In this document: positions 1-64,000 of the stretch, one piece after another
Layout of the letters: each line of letters begins with the position of its first letter
How positions within the stretch are numbered: the first letter of the stretch is position 1
Assembly: GCF_014196595.1 (NCBI RefSeq)
Contig: NZ_JACIEA010000002.1
Location: forward strand, 12,291-76,290
Origin: Sphingorhabdus rigui
GTDB lineage: Bacteria; Pseudomonadota; Alphaproteobacteria; Sphingomonadales; Sphingomonadaceae
Length of the DNA: 64,000 nt
Direction: 5' to 3'
Position numbers and translations under genes: made by a program
Notes under the pieces: model-generated
Told to the model about the DNA's origin: nothing
The model's input: the letters and a program-made list of their open reading frames with translations, nothing else
The model's database searches: none

Positions 1-481
1 ACGCACCAGATGCATTAGCAGTTGTGGTGCCAAGCGAGGTCGTGCCGTCGAACAACTCAACGCGTGCATTAGCTTCCGCCTGACCTGTGATTGTGAGCGC
101 AGACGTCTGGTTGGTGACATCGTCGGCGTTGTTCGAACCGCTGTCATCGGCAGCGGCAAGATCAAGGCCCGTCGGTGCAGCAGGCGGCGTTGTGTCGACC
201 GTCACTACCAGTGCAGCAGAAGCTACTCCGACATTGCCTGCAGCGTCAGTTGCCTTGGCGGTGATTGAGCGAGCGCCAGCAGCCAGCGTCACATCAAGAC
301 TGAACGCACCAGATGCATTAGCAGTTGTGGTGCCAAGCGAGGTCGTGCCGTCGAACAACTCAACGCGTGCATTAGCTTCCGCCTGACCTGTGATTGTGAG
401 CGCAGACGTCTGGTTGGTGACATCGTCAGCGTTGTTCGAACCGCTGTCATCGGCAGCGGCAAGATCAAGGCCCGAAGGTGC
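1..481 (-). repeat. Tandem 303-bp Ig-domain repeats inside the adhesin gene
   Basis: Bases 1-124 and 304-427 are identical, and the next 50 or so bases differ at only a few positions. The period is 303 bp, equal to 101 codons, so recombination between copies would keep the frame. The array continues beyond the left edge, and its copy number cannot be told from this window. Confidence 0.93.
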
Positions 482-931
482 AGTAGGCGGGGTTGTGTCT
501 GGCTTAGCCTTGCCTCCGCTGGCAATGGCGAACATTCCTAGGGCGCCCACTGCAGCCATGCCGAGGGGAATTGCTCCAATATGAACGCTGTTACGGAAAT
601 CGCTTTCATCAGCAGATTGTGTGTCTCTATCCTGATTTTTAGATCGAGCAGCTACCGTATCTGACTGGGCGTTTACTGAATTATCATCAATTACCGCGCC
701 GTCCGCAGCCCCTTCAAGCCGCGCTTCCCGCTCTTGCCCATTATCAATGAAAGATACTACGACGTCATCGCCGTCAATTCGGACCTTAGCCTTAGCAACC
801 TTAAGGCCAGTTTTGGTATCTATCACCTCGATTTTGGCGCCGTGAAATTGGCCTTCCAGTTTAGCCTTAGCGCCAAAAGGCACTTCCTTGACCAGGCCGT
901 TTTTAGACGTCAATCGAATAACTTTAGACAT
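1..931 (-). CDS. BapA-like giant type I-secreted adhesin, N-terminal part (cut by window edge)
   Basis: Reading from ATG at 931 there is no stop down to base 1, so 310 residues of a longer protein are visible. Residues 1-62 resemble the BapA prefix-like domain of large biofilm adhesins. Residues about 70-115 are polar linker, 117-138 a hydrophobic Gly/Ala stretch, and from about 145 there are tandem Ig-like repeats of 101 residues starting at DTTPP and carrying a GLDLAAADDSGSNNADD motif. AAGGAAG lies 8 bases before the ATG. It sits 31 bp behind the adaptor gene of a type I secretion operon on the same strand, so it is most likely that exporter's substrate, a surface adhesin. The secretion signal would be at the unseen C-terminus. 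Family assignment is by pattern only; the start and the repeats are seen directly. Confidence 0.85.
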   Translation of the reverse strand, partial: MSKVIRLTSKNGLVKEVPFGAKAKLEGQFHGAKIEVIDTKTGLKVAKAKVRIDGDDVVVSFIDNGQEREARLEGAADGAVIDDNSVNAQSDTVAARSKNQDRDTQSADESDFRNSVHIGAIPLGMAAVGALGMFAIASGGKAKPDTTPPTAPSGLDLAAADDSGSNNADDVTNQTSALTITGQAEANARVELFDGTTSLGTTTANASGAFSLDVTLAAGARSITAKATDAAGNVGVASAALVVTVDTTPPAAPTGLDLAAADDSGSNNADDVTNQTSALTITGQAEANARVELFDGTTSLGTTTANASGA

Positions 932-962
932 ACAAGCTTCCTTCTCGGTGTATTTAGTCGGC

Positions 963-2108
963 TCAGCGTTCATCAAAGGACTGGTCTACAGTTTTGATAA
1001 TTGGCTTGAGTAGGTACTTAAGTACCGTGTTACTTCCCGTTAGAATTTCAATTGTAGAAGTCATCCCGGGCTGGATTTCAATTTTCTCGCCGGCACGCGG
1101 ACGCATATTTTTCGTATCCACTCTGACATGGACACGGTAATAAAGTTGCTCGCCGTTCGACTTCTGCTCGGCGATGGTGTCTGGGCTGATGTAGATCACT
1201 CGCCCATCTGCCGGGCCAAAGATAGAGGCATCATAAGTGTCGAATTTGATAGACGCGGATTGCCCAATACGCACAAACGCAATATCCGATGGGGACACTT
1301 TTGCTTCCACTATTAATTCTTCGCCAGTCGGAACGATTTGTAAAACCTCATCGGACGGCCGCAAAACCCCGCCAATGGTGGTGAGGCGGACATTTTTGAC
1401 TATGCCATCCGTCGGGGCTTCCAAAATGGTATCCTGCAGGGCGACTTCACGTTGTTTTAGCGCCTGCTCCGCAGTCACCAGCTCATCGTCCACTTTGGCA
1501 TATTCCGCCTGAAGATCTTGAAGGTACTTATTCTGCCGATTTGCGATTTGCCCCTCAATATCAGCTACAGATCGTTCCAAACGCAGCACTTCAGATCGAC
1601 TTACGTCACCATATTCGAGAAGGGGCTGGTTCATGGCCAACTCTCGACGAACCAACAATAGCATGCGGTTTAGAGCGGCGATGTCCTGTGTTTGAGCAGC
1701 CCGTCTCTTAGCAAGTAACTGCCGCTGATTGGCCATGAACAGTGGAAAAGCTTTGACATCATCTGTAAATACAAGCGGCTTATCAAAAAGCTCTGCCTCC
1801 ATTCGCGCCCTCGCGGTCTTCAATGACGCTACTTTAGCTCTACTTTCGTCAACTGCTGCGCTAAGCCGGATGCGATCGAGCGTGACAAGGATCTGTCCCT
1901 TCGCAACGCGGTCACCTTCTTTAACGCCGATAGTTTCGATGACCCCGCCATCCGTGCTCTGGACTATTTGCACACGGCCCGATGGGATAACCTGCCCTGT
2001 AGCACGGCTTACCTGATCTATTTCGGCTACACTGGCCCACGCTATAAAGCCAATTATTGCAAGCGCTGTGAGCGAAATTATGCTGCGGGAAGAGCTTAGA
2101 TTAAACAT
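963..2108 (-). CDS. HlyD-family type I secretion periplasmic adaptor (LapC-like)
   Basis: Membrane fusion protein linking the inner-membrane ABC exporter to the TolC-like channel. A single N-terminal membrane helix (about residues 8-27) is followed by a lipoyl/barrel-sandwich half-motif (GQVIPSGRVQIVQS, GVIETIGVKEGDRVAKGQ), a long coiled-coil hairpin rich in Arg, Glu and Leu, the second half-motif (LEAPTDGIVKNVRL), and a C-terminal beta domain with VRVDTKNMRPRAGEKIEIQPGM typical of the family. I chose ATG 2108, whose bases overlap the TAA of the exporter gene. A longer form from TTG 2126 is possible. At 381 residues it is somewhat shorter than HlyD proteins of 430 or more. Confidence 0.93.
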   Translation of the reverse strand: MFNLSSSRSIISLTALAIIGFIAWASVAEIDQVSRATGQVIPSGRVQIVQSTDGGVIETIGVKEGDRVAKGQILVTLDRIRLSAAVDESRAKVASLKTARARMEAELFDKPLVFTDDVKAFPLFMANQRQLLAKRRAAQTQDIAALNRMLLLVRRELAMNQPLLEYGDVSRSEVLRLERSVADIEGQIANRQNKYLQDLQAEYAKVDDELVTAEQALKQREVALQDTILEAPTDGIVKNVRLTTIGGVLRPSDEVLQIVPTGEELIVEAKVSPSDIAFVRIGQSASIKFDTYDASIFGPADGRVIYISPDTIAEQKSNGEQLYYRVHVRVDTKNMRPRAGEKIEIQPGMTSTIEILTGSNTVLKYLLKPIIKTVDQSFDER

Positions 2109-4206
2109 GATTTTGCTCTCTGACAATGATACGCTGCCCAGTATTGGTGGTTTTTTCGGTCTTTGGCCTCAATCTTTCCAACACAGCATTGGTTGGACCA
2201 TCCAAGGAAATTTGGCCATTTGTGACAACAATTAGGCGATTGACCAGACTGACTAGCGGTAGCTTGTGAGTGACAAAAACTAGTGTACATTGAGGCCCGA
2301 TGGCTTCGAGGATAGCCGAAAGAATGCGTGCTTCGCTCTCTTGGTCAAGGTTTGCAGTTGGCTCATCCAAGAGTAGAAGCTTTGGTTTTGCAAGAATTAG
2401 GCGTGTCAGCCCAACTTGAACACGCTGTCCTCCTGAAAGTCCATTGCCGCCCTCAGAAATAGGTAGGTCGAGACCCATAGGGTGATTTTTGACAAGTTCA
2501 GCCAGTCCGGTTTTGGAGGCCGCCTGGAGCAGGATATCATCATCCTGCGCGGCCAGCCCTAAGTTCAGGTTACTTCGAAGCGAGCCCGTTATCAGGCGGT
2601 AATGCTGCGGGAAATAACAAACCTGGCTTCGTAAGTCTTCTTCGGCAATCTGCCGAACATCTACACCATCGAGCAATACATGTCCTTCGTTTGACGCATA
2701 TAGGCCAGCCATTAGCTTCAGGAGCGTTGATTTACCCGAACCTACTGGTCCAATAATACCAATACGCTCGCCTGGCGTAATTTTAAGGGTTGGTAAATTT
2801 AATCCATGCCGACTTCCTTGGTGTGCAAACTTAACATTCTCAAATTTAAGGCTGCCTCGAATTTCCGTCTGGCGGACCGTTGTAAAATCGGTTGGCTGGT
2901 CACTTGGCATTGTCAAGATGCCGTCTAGAGCGGTAAGTGATGAGCGAGCATAACCCCACTGAACGATAAGTGTAGGAAGTGATGCAATAAGGGGACCATT
3001 TACCCTTCCGCTAAGGATGGAGCACGCAATTACAGCACCCATGGTCATGTTACCGCTCGCAACCTGGAAAGCCCCAACGCAGACAACACCTACATAGGAG
3101 AGCTGCTGTATCAGCGAAAAGCCCGACCCCGAAAGCGTCGACCAACGCTTCACTTGAATATCGTGACCATGCACTTCGTCATTTAACCGGTTCCAGTTGG
3201 CAAGCATGTGCCACCCACCAGAGTTAGCCTTGATGGTCTCAGCGGCATCCAAGGCCTCGACCAGCTGTCCATTTTTGCGATTGCCGGTAACCTGAGCCGC
3301 CGCCGTGTCCTCACGGATGAACCGAGCCATCATCGCGGCTAGGCCAAGCGCCAATGGAAATGCTATTAGGGGGACAATAGCAACAATCCCACCCAACCAA
3401 GCCATCACAACCATAAACAAAAAGGCGAAAGGCAAATCGGCAATTACGAACAGGCTAGCCGAAGACATGAGCGAACGAACTTGGTCTGTCCCACGAAGCT
3501 GCGCCGCCATGGTTCCCACCGATGCGGGCCGAGCATCAAGCCTTACTGACTGCATTCGCGCATAGAAAAACTCGGATATTTCGCTGTCAATATTGCCAGC
3601 CTCACGGTCAATCATCATGGCGCGCGTGTTGCGAATGACCATATCGACGATCAGCGCAAAAACCATGCCTGCCGTTAAAACTAACAGCGTGGAATAGCCG
3701 GCACGGGGTATAACCCTATCGTAAACCTGCATTGAGTATATCGAAGTTACAAGTGCTATCAGATTGATGACAATGGTTGCGATTGTAGCGTCAACGATGA
3801 TCGTTTTTCGTTTTAAAATCGCAGACCAAAAAATGTTTATTGCGCGCTCTGTTCCCTCAATTTTTGCGAGCTTTGGGAAATCCACAGTCCAAAAAGTGAT
3901 GGAATTCGTCCAGTCGACTTCGACCACGCCTTTCGTCGTTATAAGGCGTATCTGCGCCTCATTTGTCCAGCTCTCGGCTATCGTCCAACCATATTCAGAA
4001 ACAAAGGCGAGAAGCGGAAAATGGTGCGCCCGTGGTCTGGCAGAATTGGCAGCGCACTTCCAACCAAGCTCTTCGCACAACGAGGCTAAGGCCGCGCTAT
4101 CGTCAACGGTAAGGTTGATGCTTTCCGTTCCCATCCAATTAGGATCAAGGGCAACTTTGTTACGCTGCGCATAGGCTGCGATAAGGTCAACAAAACGAAA
4201 TGTCAT
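2101..4206 (-). CDS. Type I secretion ABC transporter, permease plus ATPase (LapB-like)
   Basis: Inner-membrane exporter of 701 residues. Residues 1-125 form a C39-peptidase-like domain without the catalytic cysteine near its start, as in the non-cleaving domains of RTX/adhesin exporters. Membrane helices span about 133-405. The ATPase domain has Walker A GPVGSGKS (486-493), Q-loop Gln534, signature LSGGQ (590-594), Walker B LLLLDEP (610-616) and switch His647. Its ATG overlaps the TGA of the TolC-like gene (ATGA) and its stop overlaps the adaptor start, so the three exporter parts are translationally coupled. The degenerate peptidase domain suggests it binds and exports a large adhesin without processing it. 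Confidence 0.95.
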   Translation of the reverse strand: MTFRFVDLIAAYAQRNKVALDPNWMGTESINLTVDDSAALASLCEELGWKCAANSARPRAHHFPLLAFVSEYGWTIAESWTNEAQIRLITTKGVVEVDWTNSITFWTVDFPKLAKIEGTERAINIFWSAILKRKTIIVDATIATIVINLIALVTSIYSMQVYDRVIPRAGYSTLLVLTAGMVFALIVDMVIRNTRAMMIDREAGNIDSEISEFFYARMQSVRLDARPASVGTMAAQLRGTDQVRSLMSSASLFVIADLPFAFLFMVVMAWLGGIVAIVPLIAFPLALGLAAMMARFIREDTAAAQVTGNRKNGQLVEALDAAETIKANSGGWHMLANWNRLNDEVHGHDIQVKRWSTLSGSGFSLIQQLSYVGVVCVGAFQVASGNMTMGAVIACSILSGRVNGPLIASLPTLIVQWGYARSSLTALDGILTMPSDQPTDFTTVRQTEIRGSLKFENVKFAHQGSRHGLNLPTLKITPGERIGIIGPVGSGKSTLLKLMAGLYASNEGHVLLDGVDVRQIAEEDLRSQVCYFPQHYRLITGSLRSNLNLGLAAQDDDILLQAASKTGLAELVKNHPMGLDLPISEGGNGLSGGQRVQVGLTRLILAKPKLLLLDEPTANLDQESEARILSAILEAIGPQCTLVFVTHKLPLVSLVNRLIVVTNGQISLDGPTNAVLERLRPKTEKTTNTGQRIIVREQNHV

Positions 4207-5465
4207 GAGTTTGCATCGCTAGTAGGATCGGATGCCCACTGACCTGAAAGAAGGAGAAGTCTCGCCAGCGAGGATATACCTGCGATACGGGCCTCAACGG
4301 CATCCGTTTTGGCCGCAGTTTCCTCTCGCACTGCGTTCATCACATCGAGCCAGGTTCTTCGGCCACTTGTGAATTGTCGCAAATAAGATTCCGTGATCCG
4401 CTGGGCCGCATCAGATGCCGTTACGCTTCCTGAAAGACGTGACGTGGCAGATTCATATTCACGAAGCAGCGCAAACAACTGCTCACGCAGCCGTCTCTCT
4501 CCGGCGACGATTTGAAGTTCACCGGCCTCAACCCGCTGACGAGCAGCGTCTGCCGCTGCAAATCTTGAAAGGCCGCCGTCCGTTTTTGCTTTAAGAACGA
4601 TACCTACTCTGTGACCAAATGTATCACTGTAGCTATATTGGCTGCTCAGCTGCGGCAGGATCGAAGCGCGTGTTATCTGTGCTTCCGCACCTAACGCCTG
4701 CGCTTCAAACTTTAACCGTTTTAAATTAGGGCTAAAGTTCAAAGATTCATCTATTACATAGGCGTCGTCAAGACTAGGCCATGTTTGTACGTCGGGTGCC
4801 GATCCAATTAAATCTAGCAGCGGGTCTCCGACTAACTCTCGCAAGACGTTTAACGCAGAGCGCTCTTGTGCTTTTCCTTGAAAAAGCTGCTGTTCAACTT
4901 GCAGCGCACGAGTGCGTGCAAGCTCGAGGTCAGAAAGCGGACTTACTTCCTGAGCAACACGCCGCTCCATAGTGGCGACCATCCGGTTATGTTGCTCTAG
5001 GCTAACTGATAGCAACGCGTTTCGTTCACGCCACCGATGCACTTCATAGAAGGCCTGTGATGTAGATGAAGCAATAGCCAACACTGCCTCATCATATGCC
5101 GCCAATGCCGCATTTTCCCGAATTTTTGCTCGCTTAATTGTTCCTGATAGGCGCCCTCCGGACCAAAGTGGTTGCTCAGCAATTACTTGGGGTTGCAACT
5201 TATTCGATCGTTGATTCAGGAAAAGACCTTCAACAGAAAAGCTCGGAAACTGTTGCCATTTTGCGGAACGCGTATCCGCACCTGCAGCACGAACAGATGC
5301 CTCAGCAGCGGCAACCGATGGATGGGTCTTAACCGCTCGATTCACTAAGGAATGAACATCCGCTGATGACATCTCGCCGGCAGCTTGAGCAACAGGGCCG
5401 GACTTTGCTGCTAACGGAGAGGATAGTGCAACCAAAGTAAGGGTAAATAACATCTTTAAATTCAT
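4203..5465 (-). CDS. TolC-family outer membrane efflux protein of type I secretion
   Basis: Outer-membrane channel component of 420 residues. The first 20 residues form a signal peptide ending in SPLAA. The rest is helical TolC repeat sequence: two related halves with the NRAVKTHPSVAAAEASVRAAGADTRSA pattern near the start and heptad-rich segments such as ERRVAQEVSPLSDLELARTRALQVEQQL. It is first in the operon, followed with an ATGA overlap by the ABC exporter. The Shine-Dalgarno region upstream is weak. The operon looks self-contained: channel, pump, adaptor, substrate. Confidence 0.93.
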   Translation of the reverse strand: MNLKMLFTLTLVALSSPLAAKSGPVAQAAGEMSSADVHSLVNRAVKTHPSVAAAEASVRAAGADTRSAKWQQFPSFSVEGLFLNQRSNKLQPQVIAEQPLWSGGRLSGTIKRAKIRENAALAAYDEAVLAIASSTSQAFYEVHRWRERNALLSVSLEQHNRMVATMERRVAQEVSPLSDLELARTRALQVEQQLFQGKAQERSALNVLRELVGDPLLDLIGSAPDVQTWPSLDDAYVIDESLNFSPNLKRLKFEAQALGAEAQITRASILPQLSSQYSYSDTFGHRVGIVLKAKTDGGLSRFAAADAARQRVEAGELQIVAGERRLREQLFALLREYESATSRLSGSVTASDAAQRITESYLRQFTSGRRTWLDVMNAVREETAAKTDAVEARIAGISSLARLLLLSGQWASDPTSDANS

Positions 5466-5484
5466 GTTTTATAATAATTTCTTA

Positions 5485-5500
5485 AAACGACGCGTTGTTT
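5485..5500. promoter_or_regulatory. Near-palindrome before the secretion operon, possible operator
   Basis: AAACGACGCGTTGTTT is a 16-bp palindrome with one mismatched pair, 20-35 bases upstream of the TolC-like ATG. A small stem (TTGTT/AACAA) overlaps it at 5495-5508. The position suits a regulator-binding site, but no regulator is encoded nearby and no convincing -35/-10 pair was found. Confidence 0.25.
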
Positions 5501-5750
5501 CTCAACAAGGTCATAATCGATCTTGATGTAAAATGATTTAACGAACACCCATATCCTGTTTAACCTATTTGTAAATTGTTTAGATTCTCAACGTTGGCTT
5601 CGGACATGTAGCCCCAGACAAAGGAGCTGTAATGCCTGAAAAGGCAGGAAATTAGCTAATTTTTTCGCGACGAAGTCTGCGGCACAACCTCCTCTAAAAA
5701 TCGGTAGGTTATGCCTGTGACCCTTTAGTCGGCATCTGCGATGCAGGTGC
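5501..5750. other. AT-rich intergenic region between secretion operon and recombination module
   Basis: No supported gene here. It contains the perfect 14-bp palindrome AAATTAGCTAATTT (5649-5662) followed by further T residues, a hairpin TGCCT-GAAA-AGGCA (5633-5646), and the words CATGTAGCCCCAGACA (5605-5620), which recur in changed form just after the HTH gene (6091-6106). The promoters of the divergent genes on both sides should lie in it. A left attachment site of the mobile element could also lie here, but no duplication of tRNA sequence is visible. Confidence 0.5.
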
Positions 5751-6089
5751 ATGATTTCGAAAAGCACCAAAAAGCCATCGCATACTCCCGCTGCTTCGAC
5801 ACCCATTAGTCGCGTGGACCTACCCGCGTGGGTGTATGCAGAGCCTGAGCCCGAAGCTCATGCGACAACGCCGCACGACGCGGTGGTCATTACAAACGAC
5901 CTACTGACCAGAGCAGAGGCTGCGCGATATCTGCGCGTCTCTGACCGCACGGTGTCACGCCTTATTCGCAAGAGCCAATTGCCCGCTTCACGCATCGGAC
6001 GCGCCGTACGTATCCGACAATCAGACCTGCTCGACATGCTTGATGGAAAGCCGAGTATTTCCGACGTTTTGGATAATTGTCGTGAATAA
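5751..6089 (+). CDS. Excisionase-like helix-turn-helix DNA-binding protein
   Basis: A 112-residue protein with a disordered N-terminal half rich in Pro, Thr and Ala. A winged-helix/MerR-like excisionase domain (HTH_17 type) follows from about residue 46 (LLTRAEAARYLRVSDRTVSRLIRKSQ, then IGRAVRIRQSDLLDML). Small proteins of this type act as recombination directionality factors or as regulators of adjacent integrases. It lies 84 bp upstream of the first tyrosine recombinase on the same strand, which fits an Xis role. The long N-terminal tail is more than a minimal Xis has. Confidence 0.8.
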   Translation: MISKSTKKPSHTPAASTPISRVDLPAWVYAEPEPEAHATTPHDAVVITNDLLTRAEAARYLRVSDRTVSRLIRKSQLPASRIGRAVRIRQSDLLDMLDGKPSISDVLDNCRE

Positions 6090-6173
6090 GCATAGCCCCA
6101 TACAGGGTTGAAAATGTAGTATATGTACCCACGAATATCACCTTATGTCCGCTCCAGTCCCCACGAGGTTTAG

Positions 6174-7853
6174 ATGACCCATAACGACCAACATAAACCG
6201 ACCCTTGCAGACGCCCTTGTTGCGCTGGCGGATGCGCCGCTGACCGACATCCAGAAGCGCGATACGCGCAGCGCCGTGATGACCTTCTGCAAAGCGCTGG
6301 GTCTGCAGCCCGGCGAAGTGCCTGCAAGTAATATATATATCCGACGTAAATTGGAAAGCATCTCGTATATTGCGCTTGGATATTCCAAGGGCCGCTGGGG
6401 AAATGTGAAAACCGGCGTGGCGCGTGCTGTGGGTCTTGTGGGCAAAAGCTATCCAAGCCGCAACACAACACCACTGCTGCCGCAATGGGCTGCGCTTCTG
6501 GAGAAGCTGCCGGCGTCGCTTAAACGGAAAGTTTCATCAGGCGCACGGTATCTCAGTGGCCTTGGTGTAGATGTTAATGGCGTGTCATTGAGTGACCTGC
6601 ATAGCTACCGCGATACTATCTTGAACGATCGCATGCGTGCAAATGCCGAGCAGGCATGGGACCATTTTTTGTGGGGGTGGAACCGGGCGGTGGATCAATT
6701 TCCAGACACGTGGCCGCAAATCACAATCCCGCGCGATGAGAAGCGCGAGATCTATGTCTATCCATTCGCATTCTTCCCACCGTCGTTCGAGGCGGACGTA
6801 AACGCTTATGCTGATCGCATGCGTAATATAAACTTGGACGATGATGGCCCTGTGCGTCCTTCACGGCCTACGACCATTAAAACCCGCACCCGCCAGTTAC
6901 GGACCGCAGCATCGGTCCTTGCCCGGTCCGGCGTTGACCCTGCGACCATTACCGGCATTGCCCGTCTGGTCGAGGTCGATAACTTCAAGCTGATTTTACA
7001 CTTTCACATGGAGAGGGCTGGCGGAAAAACGTCTGCAGGGGTCGTGCAAATCGCATCGTGCCTGCGCAATGTTGCCCGCCACTACGTCAAGGTAGATGAG
7101 GAGCATGACCGGAAGATGAGTGCTCTATGCAAAAGGGTATCTGTGCAGACAGGCGGGCTTACGGCCAAGAACCGTGAGCGGCTTCGCCCATTTGATGATC
7201 CTGAGCATGTAAGGCTGTTTTTATGCCTGCCGGACACCATCCGGCAGCATGTGGAGCACGACAAGCGGGCGCCATTACAAAAGGCGGTCTTGGCGCAGGT
7301 GGCAGCCGCAATCGCGTTGTTACTGGCAACGCCTATCCGCAATGCCAATCTTTGCGCCATCGACATCCATCGGCACCTGAAACCGCAACGTAAAGAGGTC
7401 CATCTGGTCATTAGCGAAAGCGAGACCAAAAACAGGCATCCGGTGGATTTTAACATCCCGCCTTATGCCTTGGAGATCCTGCGTTGGTACATGGCCGAGT
7501 ATCGGCCATATCTGGTCCGTGAACCAACTGATGCCTTGTTCCCTGGGCGTAATGGCAAGCACAAGTCTACCCATACGCTTGGCCTACAAATTAAAAAGAT
7601 CGTCTTTGAGTTTACCGGCCTTACGTTCAACGTTCACCTCTTCCGGCATTTTGCCGGAAAGGTGTTCCTCGACCAGCAACCGGGCAATTATGAAGTGGTG
7701 CGGCAGGTCTTGGGGCACAAACGGTTGGATACGACCACAAGCTTCTACTCTGGGGCCGAAGCCAAGCAGGCAAGCGCCATGTTCAATGATGTGGTTGATA
7801 CGCTGCGGGCGCAGCATGCGTCGAAACCCAAGAAGCGGAGGGCTGGCAAATGA
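6174..7853 (+). CDS. Tyrosine recombinase/integrase, large (559 aa)
   Basis: Site-specific DNA recombinase with a complete catalytic set: Arg389 (ATPIRNANL), Lys near 419 (SETKN), His488-x-x-Arg491 (HLFRHFAG), His515 (LGHKR) and nucleophile Tyr525 (TSFYS). The roughly 340-residue N-terminal part is much longer than in phage integrases and carries the arm/core-binding functions. GAGG lies just before the ATG. The stop overlaps the start of the next recombinase by 4 bp (ATGA). Size and pairing recall the two recombinases of Tn554-type elements, but this is analogy only. It is not XerC or XerD, which are both present elsewhere in the window. Confidence 0.93.
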   Translation: MTHNDQHKPTLADALVALADAPLTDIQKRDTRSAVMTFCKALGLQPGEVPASNIYIRRKLESISYIALGYSKGRWGNVKTGVARAVGLVGKSYPSRNTTPLLPQWAALLEKLPASLKRKVSSGARYLSGLGVDVNGVSLSDLHSYRDTILNDRMRANAEQAWDHFLWGWNRAVDQFPDTWPQITIPRDEKREIYVYPFAFFPPSFEADVNAYADRMRNINLDDDGPVRPSRPTTIKTRTRQLRTAASVLARSGVDPATITGIARLVEVDNFKLILHFHMERAGGKTSAGVVQIASCLRNVARHYVKVDEEHDRKMSALCKRVSVQTGGLTAKNRERLRPFDDPEHVRLFLCLPDTIRQHVEHDKRAPLQKAVLAQVAAAIALLLATPIRNANLCAIDIHRHLKPQRKEVHLVISESETKNRHPVDFNIPPYALEILRWYMAEYRPYLVREPTDALFPGRNGKHKSTHTLGLQIKKIVFEFTGLTFNVHLFRHFAGKVFLDQQPGNYEVVRQVLGHKRLDTTTSFYSGAEAKQASAMFNDVVDTLRAQHASKPKKRRAGK

Positions 7854-8932
7854 GCGGCGGTCGTTATGGTCCGAACAAGACGCCTGAGCGGCGGTGCATG
7901 CCACTTGCGCTTTGGCCAGAGGCTGACCGCACTGTCTGGCAAAATGCGCTGACCCCAGGGACCATTCTTGACGATCACCTCGGGGCATTGGCGCATCTGT
8001 CCGTTGCTTCCAATTACAAAGTCGAGCGTGGATATGGACGGTTCTTAACATACTGCAAAATACATGAGCCTGACTGCCTACAGGAGGCACCTGCCGAACG
8101 TATTAGCCCACAGCGGGTAAAGTCGTACATCAACCACCTTACCGACATTGGTAACAGCACACAGACCATTATGTGCCGCCTGCAGGATGTGGGTAGTATG
8201 GCTTCACTGTTGGCGTCTGAGCGCGACTGGTCATTTATCAACCGTCTCGCAAGCCGCATCCGCGCGCGTCACAAGCCCGCCCGCGAGAAAAGCCGCATAT
8301 TGATGACCGATGAATTGGCGCAGCTCGGCTATGACCTCATGCACGCCGCCCAAAGTGACGACAGCATATCGGATGCCGTGCAATATCGCGACGGGCTCAT
8401 GATCGCCTTGCTTGCCTATGTCCCCATCCGGCGCAAGAACTTCACCGCCCTTGAAATCGGCAGCAGCATCGTGCGGCGGCAGGGTCAGTGGTTTATCCAA
8501 CTCACCCCTGAGCAAACCAAAACCCATGCATGGTTCGAGACGATACTGCCGCCGGCCCTTGAGCCATACCTGCAGCGCTACCTCGACTTCTATCGCCCAA
8601 TGCTGGTGGCCTGCACAGGCCGCTGGCGGAAACCAACAGGCAATGCGCTTTGGATATCGAACCACGGCTCGCCGATGACGCAGGATGGCCTTTACAGCCG
8701 TATATGCCGGCACACAGGCGAACGGTTCGGGGAGCACTGCTCGCCACACATGTTCCGCGATGCTGCAGCCTCAACACTGGCGACCGAGGCGCCTGAGTAT
8801 GTCCGGATGGCAGCGCCGCTGCTCGGCCACCGCAGCTTCCAAACCACCGAGAAATACTACCGTCAAGCCAAGGCCCAAGAGGGGCATGGTAGTTTTGTTA
8901 AAACAATTACCGCACTTAGAGGAGAAGGATGA
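7850..8932 (+). CDS. Second tyrosine recombinase of the module (360 aa)
   Basis: A different tyrosine recombinase translated through an ATGA overlap from the first. Catalytic residues are visible: Arg194 (VPIRRKN), His300-x-x-Arg303 (SPHMFRDAAA), His327 (LLGHRS) and a tyrosine at 336/337 (TEKYYRQ). The N-terminal SAM-like core-binding domain spans about residues 35-140. It overlaps the following 293-aa gene by 4 bp, so the three genes are expected to be expressed together. Two non-identical recombinases encoded in tandem suggest a heteromeric recombination complex. Confidence 0.93.
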   Translation: MSGGRYGPNKTPERRCMPLALWPEADRTVWQNALTPGTILDDHLGALAHLSVASNYKVERGYGRFLTYCKIHEPDCLQEAPAERISPQRVKSYINHLTDIGNSTQTIMCRLQDVGSMASLLASERDWSFINRLASRIRARHKPAREKSRILMTDELAQLGYDLMHAAQSDDSISDAVQYRDGLMIALLAYVPIRRKNFTALEIGSSIVRRQGQWFIQLTPEQTKTHAWFETILPPALEPYLQRYLDFYRPMLVACTGRWRKPTGNALWISNHGSPMTQDGLYSRICRHTGERFGEHCSPHMFRDAAASTLATEAPEYVRMAAPLLGHRSFQTTEKYYRQAKAQEGHGSFVKTITALRGEG

Positions 8933-9810
8933 TGGATAGCGAAAATAACAGTCAGCAATTCCAGCCAATAGAGGGGCCGAGCGAGGAGGAATTCAAATTT
9001 ATAAGAATCGACTTTAAGCTCAGCAAAACAGCTATGGCCCAACTTCGGTCTACCCTTTCCGAAGCAGTAGACCATTACTCCGCATTCCGACGAGATTCGA
9101 TTTCAGCCGAACAGCGCAAAGAGGTCCGGCAAAAAGCCAAGCGCGCATCGAAGTTAATGGGCGACCTGATAAGGCTGTTCTCGGAAAACAATTCTCAACA
9201 GGTGATGAAATCATTTGAAGGTAGGGTGTATTGGGAAGGCTTATTCGGACCGAGCATGATTGAGGAAGCATTCGGCGAGGACATTACATCCAAAGAATAC
9301 GAGAAGCTTCGCAGCATTCGTGCGGATGAACTAGAACAAAGGGCGTCACAAACAGCTGAAGCTGGAGGCCATCAAAGTGGTAGGTTCGAACAAAATCCAG
9401 TGCAAGACCACAGCGCTGAGATGCTGGTGTTCCTGTTCAAACGGCTACGGTACCCGTTCGACTTATGGTTACAGCTTGCAAGTTATGGGAAGTATGGACG
9501 GCCACCCGAGCCCTTACGCCAGATATTACTAATCTACCTTATTCGAGATGCGCGCGAGATATTGGGCGAAGGATATACTAGGGGTGATTTAATCAAACTT
9601 TGTTCTGACGTTAGCGGATATTACGGTATAGCTGATGACGGAATTGGGGATGCTTGTGACCATATCCTGGGTAAGCACGAAAAAGACTTTGCGTGGTTAA
9701 ACCTACCAAAATTGCAGCCCTTTGACCAAGAGATGCTTGAACGTTGGAATGCGGAAAAACTCGATGATCCCGAGCCGCTGCTGACGCCCGCAAAACCGGC
9801 GACAGAATAG
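8929..9810 (+). CDS. Uncharacterised protein, third gene of the recombinase module
   Basis: Not recognised. It is 293 residues, hydrophilic and largely helical by eye, with a charged N-terminal half (AEQRKEVRQKAKRASKLMG) and a C-terminal half with aromatic and acidic residues. It has no recombinase His-x-x-Arg motif, no zinc ligands, no signal peptide and no membrane segment. The start overlaps the stop of the second recombinase (ATGATGG; start at 8929 or 8932). The tight coupling suggests an accessory factor for the recombinases, similar in position to TnpC of Tn554, or a cargo protein. I see no sequence basis for a function. Confidence 0.75.
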   Translation: MMDSENNSQQFQPIEGPSEEEFKFIRIDFKLSKTAMAQLRSTLSEAVDHYSAFRRDSISAEQRKEVRQKAKRASKLMGDLIRLFSENNSQQVMKSFEGRVYWEGLFGPSMIEEAFGEDITSKEYEKLRSIRADELEQRASQTAEAGGHQSGRFEQNPVQDHSAEMLVFLFKRLRYPFDLWLQLASYGKYGRPPEPLRQILLIYLIRDAREILGEGYTRGDLIKLCSDVSGYYGIADDGIGDACDHILGKHEKDFAWLNLPKLQPFDQEMLERWNAEKLDDPEPLLTPAKPATE

Positions 9811-9859
9811 TGCCCCTTATGCGGATCTCAGTGGTCAGTAACTCTGGCAGGCATTGCGC

Positions 9860-10027
9860 ATGCCACGGAAAGCCAACCCGCATAATGAAGCTGAAAGCCA
9901 ACGACAGTTGGTCGATGACTTGTGTGTCGAGTTGGTCGATTTTGGATCCGACTTCCCAATTTCTGCTGCCGAACTCGATGCGCTTGAGCAGCTTTTGGGC
10001 GCTGATTTGCGCGAACTACTCCAATAA
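9860..10027 (+). CDS. Small acidic protein preceding the serine recombinase (55 aa)
   Basis: A 55-codon frame from ATG 9860 to TAA 10027: MPRKANPHNEAESQRQL, then an acidic helical segment VDDLCVELVDFG and a Leu-rich end ELDALEQLLGADLRELLQ. Composition is protein-like, and GGCAGG precedes the start. It ends 49 bp before the serine recombinase ATG on the same strand. The function is unknown; a partner or regulator of the recombinase is plausible. The overlapping frames in this stretch look non-coding (Cys/Ser/Trp-rich). Confidence 0.6.
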   Translation: MPRKANPHNEAESQRQLVDDLCVELVDFGSDFPISAAELDALEQLLGADLRELLQ

Positions 10028-10076
10028 CCCACCAGCCTCCATTGCGGCTGGCCAAAGCCGTAACTGAGAGGCCAAC

Positions 10077-11738
10077 ATGGCATTTGCAGCCACCCCGACC
10101 ATTACCCAGCCCAAACGCGTTGCGCTTTACCTGCGGGTCAGCACCGGACGTCAAGCAGAAGGCGATGTCTCGATCCCTTCGCAGCGCGATGTCACGCAGC
10201 GGTTTTGCGAAGCCCAAGGCTGGGAACTCACCTGTGAATTTGTGGAACCCGGCGCTTCGGCCACCGATGACCGCCGCCCGGTATTCCGGCGCATGCTAGA
10301 GGAAGCATCGCGTCCTGATCGCAGGTTCGATGTGATCTGTGTTCACGCCTTCTCGCGCTTTTACCGCAATGGTGCTGAGATGGAGCTCACCATTCGTAAG
10401 TTACGCAAGCAAGGCGTCGAGGTCATCTCAATGAGCCAGCCCACCGGCGATGATCCGAGCCAGCTGCTGATGCGCCAGATCATTGGTATCTTCGATGAGT
10501 ACACCTCCCGCGAGAACGGCAAGAATGTGAGCCGCTCGATGCGCGAGTCGGCCAAGCAGGGATTTTGGAACGGTGCTACCGCTCCGCTCGGCTACTGCAT
10601 TGTCGAGGCTGAGAAGCGCGGATCCAAGATCAAGAAGAAGCTGGCGGTCGATCCTGTGGAAGCAGAACTCGTGCGCCTGATCTTCACCCTCTATGCGTAT
10701 GGCATCGATGGCGCTCCCCCGCTTGGGGTTAAGGATACCACCAAGTGGCTCAATGCCAAAGGCTATCGTACCCGCAAAGGTGCAGCGTTCGGCGTTGGCC
10801 CTATCCATAACATCCTAACAAACCGGACCTACGCTTTGGGCATCTGCCGCTACGGCGTTCGCAATGGTCGGACCCAAGAACTTAATGACCCCGAAAGCGT
10901 CGTGGAGATCCCCGTGCCTACAATCCTACCCTTACCGCTGTTCGAGGCGGTGCAGGCCAAGCTTACCCGCAACAATCCCAAGGTCACAGCACCCCGCGTG
11001 GTGAACGGTCCGATCCTGCTCACTGGTCTTGCTGTTTGCGCCACCTGTGGATCGTGGATGACCCGCACCGGTACAAAGCGAGGTAATCGCTCCTACAGCT
11101 ATTACACTTGTGCAGGCTGTCATCAAAAGGGGCCTTCGGTCTGCAAGGGGCGGCATATCCCGCTGGCCAAGCTTGACGACCTCATCCTCACCAACGTCAA
11201 GGAACAGCTCCTCGCGCCTGAACGCCTCGAAGATATCCTGTGTAAGCTTGTGGAGCGGCGCACCTCGCGTCAAACCGAGGTTGCAGAGCGGCGCTGTGCC
11301 CTTGAAGCCCAGCGCGACAAAGCAAAGGACAGGCTAGCTCGGCTTTACCGTGCCATCGAAGATGGCGTGGTGGAACTTGATGCAGACCTCAAGGACCGCA
11401 TCCAAGCCATCAAGCAAGAGCGGGATCTGGCCGAAACAGCAATCGAGAGGATCACCGATACGGCAGCGAGCCGAACCGAGATTACACCTGCACGTCTGGC
11501 CGCGTTCTCGGACCTAATGCGCGACAAACTCGACACAGGCGATATCCACGCCCGCAAAGCTTACCTGCGCGCTGTCATATCCCGCATCGAAGTGGGTGAT
11601 GAAAATATCCGCATTATCGGAGAAAAGGCCAGCTTAGAGAAGGCTGTCGGTACCACACTAACGGGGAAAATCCCTGTTAGTGGTTTGGTACGTAAATGGT
11701 GCACCCAACTGGATTCGAACCAGTGGCCCCCAGATTAG
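10077..11738 (+). CDS. Large serine recombinase
   Basis: A 553-residue integrase-type serine recombinase. The resolvase domain occupies residues 13-160 with nucleophile Ser22 (YLRVSTGRQ) and conserved HAFSRFYRNGAEME. A recombinase domain follows (about 185-300, GYRTRKGAAFGVGPIHNILTNRTY), then a zinc-ribbon (CATCG...CAGC...C, about 320-360) and a C-terminal coiled coil (about 385-470). GAGAGG precedes the ATG. The last 13 residues (WCTQLDSNQWPPD) are encoded by the complement of a tRNA-Arg gene, and the stop codon falls on its anticodon, so the present C-terminus is probably a product of integration next to the tRNA. It is likely the integrase of the genomic island to its left. Confidence 0.94.
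   Translation: MAFAATPTITQPKRVALYLRVSTGRQAEGDVSIPSQRDVTQRFCEAQGWELTCEFVEPGASATDDRRPVFRRMLEEASRPDRRFDVICVHAFSRFYRNGAEMELTIRKLRKQGVEVISMSQPTGDDPSQLLMRQIIGIFDEYTSRENGKNVSRSMRESAKQGFWNGATAPLGYCIVEAEKRGSKIKKKLAVDPVEAELVRLIFTLYAYGIDGAPPLGVKDTTKWLNAKGYRTRKGAAFGVGPIHNILTNRTYALGICRYGVRNGRTQELNDPESVVEIPVPTILPLPLFEAVQAKLTRNNPKVTAPRVVNGPILLTGLAVCATCGSWMTRTGTKRGNRSYSYYTCAGCHQKGPSVCKGRHIPLAKLDDLILTNVKEQLLAPERLEDILCKLVERRTSRQTEVAERRCALEAQRDKAKDRLARLYRAIEDGVVELDADLKDRIQAIKQERDLAETAIERITDTAASRTEITPARLAAFSDLMRDKLDTGDIHARKAYLRAVISRIEVGDENIRIIGEKASLEKAVGTTLTGKIPVSGLVRKWCTQLDSNQWPPD
11650..11691. repeat. Imperfect inverted repeat beside the tRNA, candidate attachment site
   Basis: Nested arms: GTACCA (11650-11655) with TGGTAC (11686-11691), CACTAAC (11656-11662) with GTTAGTG (11676-11682), and GGGA with TCCC around an AAA loop. 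It lies inside the 3' end of the serine recombinase gene, 5 bp from the tRNA CCA end. It could be an arm of the recombinase attachment site, or a structure at the 3' end of the tRNA precursor. There is no T-run of an ordinary terminator. Confidence 0.5.
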
Positions 11739-11773
11739 GAATCTGATGCTCTATCCTGCTGAGCTATGGGTGC
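11697..11773 (-). tRNA. tRNA-Arg (anticodon CCU)
   Basis: The minus strand folds as a 77-nt cloverleaf. The acceptor stem is GCACCCA with TGGGTGC, discriminator A, with an encoded CCA end at 11699-11697. The D stem is GCTC/GAGC. The anticodon stem is TCAGA/TCTGG around the loop TTCCTAA with anticodon CCT (11739-11737). The T-arm contains ACTGG-TTCGAAT-CCAGT. It decodes AGG. The 3' half overlaps the end of the serine recombinase gene on the other strand. Core chromosomal genes begin just beyond its 5' end. Confidence 0.95.
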
Positions 11774-11808
11774 TGCGTCCCAAGCCATAGCTGCGTGCTA
11801 TCGGGTGG

Positions 11809-12300
11809 TCAATTTTTAGCCGAAGGCGGCACGACTGGAAAAAGGAGTGGTGCAACCTGAACGCCTTCCTCCATCAGTGCCTTGGCTTCGTCGGCGCTTG
11901 TTTCGCCATGGATGATACGATCTGCTTCTTCACCATAATGGATGGCGCGGGCGGTTTCGGCAAACTGGCCGCCGACCCATTGCGATTGTTTCAGCATCTC
12001 GGTTTGCGCAACCGCAAGCTTTTGAACGAACTCCACAACCGCAGGCGGCAGCGCGTCGGTTTTTACAGGCTCAGCTGCGGCGGCGGTTGGCGCTGCTACA
12101 TCCGCGATAGGAACCGGCACGCTGCGTTGATTCCCCTTTTTGGGCACATGCGGAACGGACAGCGCCTTTTGCACCGCCATGTCATTACACACCGGACAGG
12201 CCAGCAACCCGGACGTTTGCTGCTTGGAATAATCTTCGGATGACGCAAACCAGCCTTCGAAACGATGTCCGTTGCTGCAATTCAGGTCAAACGCGATCAT
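11809..12300 (-). CDS. DUF1178 family protein
   Basis: A 163-residue protein with an N-terminal zinc-ribbon-like pair of Cys motifs (FDLNCSNGHRFEGWF and LLACPVCND) characteristic of DUF1178, a family common in Proteobacteria with no established function. Its ATG overlaps the grxC stop by one base (TAATG). It is the third gene of the run comF-grxC-DUF1178 on the minus strand. Confidence 0.9.
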   Translation of the reverse strand: MIAFDLNCSNGHRFEGWFASSEDYSKQQTSGLLACPVCNDMAVQKALSVPHVPKKGNQRSVPVPIADVAAPTAAAAEPVKTDALPPAVVEFVQKLAVAQTEMLKQSQWVGGQFAETARAIHYGEEADRIIHGETSADEAKALMEEGVQVAPLLFPVVPPSAKN

Positions 12301-12569
12301 TATGCCCCACGCGGCCCTAGCAATGCGTCGAGCTTCCCTTGATTTTCCAAGGCGCGCAAATCATCAGAGCCACCTATTGGTGTATCATTGATCAGGATTT
12401 GCGGCACGGTCCGCGCACCGGGCACGCGCACCAGCATTTCGTCACGCTTTGCGCCACCCATGCTTATGTCATATTCGGTATATGGGACGCCCTTGCTGTC
12501 GAGCAATTGCTTGGCACGGACGCAATAAGGGCATGCGAATTTGGTGTAGATTTCAACATTTGCGGTCAT
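12300..12569 (-). CDS. grxC: Glutaredoxin 3
   Basis: A small thiol-disulfide oxidoreductase of 89 residues, reducing disulfides with glutathione in the cytoplasm. The active site CPYC is in IYTKFACPYCVRAKQLL, the cis-Pro segment is RTVPQILIND, and the glutathione-binding IGGSDDLRALE comes last. I chose ATG 12569 (MTANVEIY), which gives the usual family length, over upstream in-frame starts that add an unrelated leader. gshB, the glutathione synthase gene, is also in this window. Confidence 0.95.
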   Translation of the reverse strand: MTANVEIYTKFACPYCVRAKQLLDSKGVPYTEYDISMGGAKRDEMLVRVPGARTVPQILINDTPIGGSDDLRALENQGKLDALLGPRGA

Positions 12570-12617
12570 AAAACTGAAATGGTGTCCAGCCGCCATCAAG
12601 TCAAGCATCGAGAGCAG

Positions 12618-13364
12618 TTAGTTTTGGCCTGCGCTCTCTCCGCGCAGCGCACGTGCCCAGCAGAACAGCTGAATCCACGACGCACCGCTTCGTTTCAAAA
12701 CCGATATGCAACCGTCGCTCGTCGCACCGGTGGTCAGGACATCGTCGATCAGAATGATATGGCTGCCCTTTAATCGGCTTTGCCATTTGGGATGCACGGA
12801 AAATGCCTGTCCAACGGCTTTACGGCGGCCCTTGGCATTTAGGCCACGCATGCTCGGTGTGCGTTTGTGGCGGACGAGTATGTCAGGGACAAAAGCGATT
12901 CCGCTTTGCGCAGAGAGCGCGCGGCCGATCAACGCGGACTGGTTGAAACTACGCGACCACATGCGCGTCCAATGCAAAGGAACAGGCGTAATGATGATGT
13001 TATCGCGCTGCTCGGGCAAATGGCGGACCAGCTGCTGCGCAATCACGCGGGCCAATCCGATCTTTCCGCTATATTTTAGCCGGAGTGCGACTTTTGCAGA
13101 CAGGTCGTCATATTTTACCGCAGCGCGAATGCCGTCATGTTTGGGCGGTTTGGCCAGGCATGCTGCGCAATAGCTCTGTGCACCACGGTCATATTCAAAC
13201 GGCATTGCGCAGCCATGGCACCATGGCGGGGCAAGAAACTGCAACTGTTGCCAGCAATCGGCGCAAAATGGACCGCCAGCGGGCGTTATCGTGCCACAAC
13301 ATGGGCAGCGTTCGGGCAGCGCCCAATTGAGCGCAGCACGGAAAATGTGGCGGGTGATGGCCAT
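12618..13364 (-). CDS. ComF family phosphoribosyltransferase-like protein
   Basis: About 248 residues from ATG 13364. The N-terminal zinc-ribbon has CPCCG, CADCW, CHGC and CAAC pairs, and a PRTase-type domain ends in the PRPP motif IILIDDVLTTGAT. ComF-like proteins act in DNA uptake in naturally competent bacteria, but in many Proteobacteria the role is unproven. The SRSFNQSALIGRAL and RGLNAKGRRKAVGQAF blocks are typical of the family. An upstream extension in frame exists but overlaps the divergent gene's start region and looks non-coding. Confidence 0.92.
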   Translation of the reverse strand: MAITRHIFRAALNWALPERCPCCGTITPAGGPFCADCWQQLQFLAPPWCHGCAMPFEYDRGAQSYCAACLAKPPKHDGIRAAVKYDDLSAKVALRLKYSGKIGLARVIAQQLVRHLPEQRDNIIITPVPLHWTRMWSRSFNQSALIGRALSAQSGIAFVPDILVRHKRTPSMRGLNAKGRRKAVGQAFSVHPKWQSRLKGSHIILIDDVLTTGATSDGCISVLKRSGASWIQLFCWARALRGESAGQN

Positions 13365-13405
13365 GAAGACTTGTCGGATAAAGCCAGTGTCTGCACAAGG
13401 CCGAA

Positions 13406-14266
13406 ATGAGCAGCGAGACCAACCCGCCTGAAATATTTGACCGCCAGCGTCGCCGCGCGCTGCGTGAACGTGCATCACGGCGTCAGGGCGATCAATTTCT
13501 GTGGCACCATATTGCGCAGGATCTTGGCGAACGACTGAGCTTTGTGACGCGCGTGTTCGAACATGCGTTGATCATTGGACCGATTGCGAACTGGCAAAAG
13601 GACATTCTGCCTGCGGACATGCGTTGCACGCATATGCCGTTGATATCAGTAGGCGGAGCTGAAGACACTCAAAGCGGATTTGAAGAGGGCCGCCTGCCCT
13701 TTCCCCCTGCATCGTTCGATCTCGTTATCTCCGCTGGCACGTTGGACAGCGTCAACGATCTGCCCGGCGCGCTTATCCAAATCCGACGGATACTCAAACC
13801 GGACGGATTGTTTCTGGGCCATATGTTTGGCGCAGGGACGCTGGCCACATTGAAGTCGATGTTTCTGGAATCCGACGCCGATCAGGTTAGGCCACATATG
13901 CACCCGCAAATTGACTTGCGCAGCGCGGCCGATTTGATCGTGCGCGCCGGGTTTGCCTTGCCCGTTGCGGATCAGGATGTGACTGAGGTGCGTTACAGCG
14001 ACTGGCGCGGCATAGTGTCCGACATACGCGATGCCGGCATAGGCAATGCTTTGGCCGGACCGCGCGCATATCTCGGCAAGAACGCGATCAATCGGCTGGA
14101 CCGGATTTTCGCCGCACGCGCAGACGCCCATGGCAAAGTCCCTGAATATTTCACGCATCTGTTCCTGAGCGGTTGGGCGCCGTCTGAAAACCAACCCCGC
14201 CCAGCCAAAAGGGGAAGCGCGCAAGTTTCGCTTGCGGACATATTGTCCAAAAATCCCGAAGACTAG
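13406..14266 (+). CDS. SAM-dependent methyltransferase-like protein (NDUFAF5/BioC type)
   Basis: A 286-residue class I methyltransferase fold. The SFDLVISAGTLDSVNDLPGALIQIRRILKPDGLFLGHMFG block is the post-motif II/III region of the family. N-terminal FDRQRRRALRERASRR resembles bacterial homologues of mitochondrial NDUFAF5, a complex I assembly hydroxylase. The usual glycine-rich SAM motif is replaced by ALIIGPIANW, as in that subgroup. Transcribed divergently from comF. The exact substrate cannot be inferred. Confidence 0.8.
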   Translation: MSSETNPPEIFDRQRRRALRERASRRQGDQFLWHHIAQDLGERLSFVTRVFEHALIIGPIANWQKDILPADMRCTHMPLISVGGAEDTQSGFEEGRLPFPPASFDLVISAGTLDSVNDLPGALIQIRRILKPDGLFLGHMFGAGTLATLKSMFLESDADQVRPHMHPQIDLRSAADLIVRAGFALPVADQDVTEVRYSDWRGIVSDIRDAGIGNALAGPRAYLGKNAINRLDRIFAARADAHGKVPEYFTHLFLSGWAPSENQPRPAKRGSAQVSLADILSKNPED

Positions 14267-14278
14267 GGTCAGGACCTA

Positions 14279-14686
14279 TTAAATGCGTTTAAGCCGTTCA
14301 ACGAGCGGGTAATCAGCAGGCGGCATCGGCAACGCAGCCATGTCGTTTGGATGCACCCATGCAATTTCAGACGCAAAATGTGGCGTGGGCGTGCCTTCCC
14401 ATGTCACGCATCTGTACAATAACAGCAGCAAATGTCGCTCCCCCAACGGCTCGCTTGCAAAAGTTTCAGGTATAAGGTCTTGGAGGTTTACGGAGATCCC
14501 AAGCTCTTCAAACAGCTCTCGCGCAAGGGCGACTTCGGGCGTTTCACCCGCTTCGACCTTGCCGCCCGGGAACTCCCACAGGCCACCCATAGAGGCATGG
14601 TCCGGACGCTTTTGCAGCAGAATCGCGCCACTCTCATTGGTTAATGCCGCGGCAACCACGAATAATGTTGTCGGTTTTTTTTCCAT
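14279..14686 (-). CDS. mutT: 8-oxo-dGTP diphosphatase (Nudix hydrolase)
   Basis: A 135-residue Nudix protein with a complete Nudix box (GGKVEAGETPEVALARELFEEL, residues about 42-63) preceded by the MutT-like GGLWEFPGGK. It cleanses the nucleotide pool of oxidised dGTP. It ends 12 bp from the convergent methyltransferase-like gene. MutT rather than a generic Nudix enzyme is likely from the GGLWEFPGGKVE block and the ILLQKRP start. Confidence 0.88.
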   Translation of the reverse strand: MEKKPTTLFVVAAALTNESGAILLQKRPDHASMGGLWEFPGGKVEAGETPEVALARELFEELGISVNLQDLIPETFASEPLGERHLLLLLYRCVTWEGTPTPHFASEIAWVHPNDMAALPMPPADYPLVERLKRI

Positions 14687-14773
14687 AATCTCATCATGTT
14701 GAAAGCTTTTGTTAACACTTGTGTGGGAATTTCATGGTGCTCGCAACCAAGGATCGAAGGGGGACCAATAAAA

Positions 14774-14951
14774 ATGTTGGAACTCATTCAACGCATTCAC
14801 AAATGCGACCAAAGGCGCGACGGCAGTAGAGTATGGTTTGATAGTGTCGCTAATCGTTATCGTGATCCTTGCTTCGCTCGGAAACCTTGGGAACGGAACA
14901 CAGGCTATGTGGAATAAAGTTTCCGACGAAGTATCTGCGATGTCGAGTTAA
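14774..14951 (+). pseudogene. Flp/Fap-type pilin gene with a +1 frameshift
   Basis: A good Shine-Dalgarno (AAGGGGG) precedes ATG 14774, which opens MLELIQRIHK. After the AAA run near 14801-14803 the frame shifts by one base. In the next frame NATKGATAVEYGLI, then a hydrophobic helix (VSLIVIVILASLGNLG) and NKVSDEVSAMSS lead to TAA 14951. This is a class III (Flp) prepilin with the G/ATAVEY processing site. The 178-nt length is one base too long for an open frame. Either it is a recent pseudogene beside the intact flp gene at 15056 or a single-base sequencing error. Confidence 0.8.
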
Positions 14952-15055
14952 TGTTCGCATTAACGAATTGGTAAATGGTGATGATCTATCAAATTAGTGA
15001 CGGTTAATATTTTAAAAACCGCCCGGGTGAATGAACAAATAATAGGAGACCGAAA

Positions 15056-15223
15056 ATGAAAATTATCAAAAAAATCTTCAAGAACGAAAACGGCGCGACT
15101 GCAATTGAATATGGGCTGATCGCGGCTTTGGTTGCTGTTGCTGCAATGGTTGGAATGGGCAACCTCGGTACCGCCCTGAACAACCAATTTAACAACGTCG
15201 GCAAAAAGCTAAACCTCTCTTAA
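15056..15223 (+). CDS. Flp/Fap family type IVb pilin
   Basis: A 55-residue prepilin: basic leader MKIIKKIFKNENG, prepilin-peptidase site G/ATAIEY, hydrophobic helix GLIAALVAVAAMVGMGNLG, short tail ending KKLNLS. AGGAGA precedes the ATG. Flp pili (Tad system) mediate adhesion; the assembly genes are not in this window. A terminator follows. Too short for a usual ORF cutoff, but unmistakable. Confidence 0.93.
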   Translation: MKIIKKIFKNENGATAIEYGLIAALVAVAAMVGMGNLGTALNNQFNNVGKKLNLS

Positions 15224-15253
15224 TATTCAGGCACCAAGCCTAAACATTTACAG

Positions 15254-15286
15254 AAGGGCGGGAACTTCGCGGTTTCCGCCCTTTTT
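15254..15286. terminator. Rho-independent terminator after flp, shared with M48 protease gene
   Basis: Stem AAGGGCGG (15254-15261) with CCGCCCTT (15276-15283), extended by three more pairs, loop CTTCGCGG, followed by TTTTT. It ends 3 bp before the convergent protease stop codon and can serve both directions. Confidence 0.85.
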
Positions 15287-15288
15287 AT

Positions 15289-16782
15289 TTAATATGTGAC
15301 GATCTTCACCTTCTGCCCCGGACGCAACGCTGCATTGAAGGTCAGTCCATTCAACGCAAGAAATCGTTCGGTTTGCAGCGAAGGGTACGCCATGCGCGTT
15401 GCCAGCGACGCTACAGTGTCTGTGCGCCCCACCGTCACCACGCGTAATGTGCGCGGCTTCACCTCGGCTGCTTGCGCATTGCTCAATCGAGACATGCTTT
15501 CAAACATGCCGTCAAACGGGCGCGCATTGGCGGCGGTAATGGTCACAAAATGAAATGCGATTCCGGGCGACCATTCATAGGCAAAGACAGACACGGCGCG
15601 CTGCCCCTGCTGCGTATTGACGACGCTGCTGGCGAAAAATGCCGGAATGCCATTAACCGTTGTCCTGCGGATGTCGCGGACTGGAATGGCCATGTTTTTG
15701 CCGGCAACAGATTTAAACGCATTGCTGATATACGCATCACGATTGCCGTCGAACGCTGCGGATGTGAACAGCGCCTTGCCTGTGTTGCCGTTTATGGAGA
15801 CGGATTCATTTCCGTTTTGAATGCCAAAACCGGTTGGCGCGGTGAACCGCATTTTTAATTGCGGATGAATAAATGCCAGCCCCTCCACAACCCCCTGAAC
15901 GGGGTCGTCGCCATAGAGCATGCCGTCAATCGCGGCGAAGTGGGCGTCAGCGTTGCGCACATTGCTGGCCGGATAGGATTTTGACCGCGTGCCTGCACGT
16001 GCAACACGCCGTGCGGGATCAGGGTGCGTACTGGCCCATTCGGGCACCGCATTGTCACCAAGGCCAGCGACCCGTGAATCAAGGCTCGTCTGCAATGCCA
16101 GCGCGTTCAGCATCGATGATAATGCGCTTGGGTCATAGCCGGCTTTGCTCAGATAGCGGATGCCGAAGTCATCAGCCTCTTCTTCCTGGACCCGTGAATA
16201 TTTCAGACTGAAAACTTGTGCCAGCGGACCCGCATATTGCTTAAGCCCAACGCCGACAGCGCCAAGCCATCCAGCGGAATCGCCAAGCACTGAACCCAAA
16301 ATCGTACCGCCTATGCCCAATATGTTGGCAAATGTGGCGTTGTTTTGGCGCTTTTGGCTGTGGCGCGCGGCGGTGTGTCCGACTTCATGGCCCAATACGC
16401 CCGCCATCTCTGCCTCGCTATTGCACAGGGCAACCAGTTGGCGCGTGATGTAAACATAGCCGCCCGGAAGCGCGAAAGCGTTGTTCACGGACGAATTCAG
16501 CAAGGTGACGTTAAAATCATCCTGCGAATTGCCAAGGCCGGATTGCGCCGCAATGTTTTTGCCAACGCGCACAACATAGGCCGTCTGCGGGCTCTGCATC
16601 GGACCGCCAAATTCTTTCAGAATTTCGGTATGATATTTAGCGCCCTCTGCCTTTTCCTGGGCAGTGAATGCGCGTGGCGCGGCGGGCTGCTTTGTTTTCG
16701 CATCTGCCGGAGGACTGCCAACCATTGCCGTCAATCCAAGGATTGCAACGCCAGTAGCCATGATAATTTTCGAATTGCGCAT
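15289..16782 (-). CDS. M48 family zinc metalloprotease, exported (BepA/YfgC-like)
   Basis: A 497-residue protein with a signal peptide (residues 1-28, VAILGLTAMVGSPPADA) and the zinc motif HEVGH in GVLGHEVGHTAARHSQ. The third ligand, Glu, is in SRVQEEEADDFGIRYL. The C-terminal part carries a LysM-like segment (VTVGRTDTVASLATRM...LNGLTFNAALRPGQKVKIV), suggesting peptidoglycan contact. Likely a periplasmic protease for outer-membrane quality control. AGGAGG lies 8 bases before ATG 16782. Confidence 0.92.
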   Translation of the reverse strand: MRNSKIIMATGVAILGLTAMVGSPPADAKTKQPAAPRAFTAQEKAEGAKYHTEILKEFGGPMQSPQTAYVVRVGKNIAAQSGLGNSQDDFNVTLLNSSVNNAFALPGGYVYITRQLVALCNSEAEMAGVLGHEVGHTAARHSQKRQNNATFANILGIGGTILGSVLGDSAGWLGAVGVGLKQYAGPLAQVFSLKYSRVQEEEADDFGIRYLSKAGYDPSALSSMLNALALQTSLDSRVAGLGDNAVPEWASTHPDPARRVARAGTRSKSYPASNVRNADAHFAAIDGMLYGDDPVQGVVEGLAFIHPQLKMRFTAPTGFGIQNGNESVSINGNTGKALFTSAAFDGNRDAYISNAFKSVAGKNMAIPVRDIRRTTVNGIPAFFASSVVNTQQGQRAVSVFAYEWSPGIAFHFVTITAANARPFDGMFESMSRLSNAQAAEVKPRTLRVVTVGRTDTVASLATRMAYPSLQTERFLALNGLTFNAALRPGQKVKIVTY

Positions 16783-16882
16783 TCATGTCCTCCTAAAGTC
16801 AGGAAAACCCAATTTATCACATTATGTTGCGCACCGACGTAAATTCTTGTGCCGCTGCAAACCGTGCAACAACCAAATAGGC

Positions 16883-17827
16883 TTACGCACCCATCGCTAA
16901 GAACTTTGCACGGCGTTGCTGCAGAAGCTCTTTCGACGAAAAGGCAGAGAGCGCCGCAATTTCCTCATCAATCGCTTTCGCAAGCGATGCAGCCGCAAGC
17001 GCATGGTCGCGATGCGCACCGCCCATCGGTTCTTTGACGATTCGGTCGATAATCCGAAGTGCTTTCAAATCATCGGCCGTCATCTTCATGGCCTGCGCAG
17101 CATCCGCTGCCTTGTCGCCTGTCCGCCATAGGATCGACGCGCATCCTTCTGGGGAAATGACGGAATACACCGCATATTCAAACATCAAAACGCGGTCCGC
17201 AGCCGCAAGTGCGACCGCGCCGCCCGAACCGCCCTCACCTACGATGCAGGCGATCATCGGCACGCCAAGCGCGAGGCATTTTTCTGTGGAGCGGGCGATG
17301 GCTTCGGCCTGTCCGCGCTCTTCGGCCTGAATACCCGGAAACGCACCCGATGTATCGACGAGGCTGACCACCGGAATACCAAACCGGTCGGCCAGTTCCA
17401 TCAGCCTTATGGCTTTGCGATAGCCCTCTGGCTTGCCCATACCGAAATTATGGCGAAGACGGCTTTGCGTGTCGTCACCCTTTTCATGGCCAATGACCAT
17501 GACGCGCCGGCCGTTGAGTCGGGCGAGCCCGCCGATAATGGCCTGATCATCGCCAAATGCGCGGTCGCCGGCCAAGGGCATGAAATCTTCAAAAATCGAC
17601 GCAATGAAATGTTTGAAATGCGGCCGTTCAGGATGGCGCGCGACCTGCGTTTTCTGCCACGCGGTCAGGTTTGCGTATGTGTCCTTAAGCTGCTTGTCCG
17701 CTTTGGCGCGCAGCTTACCAATTTCGGCGCTGACATCGACGTCACTTTCGCGCGCAGCATCCTGCAGTTCAATAATACGTGCTTCCAAAGCGGCGACAGG
17801 TTTTTCGAATTCAAGATATACCATCAT
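16883..17827 (-). CDS. accA: Acetyl-CoA carboxylase carboxyltransferase subunit alpha
   Basis: A 314-residue subunit that transfers the carboxyl group from biotin to acetyl-CoA, the first step of fatty-acid synthesis. The N-terminal coiled segment ([19 protein letters not shown]) is followed by the crotonase-like core with [43 protein letters not shown]-type sequence and [17 protein letters not shown]. The start ATGATG overlaps the xerD stop by 4 bp. Length and sequence are fully typical. Confidence 0.97.
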
Positions 17828-18750
17828 GATTGTCGGTTAGAGCCTGTCGCGCCACGGGTCAACGCGCGCATTGCCAGCGGGTGCCTGCGGTTGACCAATT
17901 CCACCAGACGGCTGCTGTCCACATGCGTGTAAATTTGCGTGGTGGCGATATCGACATGGCCCAACATCGCCTGAAGCGCCCGTAGGTTCGCGCCGCCCGC
18001 CAAAAGATGCGTTGCAAAGGCATGCCGCAGCACATGGGGGCTGACCTTGGTGGGATCTAAACCGGCCTCAGCGGCGAGCGCCTTAATAATCTGAAACAGC
18101 CTTATGCGGCTGATATGCCCGGCGCGCGACGGAAACAAAAAGCGTGATTTTTCCGGTACGAACGCAAGCCATGTCCCAACGGCCTGCCGCGCACGATTGG
18201 AAATAGGCACCATCCGTTCCTTCGCGCCCTTGCCCTTGACGATGATGAACGGCTTGTCCGACACGATTGCACTGCGCGGCAGTGCAACCAGCTCGGTCGC
18301 ACGCAAACCGGACCCGTAAAGCAACTCAATCAAGGCGGAGAGCCGATAGTCCGTAGACGCAGGCGCGGGCTGCGTAAGCTTCGCCTCGATTGCGGCGAAC
18401 AAAAGATCGACCTCTTTTGTATCAAGGATTTTCGGTAGCGCGCGCACCTGCGACGGCTTGGGCAAAGCGGCGGACGGATTATCATCGCGAAAACCCTCCT
18501 CATGCAAAAAACCGAAAAAGCGCCGGAGCACTGATGATTTGCGCGCGACTGAACTGTTGGCAAGGTCGCGCCAATGGCTTGAAAGCGTCACCAAATTATC
18601 TGCATTGGCATGTGCGAGCTTTCCGCCGGTCAGGCTGGATGCCGCAAGCAAGTCGCTCGCATAAGCTGCGCTGGTATTTGCAGCAACGCCCTGCTCAGCC
18701 GCCATCATTTCAATGAAGCGCGCTATCAGATCGCGGTCCGTCCCGCTCAT
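17824..18750 (-). CDS. xerD: Chromosome dimer resolution tyrosine recombinase XerD
   Basis: A 308-residue Xer recombinase. The SAM-like DNA-binding domain is at about residues 8-90, and the catalytic residues are in [63 protein letters not shown]. It acts with XerC at dif to resolve chromosome dimers. XerD rather than XerC is favoured by the accA neighbourhood and the sequence of the ATTQIYTHV block; xerC is at 39085. Overlaps accA by 4 bp. Confidence 0.93.
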
Positions 18751-18781
18751 ATCCGTCGATCAGAGGCCGCTGCCTTGCATA

Positions 18782-20584
18782 TCACCCAAGGGTGACCGCT
18801 TCGGCCGCAATCATCCGCGCTTCCGCCTCAAGACCCACCTGACGCAGCGAACGCACGATATAGTATACATGATGCGCCGGCACCGAAGCCCATGATGGTG
18901 CCTGCATTCCGGCAACCGCCATCAGTGCGACCGTGCCTTGCTCACCGCGACTTGCTGCGGCCGTAATCGCTTTTGACCACGCCGTTTGCCGCGCGATATT
19001 TACCTTCAGATCAACCGCAAAATCACTTTGCGCGCCGGATTCAACGCGCCCCAGCCCGGCAAGTCCAGCCAGCAAAAGCGCGGACTTATGCCCGTCATCG
19101 CTGTCGTCATTGCTGTAAAATTCGTCGAGATCGCCATAATCCGCCAGAGTAACACGGCCGGGTGCGCCCAAGGTGACGAGTGCCCAACCCAGCGAACCGC
19201 CCGAAACGATATTGCTCCATCGCGCCGCCGAACGATCAAGCCCCGCCGTCAACATTGATGCAATCAACCCATCGGCCTGCCCGGCATGGTCTGAACTTGG
19301 GGCGATAAGCGCTGCAGCACGCGCCGTCATGACAAGCGCCGCCAGATAGTCCGCGCCCGTCCGCTCTGCGCCCCAAATCGACGCCATTGCCGAAACTTTT
19401 CCGGAATCGTCCGACGCAGTATATGCGTTGCCCAGATTTTCGGCCTGCGTTTTCATCGCATCAGGTGCATCGGGATCATCAAGAACCTGCGCATAGAGAT
19501 CGACCATATCGCGGTTGGAAAATACGCCAAGCGCCGCGGCACCGGGTGCATATTTGGCGCGTATTGCGGGTGCAAACATGGGCAATTGCACACGCCATCC
19601 GTCGATCTGGCGACCACTATTGCTGAACAATCGCTCCGGTGGCTCAAGGCCAACGGCGGCGGACAAACCAAAGCGCCACGGGTTCATCCCCTCAACGCCA
19701 TCCCATTCGATTTTAACCGACCGGCGGCCATTTATACCCGCACCCACGGCCTTTTCGGTTAAGAGATAATCGACGCCCCGAACCCAGCCCTGATAGCGTC
19801 CCTGATTGATGAACCCTGTTGCGCTGCCTTGTTCGCCAGCGAGCGACGCACAAATAGCGCGCGACATTTTCCAGCGCCCACTGTTCACAAGGCGAACGCC
19901 GCCTTCGGTCAAAGGACAGATGCCCGCCAGGTCGCCATTTGCGAGATAGGTCTGCATCGCGACCTCATGAAGCCGTTTGGTATAGTTGCCAGCGTCGACT
20001 TGTTGAACAAGCCCACGTGCGACAACCGAATCCCCCATGCGCAGCAACAGCCACGCCCGTTCTGCGGTCCAGTCCGCGCCGTTTACGCCCTGTGGCGTAT
20101 TGGTTCGGCTGGCGAGCAACCGCCGTGCCATGATCGTGCCCCAACGCGACGCGATTGGCCCCGATGTGCGTTCGACCACCTGTTTCAGGAAGGCGCCATT
20201 GGTCGCGCCAAACGACGCCGCCGGAAATCCGCCCGATGTTTCGGAGATGATACCAATCGCATTGAGCGAACGGCGCGCAGCAGGTGGCACGTCATACCGA
20301 ACGACCATTTCCTGTGCGTCTTCTTCATCCTCTTCTGCGTCGTCAGCCGCAGCGTCCGCACTGACGTCACCCGATGCCGGATTGGCCGGTGATGTTCCGG
20401 TCTTGGTGGTTGACGGTGTTGAAGACGAAGGACGCGCGGGGTTATTGGGTGCTGATGGCGCAGGGTCGCCAAAGCCTTCGGGAAGAAGTGACTCCGGACC
20501 CTGCTGCCCCAATGCGGGCAAAGCAAATGCGAGGATGACAGCGGCTGCCGCCAAAAGGCCGCCTTTTGTTATTTTATCAGTCAA
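18782..20584 (-). CDS. Exported protein of unknown function, 600 aa
   Basis: Begins with TTG 20584 and a clear signal peptide (GGLLAAAAVILAFALPALG). A disordered Pro/Ser/Thr/Asp/Glu-rich region (about 27-92) and a long Ala-rich helical body with repeat-like segments follow. No catalytic motif recognised. A periplasmic helical-repeat protein is the best description. No ATG exists before Met93, and the signal peptide supports the TTG start. The start overlaps the TGA of a small upstream frame (TTGA), which suggests coupled translation. It lies between xerD and aroK. Confidence 0.85.
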   Translation of the reverse strand: MTDKITKGGLLAAAAVILAFALPALGQQGPESLLPEGFGDPAPSAPNNPARPSSSTPSTTKTGTSPANPASGDVSADAAADDAEEDEEDAQEMVVRYDVPPAARRSLNAIGIISETSGGFPAASFGATNGAFLKQVVERTSGPIASRWGTIMARRLLASRTNTPQGVNGADWTAERAWLLLRMGDSVVARGLVQQVDAGNYTKRLHEVAMQTYLANGDLAGICPLTEGGVRLVNSGRWKMSRAICASLAGEQGSATGFINQGRYQGWVRGVDYLLTEKAVGAGINGRRSVKIEWDGVEGMNPWRFGLSAAVGLEPPERLFSNSGRQIDGWRVQLPMFAPAIRAKYAPGAAALGVFSNRDMVDLYAQVLDDPDAPDAMKTQAENLGNAYTASDDSGKVSAMASIWGAERTGADYLAALVMTARAAALIAPSSDHAGQADGLIASMLTAGLDRSAARWSNIVSGGSLGWALVTLGAPGRVTLADYGDLDEFYSNDDSDDGHKSALLLAGLAGLGRVESGAQSDFAVDLKVNIARQTAWSKAITAAASRGEQGTVALMAVAGMQAPSWASVPAHHVYYIVRSLRQVGLEAEARMIAAEAVTLG

Positions 20585-20742
20585 TGACGCGAACCTGTTT
20601 CAAATCTTTGGGGCTGCACTGCAATTTCTCTTATCTGCATAAGTTGTCCACCGACTAAACATGCACGCCAGAGTAGCAAGCCAAATGCCACTGCCGCAAC
20701 AATTAGAAAGCGCAAAAACCGGTTTTTATGTCCGCCGCTCAT
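20581..20742 (-). CDS. Possible small membrane protein coupled to the 600-aa exported protein
   Basis: A 53-codon frame from ATG 20742: a basic N-terminus (MSGGHKNRFLR), one membrane helix (FLIVAAVAFGLLLWRACLVGG) and a short polar tail. Its TGA overlaps the TTG start of the exported-protein gene by 4 bp, the arrangement seen at many real junctions in this window. The ribosome-binding site is weak, so this is tentative. Confidence 0.4.
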   Translation of the reverse strand: MSGGHKNRFLRFLIVAAVAFGLLLWRACLVGGQLMQIREIAVQPQRFETGSRH

Positions 20743-20837
20743 GAACCATTGTGCAATATACTGCTTTTCCACAATTTTCTGGATAAGTGGCAAATTACTT
20801 TCGGGTTGGGGATAGCCGATATATAGGCGGTGTCGCA

Positions 20838-21401
20838 ATGCCCGGAAACGATGAACAAAAAATCGGCAAGGACCGAACAGTAACTGACCCGGTAATTGAC
20901 CGGCCGATCGTTCTTGTCGGGATGATGGGCGTGGGCAAAAGCAGCATTGGAAAGCGCCTCGCTGCGCGGTTGAATGTGCCTTTTGCCGATGCTGACGATG
21001 AAATTGAACGTGCCGCTGGACTTTCGATTTCCGAAATATTCGAAAAGTTCGGCGAAGGCTATTTTCGCGATGGCGAGCGACGGGTTATCGCGCGGCTTGT
21101 CGAGGGTGCGCCAAAGATTATCGCCACAGGCGGCGGCGCATTCGTCAATGCAGACACCCGCGCACTGATATTGGAGCGCGCGATATCGATTTGGCTGGAC
21201 GCGGACGTAAAAGTACTGGCCGACCGCGTTGGCCGGCGCAGCCACCGGCCTTTGCTAAAGGATAAGGACCCTATTGAAGTCCTGACGGAACTTGGCAAGA
21301 TTCGAAACCCGCTATATGCGACGGCCAATATCCATATTCGCAGCGATACATCGCCGCATATGCGGACCGTTGAAAATATCGTGAAGGCCCTTGCCCAATG
21401 A
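20838..21401 (+). CDS. aroK: Shikimate kinase
   Basis: Phosphorylates shikimate in aromatic amino-acid synthesis. P-loop GMMGVGKSS, the DADDEIE shikimate-binding region, GGGAF and the lid segment RRSHRPLL are all present. I chose ATG 20838, preceded by AGGCGG and giving about 187 residues; a GTG 51 bases upstream also opens the frame. Its stop overlaps aroB by 4 bp (ATGA). Confidence 0.95.
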   Translation: MPGNDEQKIGKDRTVTDPVIDRPIVLVGMMGVGKSSIGKRLAARLNVPFADADDEIERAAGLSISEIFEKFGEGYFRDGERRVIARLVEGAPKIIATGGGAFVNADTRALILERAISIWLDADVKVLADRVGRRSHRPLLKDKDPIEVLTELGKIRNPLYATANIHIRSDTSPHMRTVENIVKALAQ

Positions 21402-22504
21402 CCGTCATTTCCGTCGACCTGACCAACGCACCTTATGACATTCATGTCCGTGCGGGCTTAATGGCACAGGCGCCGGAATATCTGCTTCCCTATGCGCGCG
21501 ACAACCGGTTGTTGGTGGTCACAGACGAAAATGTTGCCCGCGCTGTCTGGCCTGCGCTTGAAGCCGCGCTCTCCGCCGCTGGCGTGGAAACCGCGGTATA
21601 TATTTTGCCCGCGGGCGAGGCTGGAAAAAGCTGGGGCGAGCTGGAAAAGCTAACCGACTGGATGCTCGCACAGCATGTGGAACGCAGCGACCATGTCATC
21701 GCGCTTGGCGGCGGCGTTGTCGGCGACATCACGGGTTTTGCAACGCATATCGTAAAGCGCGGCTGTTCGTTCGTGCAAATCCCGACGACCTTGTTGGCGC
21801 AAGTGGACAGCAGCGTCGGCGGCAAGACCGCAATCAATAGCGCAGCAGGCAAAAATCTCGTCGGTGCGTTTCATCAACCTGCATTGGTGCTGATCGACCC
21901 TGAATTGTTATCGACCCTTCCGCCACGCCAATTGGCGGCTGGCTTTGCCGAAGTGGTCAAATATGGCCTGATCGATGATCCCGATTTCTTCCTATATTGC
22001 GAAGACAATCTGGACAGTTTCTTTGCCGGTGACCCCGCCATTCGCGCGCAGGCGATCATAACATCGGTGCAATCCAAAGCGCGCATCGTCGCCGCTGATG
22101 AGACCGAACGCACGGGTACGCGGGCATTGTTGAACCTCGGCCATACCTTTGGCCATGCGTTGGAGGCCGACACAGGCTTTTCGGACAGACTGTTCCATGG
22201 CGAAGCCGTCGCCGCGGGCATGGCGCTGGCATTCCGCTATTCGGTTCGGCTTGGCCTATGCGCCGACGAAGATGCCCGGCGCGTGTCGCAGCTGCTAAAA
22301 CGCGCGGGCTTACCCACCACGCTTTCAGATGCCGGGGTTACTGCGAACGGCGCGTTGCTGGTGGATTATATGCGGCATGACAAAAAGATGAGCGGCGGCA
22401 CTTTGCCCTTCTTGCTCGCAAGAGGCATAGGCCAAACCTTCCTGTCCAAGGACGTCGCACTGGATGACGTCGCGGACTTCCTCGACGACGAAGCTCAATC
22501 CTGA
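21398..22504 (+). CDS. aroB: 3-dehydroquinate synthase
   Basis: A 368-residue NAD- and metal-dependent enzyme converting DAHP to 3-dehydroquinate. Typical blocks: LPAGEAGKSW, the GGGVVGDITGFATHIVKRG NAD site, PTTLLAQVDSSVGGKTAIN, the zinc ligands in LNLGHTFGHALE and HGEAVAAGM. Coupled to aroK by ATGA. The last 10 bp overlap the end of the convergent antiporter gene. Confidence 0.97.
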   Translation: MTVISVDLTNAPYDIHVRAGLMAQAPEYLLPYARDNRLLVVTDENVARAVWPALEAALSAAGVETAVYILPAGEAGKSWGELEKLTDWMLAQHVERSDHVIALGGGVVGDITGFATHIVKRGCSFVQIPTTLLAQVDSSVGGKTAINSAAGKNLVGAFHQPALVLIDPELLSTLPPRQLAAGFAEVVKYGLIDDPDFFLYCEDNLDSFFAGDPAIRAQAIITSVQSKARIVAADETERTGTRALLNLGHTFGHALEADTGFSDRLFHGEAVAAGMALAFRYSVRLGLCADEDARRVSQLLKRAGLPTTLSDAGVTANGALLVDYMRHDKKMSGGTLPFLLARGIGQTFLSKDVALDDVADFLDDEAQS

Positions 22505-24282
22505 GCGATCAGGAAATCATCCGAATCATCACCACCAAAGCTGTGCCGTTTACCGGCATGCAAATCGCCGCTGGAGAACTGCGCTTTTAGACGGCTTCGG
22601 TCACGGCGACGGAATTCGGCGATGATTTCATGAATGGCTTCGCGTTCAGTCCCGAAGAATTTAAGCGCATCGACCGACATGCGGATCGACGATTCAAATA
22701 GTTCGCGGATGATATTGATGCCGTCATCTTCCATCAACGCCAGCGCCTGTTGCCGGTCATATGCGCGCACAAACAGCTTGGTACGCGGAAATGTCTCACG
22801 AACGGGCATCAATGACTCTGCGGTCATGTGCCGGTCGTCGATGCAGAAGAATATCGCCTGCGCATCCTCGCCCCCTGCCCGCTGCAACAAATCAACGCGC
22901 GTCCCATCGCCGTAGAAGACTTTGAAACCAAATTCGCCGCTTATGTCGATTGTCCGCGGGTTAACATCGATCAGCGTCACCGAACGCCCAGCGGCCTGCA
23001 TGATCTGTGACACCTGTTGCCCGAACCGGCCATGGCCAACGATGATGACATTGGCTTGTGACGCCAATGCGGGGTCATCAAGCGGGGCTGCACCCTTGGG
23101 CTTATGTGCCGCCAGCTTGCCCGCAATAATCATCAAGAAAGGCGTCGACGCCATCGACAGTGTGACAACTGCGCCAAATAGGCTCGCAGCCTCCGGCTCA
23201 ATCAACAACGCTTGCTGCGCCGCCGTGAACAGGACAAATGCGAATTCGCCGCCCTGGCTCAACAGCATGGCCATGATGATGGACGGTTTGCTCTTCAATC
23301 CAAAGAACCGGCCAAGCGCAAAGATGATGGCAATTTTGACAGCGATCAGCGCCAGCGCAAGCCCCGCCACAAATAGCGGCTGCGCGATAATGACGTCGAC
23401 ATCCAGCAACATGCCAACCGCAAGGAAAAACAGGCCCAGCAAGATCGACCGAAACGGATCGATATCCGCCTCAAGCTCATGCCGATACGGCGACTCTGCG
23501 AGCATGACGCCTGCAACAAACGCCCCCAATGCAGGCGACACGCCAATCGACTGCATGACCGCCGCACTGACGCAAACCGTGAACAGCCCTGTGACGATGA
23601 ACAGTTCACGTTCGGAAATCTTGCCGACAAGCCGCAACAATGGCGACAGCAAATAGCGCCCGGCAAGCACAAGCCCCAATATGGCAAGAACCGCATATAG
23701 AACCAGCCGCCAACCCGTAATGGCGCCTTCATCGGCCGGTGCACGTGACAATGCCGCGACAATCGTCAGCAATGGGACAATCGAAATGTCCTGAAACAAC
23801 AGGATGGAGAAGCTTTTTTCGCCATAGTCGGTTTTCATGCGGCCACGCGATTGCAGCAGCGGCAGCACCTGCGCGGTTGATGACAAGGCAAGCGGCAGGC
23901 CGAGGACCAACGCCGCTTCCCAACTGAAGGTCGGCATGGCGAGGTGAATAATGGCAAACATGCCAAGGCCGCACAGGGTCACCTGCAGCGGACCAAATAA
24001 CAAAATATCCCTACGCAACAGCCACAACCGGCTAGGCGATAGTTCCAGCCCGACAAGGAAAAGCAGCAATATGATGCCGATTTCGGAATAAGCCAATATC
24101 GTCTCTGGCGCGCCGATTAGGCCAAGTCCGTCCGGACCGATGGCGATACCGGCAACCAGATACCCAAGCACTGCGCCAAGGCCGAGACGGCGGAAAACAA
24201 GCACCGCAATCAGAGCTGCCCCAAGCAACACAACCCCGCCGAGCATCACATCCGCAACAAGATTATGCGGCGCGTCCTCCAT
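22495..24282 (-). CDS. CPA2 family monovalent cation:proton antiporter (KefB-type)
   Basis: A 595-residue inner-membrane protein with 12-13 membrane helices (about residues 10-385) and a cytosolic RCK/TrkA-N domain (NVIIVGHGRFGQQVSQIM, about 415-530) binding NAD(H). Helical motifs LLLFLVGLELSPSRLW and SQGGEFAFVLF match glutathione-gated K+/H+ exchangers. The start ATG overlaps the preceding NifU-like gene stop by one base. Function is K+ or Na+ efflux coupled to protons; the exact ion is not decided by sequence. Confidence 0.93.
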   Translation of the reverse strand: MEDAPHNLVADVMLGGVVLLGAALIAVLVFRRLGLGAVLGYLVAGIAIGPDGLGLIGAPETILAYSEIGIILLLFLVGLELSPSRLWLLRRDILLFGPLQVTLCGLGMFAIIHLAMPTFSWEAALVLGLPLALSSTAQVLPLLQSRGRMKTDYGEKSFSILLFQDISIVPLLTIVAALSRAPADEGAITGWRLVLYAVLAILGLVLAGRYLLSPLLRLVGKISERELFIVTGLFTVCVSAAVMQSIGVSPALGAFVAGVMLAESPYRHELEADIDPFRSILLGLFFLAVGMLLDVDVIIAQPLFVAGLALALIAVKIAIIFALGRFFGLKSKPSIIMAMLLSQGGEFAFVLFTAAQQALLIEPEAASLFGAVVTLSMASTPFLMIIAGKLAAHKPKGAAPLDDPALASQANVIIVGHGRFGQQVSQIMQAAGRSVTLIDVNPRTIDISGEFGFKVFYGDGTRVDLLQRAGGEDAQAIFFCIDDRHMTAESLMPVRETFPRTKLFVRAYDRQQALALMEDDGINIIRELFESSIRMSVDALKFFGTEREAIHEIIAEFRRRDRSRLKAQFSSGDLHAGKRHSFGGDDSDDFLIAQD

Positions 24283-24716
24283 CAGCTTTTTTCTTTAATA
24301 TTCTGCGCCGCAGCCAGAACCGCATCATAAGGCAGCAAGATGGCCGCATGCCGTGACGGATAATCACTTGCCGCGGAAAGCAGATCGAGTTCAGGCCACA
24401 TATCAGGCATCGCGCCCTCGCGCTTTAATGCATGGGCAATGCCATCGCGCAGTTCATTGAGCATCGATAGGCTCAACCCGTCGGCGTTTTGCCGCAAAAT
24501 GGCGGCCGAGGCTTGGCCCAAGGCGCAGGCATTTGCGCGCAAGGCAAGCCCGCATATATGCCCGCTTGCGTCGGTCATGACATCTGCCTGCATCCGGCTT
24601 CCGCAGACAGGGGATCGCACCTCTGCCGACCCGTCGGGATTTTCAAGGCGGTCATGCGCGACCAACGCGGTCGCGAGGCGGAGTATGTCGCGATTGTAGA
24701 GAGCGGAATCGCTCAC
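24282..24716 (-). CDS. NifU/IscU-like iron-sulfur cluster assembly scaffold protein
   Basis: About 144 residues from GTG 24716, which overlaps the cvpA stop (GTGA). Three conserved cysteines occupy scaffold positions: SPVCGSRM, ANACALGQAS and, less clearly, the C-terminal region where the usual third Cys is absent (PSRHAAILLPYDA has Arg-His instead). This HAAILLP variant is typical of a divergent alphaproteobacterial subgroup, so cluster-scaffold activity is inferred from fold only. A longer upstream extension inside cvpA is unlikely. Confidence 0.82.
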   Translation of the reverse strand: MSDSALYNRDILRLATALVAHDRLENPDGSAEVRSPVCGSRMQADVMTDASGHICGLALRANACALGQASAAILRQNADGLSLSMLNELRDGIAHALKREGAMPDMWPELDLLSAASDYPSRHAAILLPYDAVLAAAQNIKEKS

Positions 24717-25237
24717 TCGTTTGTTCCCGCGGCTTCGTCGTCGGCCCCGCGGTTCTCGCGAACGAAATCGGACATGGCTGTCCCGCTGGCGTTCAGCAGG
24801 GGATAGGTGCGTGATTGCGTCATCCATTCAGGCCGCGCCTCATCCGCGCCAAAGAACATGCCATAACCCATGACGAGCAACAGGAATATCAGCGTTGCCA
24901 TCATCAGTCCCTTCAACATTCCAAAGCCAAAGCCCAAGACACGGTCAAATGGTCCCAACAGCGATTTGCGCGATCGCGCGCCAAGCGATTTTGCGATCCA
25001 TGTGCCGAGCGCATAAATGACAATAACAATCGCGAGAAACGCTACAATCGCCGCGCTTGTTTCCGAACCAATGGTTTCCGCCAGCGCAGACGTGGCAGGG
25101 GCATGCAGGATGCGGACGGCAGCGATAACCAATATCCATGCAATCATCGACAGCGTCTCTTGCACAAAACCGCGCAAGAGGCCGAAAACGGCTCCGCTGC
25201 CGATTAAGAAAAACACAATGATATCAAATGCGGTCAT
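24713..25237 (-). CDS. cvpA: CvpA family membrane protein
   Basis: A 174-residue protein with four predicted membrane helices: FDIIVFFLIGSGAVFGLLRG, SMIAWILVIAAVRIL, IVAFLAIVIVIYALGTWI and GLMMATLIFLLLVMG. The RGFVQE motif after the first helix is typical of CvpA, associated with colicin V production and envelope homeostasis. It opens the cvpA-nifU-like-CPA2 run, 117 bp downstream of radA. Confidence 0.92.
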   Translation of the reverse strand: MTAFDIIVFFLIGSGAVFGLLRGFVQETLSMIAWILVIAAVRILHAPATSALAETIGSETSAAIVAFLAIVIVIYALGTWIAKSLGARSRKSLLGPFDRVLGFGFGMLKGLMMATLIFLLLVMGYGMFFGADEARPEWMTQSRTYPLLNASGTAMSDFVRENRGADDEAAGTNE

Positions 25238-25354
25238 GTGAAGCTGCTGCCCAATCTATAATCCGTCGCACCTCGTCCGCAGTGCGCCCATATCGCCATT
25301 CAAGCCGCAAAACCGCCTGATGTCTGTCGCCTATGACATGGCCTAAAAACGGAT

Positions 25355-26719
25355 TTAGTGACGTCCCAGCATATGGTCAACGAGATTGGCCAGCGTGCGG
25401 AACTCTTGCGTTGAAATTCCCGACTGTCCCTTCACCGATGGCGGAACAAGTGCACGGCTGAAACCAAGCTTGGCCGATTCCTTCAAACGCAATGCGCCAT
25501 GCGCGACGGGACGAATTTCGCCAGACAAGGCGACTTCTCCGAACAGAACAGCATCCGACGGCAAGGGCCGCTCGGCAAGGGCCGATACCAGTGCCGCCGC
25601 GACCGCAAGGTCCGCCGCCGGATCCGAAATGCGATATCCGCCAGCGATGTTCAGATATACTTCGGCAGTCGAAAAGCTAAGGCCACAGCGCGCCTCCAAC
25701 ACCGCCAATATCATGGCCAGCCGTCCGCTGTCCCATCCGACCACGGCGCGGCGCGGCGTAGCACCACTGGACAGACGCACGGTAAGCGCCTGAATTTCAA
25801 CGAGCACTGGACGCGTACCTTCCAACGCTGGAAATACCGTTGCACCGGTCACTTGTTCGGCGCGGTCGGTCAGGAACAATGCGCTTGGGTTGCCAACCTC
25901 GGTCAGGCCCTCTTCCGCCATGGCGAAAACGCCAATCTCATCAGTGCCGCCAAAGCGGTTCTTCGATGCGCGCAATATCCGATATTGATGGCTTCGTTCA
26001 CCTTCAAACGCCAGCACCGTATCGACCATATGTTCAAGCACACGTGGCCCGGCAATCGTTCCGTCTTTGGTGACATGGCCAACAAGCATCAATGCAGAGC
26101 CACGCTCTTTGGCAAAACGGATCAGCTCTTGCGCCGATGCGCGCACTTGGCTGACCGTGCCCGGGGCGCCTTCAATCAAATCGCTGTGCATCGTCTGGAT
26201 CGAGTCAATCACCAGCAAGGCTGGCGGCGCGCCCTTCCCCATCGTCGTCAATATGTCGCGGACCGAGGTTGCCGCCGCCAATTGCACGGGCGCATCGCCG
26301 AGCCCAAGCCGCCGTGCGCGCAAACGCACTTGGTCGACAGCCTCTTCGCCCGAAATATACGCAACGCTCAGCCCACGCCGCGCCAAATTGGCCGCTGCCT
26401 GCAGCAGCAAAGTAGACTTACCAATGCCCGGATCACCGCCCAGCAACGTCGCTGACCCCGGCACAAGGCCGCCACCCAGTGCACGGTCGAACTCAGCGAT
26501 GCCGGTCGAGGCGCGATCAGGAAGCTTGATGTCGGTGTTCAGCCCCGACAGTTCCACCGAACGTCCGCCCGAATGCAAATGATGCTTCAACTCAAAGACC
26601 GTCGCGCTCGCTTCTTCCGCCAGCGTATTCCATTCGCCGCAGTCGTCACATTGCCCCTGCCAACGGTTCGCTTCGGAACCGCATGCCTGACACACATATT
26701 TGCGCTTTGCTTTTGCCAT
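25355..26719 (-). CDS. radA: DNA repair protein RadA
   Basis: A 454-residue RecA-like branch-migration ATPase. The N-terminal zinc finger CQACGSEANRWQGQCDDCG, Walker A GGDPGIGKSTLL, the RadA-specific KNRFG motif and a C-terminal Lon-like domain (VGWDSGRLAMILAVLEARCG, EVALSGEIRPV) are all intact. Transcribed divergently from the patatin-like gene. Confidence 0.97.
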   Translation of the reverse strand: MAKAKRKYVCQACGSEANRWQGQCDDCGEWNTLAEEASATVFELKHHLHSGGRSVELSGLNTDIKLPDRASTGIAEFDRALGGGLVPGSATLLGGDPGIGKSTLLLQAAANLARRGLSVAYISGEEAVDQVRLRARRLGLGDAPVQLAAATSVRDILTTMGKGAPPALLVIDSIQTMHSDLIEGAPGTVSQVRASAQELIRFAKERGSALMLVGHVTKDGTIAGPRVLEHMVDTVLAFEGERSHQYRILRASKNRFGGTDEIGVFAMAEEGLTEVGNPSALFLTDRAEQVTGATVFPALEGTRPVLVEIQALTVRLSSGATPRRAVVGWDSGRLAMILAVLEARCGLSFSTAEVYLNIAGGYRISDPAADLAVAAALVSALAERPLPSDAVLFGEVALSGEIRPVAHGALRLKESAKLGFSRALVPPSVKGQSGISTQEFRTLANLVDHMLGRH

Positions 26720-26812
26720 GGACGGAAACTATCAGAACATATCAAGAACTCAAGCCGTAAAAAGCACGCATAGGTGCTTGCGCACGCCCTTTGGCGGTGT
26801 CACACCATCGGC

Positions 26813-29152
26813 ATGCGTGAAAAAGAACTTCGGCTGGCGCTCATTTGTTATGGTGGGGTAAGCCTTGCCATCTACATGCACGGCGTCACGCGCGAGATTT
26901 GGCATATGGTTCGCGCCAGCCGCGCATTCCATGATGCAGGGCCTGCCGCCCGGGGCAGCGAGTCCGTCTATCACGATCTCCTCGCCGAAATATCACAAGT
27001 CAGCGGAACGAAGCTGCGCGTGCTGACCGATATTATCGCCGGGTCCAGCGCCGGCGGAATCAACGGTATATTTCTGTCCCAAGCCATTGTCACAGGGCAG
27101 TCGCTGGAGCCGCTGACCGATATGTGGCTTGAAATGGCTGATGTGGACGTGCTGCTTGATCCCGACGCCCGTCCGCTGTCGCGCTTCTCCAAATTTTGGG
27201 CAACACCGATAGCGTGGCTGATCTTGCGGCGGCGCGGCGGCGCGGTTGAACAGACGGTCGCGAAGGAAGCACAGGACGAGGTGGCAACCAAGCTATCGCG
27301 CTTCGTCCGTGCCCGCTGGTTCGCGCCGCCCTTTGGCGGCAACGTTTTTTCCAAGCTATTGCTGGATGCGTTGAAGGCCATGGCGGCGAGCAAGGCCGGA
27401 TCGCCGCTTTTGCCCGTCAACCAACCGCTCGACCTGTTTGTGACGGTCACCGATTTTAACGGGCATGATCGAGTCTTGCGCCTGAACAGTCCGCCCGAGG
27501 TGACGGAGTCTGAGCACCGGATCACCGTCGACTTTTCGACACGCGGGCGGACGGACCTTGCCGATATGGCCGAACTCATCTTTGCAGCACGCGCGACCGC
27601 TAGTTTTCCCGGTGCCTTCCCGCCCTTTTCCGTGCGTGAACTTGACCGATTGCTTGCGCGCGAGAATGTGCCGTGGTTGGGGCGGAACGCATTTCTGAAA
27701 CGCATATTGCCGCAGCAATTTGCCGCCAATGCCGCGGAAGACACGATGCTGATTGACGGTTCCGTGCTCGCCAACGCGCCGTTTAATCAGGCGATTGCCG
27801 CCCTGCGCAACCGCCCGGCGCGCCGCGAAGTCGACCGACGCTTTGTCTATATTGACCCAAAGCCCGGCCGGCCAAGTTTCCGCTTCGGTCGGCGCAATGC
27901 AGATGGCAGCGTGGGAAACCCGCGCAAACCGCCCGGCTTTTTCGCAACGATATTTGGCGCAACATCGAATATCCCGCGGGAGCAACCGATCCGCGATAGC
28001 TTGGAAAAAATCTCGGGCCGGTCGGAACGGATCGAACGGATGCGACAGGTGATCGACAGCCTTCGGAACGAAGTCGAAACCACGGTGGAGGCACTGCTGG
28101 GCAAGACGTGGTTCCTGAGCCAGCCGACTGCCGTCCGTATGCAGAAATGGCGTCAATCTGCGCAGGAAAAGGCGATACTTGCTGCCGGATTCAGCTACCG
28201 GGCCTATGGCCATTTGAAGCTTGCGGGCGTCGTCGACGATATTGTGGCGACCGCACGGCGCAGCCTGCCCGATGCCAACAACGGGTTTTTCCGCGACTTG
28301 AGAGCCGCTTTGTGGTCGGAAATCAGGACACGGGGATTGGACCGCATGCCGCAAGATGGCGGCAAGCAGGCGAGCAAACAGTCGATCGCCTTTTTTGGCA
28401 CGCATGATTTACGGTTCAGAATTCGCCGGCTCCGCTTCCTTGCACGGCATCTGACGGAAGAGGTCGAAAATGCCATCGACGTACCCGAAAAGGACATCAC
28501 GCAGATCCGTGATGCTATTTACCGCTGTCTGGCGATGTATCTGGATCTGGAAACGGCCGAATTTCTAGGCGTCGATTTTGCCATTGCCGCAAAGGCGGGC
28601 GTCACCAATCCGGCCGGGCTCATAGACCATTTGGCGTCCCAGCGCGACCTCGTCCAAACAGACCTGCGTGTGGATGCGATATTGTGTGCAGCGCTCCTCG
28701 CACTGCCCGTTGCGGCGCGCAGGGCCATGCTGCTCGGCTATCTGGGTTATGCGCTTTATGACATCGCGACCTTGCCATTGTTGCAGGATGAAGGGTTCGA
28801 TGAATTTGACCCCGTCAAAGTGGACCGCATTTCCCCCGAAGACTGCAACTCCATCCGCAAAGGTGGCGCTGCTACCACGTTGAAGGGCATAGAGTTCAAC
28901 AATTTCGGCGCTTTTTTCAGCCGGTCCTATCGCGAGAATGATTATCTGTGGGGGCGGTTGCACGGGGCGGAACGGCTCATCGACATTTTGGTGTCGTCGC
29001 TGCCCGCAGGTCATGACTTCGCCGAAAACAGGGTGCGGGCTTACAAAAGGCTCGCCTTCCATGCGATATTGGATGAGGAGCAGGATCGGCTGAAATATGT
29101 CCAGCCCCTCATCGCATCATTGCGGAACGAGATTGATCAGATCGAAATCTGA
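26813..29152 (+). CDS. Patatin-like phospholipase family protein (DUF3376 type)
   Basis: About 779 residues from ATG 26813 (MREKELRLALICYGG). The patatin domain has the oxyanion CYGGVSLAIYMHG, the nucleophile elbow GSSAGG and the catalytic Asp in LIDGSVLANAPF. The large C-terminal part corresponds to the DUF3376 extension of actinobacterial and alphaproteobacterial patatin-related proteins. Predicted to hydrolyse acyl lipids; the physiological substrate is unknown. An in-frame ATG 39 bases upstream gives a longer but less likely form. Confidence 0.9.
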   Translation: MREKELRLALICYGGVSLAIYMHGVTREIWHMVRASRAFHDAGPAARGSESVYHDLLAEISQVSGTKLRVLTDIIAGSSAGGINGIFLSQAIVTGQSLEPLTDMWLEMADVDVLLDPDARPLSRFSKFWATPIAWLILRRRGGAVEQTVAKEAQDEVATKLSRFVRARWFAPPFGGNVFSKLLLDALKAMAASKAGSPLLPVNQPLDLFVTVTDFNGHDRVLRLNSPPEVTESEHRITVDFSTRGRTDLADMAELIFAARATASFPGAFPPFSVRELDRLLARENVPWLGRNAFLKRILPQQFAANAAEDTMLIDGSVLANAPFNQAIAALRNRPARREVDRRFVYIDPKPGRPSFRFGRRNADGSVGNPRKPPGFFATIFGATSNIPREQPIRDSLEKISGRSERIERMRQVIDSLRNEVETTVEALLGKTWFLSQPTAVRMQKWRQSAQEKAILAAGFSYRAYGHLKLAGVVDDIVATARRSLPDANNGFFRDLRAALWSEIRTRGLDRMPQDGGKQASKQSIAFFGTHDLRFRIRRLRFLARHLTEEVENAIDVPEKDITQIRDAIYRCLAMYLDLETAEFLGVDFAIAAKAGVTNPAGLIDHLASQRDLVQTDLRVDAILCAALLALPVAARRAMLLGYLGYALYDIATLPLLQDEGFDEFDPVKVDRISPEDCNSIRKGGAATTLKGIEFNNFGAFFSRSYRENDYLWGRLHGAERLIDILVSSLPAGHDFAENRVRAYKRLAFHAILDEEQDRLKYVQPLIASLRNEIDQIEI

Positions 29153-29160
29153 GCCTTCAT

Positions 29161-29210
29161 TTCAATATATTGAAGACAGCATCAACGAACCTGCGCGCGC
29201 TTGGCGCGCG
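29161..29210. terminator. Palindromes between convergent patatin-like gene and dnaJ
   Basis: A 14-bp perfect palindrome TTCAATATATTGAA (29161-29174) and a GC hairpin CGCGCGC-TTG-GCGCGCG (29194-29210) lie between the two stop codons. Position fits transcription ends from both sides. The GC hairpin lacks a T-run, so intrinsic termination is only a guess. Confidence 0.45.
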
Positions 29211-29216
29211 ACGCAA

Positions 29217-30341
29217 TCACGTCGCGATGCCGTCCCAAATCCCTTTGAGCTTATCAAAGAAGCCAGTCGACTGCGGGCATTCCTCACCGGTTTCGGTTTC
29301 GCGGAACTCGCGCAATATTTCTTTCTGGCGCGCCGACAGCTTGGACGGCGTTTCAACATCGATCTGAATGACCATATCGCCGCGTCCGCGTCCTTGCAGG
29401 ACGGGCATCCCTGCCCCGCGCTGGCGTAGCTGTTTGCCCGACTGGATGCCCTCTGGAACGATGATGAGGTGTTCCGCACCATCTAGGCCCGGAATACGGA
29501 TTTCGCCGCCCAGCGCCGCTGTGGTGAAGCTTACGGGCACACGGCAGAACAATGTCGTGCCGTCGCGCTCAAACACCTTGTGCCGCGACAGATGGATGAA
29601 GATGTACAGGTCACCGGCGGCCGCGCCATACGGCCCAGCTTCGCCCTTGCCCGCAACCCGAATGCGGGTGCCTTCATCCACGCCCGGCGGAATATTTACG
29701 CTTATGGTCTTGCGTTCGTCCTTGCGGCCTTCGCCGGCACAGACACGGCATGGGTCTTCGATAACCTCACCCCGTCCATGACAGGTCGGACATGTCCGTT
29801 CGACCACGAAGAAACCTTGCTGCGCGCGCACCTTGCCGTGACCCGCGCACAGGTTGCAACGGCGCTTGCCCGAACCCGGGGTTGCGCCTGTCCCTTCACA
29901 AGTGCCGCAAGCCGTCGCCACGTCGATGGTGATTTCGGCATCCTTGCCGTGGAAGGCTTCGTCGAGTGAAATTTCAAGATCATAGCGTAAGTCTGCACCG
30001 CGTGCGGGCCCACGCTGACGTCCACCAAAGGCATCGCCAAAAAAGCTTTCGAATATGTCGGAAAAGTCACCAAAGCCACCGCCACCTTGGCCGCCGCCGC
30101 CCATGCCACCATTTTCAAACGCGGCTTTGCCAAGACGGTCATAGGCCGCACGTTTTTGCGGATCTTTCAGGACATCATAGGCTTGGCTGACCGCTTTAAA
30201 TCTGGCTTCGGATTTATCGCAGCCGGGATTGCGGTCGGGATGGCATTCCATCGCGATCCGGCGATAGGCGGATTTCAGCGTCTTTTCATCCGCTGTCCGC
30301 TCGACTTCCAACAATTCGTAATAATCGATGTCAAGATTCAT
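29217..30341 (-). CDS. dnaJ: Chaperone protein DnaJ
   Basis: A 374-residue Hsp40 co-chaperone that stimulates DnaK ATPase. J domain (residues 1-70) with HPD in ECHPDRNPG, Gly/Phe linker (GGMGGGGQGGGGFG), and four zinc-binding repeats CGTCEGTG, CNLCAGHG, CPTCHGRG and CRVCAGEG. The C-terminal substrate domain has GLDGAEHLIIVPEG. It follows dnaK by 67 bp, a gap that holds a strong hairpin. Confidence 0.98.
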   Translation of the reverse strand: MNLDIDYYELLEVERTADEKTLKSAYRRIAMECHPDRNPGCDKSEARFKAVSQAYDVLKDPQKRAAYDRLGKAAFENGGMGGGGQGGGGFGDFSDIFESFFGDAFGGRQRGPARGADLRYDLEISLDEAFHGKDAEITIDVATACGTCEGTGATPGSGKRRCNLCAGHGKVRAQQGFFVVERTCPTCHGRGEVIEDPCRVCAGEGRKDERKTISVNIPPGVDEGTRIRVAGKGEAGPYGAAAGDLYIFIHLSRHKVFERDGTTLFCRVPVSFTTAALGGEIRIPGLDGAEHLIIVPEGIQSGKQLRQRGAGMPVLQGRGRGDMVIQIDVETPSKLSARQKEILREFRETETGEECPQSTGFFDKLKGIWDGIAT

Positions 30342-30359
30342 GACTGACTACCCCCCGGC

Positions 30360-30399
30360 TTCCCGACCGTCGCTGCATTTCGCTGGCGACAGTCGGGAA
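30360..30399. promoter_or_regulatory. Hairpin between dnaK and dnaJ
   Basis: TTCCCGAC (30360-30367) pairs with GTCGGGAA (30392-30399) and, after one mismatch, GTCGC with GCGAC (30386-30390), around a 12-base loop. In the dnaK-to-dnaJ direction it could reduce read-through or protect the dnaK transcript. No T-run follows on the minus strand. Confidence 0.6.
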
Positions 30400-30408
30400 T
30401 TTTCAACA

Positions 30409-32313
30409 TCAGTCTTTCTTGTCGTCTTCGACTTCGGAGAATTCTGCATCGACAACATTGTCGTCCGCAGGGGCTTCTTCGGTCGCAGCGCCCGGCGATG
30501 CCGCCGCTTGCTCTTCCTTGTAGATGGCTTCACCAAGCTTCATCGCGATTTGCGCCAAGGCCGTTGCCTTTTCCTTCATCGCTTCTGCATCACCACCTTC
30601 GATGGCGGTCTTGGTTTCCGCAACAGCCGCTTCGATTTCGCCCTTCAGCGCAGCGTCAATCTTGTCGCCATGTTCAGACAACTGCTTTTCGGTCGTGTGC
30701 ACAAGGCTTTCGGCATTGTTCTTGGCTTCCGCAGCTTCGCGACGTTTCTTGTCTTCTTCAGCAAATGCTTCGGCATCACGGACCATCTGATCAATGTCGG
30801 CATCGGACAAACCGCCCGAGGCTTGGATCTTGATCTGCTGTTCCTTGCCCGTGCCCTTGTCCTTTGCGGTTACGCTGACGAGGCCGTTGGCATCAATGTC
30901 GAATGTCACTTCAACCTGCGGCACGCCGCGCGGTGCGGGTGGAATTCCGACAAGGTCGAAATTGCCGAGCAGCTTGTTATCCGCCGCCATTTCACGCTCG
31001 CCCTGGAACACGCGGATGGTAACCGCATTTTGGTTATCTTCCGCAGTCGAGTAAACTTGGCTCTTCTTGGTCGGGATCGTCGTGTTCCGGTCGATCATGC
31101 GGGTAAATACACCGCCCAAGGTTTCGATGCCAAGCGACAGCGGCGTTACGTCCAGCAACAACACGTCCTTAACGTCGCCCTGCAACACGCCTGCCTGAAT
31201 GGCTGCGCCCATGGCAACAACTTCGTCAGGGTTCACGCCAGTGTGCGGTTCCTTGCCGAAGAACGCCTTAACAACGTCACGTACCTTTGGCATGCGGGTC
31301 ATACCGCCAACCATGACGACTTCGTCAATGGCATCCGCCTTCAAACCAGCGTCAGCCAAAGCCTTTTTGCAAGGCTCCAACGTGCGCTTGATGAGATCAT
31401 CGACCAGCTTTTCAAGGTCGGCACGGGTGATCGTCTTCACCAAATGCTTTGGACCATTTTGGTCAGCGGTGATGAACGGCAAGTTGACTTCAGTCGTCTG
31501 TGTCGATGACAGTTCAATCTTCGCCTTTTCAGCGGCTTCCTTCAAACGCTGAAGCGCAAGCTTGTCCTTGGTCAGGTCAATGCCTTCTGCTTTTTGGAAG
31601 TCTGCGGCCAAAAATTCGACAAGCTTGCTGTCAAAGTCTTCACCGCCCAAGAACGTGTCGCCATTGGTCGATTTCACTTCGAACACGCCGTCTCCGACTT
31701 CGAGGATCGAGATGTCGAATGTACCGCCGCCAAGATCATAGACCGCGATGGTTTTGTTCTCATCCTTGTCCATGCCATATGCAAGCGCAGCGGCGGTTGG
31801 CTCGTTGATGATACGCAGAACTTCAAGACCCGCAATCTGGCCCGCATCCTTCGTGGCCTGACGCTGGGCGTCGTTGAAGTAAGCGGGAACCGTGATAACG
31901 GCTTGCGTGACGGTTTCGCCGAGATAGGCCTCTGCCGTTTCCTTCATTTTCTGAAGGATGAAGGCCGAAATTTGCGATGGCGAATAATCTTCGCCGCCAG
32001 CCTTTACCCATGCGTCGCCATTTTTGCCCTTAACGATGTTGTAGGGAACAAGCTCTGTATCCTTCTTGGTGATCGGATCGTCGTAGCGGCGGCCGATAAG
32101 GCGCTTCACTGCGAAAATCGTGCTTTCCGGATTGGTGACGGCCTGACGCTTTGCCGGTTGTCCAATCAGGCGCTCACCGTCCTTGGCAAAGGCCACGATC
32201 GATGGCGTCGTACGTGCGCCTTCCGCATTTTCGATGACCTTGGGCTTGCCGCCGTCCATTACCGCAACGCAGCTGTTTGTCGTGCCCAAGTCGATACCAA
32301 TAACTTTAGCCAT
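30409..32313 (-). CDS. dnaK: Chaperone protein DnaK (Hsp70)
   Basis: A 634-residue Hsp70 with [17 protein letters not shown] at the N-terminus, the phosphate-binding [16 protein letters not shown], the [13 protein letters not shown] block, the interdomain linker [12 protein letters not shown] and a C-terminal tail ending [14 protein letters not shown] 32313 gives the standard start [10 protein letters not shown]; an upstream in-frame extension is ignored. An RpoH-type promoter lies about 100 bases upstream. Confidence 0.98.
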
Positions 32314-32416
32314 AAAAACTTTACCCCGAAATTTTAAAATTGAACGCTTACTGGCCACTTACGGTCCGGCCCTATCAGGCACCGGTGTTTTCCCGTAATG
32401 CAACCTTGTAGCGGCG

Positions 32417-32444
32417 ATATAGGTGCCAATTCTCTTGGCACAAG
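32417..32444 (-). promoter_or_regulatory. RpoH (sigma-32) type promoter of dnaK
   Basis: On the minus strand CTTG (32444-32441), 17 bases, then CCTATAT (32423-32417). This matches the published alphaproteobacterial heat-shock consensus CTTG-N17/18-CYTATNTNNG, with only the last G differing. Transcription would start about 95 bases before the dnaK ATG. The spacer is almost wholly filled by an inverted repeat. Confidence 0.75.
32423..32441. promoter_or_regulatory. Inverted repeat inside the dnaK promoter spacer
   Basis: GTGCCAA (32423-32429) and TTGGCAC (32435-32441) form perfect 7-bp arms around five bases. The arms touch both promoter hexamers. It is not the HrcA site CIRCE: the half-sites face the opposite way and the spacing is 5, not 9. 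An operator or a cruciform are both possible. Confidence 0.55.
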
Positions 32445-32524
32445 ACTTCGGCAACCCTAGATAGGGAAAAAGTAGTCACAGTCCTGGCTTTGAACCACAA
32501 AGCCAATGCCGAAAAGAGGATCAT

Positions 32525-32998
32525 ATGAACCGACGGATATTCACAGTTGCAGCCGCAACAAGTGCATTATTGCTGGGCTCGTGCGGCCCGACACCGCAGC
32601 TAAAGGTCAAAGAGGCGGTGCTCACGCTATCGCCGGTCGACAGCAATCCGTCGGCATTTCACTTCAACGTCTATGGCGGCCCCGAAGACGTCTATTTGCT
32701 GCGCGTCAGTTCGCCGTCCGCTATCCGCGTTGAAATGCACGATGTGGCGGTGGATCCGAAAACGGGGGCCGTGTCCATGATGCCGCTGCAGCGCGTCCGC
32801 ATTCCCGCTGGCGAAACCGTCGCCTTCAAAAAAGGTGGCAAGCATGTGATGATGTGGGGCGTCAACCTTATCCCCCGCCGGCTTGGCGTGATTGAGGCTG
32901 AATTTCTATTCTCCAACAATGTCCGCATATTGGTAAAAGCCCGCGTACAGGAAGTCGACGGCACTGACCCGGACGAGAAAAAGGCAATCGACGGCTAA
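32525..32998 (+). CDS. PCu(A)C-like copper chaperone lipoprotein
   Basis: A 157-residue exported protein. The signal sequence ends in a lipobox (LLLGSC, Cys20). The remaining small beta domain has EMHDVAVDP, SMMPLQRVRIPAGETVAF and KGGKHVMMWGVN, which match the Met/His copper ligands of the PCu(A)C family (H-x-M and M spaced around the barrel). Such proteins deliver Cu(I) to cytochrome oxidase. No oxidase genes are nearby. GAGGA precedes the ATG. Divergent from dnaK. Confidence 0.75.
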   Translation: MNRRIFTVAAATSALLLGSCGPTPQLKVKEAVLTLSPVDSNPSAFHFNVYGGPEDVYLLRVSSPSAIRVEMHDVAVDPKTGAVSMMPLQRVRIPAGETVAFKKGGKHVMMWGVNLIPRRLGVIEAEFLFSNNVRILVKARVQEVDGTDPDEKKAIDG

Positions 32999-33061
32999 GG
33001 CATGCCCTGTTCCAATATTTAGGTGCCAAGGTTACAGGTGCGCCCGCAATATGATGGTATA

Positions 33062-34459
33062 TTAAGCTTCTGAAGGCAGCAGTCCGAGCCGCGCGCGCAT
33101 CGACCAACGCACCAGCATCAACACCGACACAAGCGCCAGTCCGGCCGCAAGGCCAGTCCACACCCCGACGCCGTCCCAACCCGCCCGAAATGCAAGCCAC
33201 GCGCCGACACCGATGCCGACCACCCAATATCCGAACGCTGCGAAGTACATAGGGACTTTGGTATCGTGCAAGCCACGCAACATGCCCGCGCCGACAACCT
33301 GCGCGCCATCGACAATCTGGAATATCGCGGCCACCAGCAGGAAGCTGACAGCAAGGTCAAAAACCTGCTTGGTCGCGGCATCGACGGGGGTGACGAATAT
33401 CCCAATCAGCGCCTCTGGAAACAGATAAATAGCAAGCGCCATGACCGCCATAAATCCGGTGCCCAGCACGAAAGCGGTCCAGCCTGCCCGTGTGATGCCG
33501 ACCGCGTCGCGCCGACCATAAGCAAGGCCGACACGCACCGTCGCCGCCTGCCCCAGCCCCATGGGCACCATGAAGGTAAGCGATGCGATCTGGATGGCGA
33601 CCGCATGTGCCGCAACCGATGCCTCGTTAATGAGCCCCATCAGCAGGATCGCGATTGCAAACACACCGCCTTCGAAACCCATCGTAAAACCAATGGGCAA
33701 TCCCAAACGCCAGATTTCGCGAAACCGCCGCCAATCCGCGCGCCAGAAGCGCCCGAACAAATGGTAGCGGCGAAATTTCGGATGGAAACTGACGACGAGA
33801 GCCATGACCCCGAACTGCGCGACATTGGTAATCGTGCTGCCAATGCCTGCTCCCACCAGCCCCAATTGCGGCAAGCCAAAATTACCGAGGATGAGGCCGT
33901 AATTGACAACGGCATTTAGTAACACAGCGCAACACGCGACGATGGTTGCCCAGACTGGCTTTTCGAGCGCCGCGACAAAATTGCGTAGAACGAGGAACCC
34001 GAGGAAGGGCAATATGGACCACATATAGGCCCGCACAAACACCGCAGCATCGGCGGCAAGATCCGCTTGCTGACCCGTCGCAATCAGGATGGCTTCGGCG
34101 TTCCATAAAAACGCCCACACCGGCACCATGACCGTGCAACAAACCCAAAGACCCTGCCGGAATGTCCGCCGAATATCGCGCACCGAATGTGCCATGCGAC
34201 CCTTTTCGGATGCCATCATCGGCGCCGTGGCCGTGACTAAACCCATGCAGAAAATCGCGCAGAAAATGGCGAGGTTGTGCCCCAAAGCACCCGCCGCCAA
34301 CGCACGCGGACCAAGCCAACCCAGCAGAATGACGTCGGTCACGCCGATTAGCATCATCGTCAGGTTCGACAGGATCATCGGCCACGCAAGCAACAACGTC
34401 GCCCGAAGCTCATCGCGCCAGGGCGATTGGCCGTTGGTTGGGAGTGCCTTTGTGGTCAT
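33062..34459 (-). CDS. MATE family efflux transporter
   Basis: A 465-residue inner-membrane protein with 12 predicted helices in two related halves, typical of NorM/DinF-like MATE exporters: LLLAWPMILSNLTMMLIGVTDVILLGWLG at the start and VPMGLGQAATVRVGLAYGRRD in the second half. It exports cationic compounds in exchange for H+ or Na+. The substrate is not predictable. It lies 80 bp after grpE on the same strand. Confidence 0.93.
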   Translation of the reverse strand: MTTKALPTNGQSPWRDELRATLLLAWPMILSNLTMMLIGVTDVILLGWLGPRALAAGALGHNLAIFCAIFCMGLVTATAPMMASEKGRMAHSVRDIRRTFRQGLWVCCTVMVPVWAFLWNAEAILIATGQQADLAADAAVFVRAYMWSILPFLGFLVLRNFVAALEKPVWATIVACCAVLLNAVVNYGLILGNFGLPQLGLVGAGIGSTITNVAQFGVMALVVSFHPKFRRYHLFGRFWRADWRRFREIWRLGLPIGFTMGFEGGVFAIAILLMGLINEASVAAHAVAIQIASLTFMVPMGLGQAATVRVGLAYGRRDAVGITRAGWTAFVLGTGFMAVMALAIYLFPEALIGIFVTPVDAATKQVFDLAVSFLLVAAIFQIVDGAQVVGAGMLRGLHDTKVPMYFAAFGYWVVGIGVGAWLAFRAGWDGVGVWTGLAAGLALVSVLMLVRWSMRARLGLLPSEA

Positions 34460-34539
34460 CGGCGGGGCGATAGCGGAGAGCGGCCGATGAGACCACCCCC
34501 GAACTTCGGCATTCCCGCTTAGGGACTAATCCCCGGCGC

Positions 34540-35115
34540 TTACTCCGGCGCCTTCGCCACCCCGACCAATGCAGGGCGCAGTAGGCGATCCTTGATCATA
34601 TAACCCGCCTGCATCTCGGCCACGATCGTGCCCGGTTCAGCATCTGCGCTTGGGATTTCGACCATCGCCTGATGCTGGTTCGGATCGAGCGGCATGCCCA
34701 TTGCGGCGATGCGGGTGATGCCGTTTTTGGCAAAGACGCTGTCGAGTTCGCGGCCCGTGGCTTCAAGGCCGATGACGAGCGGTTTCATTGATTCACTCTC
34801 GCGCATTTCGGCAGGGATGGCTTCCAATGCACGCGCCAAATTGTCGGAGACGGACAGGACGTCGCGGGCAAAGCCGGTCGCGGCATAAGCGCGCGCATCT
34901 TGCGCTTCCTTTTCCATGCGGCGACGCACATTTTGGGTTTCGGCCTGCGCATACAGAACTTCCTGATGCGCCGTGGCGAGCGCGTCTTCGAGCGTGGCAA
35001 TTTTGGCGTCGGCGGAGTCGGTCGCTTCCGAAGCGTCTTCCTTCATATGCTCTGGCACGCCTTCCAATTCCTTTTCTGCTGCTGCATCTGCGGATTGAGT
35101 GTTTTTGTCCGTCAT
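34540..35115 (-). CDS. grpE: Nucleotide exchange factor GrpE
   Basis: 191 residues from ATG 35115 (MTDKNTQSADAA). The long N-terminal coiled coil (about 40-100, containing YAQAETQNVRRRMEKEAQDA) is followed by the C-terminal beta domain with GMPLDPNQHQAMVEIP and the final GYMIKDRLLRPALVGVAK, the GrpE signature. It releases ADP from DnaK. It lies downstream of hrcA but has its own RpoH-type promoter in the gap. Confidence 0.97.
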   Translation of the reverse strand: MTDKNTQSADAAAEKELEGVPEHMKEDASEATDSADAKIATLEDALATAHQEVLYAQAETQNVRRRMEKEAQDARAYAATGFARDVLSVSDNLARALEAIPAEMRESESMKPLVIGLEATGRELDSVFAKNGITRIAAMGMPLDPNQHQAMVEIPSADAEPGTIVAEMQAGYMIKDRLLRPALVGVAKAPE

Positions 35116-35168
35116 AACCTGATTAACCCATGATTGTTGCGACACCGACGCCGCCTGTTGCTTTGCGC

Positions 35169-35196
35169 ATATAGAAACCAATTCGGTTTCATCAAG
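35169..35196 (-). promoter_or_regulatory. RpoH (sigma-32) type promoter of grpE
   Basis: On the minus strand CTTG (35196-35193), 17 bases, TCTATAT (35175-35169), followed by GCG. It differs from CTTG-N17-CYTATNTNNG only at the first C. Transcription would start about 50 bases before the grpE ATG. Confidence 0.75.
35174..35190. promoter_or_regulatory. Inverted repeat inside the grpE promoter spacer
   Basis: GAAACC (35174-35179) and GGTTTC (35185-35190) form perfect 6-bp arms around AATTC. Spacing and placement between -35 and -10 are the same as in the dnaK promoter, although the arm sequences differ. Confidence 0.5.
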
Positions 35197-35203
35197 CCGT
35201 GCG

Positions 35204-36247
35204 TCACTTTATTAGGCGGCTGAGCGCCTGTGCCGTGAAATCGACCATCGGCACAATGCGGGCGTAATTGAGCCGTGTCGGACCAATGACGCCCACAACA
35301 CCAACCACCTTGCCACCGGCTTCGCGATAAGGCGCAGCGATGACTGAAGAGCCGGACAGCGAGAACAGATTATTCTCTGAACCAATGAAGATCCGCGTCG
35401 ATTGCGCATCGCGTGCACTGTCGACCAACCGCGCGATTTCTTCCTTGCTTTCCAATTCGTCCAGCAACTGGCGCACCCGGTCAAGGTCCGCCGCTGCGGC
35501 GTCGTCAATCAGGTTTGATTGACCGCGCACAATCAGCACCGGCCGGTCATTGGCATCGAGCGACCATATCGCCAGACCATCGCGCACGAGCTTCTGGCTT
35601 GCCGCATCAAGCTCCGCCTGCTCCGCACGAATTTCGCGATCAAGATGCTCCAGCGCCTCTGACAAGGTCAAACCCGACAAACGGGCCGAGATATAATTGG
35701 ACGCTTCAACCAACGCAGAATCGGAAACAGTGGGGTCAATCGCAACTAGACGATTTTCGACGCTGTTATCCGACCCGACCATGATGGCCAAAACTTGGGT
35801 CGGCGACAGGCGCGCAAAGTTGAATGCCTTCAACACTGCATCGCGTTTGGGGACAAGCACGATTCCGGCACAGGCCGATAGCCCCGACAACACCGACGTT
35901 GCCGCCGCCAACGCTTCCTCAATTGGCCCCTCGCTTATGATTTGCGATTCAATCGCACGGCGTTCTTCCATGGACGGTTCAGCCGACTGCATCATGCCGT
36001 CGACAAAAAGACGAAGACCGCTTTCGGTGGGCACACGGCCAGCGCTGGTGTGCGGCGAGGCAAGCAATCCTGCCTCCTCCAAATCTTGCATCACATTACG
36101 AATGGAGGCCGGCGACAAATTCAGGCCCGCAAATTTGGAAAGCGTTCGCGACCCCACGGGCGCGCCATTGTCCAAATAGCTTTCGACCACCATCCGGAAG
36201 ATGACGCGCGTGCGATCGTTCAGTTCATTGATTGGAATCTGGCTCAC
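35204..36247 (-). CDS. hrcA: Heat-inducible transcription repressor HrcA
   Basis: About 347 residues. The N-terminal winged helix (ELNDRTRVIFRMVVESYLDNGAPVGSRTLSKF, IRNVMQDLEEAGLL) is followed by HTSAGRVPTESGLRLFVDGMM, a signature of HrcA. The C-terminal GAF-like domain ends VIGPTRLNYARIVPMVDFTAQALSRL. HrcA represses heat-shock genes through CIRCE operators. No CIRCE is visible in this window, so its targets (such as groESL) are probably elsewhere. Start chosen at GTG 36247; a TTG 30 bases upstream is possible. Confidence 0.93.
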   Translation of the reverse strand: MSQIPINELNDRTRVIFRMVVESYLDNGAPVGSRTLSKFAGLNLSPASIRNVMQDLEEAGLLASPHTSAGRVPTESGLRLFVDGMMQSAEPSMEERRAIESQIISEGPIEEALAAATSVLSGLSACAGIVLVPKRDAVLKAFNFARLSPTQVLAIMVGSDNSVENRLVAIDPTVSDSALVEASNYISARLSGLTLSEALEHLDREIRAEQAELDAASQKLVRDGLAIWSLDANDRPVLIVRGQSNLIDDAAAADLDRVRQLLDELESKEEIARLVDSARDAQSTRIFIGSENNLFSLSGSSVIAAPYREAGGKVVGVVGVIGPTRLNYARIVPMVDFTAQALSRLIK

Positions 36248-36268
36248 GCTTACTGATGTAGCGCAGCG

Positions 36269-36285
36269 CGCTTGCAAAGCAAGCG
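36269..36285. promoter_or_regulatory. Inverted repeat between divergent hrcA and rph
   Basis: CGCTTGC (36269-36275) and GCAAGCG (36279-36285) are perfect arms around AAA, overlapping the proposed rph -35 and lying just upstream of hrcA. It could be an operator for either gene. It does not resemble CIRCE. Confidence 0.4.
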
Positions 36286-36299
36286 GGGCAAGCTATTGC
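36272..36299 (+). promoter_or_regulatory. Candidate housekeeping promoter of rph
   Basis: TTGCAA (36272-36277), a 16-base spacer, then TATTGC (36294-36299), 30 bases before the rph ATG. Each hexamer matches the housekeeping consensus only partly. Confidence 0.35.
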
Positions 36300-36328
36300 G
36301 GCCTTCAACCCATTATCAGGAGACTATC

Positions 36329-37042
36329 ATGCGTCCATCAGGCCGAGCGCCCGACGAAATGCGCGCCATTTCGATTGAAACCCATTTCACCAAGCATGCA
36401 GAGGGCAGCTGCCTCATCTGCTTTGGCGACACCCGCGTGCTTGTTACCGCAAGCGTTGAAGATCGCCTTCCACCATGGTTGCGCGGCAAGGGTGAAGGTT
36501 GGGTCACGGCGGAATATTCGATGCTTCCGCGCGCCACGCATACCCGCAGCCAGCGCGAAGCGGCGAAGGGCAAGCAGTCCGGTAGAACTCAAGAAATTCA
36601 ACGTCTTATTGGCCGTTCTTTACGCGCTGTCGTAGATATGAAGAAGCTTGGCGAGCATCAGATCACGATCGATTGTGACGTGTTGCAAGCCGACGGCGGA
36701 ACGCGCACTGCGGCTATTTCCGGCGCGTGGGTGGCCTTGCGGCTTGCGGTCGATGGCCTGCTTGCTTCGGGTGCGATTAAGGAAGACCCGATCAGCGGCC
36801 GCGTCGCCGCCATCAGCTGCGGCATCGTCAACGGAACGCCCGTGCTTGACCTCGACTATATCGAAGATTCGAGCGCTGACGCTGATGCGAACTTTGTCCT
36901 CATTGAAGGCGGACAAATCGCCGAAGTACAAGCGACCGCCGAAGGGGCGACCTATGATGAGGAAAGCCTGCTGCGCTTGCTCCGTCTCGCACGCATGGGC
37001 ACCGACCGGATATTCGCGGTACAAGATGAAGCGGTCAAGTAA
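36329..37042 (+). CDS. rph: Ribonuclease PH
   Basis: A 237-residue phosphate-dependent 3' exonuclease that trims tRNA precursors. Key blocks: [50 protein letters not shown] (phosphate and substrate site), [12 protein letters not shown] and [20 protein letters not shown] 36329 is preceded by AGGAG at ideal distance. It is followed by rdgB, an arrangement common in bacteria. Confidence 0.98.
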
Positions 37043-37069
37043 CCGCTTATTGGCACTTTAAACGTCAAT

Positions 37070-37095
37070 GTCATTCCCGCGAAAGCGGGGATGAC
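37070..37095. repeat. REP-like palindrome between rph and rdgB
   Basis: Arms GTCATTCCCGC (37070-37080) and GCGGGGATGAC (37085-37095), one mismatch, GAAA loop. Elements of this shape are dispersed in many proteobacterial genomes. It may act as a transcript-stabilising hairpin between rph and rdgB. Confidence 0.75.
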
Positions 37096-37118
37096 AATAT
37101 GGTTCAAGGCAAGAATAT

Positions 37119-37745
37119 ATGACCCATCGCAAATTGCAGCCCGGCAAGCTTGTCATCGCCAGCCACAATGCGGGCAAGGTGCGTGAAATCCGCGCCTTGC
37201 TTGCGCCGTTCGGGATCGAACCGGTTTCGGCGGGTGAACTTGGCTTGCCTGAGCCCGAAGAGACCGGGACGACCTTTGCCGAAAATGCACTACTGAAAGC
37301 ACATGCCTCTGCCCAAGGGTCAGGCCTGCCTGCCTTGGCAGATGACAGCGGCCTTTGCGTGGCGGTGCTTGGCGGCGCACCTGGTGTGTACACGGCAGAC
37401 TGGGCGGAAAAACAACGGTTCGAAGGGGGCCCAGGACGCGACTGGTACATGGCAATGGGTAAAGTCGAAGGCAAATTGGCCGAGCTTGGCCCAGATACCG
37501 ACCGAAGCGCATATTTTATCTGCACCCTCGCGCTTGCATGGCCCGATGGTCATGAAGAAGTGTTCGAAGGCCGCGTGCAAGGTAGCCTGACATGGCCACC
37601 ACGTGGTACGTTGGGCTTTGGTTACGATCCGGTGTTCGTGCCAACCGACCGCACGCAAACTTTTGCGGAACTGGACCCGGCGGAGAAACATGCCATGAGC
37701 CATCGGGCAGATGCGTTCCGCAAATTGGTTGAGGCCGTTTTTTGA
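37119..37745 (+). CDS. rdgB: Non-canonical purine NTP pyrophosphatase (dITP/XTP)
   Basis: A 208-residue Ham1-family enzyme removing ITP, dITP and XTP. Conserved blocks: [15 protein letters not shown] (substrate loop), [25 protein letters not shown] with the metal-binding Asp, GVYTADWA, and [12 protein letters not shown]. Length and context after rph are typical. Confidence 0.96.
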
Positions 37746-37804
37746 CAAGCGCCACATCTGACCAGACCGAAGCCCAGAGCAGCAGTCACGCAGTGGCTGC
37801 GACC

Positions 37805-37884
37805 GTCGAAGGGCGGCTATCAGTCAAGCACGGTGGTTGAACGAGACACACCCTTCGACTTTTCGGCAGTGCTCCGCACTGCCG
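37805..37884. repeat. Inverted-repeat cluster in the rdgB-hemW gap
   Basis: GTCGAAGGG (37805-37813) and CCCTTCGAC (37851-37859) face each other, followed by a hairpin CGGCAGTGC-TCC-GCACTGCCG (37864-37884) and GGCTCAGGGC. The CCCTTCGAC and CTCAGGGC words are those of dispersed intergenic repeats common in sphingomonads and relatives. No gene is supported in this 163-bp gap. Confidence 0.6.
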
Positions 37885-37908
37885 GCTCAGGGCTACGGTA
37901 AGCCTCGA

Positions 37909-39069
37909 ATGTCAAATCCGCTTGCCCTCTATATCCACTGGCCCTTTTGCGTTTCCAAATGCCCTTATTGTGATTTCAACAGCCATGTGCGGGAAAGCGT
38001 CGACCAAGACGCTTGGTGCGCGGCATTGTTGGCGGATATGGCCCACGAAGCGGCGTTGACACCCGGCCGCAAGCTGAGTTCCATTTTCTTCGGCGGTGGC
38101 ACGCCATCGCTGATGCCGCCGTCAACGGTCGCCGCGTTGATTGATGCCGCTGCGCAACATTGGGGCTTTGCCGACAATATCGAAATTACACTTGAGGCGA
38201 ACCCCTCCTCGGTTGAGGCATCCCGCTTCGCCGATTTGGCCAAGGCTGGTGTCAACCGCGTGTCGCTTGGCCTTCAGGCTCTCGATGACGCCGCCTTGGC
38301 CTTTTTGGGGCGTGCGCATTCCGTTGGCGAAAGCCTTGCTGCGCTCGCAGTCGCGCAGCAACATTTCGGCCGCGTCAATATCGACCTGATTTATGCGCGG
38401 CCCGAACAAACGGCCACACAATGGGAGGCGGAACTTCGGCGCGCATTGTCCTTCGGCACCGATCATATGTCGCTATATCAGTTGACGATTGAGGCGGGCA
38501 CACGGTTCGAAACGCTCGTGCGCACGGGGCACTTCACCCCCGCCGACGATGACGATGCGGCGACCCTTTATGACATGACGCAGGACATGACGCGCGCGGC
38601 GGGCATGGCAGCTTATGAGATTAGCAACCACGCGCGGGCGGGTCATGAAAGCCGGCATAATTTGAGTTACTGGCGCTATGATGATTATATCGGCATTGGC
38701 CCCGGCGCACATGGACGACGTCTGAAGTGTGCGACGCAACGTCATAAAAAACCAGAAAATTTTCTGTCTGCAGTGGACCGCAACGCGCATGGCATCAGCG
38801 CCGAAGATCATCTCGACCCCGCAAGCCGTGCAACCGAAAGTTTGCTCATGGGACTGCGGTTGAGCGAAGGTATCAGCCTTGACCGCCTGTCATCGCGCAC
38901 GGGTATTGCGCCAGACAAGATGCTGGATTTCACGGCTGTCGACAAAATCGCGCGCCTTGGCCTCATTACCCGCACCGGCGACCGCATCACGGTTACGCCG
39001 CAAGGCATGCCGTTGCTGGATGCGATCCTGCCGCAAATAGTAGCGGTTGAGGCGGATGCTGCCGCCTGA
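37909..39069 (+). CDS. hemW: Radical SAM heme chaperone HemW (coproporphyrinogen oxidase-like)
   Basis: 386 residues from ATG 37909 (MSNPLALYIHWPFC). The radical-SAM cluster motif CVSKCPYC is near residue 15, followed by FFGGGTPSLM, NRVSLGLQALDD, and NIDLIYARPEQT, all typical of HemW, a heme-binding relative of HemN. It lies after rph-rdgB in the same orientation. In-frame sequence upstream of the chosen start lies within repeat sequence. Confidence 0.93.
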   Translation: MSNPLALYIHWPFCVSKCPYCDFNSHVRESVDQDAWCAALLADMAHEAALTPGRKLSSIFFGGGTPSLMPPSTVAALIDAAAQHWGFADNIEITLEANPSSVEASRFADLAKAGVNRVSLGLQALDDAALAFLGRAHSVGESLAALAVAQQHFGRVNIDLIYARPEQTATQWEAELRRALSFGTDHMSLYQLTIEAGTRFETLVRTGHFTPADDDDAATLYDMTQDMTRAAGMAAYEISNHARAGHESRHNLSYWRYDDYIGIGPGAHGRRLKCATQRHKKPENFLSAVDRNAHGISAEDHLDPASRATESLLMGLRLSEGISLDRLSSRTGIAPDKMLDFTAVDKIARLGLITRTGDRITVTPQGMPLLDAILPQIVAVEADAAA

Positions 39070-39084
39070 TAGCATGACGGCATA

Positions 39085-39969
39085 ATGTCACTGCTTTCCG
39101 AATATCTGACGTTCCTGACCGACAATCGCCGGATGTCGCCGCATAGTGTCCGCGCTTATCATGCCACGGCAGATCGGCTTACCGCTTTTCTGCAGTTGCA
39201 CTGGGGGGCGACAGTCGACCGCACAACGCTGATGAAAATTTCTGCCGCTGATATGCGCGCCTTCTTGGCGGACCGGCGTGGCGATGGACTTACCAACCGG
39301 TCCACCGCGCGTGAATTGTCCGCCGCCCGTCATTTTTTGCGCTTTGCACTGGGCGAAAACGCAACCCTGCCCCCAATGAAGGGGCCGCGCGTGCAACGCA
39401 GCCTGCCGCGCCCCGTGAACCCCGACGATGTTCTGGCACTCGCGGATGACGTCGCAGAAAGCGCAAACGATGGCTGGGTCGGCGCGCGTGACTGGGCCTT
39501 GCTTCTGCTGCTCTACGGCAGCGGCCTGCGCGTGAGCGAAGCGACGGGGCTGCTCGGCGATATCTTGCCGCTTGGCACGACACTGCGCGTCACCGGCAAG
39601 CGTAATAAGACGCGCATTGTGCCGCTGCTCGATCAAGTCCGCACCGCTATTCAGGAATATATTGCTTTGTGTCCCTATCCGATGGCCGCAGACGAGCCAT
39701 TGTTTCGCGGCGCGCGCGGCGGGCCATTGGCGCCAGCACTTGTGCGCCGCGCGGTGCAAGGTGCGCGCATGCGGCTTGGCCTATCGGAACGCACCACGCC
39801 GCATGCCTTGCGCCACAGCTTTGCAACGCATTTGCTCGCGGGGGGTGCAGATCTGCGCAGTCTTCAGGAACTACTGGGCCACAGCAGCCTATCATCAACG
39901 CAAATCTATACCGCTGTCGATACGGCTATGCTTCTGGATGAATATCAGAACGCGCATCCGCGGGCGTAG
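39085..39969 (+). CDS. xerC: Chromosome dimer resolution tyrosine recombinase XerC
   Basis: A 294-residue Xer protein with YLTFLTDNRRMSPHSVRAY at the start and the catalytic set [49 protein letters not shown] and LGHSSLSSTQIYTAV. The SSLSSTQIYT sequence is the XerC form. It acts with XerD at dif. The final 44 bp overlap the end of the convergent dedA gene. Confidence 0.93.
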   Translation: MSLLSEYLTFLTDNRRMSPHSVRAYHATADRLTAFLQLHWGATVDRTTLMKISAADMRAFLADRRGDGLTNRSTARELSAARHFLRFALGENATLPPMKGPRVQRSLPRPVNPDDVLALADDVAESANDGWVGARDWALLLLLYGSGLRVSEATGLLGDILPLGTTLRVTGKRNKTRIVPLLDQVRTAIQEYIALCPYPMAADEPLFRGARGGPLAPALVRRAVQGARMRLGLSERTTPHALRHSFATHLLAGGADLRSLQELLGHSSLSSTQIYTAVDTAMLLDEYQNAHPRA

Positions 39970-40564
39970 GGCTGGGCTTCCAGCGCACCAGCCGCCACAC
40001 ATAGGTCCCCAAAATGCCGACCATGATGACGGTCGACAAAGGCCCAAGCCATTTTTCGATATCGTCAAATTGTGAACCAAGAAAATAACCACCGGAGGCA
40101 AGCGCCGCGCTCCATCCCGCCGTTCCAATCGTGGAGAAAACCAGAAAACGGCGCAGTGACATACCGAACAAACCAGCGGGAATCGAAATCAAAGAACGCA
40201 GTGTCGGCAACATGCGCGCCACGAGCACGATGATTGGCCCATGTTTGCGAAACAGCCCATGCCCGCGTTCAATCTCCGCCCAGTCAAGCGTGAGCCAGCG
40301 GCTGTAGCGGTCGATAAACACATGCATCCGCGCTTCGCCAAACTTGATGGCCAACCAATACCACAGCCAGTTGCCAAGCATGGCGCCTGCGGTTCCGGCC
40401 GCGATCGTGCCCCAAAGGTTCATATTGCCGCGCGCCGCCGACACACCCGCCACGGTCATAATGACCTCTGACGGGACGGGCGGAAAAACCGTCTCCAGCA
40501 GCATCAGCAGGGCGACGCCCCAATAATGCCCCCATTCAACGAGCCTGATAATCCAGTCTTCCAT
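39926..40564 (-). CDS. DedA family membrane protein
   Basis: A 212-residue inner-membrane protein of the DedA/VTT family. Blocks: ETVFPPVPSEVIMTVAGVSAARG near the start, the GNWLWYWLAIKFGEAR region and VARMLPTLRSLISIPAGLFGM, a VTT signature with key Arg residues. DedA proteins act as lipid-carrier flippases or support proton-motive-force homeostasis. The ATG overlaps the gshB stop by one base. Confidence 0.93.
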   Translation of the reverse strand: MEDWIIRLVEWGHYWGVALLMLLETVFPPVPSEVIMTVAGVSAARGNMNLWGTIAAGTAGAMLGNWLWYWLAIKFGEARMHVFIDRYSRWLTLDWAEIERGHGLFRKHGPIIVLVARMLPTLRSLISIPAGLFGMSLRRFLVFSTIGTAGWSAALASGGYFLGSQFDDIEKWLGPLSTVIMVGILGTYVWRLVRWKPSPTPADARSDIHPEA

Positions 40565-41526
40565 TAACTCCGTCCGGCAAGCCTGCGTTCAATGGCATCG
40601 AGTATTTTCGCGGCGGTATCGGTGCCATTGAACCGGTCAATCGCGACGATACCGGTTGGCGAGGTCACATTGATTTCCGTCAGCCATTTTCCGCCAATGA
40701 CATCAATGCCGACGAATATCAGACCAAGTTCCTTCAAACGCGGCCCCATCGCAGCGCAAATTTCCTGCTCCTCCGGGGTCAACAACGTCGCTTCGGCACT
40801 GCCGCCTACCGCAAGGTTCGACCGGAATTCGCCTTCACCCGGCCGGCGGTTGATGGCCCCTGTGACTTCGCCGTCGATCAGAACGATCCGCTTGTCGCCC
40901 TTCGCAACGTCGGGCAGGAATGGCTGCACCATATGCGGTTCGGGCCATGTCGAATTGAACACCTCAAACAGCGCGCCGACATTGCTGCCATCGGCTTCAA
41001 TCCGGAAAATGGCCTTGCCGCCATTGCCATGGAGCGGCTTTACGACAATCGCGCCATGTTCCTTTTGAAATGCGCGGACCTCATCAAGTGAACGCGTAAT
41101 CAGCGTGGGTGGCATGAACTTGCGATAGTCGAGCACCATGACTTTTTCCGGCGCGTTGCGCACGCTGGCAGGGTTGTTGACCACCAACGTCTCATGCTCG
41201 ATGCGTTCGAGCAAATGGGTCGCGGTGATATAGCCTACGTGAAATGGCGGATCCTGCCGCATCAGCACAACGTCAATGTCGGAGCCCAGATCAATACGCT
41301 GTGGCGCGCCAAACCGATAATGTGCGCCCTCCACGCGTTGGATGTCATGCACGGGATGCGCGAGCGCGGTGAGCCGGTCATTGGCGTCGAGCGTCAATGA
41401 CATCACATCATAATGCCAAATGTCATAGCCGCGCGATTGGCCAGCAAGCATCAGCGCAAAGCTGGAGTCGCCATGAATGTTGATGCCGTCCATCGGGTCC
41501 ATCTGGACCGCCATTTGTATTGCCAT
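40564..41526 (-). CDS. gshB: Glutathione synthase
   Basis: 320 residues from ATG 41526, with the ATP-grasp fold. MDPMDGINIHGDSSFALMLAGQSRGY is the typical start. VVKPLHGNGGKAIF is the ATP-binding loop, and LIFVGIDVIGGKWLTEINVTSPTG carries the metal ligands. Joins glycine to gamma-glutamylcysteine. It follows yraN by 10 bp in the run rsmI-yraN-gshB-dedA, an order found in other alphaproteobacteria. Confidence 0.96.
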   Translation of the reverse strand: MAIQMAVQMDPMDGINIHGDSSFALMLAGQSRGYDIWHYDVMSLTLDANDRLTALAHPVHDIQRVEGAHYRFGAPQRIDLGSDIDVVLMRQDPPFHVGYITATHLLERIEHETLVVNNPASVRNAPEKVMVLDYRKFMPPTLITRSLDEVRAFQKEHGAIVVKPLHGNGGKAIFRIEADGSNVGALFEVFNSTWPEPHMVQPFLPDVAKGDKRIVLIDGEVTGAINRRPGEGEFRSNLAVGGSAEATLLTPEEQEICAAMGPRLKELGLIFVGIDVIGGKWLTEINVTSPTGIVAIDRFNGTDTAAKILDAIERRLAGRS

Positions 41527-41536
41527 TTGCTTGTCC

Positions 41537-41887
41537 TTATCCGTGCCAGACGTTTGGCAGATGGTTCGGCCAACGCCATGGCGCAACCATAATCACGTCT
41601 ATCTGCATATTTTCGCATTCTTTTCCATATTTCGGCAGCAGAATTTCCGCCGCAGCGGCAACGCGGCGTAATCTGTACGCGTCAATCGCGGTGGCGAGAT
41701 CACGCACATTTGCGCGCGCTTTCACTTCGACGAACGCAATGGTTTTGCCGCGCCGCGCGATCAAGTCGACTTCGCCGCGCGGTGTTTTCACACGCATGGC
41801 AACGACCCGCCACCCCTTTAACCGCAAAAACCAGGCGGCAATATTTTCGCCACGCCGCCCCAATTTTTCTGCGGCCAACCGGTTCAC
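41537..41887 (-). CDS. UPF0102 family protein YraN (endonuclease-like)
   Basis: A 116-residue protein starting at GTG 41887, which overlaps the rsmI TGA (GTGA). GRRGENIAAWFLRLKGWRVVAMRVKTPRGEVDLIARRGKTIAFVEVKAR is the UPF0102 signature, with the Asp and Glu-x-Lys of a restriction-endonuclease-like fold. The cellular role is unknown; it is often found beside rsmI. Confidence 0.93.
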   Translation of the reverse strand: MNRLAAEKLGRRGENIAAWFLRLKGWRVVAMRVKTPRGEVDLIARRGKTIAFVEVKARANVRDLATAIDAYRLRRVAAAAEILLPKYGKECENMQIDVIMVAPWRWPNHLPNVWHG

Positions 41888-42714
41888 TGCGACTTCAGTT
41901 GCGTAGCGCGCGCATAAACGTCGCTGCGCTCCAGCCCGAAACGCTTGGCAATGACCCCAGCGGCCTTGGCGGCGGACATGGTATCCAATGCTTCGCGCAA
42001 GGCTGCGTCCACATCGCCTGTATCATAGGCAACGTCATCCGCCGGCGGACCGACGATGAGGACGATTTCACCCTTTGGCTCTTGCGCCGCATAACGCGCG
42101 GCAAGTTCGGATGCGGTGCCCGTTACCACCTCTTCAAATTTCTTGGTCAGTTCGCGCGCGACGGCGACTTCACGGTCGCCATAGGTCTCCGCAATCGCGG
42201 AAAGCGATGCTGCAAGACGCGGCCCTGCCTCGTAAAAAACCAACGTCGCCTTTACCTGCCCCAGCTCCGTCAACGTTTCGACACGTGCCTTTGCTTTATT
42301 GGGAAGAAAACCGGCAAACAGAAAGCGATCCGTGGGCAAACCGCAAATCGATAACGCCGCCGTTACCGCGCTTGCACCGGGGATCGTATATACCGGCACG
42401 CCTGCCGCGCGTGCGCTGCGTACCAGCTTGTAACCGGGGTCTGAAATCAGGGGCGTCCCCGCGTCCGACACCAACGCAACCACCGCGCCGCGCGCAGCGG
42501 CCACGAGAGACTCGCGCTCCGCCTCGCCACTATGGTCGTTGTAGCGCCGCATCTTTTTCTTCAGGCCAAGATGATGCAACAATTTACCGGTTACCCGGCT
42601 GTCTTCTACCGCCACAATTTCTGCGGCTTCCAGCAGATCAATCGCCCGTTGTGACATATCTGCAAGGTTGCCGATTGGTGTCGCAACGACATATAAGCCC
42701 GATTCGAACATCAT
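41884..42714 (-). CDS. rsmI: 16S rRNA (cytidine(1402)-2'-O)-methyltransferase
   Basis: A 276-residue tetrapyrrole-methylase-fold enzyme. LYVVATPIGNLADMSQRAIDLL is the family start, then DSRVTGKLL, LVSDAGTPLISDPGYKLV and IPGASAVTAALSICGLPTDRFLFAGFLP. It methylates C1402 in the decoding centre. Divergent from the LpoA-like lipoprotein gene, as often seen for rsmI and lpoA/yraM. Confidence 0.97.
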   Translation of the reverse strand: MMFESGLYVVATPIGNLADMSQRAIDLLEAAEIVAVEDSRVTGKLLHHLGLKKKMRRYNDHSGEAERESLVAAARGAVVALVSDAGTPLISDPGYKLVRSARAAGVPVYTIPGASAVTAALSICGLPTDRFLFAGFLPNKAKARVETLTELGQVKATLVFYEAGPRLAASLSAIAETYGDREVAVARELTKKFEEVVTGTASELAARYAAQEPKGEIVLIVGPPADDVAYDTGDVDAALREALDTMSAAKAAGVIAKRFGLERSDVYARATQLKSQ

Positions 42715-42747
42715 CTGATTTATATGCTTCTACCCAAGGGAACATTC

Positions 42748-43917
42748 ATGAGCGCAACCAATGCAGCAAGCGGCGCAACGCCGCAAGCTTTAGCAGGACA
42801 GATCAAAAAGCTGCTGGTTTTGGCTTCGGTCATTTTGCTCGCGGCCTGCGCCACCGCCCCGCGTGGGGGCAAAGGGCCAACCCCTGTGGTGTCCGAAGAC
42901 CCGCTGGACGGCATGCACCGCGTTGCCCTGCTGTTGCCGGTGACGGGTCCAGACGGCGACGTTGGCCAATCCATCGCCAACGCGACCGCGCTTGCACTGG
43001 CCGACACCAAAGCGACCAACATCCGCATGATCACCTATGACACCAGCACCGGCGTCGCAGCAGCTGCAAAGCGCGCGGTCGCCGATGGGAACAAGGTCAT
43101 ATTGGGTCCATTGCGTGGCGACGACGTTGTGGAGGCCGCCACAGTCGCGCGCACCGCAGCTGTGCCCATCATCAGCTTTTCCAATGATGTCGGCGTTGCC
43201 GGACAAAATGTATTCTTGCTCGGCCATTTGCCCAATCAATCCATCGACCGCGTTGTCCGCTACGCCCGTTCGCAAGGCTATAACCGCTTTGCAGGCGTTG
43301 TTTCGACCAATGTATACGGCCAGCGCGCGCAATCGAACCTGACCTCTGCAGTGCGCAGCGCTGGCGGTACGCTTGTTGCCATTGAAGAATCCGACGGAAC
43401 GACAGCGTCTGCGGATGCAGCGGCGCGCCGTTTGGCACAATTGGGTCAGATTGATGCTGTCCTAATTGCCGACAGCGGCCGTGCAGGCGTGACATTGGTG
43501 CCAGCACTTCGGCGCAACGGCATGCGGAATGCAAAAATTCTCGGCACCGATTTGTGGAATATCGATGGCTCATTGGCGGGTAACGCTGCCATGTATGGCG
43601 GTTGGTTTGCGAGCGTCTCCGACACGCTTTATACGCAATATGCCGCCAAATATCGGGCGCGCTTTGGCAAGGCGCCACTGCGGCTTTCCAGCCTTGGCTA
43701 TGATTCGGTGCTTTTGATCGCGCGGGTCGCACGTGACTGGCGTCCGGGGACTAAATTCCCCGTTGCGCAACTTACCGATCCGCAAGGCTTCATCGGCGTC
43801 GATGGCGCATTCCGCTTCATGCCCAATGGCCTCACCGAGCGCATGCTTGAGGTGCAGGAAATTCAGTCGGGCAAGTTCGTGACAATCAGCCCCGCACCGA
43901 CGCAATTTGTAAAGTAA
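42748..43917 (+). CDS. LpoA-like penicillin-binding protein activator lipoprotein
   Basis: 389 residues from ATG 42748, preceded by AAGGGA. A lipobox (LLAACAT) puts the mature protein in the outer membrane or periplasm. The body is a type I periplasmic-binding fold (HRVALLLPVTGPDGDVGQSIANATALAL, VILGPLRGDDV, NRFAGVVSTNVYGQR, DAVLIADSG) as in the LpoA C-terminal domain and branched-chain amino-acid receptors. Position next to rsmI supports the LpoA/YraM class. The helical N-terminal domain of E. coli LpoA is missing, so direct activation of PBP1A is an inference. Confidence 0.82.
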   Translation: MSATNAASGATPQALAGQIKKLLVLASVILLAACATAPRGGKGPTPVVSEDPLDGMHRVALLLPVTGPDGDVGQSIANATALALADTKATNIRMITYDTSTGVAAAAKRAVADGNKVILGPLRGDDVVEAATVARTAAVPIISFSNDVGVAGQNVFLLGHLPNQSIDRVVRYARSQGYNRFAGVVSTNVYGQRAQSNLTSAVRSAGGTLVAIEESDGTTASADAAARRLAQLGQIDAVLIADSGRAGVTLVPALRRNGMRNAKILGTDLWNIDGSLAGNAAMYGGWFASVSDTLYTQYAAKYRARFGKAPLRLSSLGYDSVLLIARVARDWRPGTKFPVAQLTDPQGFIGVDGAFRFMPNGLTERMLEVQEIQSGKFVTISPAPTQFVK

Positions 43918-43958
43918 TTAGCTGGATCAAGCGCGGCGGCTTGTCCGGCTAAAGCAAG

Positions 43959-44516
43959 TTAGTGGCGGCAATGCTCATTATGGACATGCCCGCCGCCCAT
44001 TTTGCGGGCTTTCTCGATTTTCTTGAGAACCATCTGACGCTTTAGCCGCGACAGGTGGTCAATGAACAAAATGCCTTCGAGATGGTCCATCTCGTGCTGC
44101 AGGCAGGTCGCCATTAGGCCCGTCATTGTCTCTTCATGAACTTTGCCATCAAGGTCCTGCCAACGTGCACGGATTTGCGCGGGGCGCTCGACCTCTGCAT
44201 ATTGGTCAGGCACCGAAAGGCAGCCTTCATTATACAGGCTGTGTTCGTCCGACGGGTCCAATATTTCCGGATTTACAAATACCCGCGGGTTGCGAACGGG
44301 CTCGTCGCCTGCGCCTTCCTCTTCCTGCAAATCGATAACCAACAGGCGTTTTGGAACCCCGACCTGAATAGCGGCCAGCCCGATACCGGGCGCGGCGTAC
44401 ATCGTTTCGGTCATGTCATCGACCAGCGTTTTCAAATCCGCATCAAATGTCTCGACGGGAGTCGAAATGGTTTTCAGCCGCGGATCGGGCACTTCAAGAA
44501 TAGGTAATATGGCCAT
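43959..44516 (-). CDS. def: Peptide deformylase
   Basis: 185 residues from ATG 44516 (MAILPILEVPDPRL). All three family motifs are present: GIGLAAIQVG, EGCLSVPDQ, and HEMDHLEG with the metal-binding His pair. It removes the formyl group from nascent proteins. The tail ends in a His-containing string (GGGHVHNEHCRH). fmt, which adds the formyl group, is close by on the other strand. Confidence 0.97.
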   Translation of the reverse strand: MAILPILEVPDPRLKTISTPVETFDADLKTLVDDMTETMYAAPGIGLAAIQVGVPKRLLVIDLQEEEGAGDEPVRNPRVFVNPEILDPSDEHSLYNEGCLSVPDQYAEVERPAQIRARWQDLDGKVHEETMTGLMATCLQHEMDHLEGILFIDHLSRLKRQMVLKKIEKARKMGGGHVHNEHCRH

Positions 44517-44547
44517 GGGTCGCAGATAGGGACGGTCGTGCGATAAA

Positions 44548-45144
44548 TCAACCGACAGGACGTCTGGCGCGCAATGCTTGTGCCAAGGTGCCATCGTCCA
44601 GATAATCAAGCTCACCGCCCACAGGCACGCCATGCGCCAACTGGGTCAAGCGTATCGGAAATTGTTCAAGCCGTTCCGCGAGATAATGCGCGGTTGTCTG
44701 CCCCTCCAGCGTGGCATTCATGGCCAGCACGACTTCGTCGACGCCGCCCGCGGCAACGCGGGCAACCAAGCCTTCGATGTTCAAATCCTCCGGCCGAACG
44801 CCATCCAATGCGGATAACCGACCGCCCAGGACATGATATTTGCCCGGAAAAAGTCGCGAACGATCCAGCGCCCACAAATCGGATACGTCTTCGACAACAC
44901 AGATGGAACGGATGTCGCGGCGCGGATCGACGCAAATGCCGCAGGGGTTGCCGGTATCGATGTTCCCGCACGTGCTGCAGACGACCAGCCGTTGTTCGAC
45001 CTGCTCCAACGCACGCAAAAGCGGCATCAACACGCTTTCACGCTTTTTCATAAGGTGTAGCACAACCCGCCGTGCCGAGCGGGGGCCAAGTCCGGGCAAT
45101 TTCGACAATGCCTGTGCCAATGCGTCTATTTCTTGCGATGCCAT
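44548..45144 (-). CDS. recR: Recombination mediator protein RecR
   Basis: 198 residues from ATG 45144 ([26 protein letters not shown]), with the helix-hairpin-helix at the start, a Cys4 zinc finger ([16 protein letters not shown]) and the Toprim domain ([34 protein letters not shown]). Works with RecO and RecF to load RecA. In-frame codons further upstream run into fmt antisense and are not part of the gene. Confidence 0.97.
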
Positions 45145-45186
45145 GCTGCGGGTCTTAGGGGGCTTTCGAACAAAGGAAAAGTGACG

Positions 45187-46092
45187 ATGCGTCTTGCCTT
45201 CATGGGAACACCCGAATTTGCCGTGCCCGCGCTCGACGCGCTGGTTGCCGCTGGGCATGATGTGGTTGCCGTATATTCGCAGCCGCCCCGCCCCGCCAAC
45301 CGCGGTAAAAAGCTTACGCCGTCCGCCGTGCACCAGCGTGCCGAAGAACTGGGTTTGCATGTGCGCACGCCGCTGTCGCTGCGACAGGACGATGCAGCAG
45401 CGGAATTTGCCGCGCTTAACCTCGATGCCGCAATTGTCGCGGCATATGGCCTTATCCTGCCCAAATCGATCGTGGACGCGCCACGGCATGGCTGCCTGAA
45501 TATTCACGGATCGCTGCTGCCGCGCTGGCGCGGTGCTGCGCCGGTTCAGCGGGCTATTCTGGCAGGGGACGCGACAACGGGCGTCATGGTCATGCAAATG
45601 GAGGCAGGCCTCGATACCGGACCGGTTCGTGCAACAACCGAAATCGAAATCGGGCACAAGACCACGGGCATCCTCACCAGCGAGCTGGCCGAGCTTGGCG
45701 CAGAATTGATGGTAAGCGTATTATCGGACCTCGACGCCCACCCTTGTGTGCCGCAACCGGAAGATGGCGTGACCTATGCCGCCAAAATCGACAAGGCAGA
45801 AACCAAATTGGATTTTTCAATGTCCGCCGAAGCGGTCGAACGACAAATACGCGCATATAACCCCGCGCCGGGGGCATGGTTTGAATTTGAGGGCGAGCGA
45901 TATCGGGTGCTTGCGGCGGACATCGTTGCGGGAGGCAGCATAGCCGGCACAATTTGGGACGACCAACTGACCATCGCCTGCGGCGTGGATGCGATCCGTC
46001 CCACAATCATCCAACGTGCAGGCAAACCCGCAATGCCGACCGCAGACTTGCTGCGTGGCAAGGCAATCCCGGCGGGCACGATTCTGCAATGA
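45187..46092 (+). CDS. fmt: Methionyl-tRNA formyltransferase
   Basis: About 301 residues from ATG 45187, preceded by [26 protein letters not shown] begins the formyltransferase domain. Key blocks are [38 protein letters not shown] with the catalytic Asn-His, and the C-terminal oligonucleotide-binding domain after about residue 205. Its stop overlaps truA by 4 bp. Confidence 0.97.
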
Positions 46093-46829
46093 CCCGTTTT
46101 GCGCTCACCATCGAATTTGACGGCGGTCCCTATATGGGCTGGCAATGGCAAGACCATGGCCCTTCGGTTCAAGGCGCCATCGAAGAGGCCATATTCAAAA
46201 CCACCGGCGAAAAGACATTGGTCTACAGCGCAGGCCGCACCGATGCCGGCGTCCACGCATTGGGCATGCGCGCGCATGTCGATGTCGAAAAAGGGCTGTC
46301 ATCCTTCCGATTGATGGAAGCCATTAACGCCCATTTGCGGCCGCACCCCATCGCGATATTGCATTGCGAGGAAGTGGCCGACGACTGGCATGCGCGTTAC
46401 AGCTGCATTGGCCGGGCGTACGAATATCGCATCCTCAATCGCCGCGCCTCGCTCACTTTGGAAAAGGGCCGGGTATGGCGCGTTGGTCCGCACCTTGATG
46501 CTGACGCAATGCACGCAGCGGCACAAATTTTGGTGGGCGTGCATGATTTCACGACCTTCCGGTCGACGGCATGTCAATCGGCAAGCCCGGTCAAGTCGCT
46601 CGAACGGCTGAACGTCCGCCGCGAAGGGCAGCATGTGATCGTCGAGGCTGCGGCCTTGTCATTCCTTCATCATCAGGTGCGGTCGATGGTGGGTTGCCTT
46701 GTCGCGGTTGGGCTTGGCCGTTGGACCGCCGACGATTTGCAGGCAGCGCTGGATGCGGCAGACCGTTCCGCCTTGGCTGAAAATGCGCCGCCCGAAGGCC
46801 TGTATTTTGTGCGGGCAATCTACCCTTAA
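46089..46829 (+). CDS. truA: tRNA pseudouridine(38-40) synthase
   Basis: 246 residues from ATG 46089 (ATGA overlap with fmt). The catalytic Asp is in [40 protein letters not shown] and [17 protein letters not shown] are conserved TruA blocks. The longer in-frame start upstream lies inside fmt and is unlikely. The fmt-truA coupling is widespread. Confidence 0.97.
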
Positions 46830-46844
46830 GCCAACAGGCGCGGG

Positions 46845-47378
46845 TTACAATAATCGGTCTTGCGCGCGTTCTTTGTCCAGCAAGGCCTGTTTTCGCTCCA
46901 GGCCATATGCATAACCGCCAAGCGAACCGTCGCTGCGGATAACGCGGTGGCAAGGGATGAGCACCGCGACATTGTTCGCGCCATTGGCACTTCCCGCCGC
47001 ACGCACGGCATTGGGGCTGCCGACCGCAGCAGCGATATCTGCATATGTTCGCGTTTCGCCCGCCGGAATGCGCTTCAGCTCGTTCCAGATGGCCTGTTGA
47101 AATGCGGTGCCAGCCACATCCAGCGGCAAGTCCGGCATGTGTGCAGGGTTCTCAATAGCCGCAATGGCGCCTGTTACCAGATGCGCGAGCGCACTGCCCC
47201 CGGCAATGATATCTGCGTTTGGAAACCGGTGCTGCAGCGCGGCTTCATCTTCATCGAATGACAGGCGGCAGATGCCTTTATCGGTCGCGGCCAGCAGCAT
47301 TTTGCCCAGCGCGGTATCAACCACCTCCCAGCGGATTTCTACGCCAGCACCACCATTTTTCCAAGCGCTTGGTATCAT
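46845..47378 (-). CDS. ogt: Methylated-DNA-protein-cysteine methyltransferase
   Basis: About 177 residues. The active-site PCHRVIRSDGSLGGYAYG near the end contains the acceptor Cys of Ogt/Ada-type O6-alkylguanine repair. FQQAIWNELKRIPAGETRTYADIAAAVGSPNAVRAAGSANGAN is the DNA-binding wing. ATG 47378 is preferred to the TTG/other start at 47417, which would overlap the next gene's end. Confidence 0.94.
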   Translation of the reverse strand: MIPSAWKNGGAGVEIRWEVVDTALGKMLLAATDKGICRLSFDEDEAALQHRFPNADIIAGGSALAHLVTGAIAAIENPAHMPDLPLDVAGTAFQQAIWNELKRIPAGETRTYADIAAAVGSPNAVRAAGSANGANNVAVLIPCHRVIRSDGSLGGYAYGLERKQALLDKERAQDRLL

Positions 47379-47404
47379 ACCCAAATGTCCCTTTGCTATC
47401 CTGC

Positions 47405-48082
47405 TTACCCACCACATGCGCGGAACAAAGCCAAGGTCCGCTCCCGCGCCAGATCGGCGCTTTCTTCATGATAGTCTTTCCGCCGGTCCGAATTGAACCC
47501 ATGGTTGGCGTCGTACACAAATATCTGCGCGGTGGGGTGCGCCTTTTCAATAAGTGCCTCTACACCCTCCATCGGGATGCCGTGGTCATATCTGCCAAAG
47601 TGGGCGATTGTGGCGCATTTTGGCGTCTTATCCGCATATATTGTCGGCACGAGACTGCCATAATAGCAGCTGGCGGCCGCAAGATCATCGCTGATGCCGG
47701 CAAGAGCCCAAGCCACCGACCCGCCATAGCAATAGCCCGTAATGAAAACGGGGCCTTTACCCTTCAACGCATCAATGCAGACCTGCGCGTCATCCAGCGA
47801 CTGTACAAAGGGATGAAGATCGCGTGCCAGTTCCACGGCGCGGTTATAATCAGGTCCCGTATAGGCGGCTTCAAAACCGGGATGCTCGCGATCAAAAATA
47901 GCCGGTGATAAAACTTCATAGCCATCTGCGGCATATTCGTCACAAAGCTCGCGAATATGGTCCGTCACGCCAAAGATTTCCTGCACGAGCACAAGGCCAC
48001 CACGCCGCGCACCATCTGGCAAGGCATGGTAGACGGCAATTTCCGCGCCGTCCGACATTGTCATCCGAATCATGTCACCCAT
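47405..48082 (-). CDS. Dienelactone hydrolase family protein
   Basis: A 225-residue alpha/beta hydrolase with nucleophile Cys in ITGYCYGGSVAWALA, Asp and His in AQIFVYDANHGFNSDRR and the N-terminal GGLVLVQEIFGVTDHIRE block. Dienelactone hydrolases open lactones in aromatic degradation, but many family members are general esterases. No aromatic-degradation genes are nearby, so the substrate is not inferred. Confidence 0.9.
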   Translation of the reverse strand: MGDMIRMTMSDGAEIAVYHALPDGARRGGLVLVQEIFGVTDHIRELCDEYAADGYEVLSPAIFDREHPGFEAAYTGPDYNRAVELARDLHPFVQSLDDAQVCIDALKGKGPVFITGYCYGGSVAWALAGISDDLAAASCYYGSLVPTIYADKTPKCATIAHFGRYDHGIPMEGVEALIEKAHPTAQIFVYDANHGFNSDRRKDYHEESADLARERTLALFRACGG

Positions 48083-48197
48083 CTCGGTCTCCTCTCATGC
48101 CGCATTTCACGTGTTTTCGAATGCCGCGCAACGCCCGTTTGCACCATCAGAACAAGTTTGTGGCCGCAACACTATGCAATGAACTTAATTCCCAATC

Positions 48198-48226
48198 TTG
48201 CATCGCAACAAAAGCCCTGCTAGGCG
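48198..48226 (+). promoter_or_regulatory. Candidate promoter of the atp operon
   Basis: TTGCAT (48198-48203), 17 bases, TAGGCG (48221-48226), about 80 bases before the atpH start. The spacing is ideal; the -10 element is poor. The 222-bp gap around it holds no gene. Confidence 0.35.
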
Positions 48227-48304
48227 CGCGGCGACGCTAGAGACAGGGCAACCTTTCGGCTGGTTCAGCAAATACATCAGTTGTACATTTAAGGACTTCA
48301 ACGC

Positions 48305-50409
<2,105 letters not shown>

Positions 50410-50416
50410 CAATCAC

Positions 50417-50478
50417 CCGTCATGCTGAACTTGTTTCAGCATCTTAATTAAGACCCTGAAACAAGTTCAGGGTGACGG
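50417..50478. repeat. REP-like composite palindrome between atpA and atpG
   Basis: Outer arms CCGTCA (50417-50422) and TGACGG (50473-50478). Inside are two hairpins, TGCTGAA-CTTGT-TTCAGCA and CCCTGAA-ACAAG-TTCAGGG, joined by the palindrome CTTAATTAAG, with GAACTTGTTTCAG and CTGAAACAAGTTC also forming a 13-bp perfect inverted pair. This shape is that of a dispersed paired-REP element, here within an essential operon. Confidence 0.8.
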
Positions 50479-50493
50479 CAAAGGGAAGAATAG

Positions 50494-51375
50494 ATGGCGT
50501 CTCTTAAGGCCCTCAAAATGCGGATCAACTCGGTCAAGTCGACCCAGAAGATCACCAAGGCGATGAAAATGGTCGCTGCTGCGAAACTGCGTCGGGCAAC
50601 CGAAGCAGCTGAAGCATCACGCCCATATGCCGAACGACTGGAAGCGGTCGTATCGAGCATCGCGTCGAAGGTAACGGTCGGTCCACAATCGCCAAAGCTG
50701 CTTGCTGGTTCAGGCAACAGCGATGTGCATCTGTTCGTTGTCGCCACCAGCGACAAGGGCCTTGCGGGCGCATTTAACACCAATATCGTCCGTCTTGCCC
50801 GCCGTCAGGCAGAGGCATTGAAGGCCGAAGGCAAGGCCGTCAAATTCTACACCATCGGAAAGAAAGGCCGCGATCAGCTCAGCCGGACGTTCCGTGGCGA
50901 TATCATCCACAGCATTGAACCAGGTGATTTGGGCAAGCTCACTTACGCCGATGTGCAAGCATGGGGTGAAGATTTGACCGCACGTTTTGAAGCGGGTGAC
51001 TTTGACGTCGCGCATTTGTTCTTCAGCAAGTTCGAAAACGTCCTTACGCAAACGCCAACGCAAATTCAGCTGATGCCCGTCGCTGTTACCGCGGGTGAAG
51101 GCGATGCCGTCGGCGTTTCTGCAACGGTTGAATATGAGCCAGACGAGGAAGAAATTCTCGCTGACTTGCTGCCACGCAATGTTGCCGTTCAGTTGCTTCG
51201 CGCAAACCGCGAAAATGCTGCGTCCGAGCAGGGTTCAAAAATGACCGCAATGGACAACGCAACGCGCAATGCGGGCGACATGATCAACAAGCTGACTATT
51301 CAATATAACCGCACGCGTCAGGCGGCGATTACCACTGAACTTATCGAAATTATCGCAGGCGCAGAAGCGCTTTAA
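50494..51375 (+). CDS. atpG: F1F0 ATP synthase subunit gamma
   Basis: A 293-residue rotor shaft. N-terminal helix MASLKALKMRINSVKSTQKITKAMKMVAAAKLRRA and C-terminal MDNATRNAGDMINKLTIQYNRTRQAAITTELIEIIAGAEAL are the family ends. GGGAAG precedes the ATG after the REP-like element. Confidence 0.98.
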   Translation: MASLKALKMRINSVKSTQKITKAMKMVAAAKLRRATEAAEASRPYAERLEAVVSSIASKVTVGPQSPKLLAGSGNSDVHLFVVATSDKGLAGAFNTNIVRLARRQAEALKAEGKAVKFYTIGKKGRDQLSRTFRGDIIHSIEPGDLGKLTYADVQAWGEDLTARFEAGDFDVAHLFFSKFENVLTQTPTQIQLMPVAVTAGEGDAVGVSATVEYEPDEEEILADLLPRNVAVQLLRANRENAASEQGSKMTAMDNATRNAGDMINKLTIQYNRTRQAAITTELIEIIAGAEAL

Positions 51376-52983
<1,608 letters not shown>

Positions 52984-52989
52984 GCCATT

Positions 52990-53250
52990 ATGGCACTTCG
53001 TTTCGAACTCGTAACACCTGAAAAGCTCTACCGCTCGGACGACGTCTATATGGTCGTCGTTCCGGGTAGTGAGGGCGATTTTGGTGTGCTTGAGGGCCAC
53101 AGCCCAATGATGAGCACGCTGCGTAACGATGCCGCGCTTGAGATTTACGCGACGCAAGGCGCAACGCCCGAGCGCCTCATCATCGCTGGTGGCTTTGCTG
53201 AAGTGAATGAGAACGGATTGACCGTTCTGGCGGAGCGCGTCGAGGCTTAA
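52990..53250 (+). CDS. atpC: F1F0 ATP synthase subunit epsilon, short form
   Basis: An 86-residue subunit consisting only of the N-terminal beta-sandwich ([41 protein letters not shown]...[18 protein letters not shown]). The C-terminal helix pair of the usual 130-140 residue subunit, which inhibits ATP hydrolysis in other bacteria, is absent. It ends the operon 6 bp after atpD. Confidence 0.95.
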
Positions 53251-53267
53251 GCCTCACGCGTTACGTA

Positions 53268-53771
53268 TCAGGGCGCTTCGTCGCCCCAGATGCGGGCCGT
53301 TTCAATATAACCATAGCGCCCTTCGGTTTCGAAGCGGCAATAGCCTTTTTCACATTCTTCGATAAGCCCGACCACACCGGGCTCCACGCGCCATGATATA
53401 TGTGCGTTGGCTGCAGGCGCGTCACGCAGTGCGCCAATTTCCTTACCGATGACGATGGCAGCCCGCTTGGGGCTCAGCAAGCGGACATGAAGCCATCCCT
53501 GCTCACCATCGGGGTCTTGAACCTTGCGCCATACGCTGTGCACCGCCACGACCTTCACTGGCAGGTTTTCGCGTTTATACACCCAAGTAACGGGGAATTC
53601 AGTGCTGGGGCCCGTACGCATGCGCGCCTCTGGCTTAGAAATTGAAGCCCAATAAGGCGTCTTTTGTTGTGCCTGCCCGGCGGCAGACGCAGCACCAAAG
53701 AGCACGAGCGCCAATGCGCCGCAACGCGCTATCGAATTGTGTTGATGAGCCATCTTTTTTACCACCGTTTT
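53268..53771 (-). CDS. Exported SH3-domain protein
   Basis: About 167 residues from ATG 53771 with a signal peptide ending SAAGQA. Two bacterial SH3-like domains follow (ARMRTGPSTEFPVTWVYKRENLPVKVVAVHSVWRKVQDPDGEQGWLHVRLLS and a second with GALRDAPAANAHISWRVEPGVVGLIEEC...YGYIE), as in the DUF1058/YgiM family. Probably a periplasmic protein binding the cell wall or another protein. It is convergent with atpC and divergent from the 2-hydroxyacid dehydrogenase. Confidence 0.88.
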   Translation of the reverse strand, partial: KTVVKKMAHQHNSIARCGALALVLFGAASAAGQAQQKTPYWASISKPEARMRTGPSTEFPVTWVYKRENLPVKVVAVHSVWRKVQDPDGEQGWLHVRLLSPKRAAIVIGKEIGALRDAPAANAHISWRVEPGVVGLIEECEKGYCRFETEGRYGYIETARIWGDEAP

Positions 53772-53849
53772 CATTCTATACCGTAAGCGCGGCGCGCAGC
53801 GCAACCATCCTGTCTTGACCTTGTCATATATTCGGCTTTAGTCACTGCC

Positions 53850-54848
53850 ATGCCCGAACTTAGCCGCATTGAACGTCCGTCTGTCCGCGTCACCCGCACG
53901 CTTCTTCCCGCTGTTGAAAAGCGCATGGCGGAACTGTTCGATGCGCGTTTCAATACCGATGATGTGCCCCTCACCCGTGATGCGCTTGTTGCTGCGATGG
54001 CGGACTGCGACGTGCTCGTGCCGACTGTCACGGACACCATCGATGCCAGCATCATCGCCGCCGCACCGCCGCGCCTGAAACTGATTGCCAGCTATGGCGC
54101 CGGGGTTAATCACATCGATCTGGCCGCAGCAAAGGCCAAGGGCATCATGGTCACAAACACGCCTGGCGTGTTTACAGACGACACCGCTGACCTGACGATG
54201 GCGCTCATTCTGAATGTACCCCGCCGGCTTGGCGAAGGACATCGTGCCATGCGCAATGGCGAATGGAGCGGCTGGAGCCCCACCGGCATGCTGGGTCACC
54301 GCATTGGTGGCAAGACACTTGGCATCATCGGTCTTGGCCGTATTGGAGAGGCCGTCGCCATGCGCGCCAAGGCATTTGGCATGAATATCATTTACAACAA
54401 ACGCAGCCGTTTGCCGGCCAGCGTTGAGGATGAACTGGGCGTGACGTTCGAACCCGACATCGACCGGCTGGTGGCCCGTTCGGACATCATCACACTGCAC
54501 TGCCCGTTGACGGCGGATACAGACAAAATCATCAACGCCGATCGCATCGCGCACATGAAACCCAACGCGTATGTCATCAACAGCTCACGCGGTGAATTGA
54601 TTGATGAAAACGCCTTGATCGAGGCATTGCAAAGTGGTCGTATCGCGGGCGCCGGGCTTGATGTGTACACGCATGAACCCGCCGTTGACTCGCGGTTCCT
54701 CAGCATACCCAACGCGGTGCTGCTTCCGCATTTGGGCAGTGCCACATATGAGGGACGCGAAGCATCGGGTGAACGCGTGATTACAAATATCCGCGTATGG
54801 GCCGACGGCCACCGACCGCCCGATCAGGTGCTTGAGGGCTGGCAATAA
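53850..54848 (+). CDS. D-isomer specific 2-hydroxyacid dehydrogenase (glyoxylate/hydroxypyruvate reductase type)
   Basis: A 332-residue NAD(P)-dependent enzyme. NAD fold GKTLGIIGLGRIGEAVAMRAKAF, substrate Arg in INSSRGELIDENAL, Glu in DVYTHEPAVD and catalytic His in LLPHLGSATYEGREA. YGAGVNHIDLAAAKAKGIMVTNTPGVFTDDTADLT marks the GhrB/GyaR-like glycerate dehydrogenase group. Exact substrate is not decided. Confidence 0.92.
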   Translation: MPELSRIERPSVRVTRTLLPAVEKRMAELFDARFNTDDVPLTRDALVAAMADCDVLVPTVTDTIDASIIAAAPPRLKLIASYGAGVNHIDLAAAKAKGIMVTNTPGVFTDDTADLTMALILNVPRRLGEGHRAMRNGEWSGWSPTGMLGHRIGGKTLGIIGLGRIGEAVAMRAKAFGMNIIYNKRSRLPASVEDELGVTFEPDIDRLVARSDIITLHCPLTADTDKIINADRIAHMKPNAYVINSSRGELIDENALIEALQSGRIAGAGLDVYTHEPAVDSRFLSIPNAVLLPHLGSATYEGREASGERVITNIRVWADGHRPPDQVLEGWQ

Positions 54849-54949
54849 GCAATTTTCTTTCGATTGCGGTAAGTTACCCGTAATTTTGTGCCTTGAGGCT
54901 TTGTTACGCCGCGCCTAGAGACGTGGCAAATAAGCGGGCGGGGAAGATT

Positions 54950-56260
54950 ATGATCCAGAAATTTGTGCAGTCAGCGCTGGTTTTAAGCGCAGCCATGTCA
55001 GCGCCAGCGATGGCACAGGCGGGTATGGTCGCTATCCCTGAAACCAACAGCGGCGATAGCGCGTGGATTTTGACCGCGTCAGCGCTTGTGCTGATGATGA
55101 CGCTGCCTGGCCTTGCACTTTTTTACGGCGGGCTGGTTCGCGCCAAAAACTTCTTATCGGTTCTGGTGCAATGCGGCGCGATTGCCGCTATCGCCTCGGT
55201 TATCTGGATTGTCATTGGCTACAGCCTGGCCTTTTCCGTGGACGGCAACGGTTTCATTGGCTCGCTTGAAAATGTCATGTTCAACGGGTTGCTCGATTCT
55301 GTCCGTGATGGGCAGACAACAGGCGAGCTTGCCTTTGCGCTTTTCCAGATGACATTTGCAATCATCACCCCAGCCCTGATCGTCGGCGCATGGGTCGAAC
55401 GCGCCCGCTTTGGCTGGGTCGTGGCGTTCAGCGCCTTATGGTCGCTGCTGATTTATGTCCCCGTGACCCGCTGGGTTTGGGGCAGCGGTTTTCTGGCCGA
55501 CCAAGGCGTCATTGATTTCGCCGGTGGCATTGTTGTGCACACCACGGCGGGTATTTCAGCGCTGGTTGTCGCGCTAATGCTTGGCAAGCGCATTGGCTTT
55601 CCCAGAACGCTTATGCTCCCGCATAGCCCCGCGCTCACAGTAGCCGGTGCAGGCCTGCTCTGGGTTGGCTGGTTTGGCTTCAACGGCGGATCGGCTTTAG
55701 CAGCCAATGACGCTGCCGCCAGCGCAATCATCAACACCCATGTCGGGGCCTCGGTTGCAGCGATTGTCTGGCTGGTGATTGAACGTATCAAGGTCGGCAA
55801 GGCCACCGCCGTCGGCTTTGCAACGGGCGCAGTCGCTGGACTTGCCACGATCACACCGGCAGCAGGGGTGATTGGCCCCGGTGGCGCGATCATTCTCGGC
55901 ATATTGGCAGGCGTCGTCTGCTTCTGGTTTGTTGGCCTTGTCAAAGGCACGTTGAAAATCGATGACTCGCTCGACGTTTTTGCGGTGCACGGTATCGGCG
56001 GAATTCTTGGTTCCGTCCTGCTGGCGGTCTTTGCAAGCGAAGCGCTTGGCGGCGCTGGCTATGCCGAAGGTGTGGGCATGGCATCGCAATTGTGGGTTCA
56101 GGTGAAAGCCGTGGCCATCGTCGGCGCCTATTCCGCCGTGGTCACGCTCATCATCGGCTATATGGTGTCGATGGTCATACCGATGCGTGTCAGCGAAGAT
56201 CAGGAGCGCGATGGGCTTGATATTTCAAGCCATGGCGAACGCGCTTGGGATTTGGATTAA
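54950..56260 (+). CDS. amtB: Ammonium transporter
   Basis: 436 residues from ATG 54950, with an N-terminal signal peptide (ALVLSAAMSAPAMA) and 11 membrane helices. LPGLALFYGGLVRAKNFLSVLVQCG, the pore His pair in GGIVVHTTAGISALV and AVHGIGGILGSVLLAVFAS, and WVGWFGFNGGSALAANDAA are typical. Amt proteins pass ammonium under PII control, but no glnK gene lies next to it here. A strong terminator follows. Confidence 0.96.
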   Translation: MIQKFVQSALVLSAAMSAPAMAQAGMVAIPETNSGDSAWILTASALVLMMTLPGLALFYGGLVRAKNFLSVLVQCGAIAAIASVIWIVIGYSLAFSVDGNGFIGSLENVMFNGLLDSVRDGQTTGELAFALFQMTFAIITPALIVGAWVERARFGWVVAFSALWSLLIYVPVTRWVWGSGFLADQGVIDFAGGIVVHTTAGISALVVALMLGKRIGFPRTLMLPHSPALTVAGAGLLWVGWFGFNGGSALAANDAAASAIINTHVGASVAAIVWLVIERIKVGKATAVGFATGAVAGLATITPAAGVIGPGGAIILGILAGVVCFWFVGLVKGTLKIDDSLDVFAVHGIGGILGSVLLAVFASEALGGAGYAEGVGMASQLWVQVKAVAIVGAYSAVVTLIIGYMVSMVIPMRVSEDQERDGLDISSHGERAWDLD

Positions 56261-56291
56261 GCTGGTCCTGACGGCAACGTAATGCTACATA

Positions 56292-56323
56292 GCCCTTGAT
56301 CGCGTTGCTACGCGACCAAGGGC
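56292..56323. terminator. Hairpin between convergent amtB and nitronate monooxygenase-like gene
   Basis: GCCCTTG (56292-56298) with CAAGGGC (56317-56323), one mismatch, then TCGCGT with ACGCGA around a TGCT loop: 13 paired bases. AATTT follows on the plus strand. Likely transcription end for both genes. Confidence 0.75.
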
Positions 56324-56347
56324 AATTTCCGGCAAAGAAACCCGGCG

Positions 56348-57751
56348 TCAATCGCCCGTCAGGATGCGGTCCATCAATTGCTGCACCGTCGGAACGAAAC
56401 CGTTCGAATAGAACGGGTCCTTACCGAACAGATAAGCACTGTGCCCTGCGAACATCAGGTTTTCATCGATGGGCGCGCCGTGCGCGATGTTCTGCAATGC
56501 CTTTTGAATGCAGAAGCTGCGCGGATCGGCGAGGCGGCCAGTTGAATTATTGTCATGGTCTTTCCACGACGAAAATCCGCAATGCGACAGACAGCCCATG
56601 CAGTCCTTCTGATCCTTGCGAATGACTTCGCCCGACGGCGGCGTCACAAAGACCAAGGTGTTGTCGGGCGTCTTCAAAGCGACCGTAAACCCGCGTGCAT
56701 CCCATTCGCGTGCCTTCATCAGGTCCGCAGGCTTCACCCAGAAATTCTTACCCTTCACGCCGACATCCAGCTGCGCGCTATGTTCCGCATCGGCGGTCTG
56801 CACATAGGCAATCTGGCGTTCTGAACGGGCCTGCAACTCAAGCAGGAACGGATTGATGACCGCGCTTGAATAGAAACCTGTTGGCGAAAACTGATGCAAC
56901 AGCACGCCGTCTTCAGGAATTTTCGTCAGCGCGTCTTTCCAACCCTGTGGAATGGGGCTTTCTTGCGTGAGCAATGGCCGCGTACCCAGTTGGAATGCGA
57001 TTTGCCCAAGCTCTGGATTATCAATCCAGTTGTTCCAGTCGCGCAAAAACCATACGCCGCCCGCCATCACGATGGGCACGTCGTCCGAAATGCCTTCGAC
57101 GCGCATGACATCGCGTAGTGCTTTTACGCGCGGATAGGGGTCTTCGGGGCTGCGCGGGTCTTCCGCGTTGGAAAGGCCGTTATGGCCACCCGCCAACCAT
57201 GGATCTTCGTAAACCACCGCACCCAACCATTCGGGCACCTTGTGATAAGCGCGTTTCCACAATGCACGGAATGCACGCGCGGAGCTGACGATAGGCAGAT
57301 AATATACGCCATATTGCGCCGCAATTTCCGAAAGCTTGTAAGGCATGCCCGCGCCGCAGGTGACGCCGGTAACCATCCCCTTGGTCGCTTCCAATATGCC
57401 GTGCAAAATGCGCTGCGATCCGCCCATTTCCCAAAGCACGTTGATATTGATGGCGCCTTTGCCATTGGCCATTTCATGCGCCAGGCGAACCTGCGCGATG
57501 CCGCCACGGATGCCGTACTCCACCAGCTCTTCGTGACGTTCCGCACGTGTTTTCCCGTGAAAAACCTGCGGGATCATCTCGCCATTTTCATCATAGCTGT
57601 CGGCATTAACCGCCGACACAGTGCCAATGCCCCCGGCAGCAGCCCATGCGCCAGAACTTGCGTGATTGGTAGCGGCAACGCCCTTGCCACCTTCGACCAA
57701 TGGCCACACTTCGCGGCCACCATATATTATGGGTTTCAGACCCTTGAACAC
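56348..57751 (-). CDS. Nitronate monooxygenase family protein with C-terminal Cys cluster
   Basis: A 467-residue TIM-barrel flavoprotein of the NPD/2-nitropropane dioxygenase family. GGKGVAATNHASSGAWAAAGGIGTV, TGVTCGAGMPYKLSEIAAQ, PIVMAGGVWFLRDW and FQLGTRPLLTQE are the FMN-binding blocks. After the barrel, Cys384, Cys387, Cys391 and Cys414 (CMGCLSHC and PRSFC) form a C-x2-C-x3-C-x22-C arrangement resembling a metal or iron-sulfur site. The physiological substrate is not known. The start is within a region without overlap to other genes. Confidence 0.85.
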   Translation of the reverse strand: MFKGLKPIIYGGREVWPLVEGGKGVAATNHASSGAWAAAGGIGTVSAVNADSYDENGEMIPQVFHGKTRAERHEELVEYGIRGGIAQVRLAHEMANGKGAININVLWEMGGSQRILHGILEATKGMVTGVTCGAGMPYKLSEIAAQYGVYYLPIVSSARAFRALWKRAYHKVPEWLGAVVYEDPWLAGGHNGLSNAEDPRSPEDPYPRVKALRDVMRVEGISDDVPIVMAGGVWFLRDWNNWIDNPELGQIAFQLGTRPLLTQESPIPQGWKDALTKIPEDGVLLHQFSPTGFYSSAVINPFLLELQARSERQIAYVQTADAEHSAQLDVGVKGKNFWVKPADLMKAREWDARGFTVALKTPDNTLVFVTPPSGEVIRKDQKDCMGCLSHCGFSSWKDHDNNSTGRLADPRSFCIQKALQNIAHGAPIDENLMFAGHSAYLFGKDPFYSNGFVPTVQQLMDRILTGD

Positions 57752-57824
57752 AATTACAACCCCTAATATCTATGTCAAAAGCGCCGTTCAGCGCGCTTCC
57801 CTGCAGGCGCGCTATCGCAATTAT

Positions 57825-58973
57825 CTAGCTTTGTCGCGCAAAATCGGCACGTTTCATGGCAGAACCATATAGCTGCCGATAACGCGCAAACATTGTCTCT
57901 TCATCATATAATGCACAGGCCAGCGCGCGGTTGGCTGTGCCCAGTTTTTCCCGAAGTCCGGCATCATATGCCAGTTCGCTAATGGCTTGCGCCAAAGCCG
58001 CCTCGTCCGTGCGCGGGACGATGAACGGACGGTTTTCACGTGCGACGATATGTCGTACGTCTCCAACGTCGGTAGAGACCACCGGAAGGGCACTGGTCAT
58101 CGCCTCTATAAGGGAAATCGGATATTGCTCGCTATCCGACGACAATGCAAAAATATCGAACAGGCGAATATAGCGCGCCGGGTCACGTAAGAAGCCCGGC
58201 ATCATTACACGGTCTGCGATGCCAACCCGCTCTGCCTCCGCCATGATTGCGCCCCGCTCTGGCCCGTCACCAACAATCGCGAGCCGGACATTTGGCCCGG
58301 CGGCCGCAACTGCACGCACAAGCCGCGGAAGATTTTTGACCGTGCGCAGTCCTGCGATCGTGCCGACCACAATCTCACCATTGCGTTTCTGGAAACCTGG
58401 GAAAGATCCGCGCTGCGGACGCCGGTTAAAATGTTCGGTATCGATGCCATTGGGGAACCGACAAATCTTGTCCAGCGGCTGATGCCATATGGTTCGGGCG
58501 ATATGCTCAAGCGTTTTCGATGGGACGACCAGCGCATTCGATCGCTGCAACGCAATCGTGCGAAACCAGTTGCGCCGCGTTTTCAGCCGGTCGACTTCAT
58601 CATCGTTGAACCCGTCTTCATGGTGGATCAGTGGCGGCAAGTTCATGCTGCGAGTGAACAGCGTATGCGCCATCACCCCATCCATCGCGCCCCAATTATA
58701 TGTCAAAACAAGATGGAATTTCTTCATATATTGGGCAAGCTGACGATAGCGCCCAATCGCTGGCATGCCTTTCAGCGAGGGTGCCGCATCTTTGGGGAAC
58801 TGGACTTTGACGCGCCGGTCAATCGCATCGGCCGCGCCAAAGGCGTCATCAACCGCCGACAAAACGCTATGCTCTGCCTGATCGCCGAAATGGTTCATAA
58901 GACGAACCGTGCGCGATTCCTGATCGCCAAGGTTAAAGCTGCTATGCAAATGGAGGATGCGGACCGCCGCCAT
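57825..58973 (-). CDS. Glycosyltransferase (GT4-like)
   Basis: About 382 residues from ATG 58973 (MAAVRILHLHSSFNLGDQE). Two Rossmann domains. The C-terminal half has GLRTVKNLPRLVRAVAAAG, LAIVGDGPERGAIMAEAERVG, FDIFALSSDSEQYPISLIEAMTSALPVVSTDVGDV, the GT4 donor-binding E-x7-E signature. Probably makes an envelope polysaccharide; no other polysaccharide genes lie in the window. Divergent from selO. Confidence 0.9.
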   Translation of the reverse strand: MAAVRILHLHSSFNLGDQESRTVRLMNHFGDQAEHSVLSAVDDAFGAADAIDRRVKVQFPKDAAPSLKGMPAIGRYRQLAQYMKKFHLVLTYNWGAMDGVMAHTLFTRSMNLPPLIHHEDGFNDDEVDRLKTRRNWFRTIALQRSNALVVPSKTLEHIARTIWHQPLDKICRFPNGIDTEHFNRRPQRGSFPGFQKRNGEIVVGTIAGLRTVKNLPRLVRAVAAAGPNVRLAIVGDGPERGAIMAEAERVGIADRVMMPGFLRDPARYIRLFDIFALSSDSEQYPISLIEAMTSALPVVSTDVGDVRHIVARENRPFIVPRTDEAALAQAISELAYDAGLREKLGTANRALACALYDEETMFARYRQLYGSAMKRADFARQS

Positions 58974-59010
58974 ACTTGCCTTTCCTTCTCGCACCGCCCA
59001 GATGCTTTGA

Positions 59011-60396
59011 ATGATTATCGAACCTATGCCCTCTCCCTACCGTCCTGATCCGCAAATCGCCAGTCTGGGCGAAAAAATTGGTGATCCCGTGCGCGCGGCC
59101 AACTTCCCCGAAACAAAATTGCGTTTTCGCAACGACCGTTGGGCGGCAACTGTTGGGCTGGATGGATATGACGACGCGGCGTGGGTCCACCATTTCGGGC
59201 GCTTTGAACCGCTGCCCGATAACATGCCCGAACCTTTGGCGCTTCGGTATCACGGACACCAGTTCCGCGTGTACAATCCGGAGATTGGCGATGGACGGGG
59301 ATTTCTGTTCGCGCAGCTGCGCGATGGCTATGACAGGCTGTTGGACCTTGGCACCAAAGGTTCGGGCACCACCCCGTACAGCCGGCGCGGCGACGGAAGG
59401 CTGACACTGAAAGGTGGCGTGCGTGAGATATTGGCGACCGAAATGCTGGAGGCGCTTGGGGTCAACACCTCCAAAACATTCTCGTTGATTGAAACCGGCG
59501 AAGAATTGATCCGCGGGGATGAGCCCTCGCCGACCAGATCCGCCGTCATGGTGCGGCTCAGCCATAGCCATATACGTTTCGGAACGTTCCAACGCATCGC
59601 GGCGGAGGGCAATGAGGCGCTGATGCACAAGCTCATCCATTATTGCCTCGAACATCTTTACGGCGTCGAGGTTTCCGACAACCCTGCGGCTCAGTTATTG
59701 GGGCTCGCGGTCGATCGCGTGGCCGACCTTGCCGGTTCATACATGGTCGCAGGCTTCGTCCACGGCGTCCTCAACACCGACAATATCAACATCACGGGCG
59801 AAAGCTTTGACTATGGCCCGTGGCGCTTCACCGAAAAATGGGACCCAAGCTTTACCGCAGCCTATTTCGACCAATCCGGACTTTATGCGTTCGGACGGCA
59901 AGCCGAAGCATTACATTGGAACCTTGGCCAGCTTGCGGTGGCATTGCGATTGGTGTCGGACGCACCGCCGCTGATTGCCGCACTAGAACGCTTTCCCGAC
60001 CTCTATCAACAATCGGTTATTCGCCGATTTTTATGGCGACTGGGCGTTGTGCCGACGGGCGAAGACGAGGATAAGCGCCTTGTCGAAGCCGCCGAACGCG
60101 CGATGGTCCGCGATCAAATTCCGATCGCCACATTCTTCCATGGCTACAGAGGTGGACGGACGGGCGCATTCGCGTCCAAGGGGGCAGACCAAGCCACCTT
60201 TGAAGACATCTTGCGCGGTTATGCGCCAGCCCACGCATCGGACGATTATTGGCTAAGCAACCCCGTCTGCGCGATGTTGATCAATGAGGTCGAGATGATT
60301 TGGGATGCCATTGCCGAAAAGGATGACTGGCTGCCTTTATATCAAAAACTGGCGCATATTCAGGACTTGGCGAAAGCTTTGAAGCATGAAGGCTGA
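59011..60396 (+). CDS. selO: Protein adenylyltransferase SelO (YdiU family)
   Basis: A 461-residue kinase-fold pseudokinase family enzyme that AMPylates proteins. HHFGRFEPLPDNMPEPLALRYHGHQFRVYNPEIGDGRGFLFAQL, DLGTKGSGTTPYSRRGDGRLTLKGGVREILATEMLEALGV, HGVLNTDNINITGESFDYGPW with the catalytic and metal Asp/Asn residues, are all conserved. ATG 59011 or 59026 could be the start. Often involved in redox stress response. Confidence 0.95.
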   Translation: MIIEPMPSPYRPDPQIASLGEKIGDPVRAANFPETKLRFRNDRWAATVGLDGYDDAAWVHHFGRFEPLPDNMPEPLALRYHGHQFRVYNPEIGDGRGFLFAQLRDGYDRLLDLGTKGSGTTPYSRRGDGRLTLKGGVREILATEMLEALGVNTSKTFSLIETGEELIRGDEPSPTRSAVMVRLSHSHIRFGTFQRIAAEGNEALMHKLIHYCLEHLYGVEVSDNPAAQLLGLAVDRVADLAGSYMVAGFVHGVLNTDNINITGESFDYGPWRFTEKWDPSFTAAYFDQSGLYAFGRQAEALHWNLGQLAVALRLVSDAPPLIAALERFPDLYQQSVIRRFLWRLGVVPTGEDEDKRLVEAAERAMVRDQIPIATFFHGYRGGRTGAFASKGADQATFEDILRGYAPAHASDDYWLSNPVCAMLINEVEMIWDAIAEKDDWLPLYQKLAHIQDLAKALKHEG

Positions 60397-60399
60397 CAA

Positions 60400-60498
60400 T
60401 TGAAAAAGTCTGCGGACCTGATTGCGCGCGAAACGGGCAAGCTGCTGTGGCGAGTGAACGTACCGCTTAAAAAATTGGCACCGATAAAGTTCTTCTAA
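60400..60498 (+). pseudogene. Possible aldehyde dehydrogenase relic
   Basis: A 32-residue frame from TTG 60400: KKSADLIARETGKLLWRV, then VNVPLKKLAPIKFF. The DLIARETGK-LW part resembles the conserved segment of succinylglutamate semialdehyde dehydrogenase and relatives (LIARETGKPLWEA). The rest of the gene is absent. A chance resemblance or a short genuine peptide cannot be excluded. Confidence 0.3.
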
Positions 60499-60555
60499 CC
60501 CATGGCCAACTAATCCTGTTTTGAAGCTTGGACGGCGGCCGTCCATTTTGGCGTC

Positions 60556-61323
60556 ATGGAAAAAGCACGAGTCTATTTGGTGGGCGCTGGCCCCGGTGAC
60601 CCCGACCTGCTGACGGTGAAAGCTGCGCGGCTGATCGCGTCGGCCGACGTCGTTGTGCATGACGGCCTTGTCGACGCCGCGATTATGGCGCTGATTAGCC
60701 CCTCCGCACGGCTGATTTCAGTCGCAAAAAGCCGGTCGCGCCATTCTGTGCCGCAGGACGGCATTAACGACATTCTGGTGCGTGAGGCGCAGGTTGGCCG
60801 GGTGGTCGTCCGGCTAAAGGGTGGCGACCCGTTTATTTTTGGACGCGGCGGCGAAGAAGCCGAAGCGTGCCGTGATGCCGGAATAGATGTTGAGGTTGTG
60901 CCCGGCATCTCTGCGGCCATGGGCGGCGCTGCGGCGACTATGCTGCCACTCACCCACCGCGATGCCTCCAGCGCCGTCACCTTCGTTGCTGGCCAGTGCA
61001 AAGGCCTGACCGACCAGAATTGGGCTGGCCTTGCCGGCAAAGGTCGCACGCTGGTCATTTACATGGGCGTTGCGACAGCTGCGGATATTACCGAAAAGCT
61101 GATTTCCGACGGCCTGTCACCCGATACGCCCGTTGCCGTGCTCGAACGCGCAACGCGGCCCGATGCGCGCGCGATGCAAACGATCCTCACCGATTTGGGC
61201 GACATGATTAAGCGTGAGGGCGTCCAATCGCCCGCGATCATCGTTGTCGGCGACGTTGTCCTGAAATCCGATGCCGAAAACCGGCTCAAACATTTTGCCA
61301 AACAGGCGGAGAAAATTGCGTGA
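60556..61323 (+). CDS. cobA: Uroporphyrinogen-III C-methyltransferase
   Basis: A 255-residue SAM-dependent enzyme making precorrin-2, precursor of siroheme. VYLVGAGPGDPDLLTVKAARLI, VRLKGGDPFIFGRGGEEAEACRDAGIDVEVVPGISAAMGGAA and the PLTHRD block are the SUMT signatures. It starts the sulfite-reduction run, where siroheme is the cofactor for CysI. CysG-type dehydrogenase/chelatase domain is absent. Its stop overlaps the DUF2849 gene by 4 bp. Confidence 0.96.
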   Translation: MEKARVYLVGAGPGDPDLLTVKAARLIASADVVVHDGLVDAAIMALISPSARLISVAKSRSRHSVPQDGINDILVREAQVGRVVVRLKGGDPFIFGRGGEEAEACRDAGIDVEVVPGISAAMGGAAATMLPLTHRDASSAVTFVAGQCKGLTDQNWAGLAGKGRTLVIYMGVATAADITEKLISDGLSPDTPVAVLERATRPDARAMQTILTDLGDMIKREGVQSPAIIVVGDVVLKSDAENRLKHFAKQAEKIA

Positions 61324-61616
61324 AGTTACTGACTGGAAATGAATTGCGCTCTGGCGCTGTGACCTGGTGGACGGGCAGCGGCTGGTCGCTCCATGTTGAA
61401 GATGCGGTTGATGTCGGTGAACATGGCGAAGCCGTGCTGCATGCCGAGGAAGGCGCGCGCCGTGTGAACGCGCCGTACATCATCGACGCGGTTGCAACGC
61501 CCCAAGGGCCACGCCCAGCGCATATCAAGGACAGGGTCCGTGCGCTTGGGCCAACGGTGCGGCCAGACCTTACATTGAAACCCGCTGACCCAGCGGCAGG
61601 CGACTGGATAATCTGA
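61320..61616 (+). CDS. DUF2849 family protein
   Basis: A 98-residue protein from GTG 61320 (GTGA overlap with cobA): LLTGNELRSGAVTWWTGSGWSLHVEDAVDV, matching the alphaproteobacterial DUF2849 family, found almost always next to sulfite reductase. No enzymatic motif. An auxiliary role in sulfite reduction is inferred from gene order only. Confidence 0.9.
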   Translation: MKLLTGNELRSGAVTWWTGSGWSLHVEDAVDVGEHGEAVLHAEEGARRVNAPYIIDAVATPQGPRPAHIKDRVRALGPTVRPDLTLKPADPAAGDWII

Positions 61617-61617
61617 T

Positions 61618-63246
61618 ATGTATAAATATGACCATTTCGACCAATCGATCGTCGATGCGCGCGTTGCCGAATTTCGTGATCAGGTAAACCGGCGCATCGC
61701 CGGTGAGATTACGGAAGACCAGTTCAAGCCATTGCGGCTGATGAACGGTCTGTATCTGCAGTTGCATGCCTATATGCTGCGCGTCGCCATTCCCTATGGC
61801 ACACTCGACAGCCGGCAGATGCGGATGCTCGCGCATATCGCCCGCAAATATGACCGCGATTACGGCCATTTCACCACGCGTCAGAATATCCAATATAACT
61901 GGATCAAGCTTGAGGAATGCGCGGATCTGTTGGAAGAACTGGCGACGGTTGAAATGCATGCCATTCAAACCAGCGGCAATTGCATCCGCAACATTTCGTC
62001 GGACCAATATGCAGGGGCGGCGGCGGATGAAGTTGCTGATCCGCGTCCTTGGGCAGAATTGCTGCGCCAATGGTCCACATTCCATCCTGAATTCAGCTAT
62101 TTGCCACGCAAGTTCAAGATTGCGGTCATCGCATCCCCCGAAGATCGTGCCGCCATGCGCTTGCATGACATCGGGCTAGAGCTTGTCCGCCAAAACGGCG
62201 AATTGGGTGCGCGCGTATTCGTAGGTGGCGGCATGGGCCGTACGCCAATGATTGCGCCAGAGATCAATCCGTTCGTCAAAGCCGACGACCTGCTCAGCTA
62301 CATCGAAGCCTGCTTGCGCGTGTACAATCGCTACGGCCGCCGCGACAATATCTACAAGGCCCGTATCAAGATACTCGTGCACGAAATTGGTGCAGACGAA
62401 TATCGCCGTCAGGTTGCGGAAGAATTCGCCCATGTCAAAACGCTGGGCATCGATCCGCCGCTGGCAGAGCTGGAACGCATCAGCGCCTTCTTTGCACCGC
62501 CTGCATTTGATGCAGCCGACGTAGAGCCCGATCGCAGCGACCCCGATTTTGCAGTTTGGCTCGATCAAAACGTGAAGCCACATAAACAAGCCGGCTACGC
62601 AATCGTCAACATCAGCCTGAAGCCCATTGGCGGTATTCCGGGCGATGCAACATCGGCGCAAATTGACGTGATGGCTGATCTTGCCGAGCAATATGGCTTT
62701 GACGAATTGCGCGTCACCCATGCGCAGAACATCGTCCTGCCACATGTGGCCAAACGGGATCTGCACGCCGTCTGGCAAGCATTGCGCGAGGCCGATTTGG
62801 CACATGCCAATCTTGACCTGATCAGCGATATCATCGCCTGCCCCGGTCTCGATTATTGCAGCCTTGCCAACGCCCGTTCGATCCCCGTCGCGCAGAAAAT
62901 TGCGACGCGCTTTGCCGACATGGACCGGCAACGCGATTTGGGCGAACTGAAGCTTAAAATCTCCGGCTGCATCAATGCGTGCGGGCATCACCATGCGGGG
63001 CATATCGGCATATTGGGTGTCGACCGGAAGGGTGTGGAAAATTACCAGCTGACCTTCGGCGGCTCTGGCGCGGAAGACGTCAGCATCGGGAAAATCATTG
63101 GCCCCGGCTTTGATGAAGACGGCGTTGTCGACGCGGTCGAAAAGGCCACCGAAGTCTACAAGACCCTGCGTGAAGGCGATGAACGTTTCATCGACACATA
63201 TCGCCGTGTCGGCCTCGAACCATTTAAGGAGGCGATCTATGGTTGA
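61618..63246 (+). CDS. cysI: Sulfite reductase hemoprotein component
   Basis: A 542-residue siroheme/4Fe-4S enzyme. N-terminal RMLAHIARKYDRDYGHFTTRQNIQYNWIKL and TSGNCIRNISSDQYAGAA contain siroheme-binding Arg residues. The cluster cysteines are in ACPGLDYCSLANARS and KISGCINACGHHHAGHIGILG. It reduces sulfite to sulfide by six electrons. Nitrite reductase is an alternative, but the cysH and DUF934 partners favour sulfite. The stop overlaps the next gene by 8 bp. Confidence 0.95.
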   Translation: MYKYDHFDQSIVDARVAEFRDQVNRRIAGEITEDQFKPLRLMNGLYLQLHAYMLRVAIPYGTLDSRQMRMLAHIARKYDRDYGHFTTRQNIQYNWIKLEECADLLEELATVEMHAIQTSGNCIRNISSDQYAGAAADEVADPRPWAELLRQWSTFHPEFSYLPRKFKIAVIASPEDRAAMRLHDIGLELVRQNGELGARVFVGGGMGRTPMIAPEINPFVKADDLLSYIEACLRVYNRYGRRDNIYKARIKILVHEIGADEYRRQVAEEFAHVKTLGIDPPLAELERISAFFAPPAFDAADVEPDRSDPDFAVWLDQNVKPHKQAGYAIVNISLKPIGGIPGDATSAQIDVMADLAEQYGFDELRVTHAQNIVLPHVAKRDLHAVWQALREADLAHANLDLISDIIACPGLDYCSLANARSIPVAQKIATRFADMDRQRDLGELKLKISGCINACGHHHAGHIGILGVDRKGVENYQLTFGGSGAEDVSIGKIIGPGFDEDGVVDAVEKATEVYKTLREGDERFIDTYRRVGLEPFKEAIYG

Positions 63247-63661
63247 GTTTCGCTATCGCACGGACGAAGTCACTGAACAGCCATCGGTTACGCTCGATGC
63301 CTTTTTGGATCAGTCAAACGCCACCGCAGTCCGGCTTGAACCCGATGATGATGCACGCGCACTGATCCCGTTTCTGGATCGGCTGACGCTTATCGAAGTT
63401 GCCTTCCCAAAATATCGTGACGGGCGTGGCTACAGTTCCGCGCGCATCTTGCGTGAAGCGGGGTATACAGGCGAACTGCGCGCACAAGGCGATGTTCTGG
63501 TCGACCAAATTGCGTTCATGCGGCGCTGTGGTTTTGACAGCTTTGCACCCGAAGCATCGTTAAATCCCGAAGCCGTCGCGCGCGCGCTTTCAACCTATGA
63601 CCAATTTTACCAAAAGGCGGCGGACTCCGCGGCTCCCGTTTGGAAGCTACGGCATGGGTGA
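63239..63661 (+). CDS. DUF934 family protein
   Basis: 140 residues from ATG 63239 (MVEFRYRTDEVTEQ). LIPFLDRLTLIEVAFPKYRDGRGYSSARILRE and GDVLVDQIAFMRRCGFDSF are the DUF934 signature, a family consistently found with CysI and CysH. It may be an oxidoreductase accessory of sulfite reduction, but this is not shown by motif. It overlaps cysI at one end (8 bp) and cysH at the other (8 bp). Confidence 0.93.
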   Translation: MVEFRYRTDEVTEQPSVTLDAFLDQSNATAVRLEPDDDARALIPFLDRLTLIEVAFPKYRDGRGYSSARILREAGYTGELRAQGDVLVDQIAFMRRCGFDSFAPEASLNPEAVARALSTYDQFYQKAADSAAPVWKLRHG

Positions 63662-64000
63662 ACAGGTTCGCATCGCGGACCGTATCAACACCGCACCACG
63701 TTACACGGAGGCGGACGCCGTTCGCCTCAACAACATGTTCCGTGGGCGTGATACTGTCGAGATGCTGACCGTCTTGCTGCGTGAAAATATGTTGGGTGAT
63801 GCGGCGATAGTCTCCAGCTTCGGCGCAGAGAGCGCCGTTTTGCTGCATCTGATTGCCAGCATTGATCCCACAACGCCTATATTGTTCCTCGACACCGGGA
63901 AGCATTTTCCCGAGACGATTAGCTATCGTGAGGAACTGCGGAATATGCTTGGCCTATTGGACCTGCGCATCATCGCCCCCGACCCCGCGCATCTGGCGCA
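63654..64000 (+). CDS. cysH: Phosphoadenylyl-sulfate reductase, N-terminal part (cut by window edge)
   Basis: Opens at ATG 63654, overlapping the DUF934 stop, and remains open to the window end (115 codons). The PP-loop SSFGAESAVLLHL and LFLDTGKHFPETISYREEL are typical of PAPS/APS reductases, which reduce activated sulfate to sulfite for CysI. The C-terminal catalytic ECGLH region is outside the window, and whether it uses APS or PAPS cannot be told. Confidence 0.93.
   Translation, partial: MGEQVRIADRINTAPRYTEADAVRLNNMFRGRDTVEMLTVLLRENMLGDAAIVSSFGAESAVLLHLIASIDPTTPILFLDTGKHFPETISYREELRNMLGLLDLRIIAPDPAHLA

Follow-up and report, generated by a model that had tools for sequence, protein, structure and literature searches.

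The window, i.e. the whole stretch of 64,000 nucleotides from Sphingorhabdus rigui that was analysed, carries in succession genes for an HTH protein, two unlike tyrosine recombinases (YR1 and YR2), a protein referred to here as X, a short ORF (Y), and a large serine recombinase (LSR), followed by a tRNA gene (Table 1). The HTH and YR1 genes are 84 bp apart, and both the YR1/YR2 and YR2/X junctions are 4-base ATGA overlaps. The first four ORFs, all on the + strand, agreed in spacing and overlaps with their description in an earlier note on this DNA. The interval described there was correct for these four genes but ended before Y, the LSR gene, and the tRNA-Arg(CCT) gene, within which the 3' end of the LSR gene sits.

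Table 1. Features of the recombination module in the window (Sphingorhabdus rigui).
Feature	Position	Strand	Basis
Candidate left-end site, imperfect inverted repeat GGCACAACC...GGTTATGCC	5681..5715	.	Start of homology between copies in differing surroundings
HTH, excisionase/MerR-type, 112 aa	5751..6089	+	ORF call; HTH_17 and TIGR01764 matches
YR1, tyrosine recombinase, 559 aa	6174..7853	+	ORF call; Pfam Phage_integrase; catalytic residues
YR2, tyrosine recombinase, 360 aa	7850..8932	+	ATGA overlap with YR1; Pfam Phage_integrase
X, 293 aa, mostly helical (low-confidence prediction)	8929..9810	+	Matches in Sphingomonadales only
Y, 55-aa ORF	9860..10027	+	Kept 5' of LSR in 6/6 Sphingomonadales modules
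LSR, large serine recombinase, 553 aa	10077..11738	+	Resolvase, Recombinase, and Zn ribbon domains
tRNA-Arg(CCT), probable integration target	11697..11773	-	3' 42 bp double as the LSR end

Both tyrosine recombinases matched the Pfam Phage_integrase model (E values of 3.3e-13 and 3.1e-12), and the HTH protein matched HTH_17 of Pfam (4.7e-15) as well as the NCBIfam excisionase model TIGR01764 (1.8e-12, 47.4 bits with a cut-off of 28.8). The earlier note had credited both recombinases with a full catalytic set. When ten loci were aligned, this held for YR1, in which R389, K419, H488, R491, H515, and Y525 showed no variation, and in part for YR2, in which R194, K224, R303, H327, and Y337 were invariant but the first His of HxxR varied. 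The LSR contains Resolvase, Recombinase, and zinc ribbon domains, its catalytic S22 is unchanged across all 10 sequences aligned, and, judged by its sequence, it is a large serine integrase of the phiC31/Bxb1 class.

A survey of 385 alphaproteobacterial genomes yielded YR1 matches in 14, eight of which have an LSR gene after YR2, either directly or past one or two ORFs. The recurring unit in this survey is HTH-YR1-YR2-(X)-LSR. In seven lineages of the survey, YR2 is adjacent to LSR; several of these show a 4-base overlap of the two genes, and the LSRs involved fall into two subfamilies. Within the genus, all five genomes with YR2 among the 45 searched have the gene order of the window (LSR complete in three and cut by the contig end in two), and a MAG (L179) has the same order at tRNA-Arg(ACG), with tyrosine recombinases at 52-55% and an LSR at 60% identity. 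Since the gene order recurs in other genomes, the HTH-YR1-YR2 arrangement is not due to chance. It was found on plasmids and chromosomes in several alphaproteobacterial families; the pair occurs without an LSR gene in 3 of the 14 class-survey genomes and in five of nine fetched plasmid regions, including an LSR-free HTH-YR1-YR2 on plasmids of Roseomonas and Pukyongiella. The divergence of YR1 was correlated with that of YR2 (Mantel r 0.69 for ten loci, reached by 5 of 5,000 permutations; r 0.65 for the six loci from outside the sphingomonads, a value that 248 of 5,000 permutations reached), and LSR divergence did not track that of the two tyrosine recombinases at the six loci outside Sphingomonadales (r -0.25 and 0.12). 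The recurrence and the correlated divergence bear out the view that this is an integrative module in which two unlike tyrosine recombinases form a conserved pair, accompanied by an excisionase-type HTH protein, and a search for co-occurrence found YR1, YR2, and X together in other genomes. The modules are mosaic, with a conserved YR block and swapped HTH, X, and LSR alleles around it. Some copies are decaying, as their recombinase genes are split or broken, namely an LSR gene in two ORFs (G705) and broken YR2 and LSR frames in Azospirillum TSH58.

All six Sphingomonadales modules seen have X, even the one with recombinases that are only 52-55% identical. The X profile had no match in the 13 non-window class-survey genomes or the nine fetched plasmid regions, and a search at the level of the order found X in 3 of 296 genomes, all belonging to the genus of the window. 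No relatives were obtained from genome contigs or plasmids by single-protein search, or from viral contigs by a search with alignment A2. On this distribution, X is not a universal cofactor, and the proposal that it is dedicated to the YR pair finds no support in the non-sphingomonad modules and plasmid regions, despite its constant presence in Sphingomonadales. As had been noted earlier, X has no recognised motif (neither Pfam nor NCBIfam gave a match at E ≤ 0.1, and Phage_integrase did not match either); the six X sequences share no invariant His or Tyr. AlphaFold2 predicted a largely helical protein with low confidence: the mean pLDDT was 41.8 when X was modelled alone, as the earlier note had suggested, and 57.2 with six sequences. 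The fold had no match in PDB or BFVD at E ≤ 0.001 (Foldseek), and the sequence profile matched nothing in PDB below E 0.3. Low-ranked Foldseek matches to Cre (probability ~0.1) were disregarded.

X is 21-31% identical between types, far more variable than the adjoining recombinases (87-95% identical between modules), and its alleles are exchanged independently of their neighbours. This very high divergence and independent exchange, together with the lack of a family match, would suit an ordinary cargo protein, e.g. of a defence, exclusion, or toxin type, that lies in the operon by chance, which is compatible with the other explanations considered below. Searches of four libraries matched X to no known cargo family, and a PADLOC match (E 0.05) is too weak to be meaningful. 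The constant position of X and the fact that it is recognisably one family in all six modules speak against cargo, an explanation that we consider possible yet somewhat doubtful. The exchange pattern, in which the YR block stays constant and X, LSR, and HTH are swapped, suggests that X is an unusually fast-changing recombination-linked protein.

Among the 16 module loci with an LSR 3' end, seven overlap a predicted tRNA gene (Arg or Met) by 42-45 bp, and in an eighth (L108) the LSR ends in a tRNA-Met-like stretch with the remainder masked; no tRNA was seen at the remaining eight. LSRs of the window type (E ≤ 1e-60) were found in 51 of 396 genomes of the order. When the 27 best-scoring loci outside the genus were inspected with flanks of up to 1.5 kb, 25 overlapped a tRNA gene, seven had a Y-like ORF, and none had a match to HTH, YR, or X. 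Since the family to which it belongs is also found apart from the YR pair, its genes running into tRNA genes, the window LSR is probably the tRNA integrase, and an intact tRNA lies beside the integrase gene, as in tRNA-integrated genomic islands. In one genome (G083), 47 bp on another contig duplicate the 3' half of the tRNA and fit an attL; for G000, the matches listed include no other tRNA 3' half of that strength, and in the stretches scanned to the left of nine LSR/tRNA loci no exact match to the tRNA end was longer than 11 bp. The non-sphingomonad modules have the other LSR subfamily, 20-25% identical to sphingomonad LSRs and 39-55% among themselves. Hence a YR pair either acquired an LSR on two occasions or had its LSR replaced where it stood. 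These data bear on the idea that the HTH protein, YR1, YR2, X, Y, and LSR act in one and the same integration/excision reaction, X serving for specificity or bridging in the manner of TnpC, GinD, or Srap. The gene overlaps, the LSRs of two subfamilies in the same place behind the YR pair, the retention of X in every Sphingomonadales module, and its predicted, low-confidence helical character, set beside the coiled coils of Srap and GinD, are in line with such a reaction, whereas the LSR relatives without YR and X, the LSR-free YR pairs, and the lack of X matches beyond Sphingomonadales argue against it and make it unlikely.

At the left end, the better copies of the inverted repeat read CATAAC-N19/20-GTTATG. 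The score of the window copy is modest, being reached by 20 of 100 simulated sequences; the corresponding values were 2-4 for the four best copies and 17-61 for four others. A scan of five loci for the right arm gave one match with one mismatch, inside YR1 of L175, and no second exact copy. With up to one mismatch, AGGTTATGCC has seven matches in the window (2.35 expected; none of 100 shuffles reached seven), two of which are the left repeat itself and none of which is close to the right end. Direct repeats that might serve as att sites formed short families only (window positions 4800-12200). Three deletion remnants (G333, G317, and G331) have lost the middle but retain both ends, the right one at a tRNA; G320 has the left end joined directly to a mid-LSR part at a contig end, and G297 retains the right end alone. 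Since the three remnants keep both outer ends, they support reading ~5.68 to 11.70 kb as one unit. About 140 bp left of the repeat, common to G320 (second locus), G333, and G331, were rejected as part of the element because other copies lack them. The genomes compared yielded no empty/occupied pair matched on both flanks, the tRNA-Arg locus being a hotspot that has differing DNA in them; comparisons at mmsB (G180) and tRNA-Arg(ACG) likewise gave no clean pair. In L179, an LSR remnant lies ~41 kb left of the tRNA, and a tRNA-like fragment lies beside the left end. The retention of both outer ends also weighs against a nested origin, in which HTH-YR1-YR2(-X) once landed beside a tRNA-targeting LSR island, the operon is mere neighbourhood, and the pair moves by itself or resolves plasmid multimers. 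The LSR-free sets on Roseomonas and Pukyongiella plasmids, the common occurrence of LSRs without the pair, and the mosaic of HTH, X, and LSR alleles flanking a conserved YR block would fit such an origin, but the recurrent YR2-LSR adjacency across lineages, with its overlaps and two LSR subfamilies, does not, and we regard it as quite improbable.

The explanation that we favour, and hold to be reasonably probable, is that the stretch from 5.68 to 11.70 kb, lying against tRNA-Arg(CCT) in a Sphingomonadales chromosome, serves an integrative element as its recombination module, or else forms the right end of a genomic island, and combines two recombination systems. The sequences themselves show the gene order and its recurrence, the overlap of LSR with the tRNA, LSRs that lack the pair, ends marked by the deletion remnants, and the exchange of X and LSR alleles. 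Which enzyme cuts where, what the HTH protein, X, and Y do, and how the module may move today we infer as follows. The right half (Y and LSR) would provide a serine integrase with its site in the tRNA 3' half, where a circle would be inserted and the tRNA restored. The left half (HTH, YR1, and YR2) would form a heteromeric tyrosine recombinase that can be separated from the rest, its directionality factor or regulator being the HTH protein. The pair probably acts elsewhere than the tRNA, at a second site that is perhaps the left-end inverted repeat upstream of the HTH gene, and may there cut the unit out or circularise it, act in multimer resolution, or let DNA to the left be gained and lost. 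X would be an accessory protein specific to the lineage, with alleles that move between modules apart from the surrounding genes. We counted against this explanation the lack of a matched empty/occupied pair and of a strong second tRNA 3' half in G000, the modest left repeat and the scarcity of further copies of it, the half of the LSR loci without a tRNA, the failure of the LSR to track the YR pair outside Sphingomonadales, and the decaying copies. Of the distinct integrative family with a heteromeric recombinase and a cofactor that was first proposed, the pair and its HTH module are retained, X as the dedicated cofactor finds no support in that form, and the third recombinase is the serine enzyme encoded just downstream. 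More tentatively, and with the odds against it, the pair and the tRNA-specific LSR may cooperate as a mixed-class system that either came together repeatedly or stayed together while the LSR was replaced. The LSR would then serve stable entry at tRNA genes and the pair, at a second, lox-like site, would serve exit or the exchange of cargo, with X as a fast-diversifying compatibility or specificity factor. A recurring operon of both recombinase classes, each half of which also occurs alone, offers natural combinations in which to study how entry and exit are divided.

Integrative elements are usually described with a single recombinase class. Tn554 likewise has two adjacent tyrosine recombinases, one longer and one shorter (TnpA and TnpB), and its TnpC is presumably smaller than X; compared by description, the window module is set apart by its additional LSR and HTH genes. 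YR1 and YR2 gave 19 and 22 plasmid records (tblastn, E 1e-5), with none from Staphylococcus, Rhodococcus, Mycobacterium, actinobacteria, or Novosphingobium. The Tn554-related set is described as having a longer recombinase of 611-828 aa, another of ~350 aa, and often a third TnpC-related gene; the same paper describes RIT elements of alpha- and betaproteobacteria as three tyrosine recombinases with overlapping genes (PMC3414803). The recombinase genes of the window module overlap too, but comprise two tyrosine recombinases and one serine recombinase instead of three tyrosine recombinases in a row. GInts (ginABCD) encode three tyrosine recombinase-like proteins and a small GinD, occupy the 5' end of an island with cargo, and are likewise multi-recombinase operons of genomic islands with an auxiliary last gene (PMC5385486); the window, compared with GinC and GinD by their descriptions, instead has two tyrosine recombinases, X without a recombinase motif, and then the LSR. 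Strand-biased circularizing elements (SEs) share two tyrosine integrases plus auxiliary proteins, and are reported to consist of intA-tfp-intB plus srap, in Gammaproteobacteria only, with no serine recombinase among these four core genes; a C-terminal coiled coil is described for GinD and the auxiliary factor Srap (PMC10214605). YR1 and YR2 adjoin with no gene between them, unlike intA and intB. The recombinase classes are handled separately in passages of a review (PMC5704250), and no description of an operon of a tyrosine pair with a serine recombinase was recognised among open-licence PMC papers, judged by their listings and abstract openings together with passages of PMC5704250 and PMC12884075. 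The LSR-only loci of Sphingomonadales share the Y-LSR half and the tRNA overlap with the window and differ in having no HTH-YR1-YR2-X upstream (0/27). The LSRs with 3' ends in tRNA-Arg, Ser, Leu, or Thr genes supply a set of candidates for tRNA-directed serine integration in alphaproteobacteria.

The four genes described in the earlier note, encoding an excisionase-type protein (HTH), two tyrosine recombinases (YR1 and YR2) and a 293-aa protein (X), were confirmed in their coordinates, spacing and overlaps, and profile matches placed HTH and both recombinases clearly in their families. The interval claimed for them holds these genes but ends before the last recombinase, since a 55-aa ORF (Y) and a large serine recombinase gene (LSR) lie downstream. 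The final 42 bases of LSR are the 3' end of tRNA-Arg(CCT). The genome containing the window comprises 2.47 Mb in 8 contigs. The HTH-YR1-YR2-(X)-LSR module is real and recurring, and it is in part recognisable, as a tRNA-associated LSR and as paired tyrosine recombinases; no description of the two combined in one operon was recognised in the open-licence literature.

Features of the recombination module in the window
Feature	Position	Size	Remarks
Left-end repeat	5681..5715		candidate inverted repeat upstream of HTH
HTH	5751-6089	112 aa	excisionase-type protein, + strand
YR1	6174-7853	559 aa	tyrosine recombinase, + strand
YR2	7850-8932	360 aa	tyrosine recombinase, + strand
X	8929-9810	293 aa	+ strand
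Y	9860-10027	55 aa	ORF after X
LSR	10077-11738	553 aa	Resolvase, Recombinase and zinc-ribbon domains
tRNA-Arg(CCT)	11697-11773		strand opposite LSR

YR2 was present in 5 of 45 genus genomes (the window's own, G000, and G083, G180, G317 and G320), all with HTH-YR1-YR2-X followed by LSR, which is complete in three and breaks off at the contig end in the other two. The order of YR1, YR2 and X that the earlier note proposed to search for is present in these 5/45 genus genomes. An additional locus, L179, carries HTH-YR1-YR2-X-Y-LSR at tRNA-Arg(ACG), with identities of 52-55% (YR) and 60% (LSR). Within the genus, the DNA identity of the left block was 86-90% (89.1, 87.8, 90.0 and 86.0%), was lost just two codons after the start of X (8934-8935), and returned at 9702-9706 or 9968. 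The pS of YR1 and YR2 was 0.25-0.45, and that between X types was 0.68-0.89 (21-31% identity). Identity within an X type was 77% (pS 0.26) or 60% (pS 0.65); the latter pair, G180 and G317, is 96.8% identical over 1159 bp of the DNA after X, a stretch that spans Y and the beginning of LSR. LSR occurs as two types (60-62% identical), and the HTH of G317 is a divergent type, 38% identical to that of the window. These divergent types around a conserved YR1-YR2 indicate that X, LSR and HTH alleles are swapped while the YR block stays constant. Possible roles for X are those of cargo, an auxiliary protein or a compatibility factor; sequence and predicted-structure searches with X were uninformative. 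The ORFs behind the G180 LSR (L025, 7529-11411) look ParB-type, DUF5681-like and terminase-like by eye.

The YR1 profile (E <= 1e-25) matched 14 of 385 alphaproteobacterial genomes. LSR follows YR2 in eight (G000, G378, G392, G525, G569, G617, G705 and G709), which represent seven lineages because G525 and G617 belong to one genus and share the same surroundings; the G378 contig begins too near YR1 to show an HTH gene. The YR pair lacks LSR in three (G347, G371 and G687), the contig stops before the LSR position in two (G340 and G410), and YR1 is truncated in one (G485). A 257-aa ORF with no Pfam match lies between YR2 and LSR in G709, and LSR directly follows YR2 in the other six non-sphingomonad LSR loci. 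The X profile (E <= 0.01) had no match in the 13 non-window loci of this survey. By tblastn, YR1 matched 19 and YR2 22 plasmid records. Among nine regions examined from eight records, five carried HTH-YR1-YR2 without LSR (Roseomonas, Pukyongiella), two carried LSR behind YR2 (Azospirillum; YR2 and LSR are broken frames in the TSH58 copy), one carried YR2 with a truncated YR1, and one carried YR1 without YR2, ca. 22 kb from an Azospirillum YR2-LSR pair on the same record. On the Azospirillum oryzae plasmid NZ_CP054621.1, HTH-YR1 and YR2-LSR (L011 and L012) are ca. 22 kb apart; YR1 is followed by long ORFs of 500 and 613 aa and YR2 is preceded by a transposase-like ORF, so that insertions may have divided this module. 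HTH-YR1-YR2-LSR was also found on two IMG/VR viral-collection contigs (L173 and L174) with nearly identical modules, and Pfam confirmed the LSR of L102, L105, L106, L173 and L179. Upstream of HTH, 194-aa ORFs in L101 (2044-2628) and L112 (1803-2387) share by eye a similar stretch, YWNLA..AWV, and are perhaps shared cargo.

The LSRs of non-sphingomonad modules were 39-55% identical among themselves and 20-25% identical to sphingomonad ones, while their YR1s were just 25-32% identical to one another. Either YR pairs acquired an LSR on two occasions, or one LSR replaced another at the same position. In Mantel tests on ten loci, r was 0.69 for YR1-YR2 (5/5000 permutations), 0.37 for YR1-LSR (29/5000) and 0.61 for YR2-LSR (3/5000); on the six non-sphingomonad loci, the values were 0.65 (248/5000), -0.25 and 0.12, respectively.

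Sixteen module loci include the LSR 3' end (the window, L006, L012, L028, L101, L102, L103, L105, L106, L107, L108, L173, L174, L175, L176 and L179). LSR overlaps a predicted tRNA by 42-45 bp in seven (Arg in three, Met in four), the end of the L108 LSR closely resembles tRNA-Met up to where masked letters begin, and tRNA prediction showed none at the LSR 3' end in the other eight. The tRNA scan covered L175 and L176 as L024 and L025, and L176 under its own handle too. A search with the window LSR (E <= 1e-60) matched 51 of 396 genomes of the order. Three of the best 30, taken at one locus per genome, were module genomes; in the remaining 27 best-scoring loci, no HTH, YR or X match was found near LSR (within a flank of at most 1.5 kb), and in 25 the LSR frame overlaps a tRNA (Arg, Ser, Leu or Thr). 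Judged by this context, LSRs of the window type are directed to tRNA genes in the absence of the YR pair. In 7/27 of these loci, a Y-like ORF has its end 67-73 bp before LSR, versus 0/27 in an antisense control, a descriptive count because the pattern was set after viewing such ORFs. Being small and found with this LSR family, Y may be an LSR directionality factor.

Flank comparison of homologous loci, as proposed earlier, pointed to both ends: copies at tRNA-Arg have a right end flush with the tRNA, and on the left, copies in different surroundings are alike only from the ca. 31-35 bp candidate inverted repeat inwards. This repeat reads CATAAC...GTTATG in G180, G083, G333 and L179, which are partly related by descent (L179 least), and is imperfect in the window; 2-4 of 100 simulated sequences scored at least as high as the repeat in these four, and 20 of 100 did so for the window. 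For four other copies the figure was 17-61 of 100, and their best repeat was mostly another sequence. The repeat is only a candidate. AGGTTATGCC, with up to one mismatch, occurs at seven places in the window versus 2.35 expected (0/100 shuffles reach seven); two form the repeat and the others are scattered. Remnants of the unit in the genus lack the middle: G333 retains the left end with HTH, and the part of LSR that runs from the window-10264 equivalent to tRNA-Arg(CCT); at a second G317 locus, at tRNA-Arg(ACG), the left end is joined directly to the terminal part of LSR; G331 retains the left end with HTH, and 78 bp of the right end adjoining tRNA-Arg(ACG)-like sequence; a second G320 locus has the left end and HTH fused to a middle part of LSR, at which point the contig stops; and G297 retains only the right 199 bp. 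The second G320 locus, G333 and G331 share ca. 140 bp farther left of the repeat. G083 repeats 47 bp of the tRNA 3' half on another contig, ca. 1.2 kb from the gene flanking the tRNA in G315, as would be expected for attL; no copy as strong was among the matches listed for G000. Just left of the L179 repeat lies a partial tRNA (8318-8373; 3' half of tRNA-Gly(GCC) by eye), 91% identical to G714:C13:66949-67004. Another LSR 3' end survives as a remnant (L190, near G714:C16:58429) ca. 41 kb left of the L179 module tRNA, with catabolic-looking genes (by eye) between them.

From these observations we infer the integration steps and the roles of the two systems as follows. In a circular element, the 3' end of LSR would hold attP, which matches the tRNA 3' half; LSR would join the circle into tRNA-Arg, and the element's copy would restore the tRNA gene. 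HTH-YR1-YR2 would be a second, separable system, an excisionase-type protein with two different recombinases, and would act at a different site, most likely the left-end repeat among the candidates. XerC/XerD and TnpA/TnpB are likewise pairs of two different recombinases. The division of labour between the two systems is uncertain, and we infer mobility from sequence. The earlier claim that the module matches neither Tn554 nor RIT stands for RIT by gene content, by which the module also differs from GInt and SE (PMC3414803, PMC5385486, PMC10214605); relative to Tn554, a possible homologue (PMC3414803), the LSR is an addition. In passages of a mobilizable-element review, tyrosine recombinases in tandem and serine recombinases that occur singly are each described on their own (PMC5704250).

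tRNA-Arg(CCT) is an insertion hotspot, with different DNA there in the genomes compared (L065, L067 and L068). The G307 copy of this tRNA contains the end of another, different serine recombinase, of 520 aa, and G318 and G301 repeat 46-52 bp of the 3' half close to the tRNA. Directly left of the module (window 963-5465 and L059, G000:C2:1-14000) lie type I secretion genes, which by eye resemble HlyD, HlyB and TolC, adjoined by very large repeat-type ORFs. This region is possibly island cargo, and it matched 4 of 45 genus genomes, G000 included.
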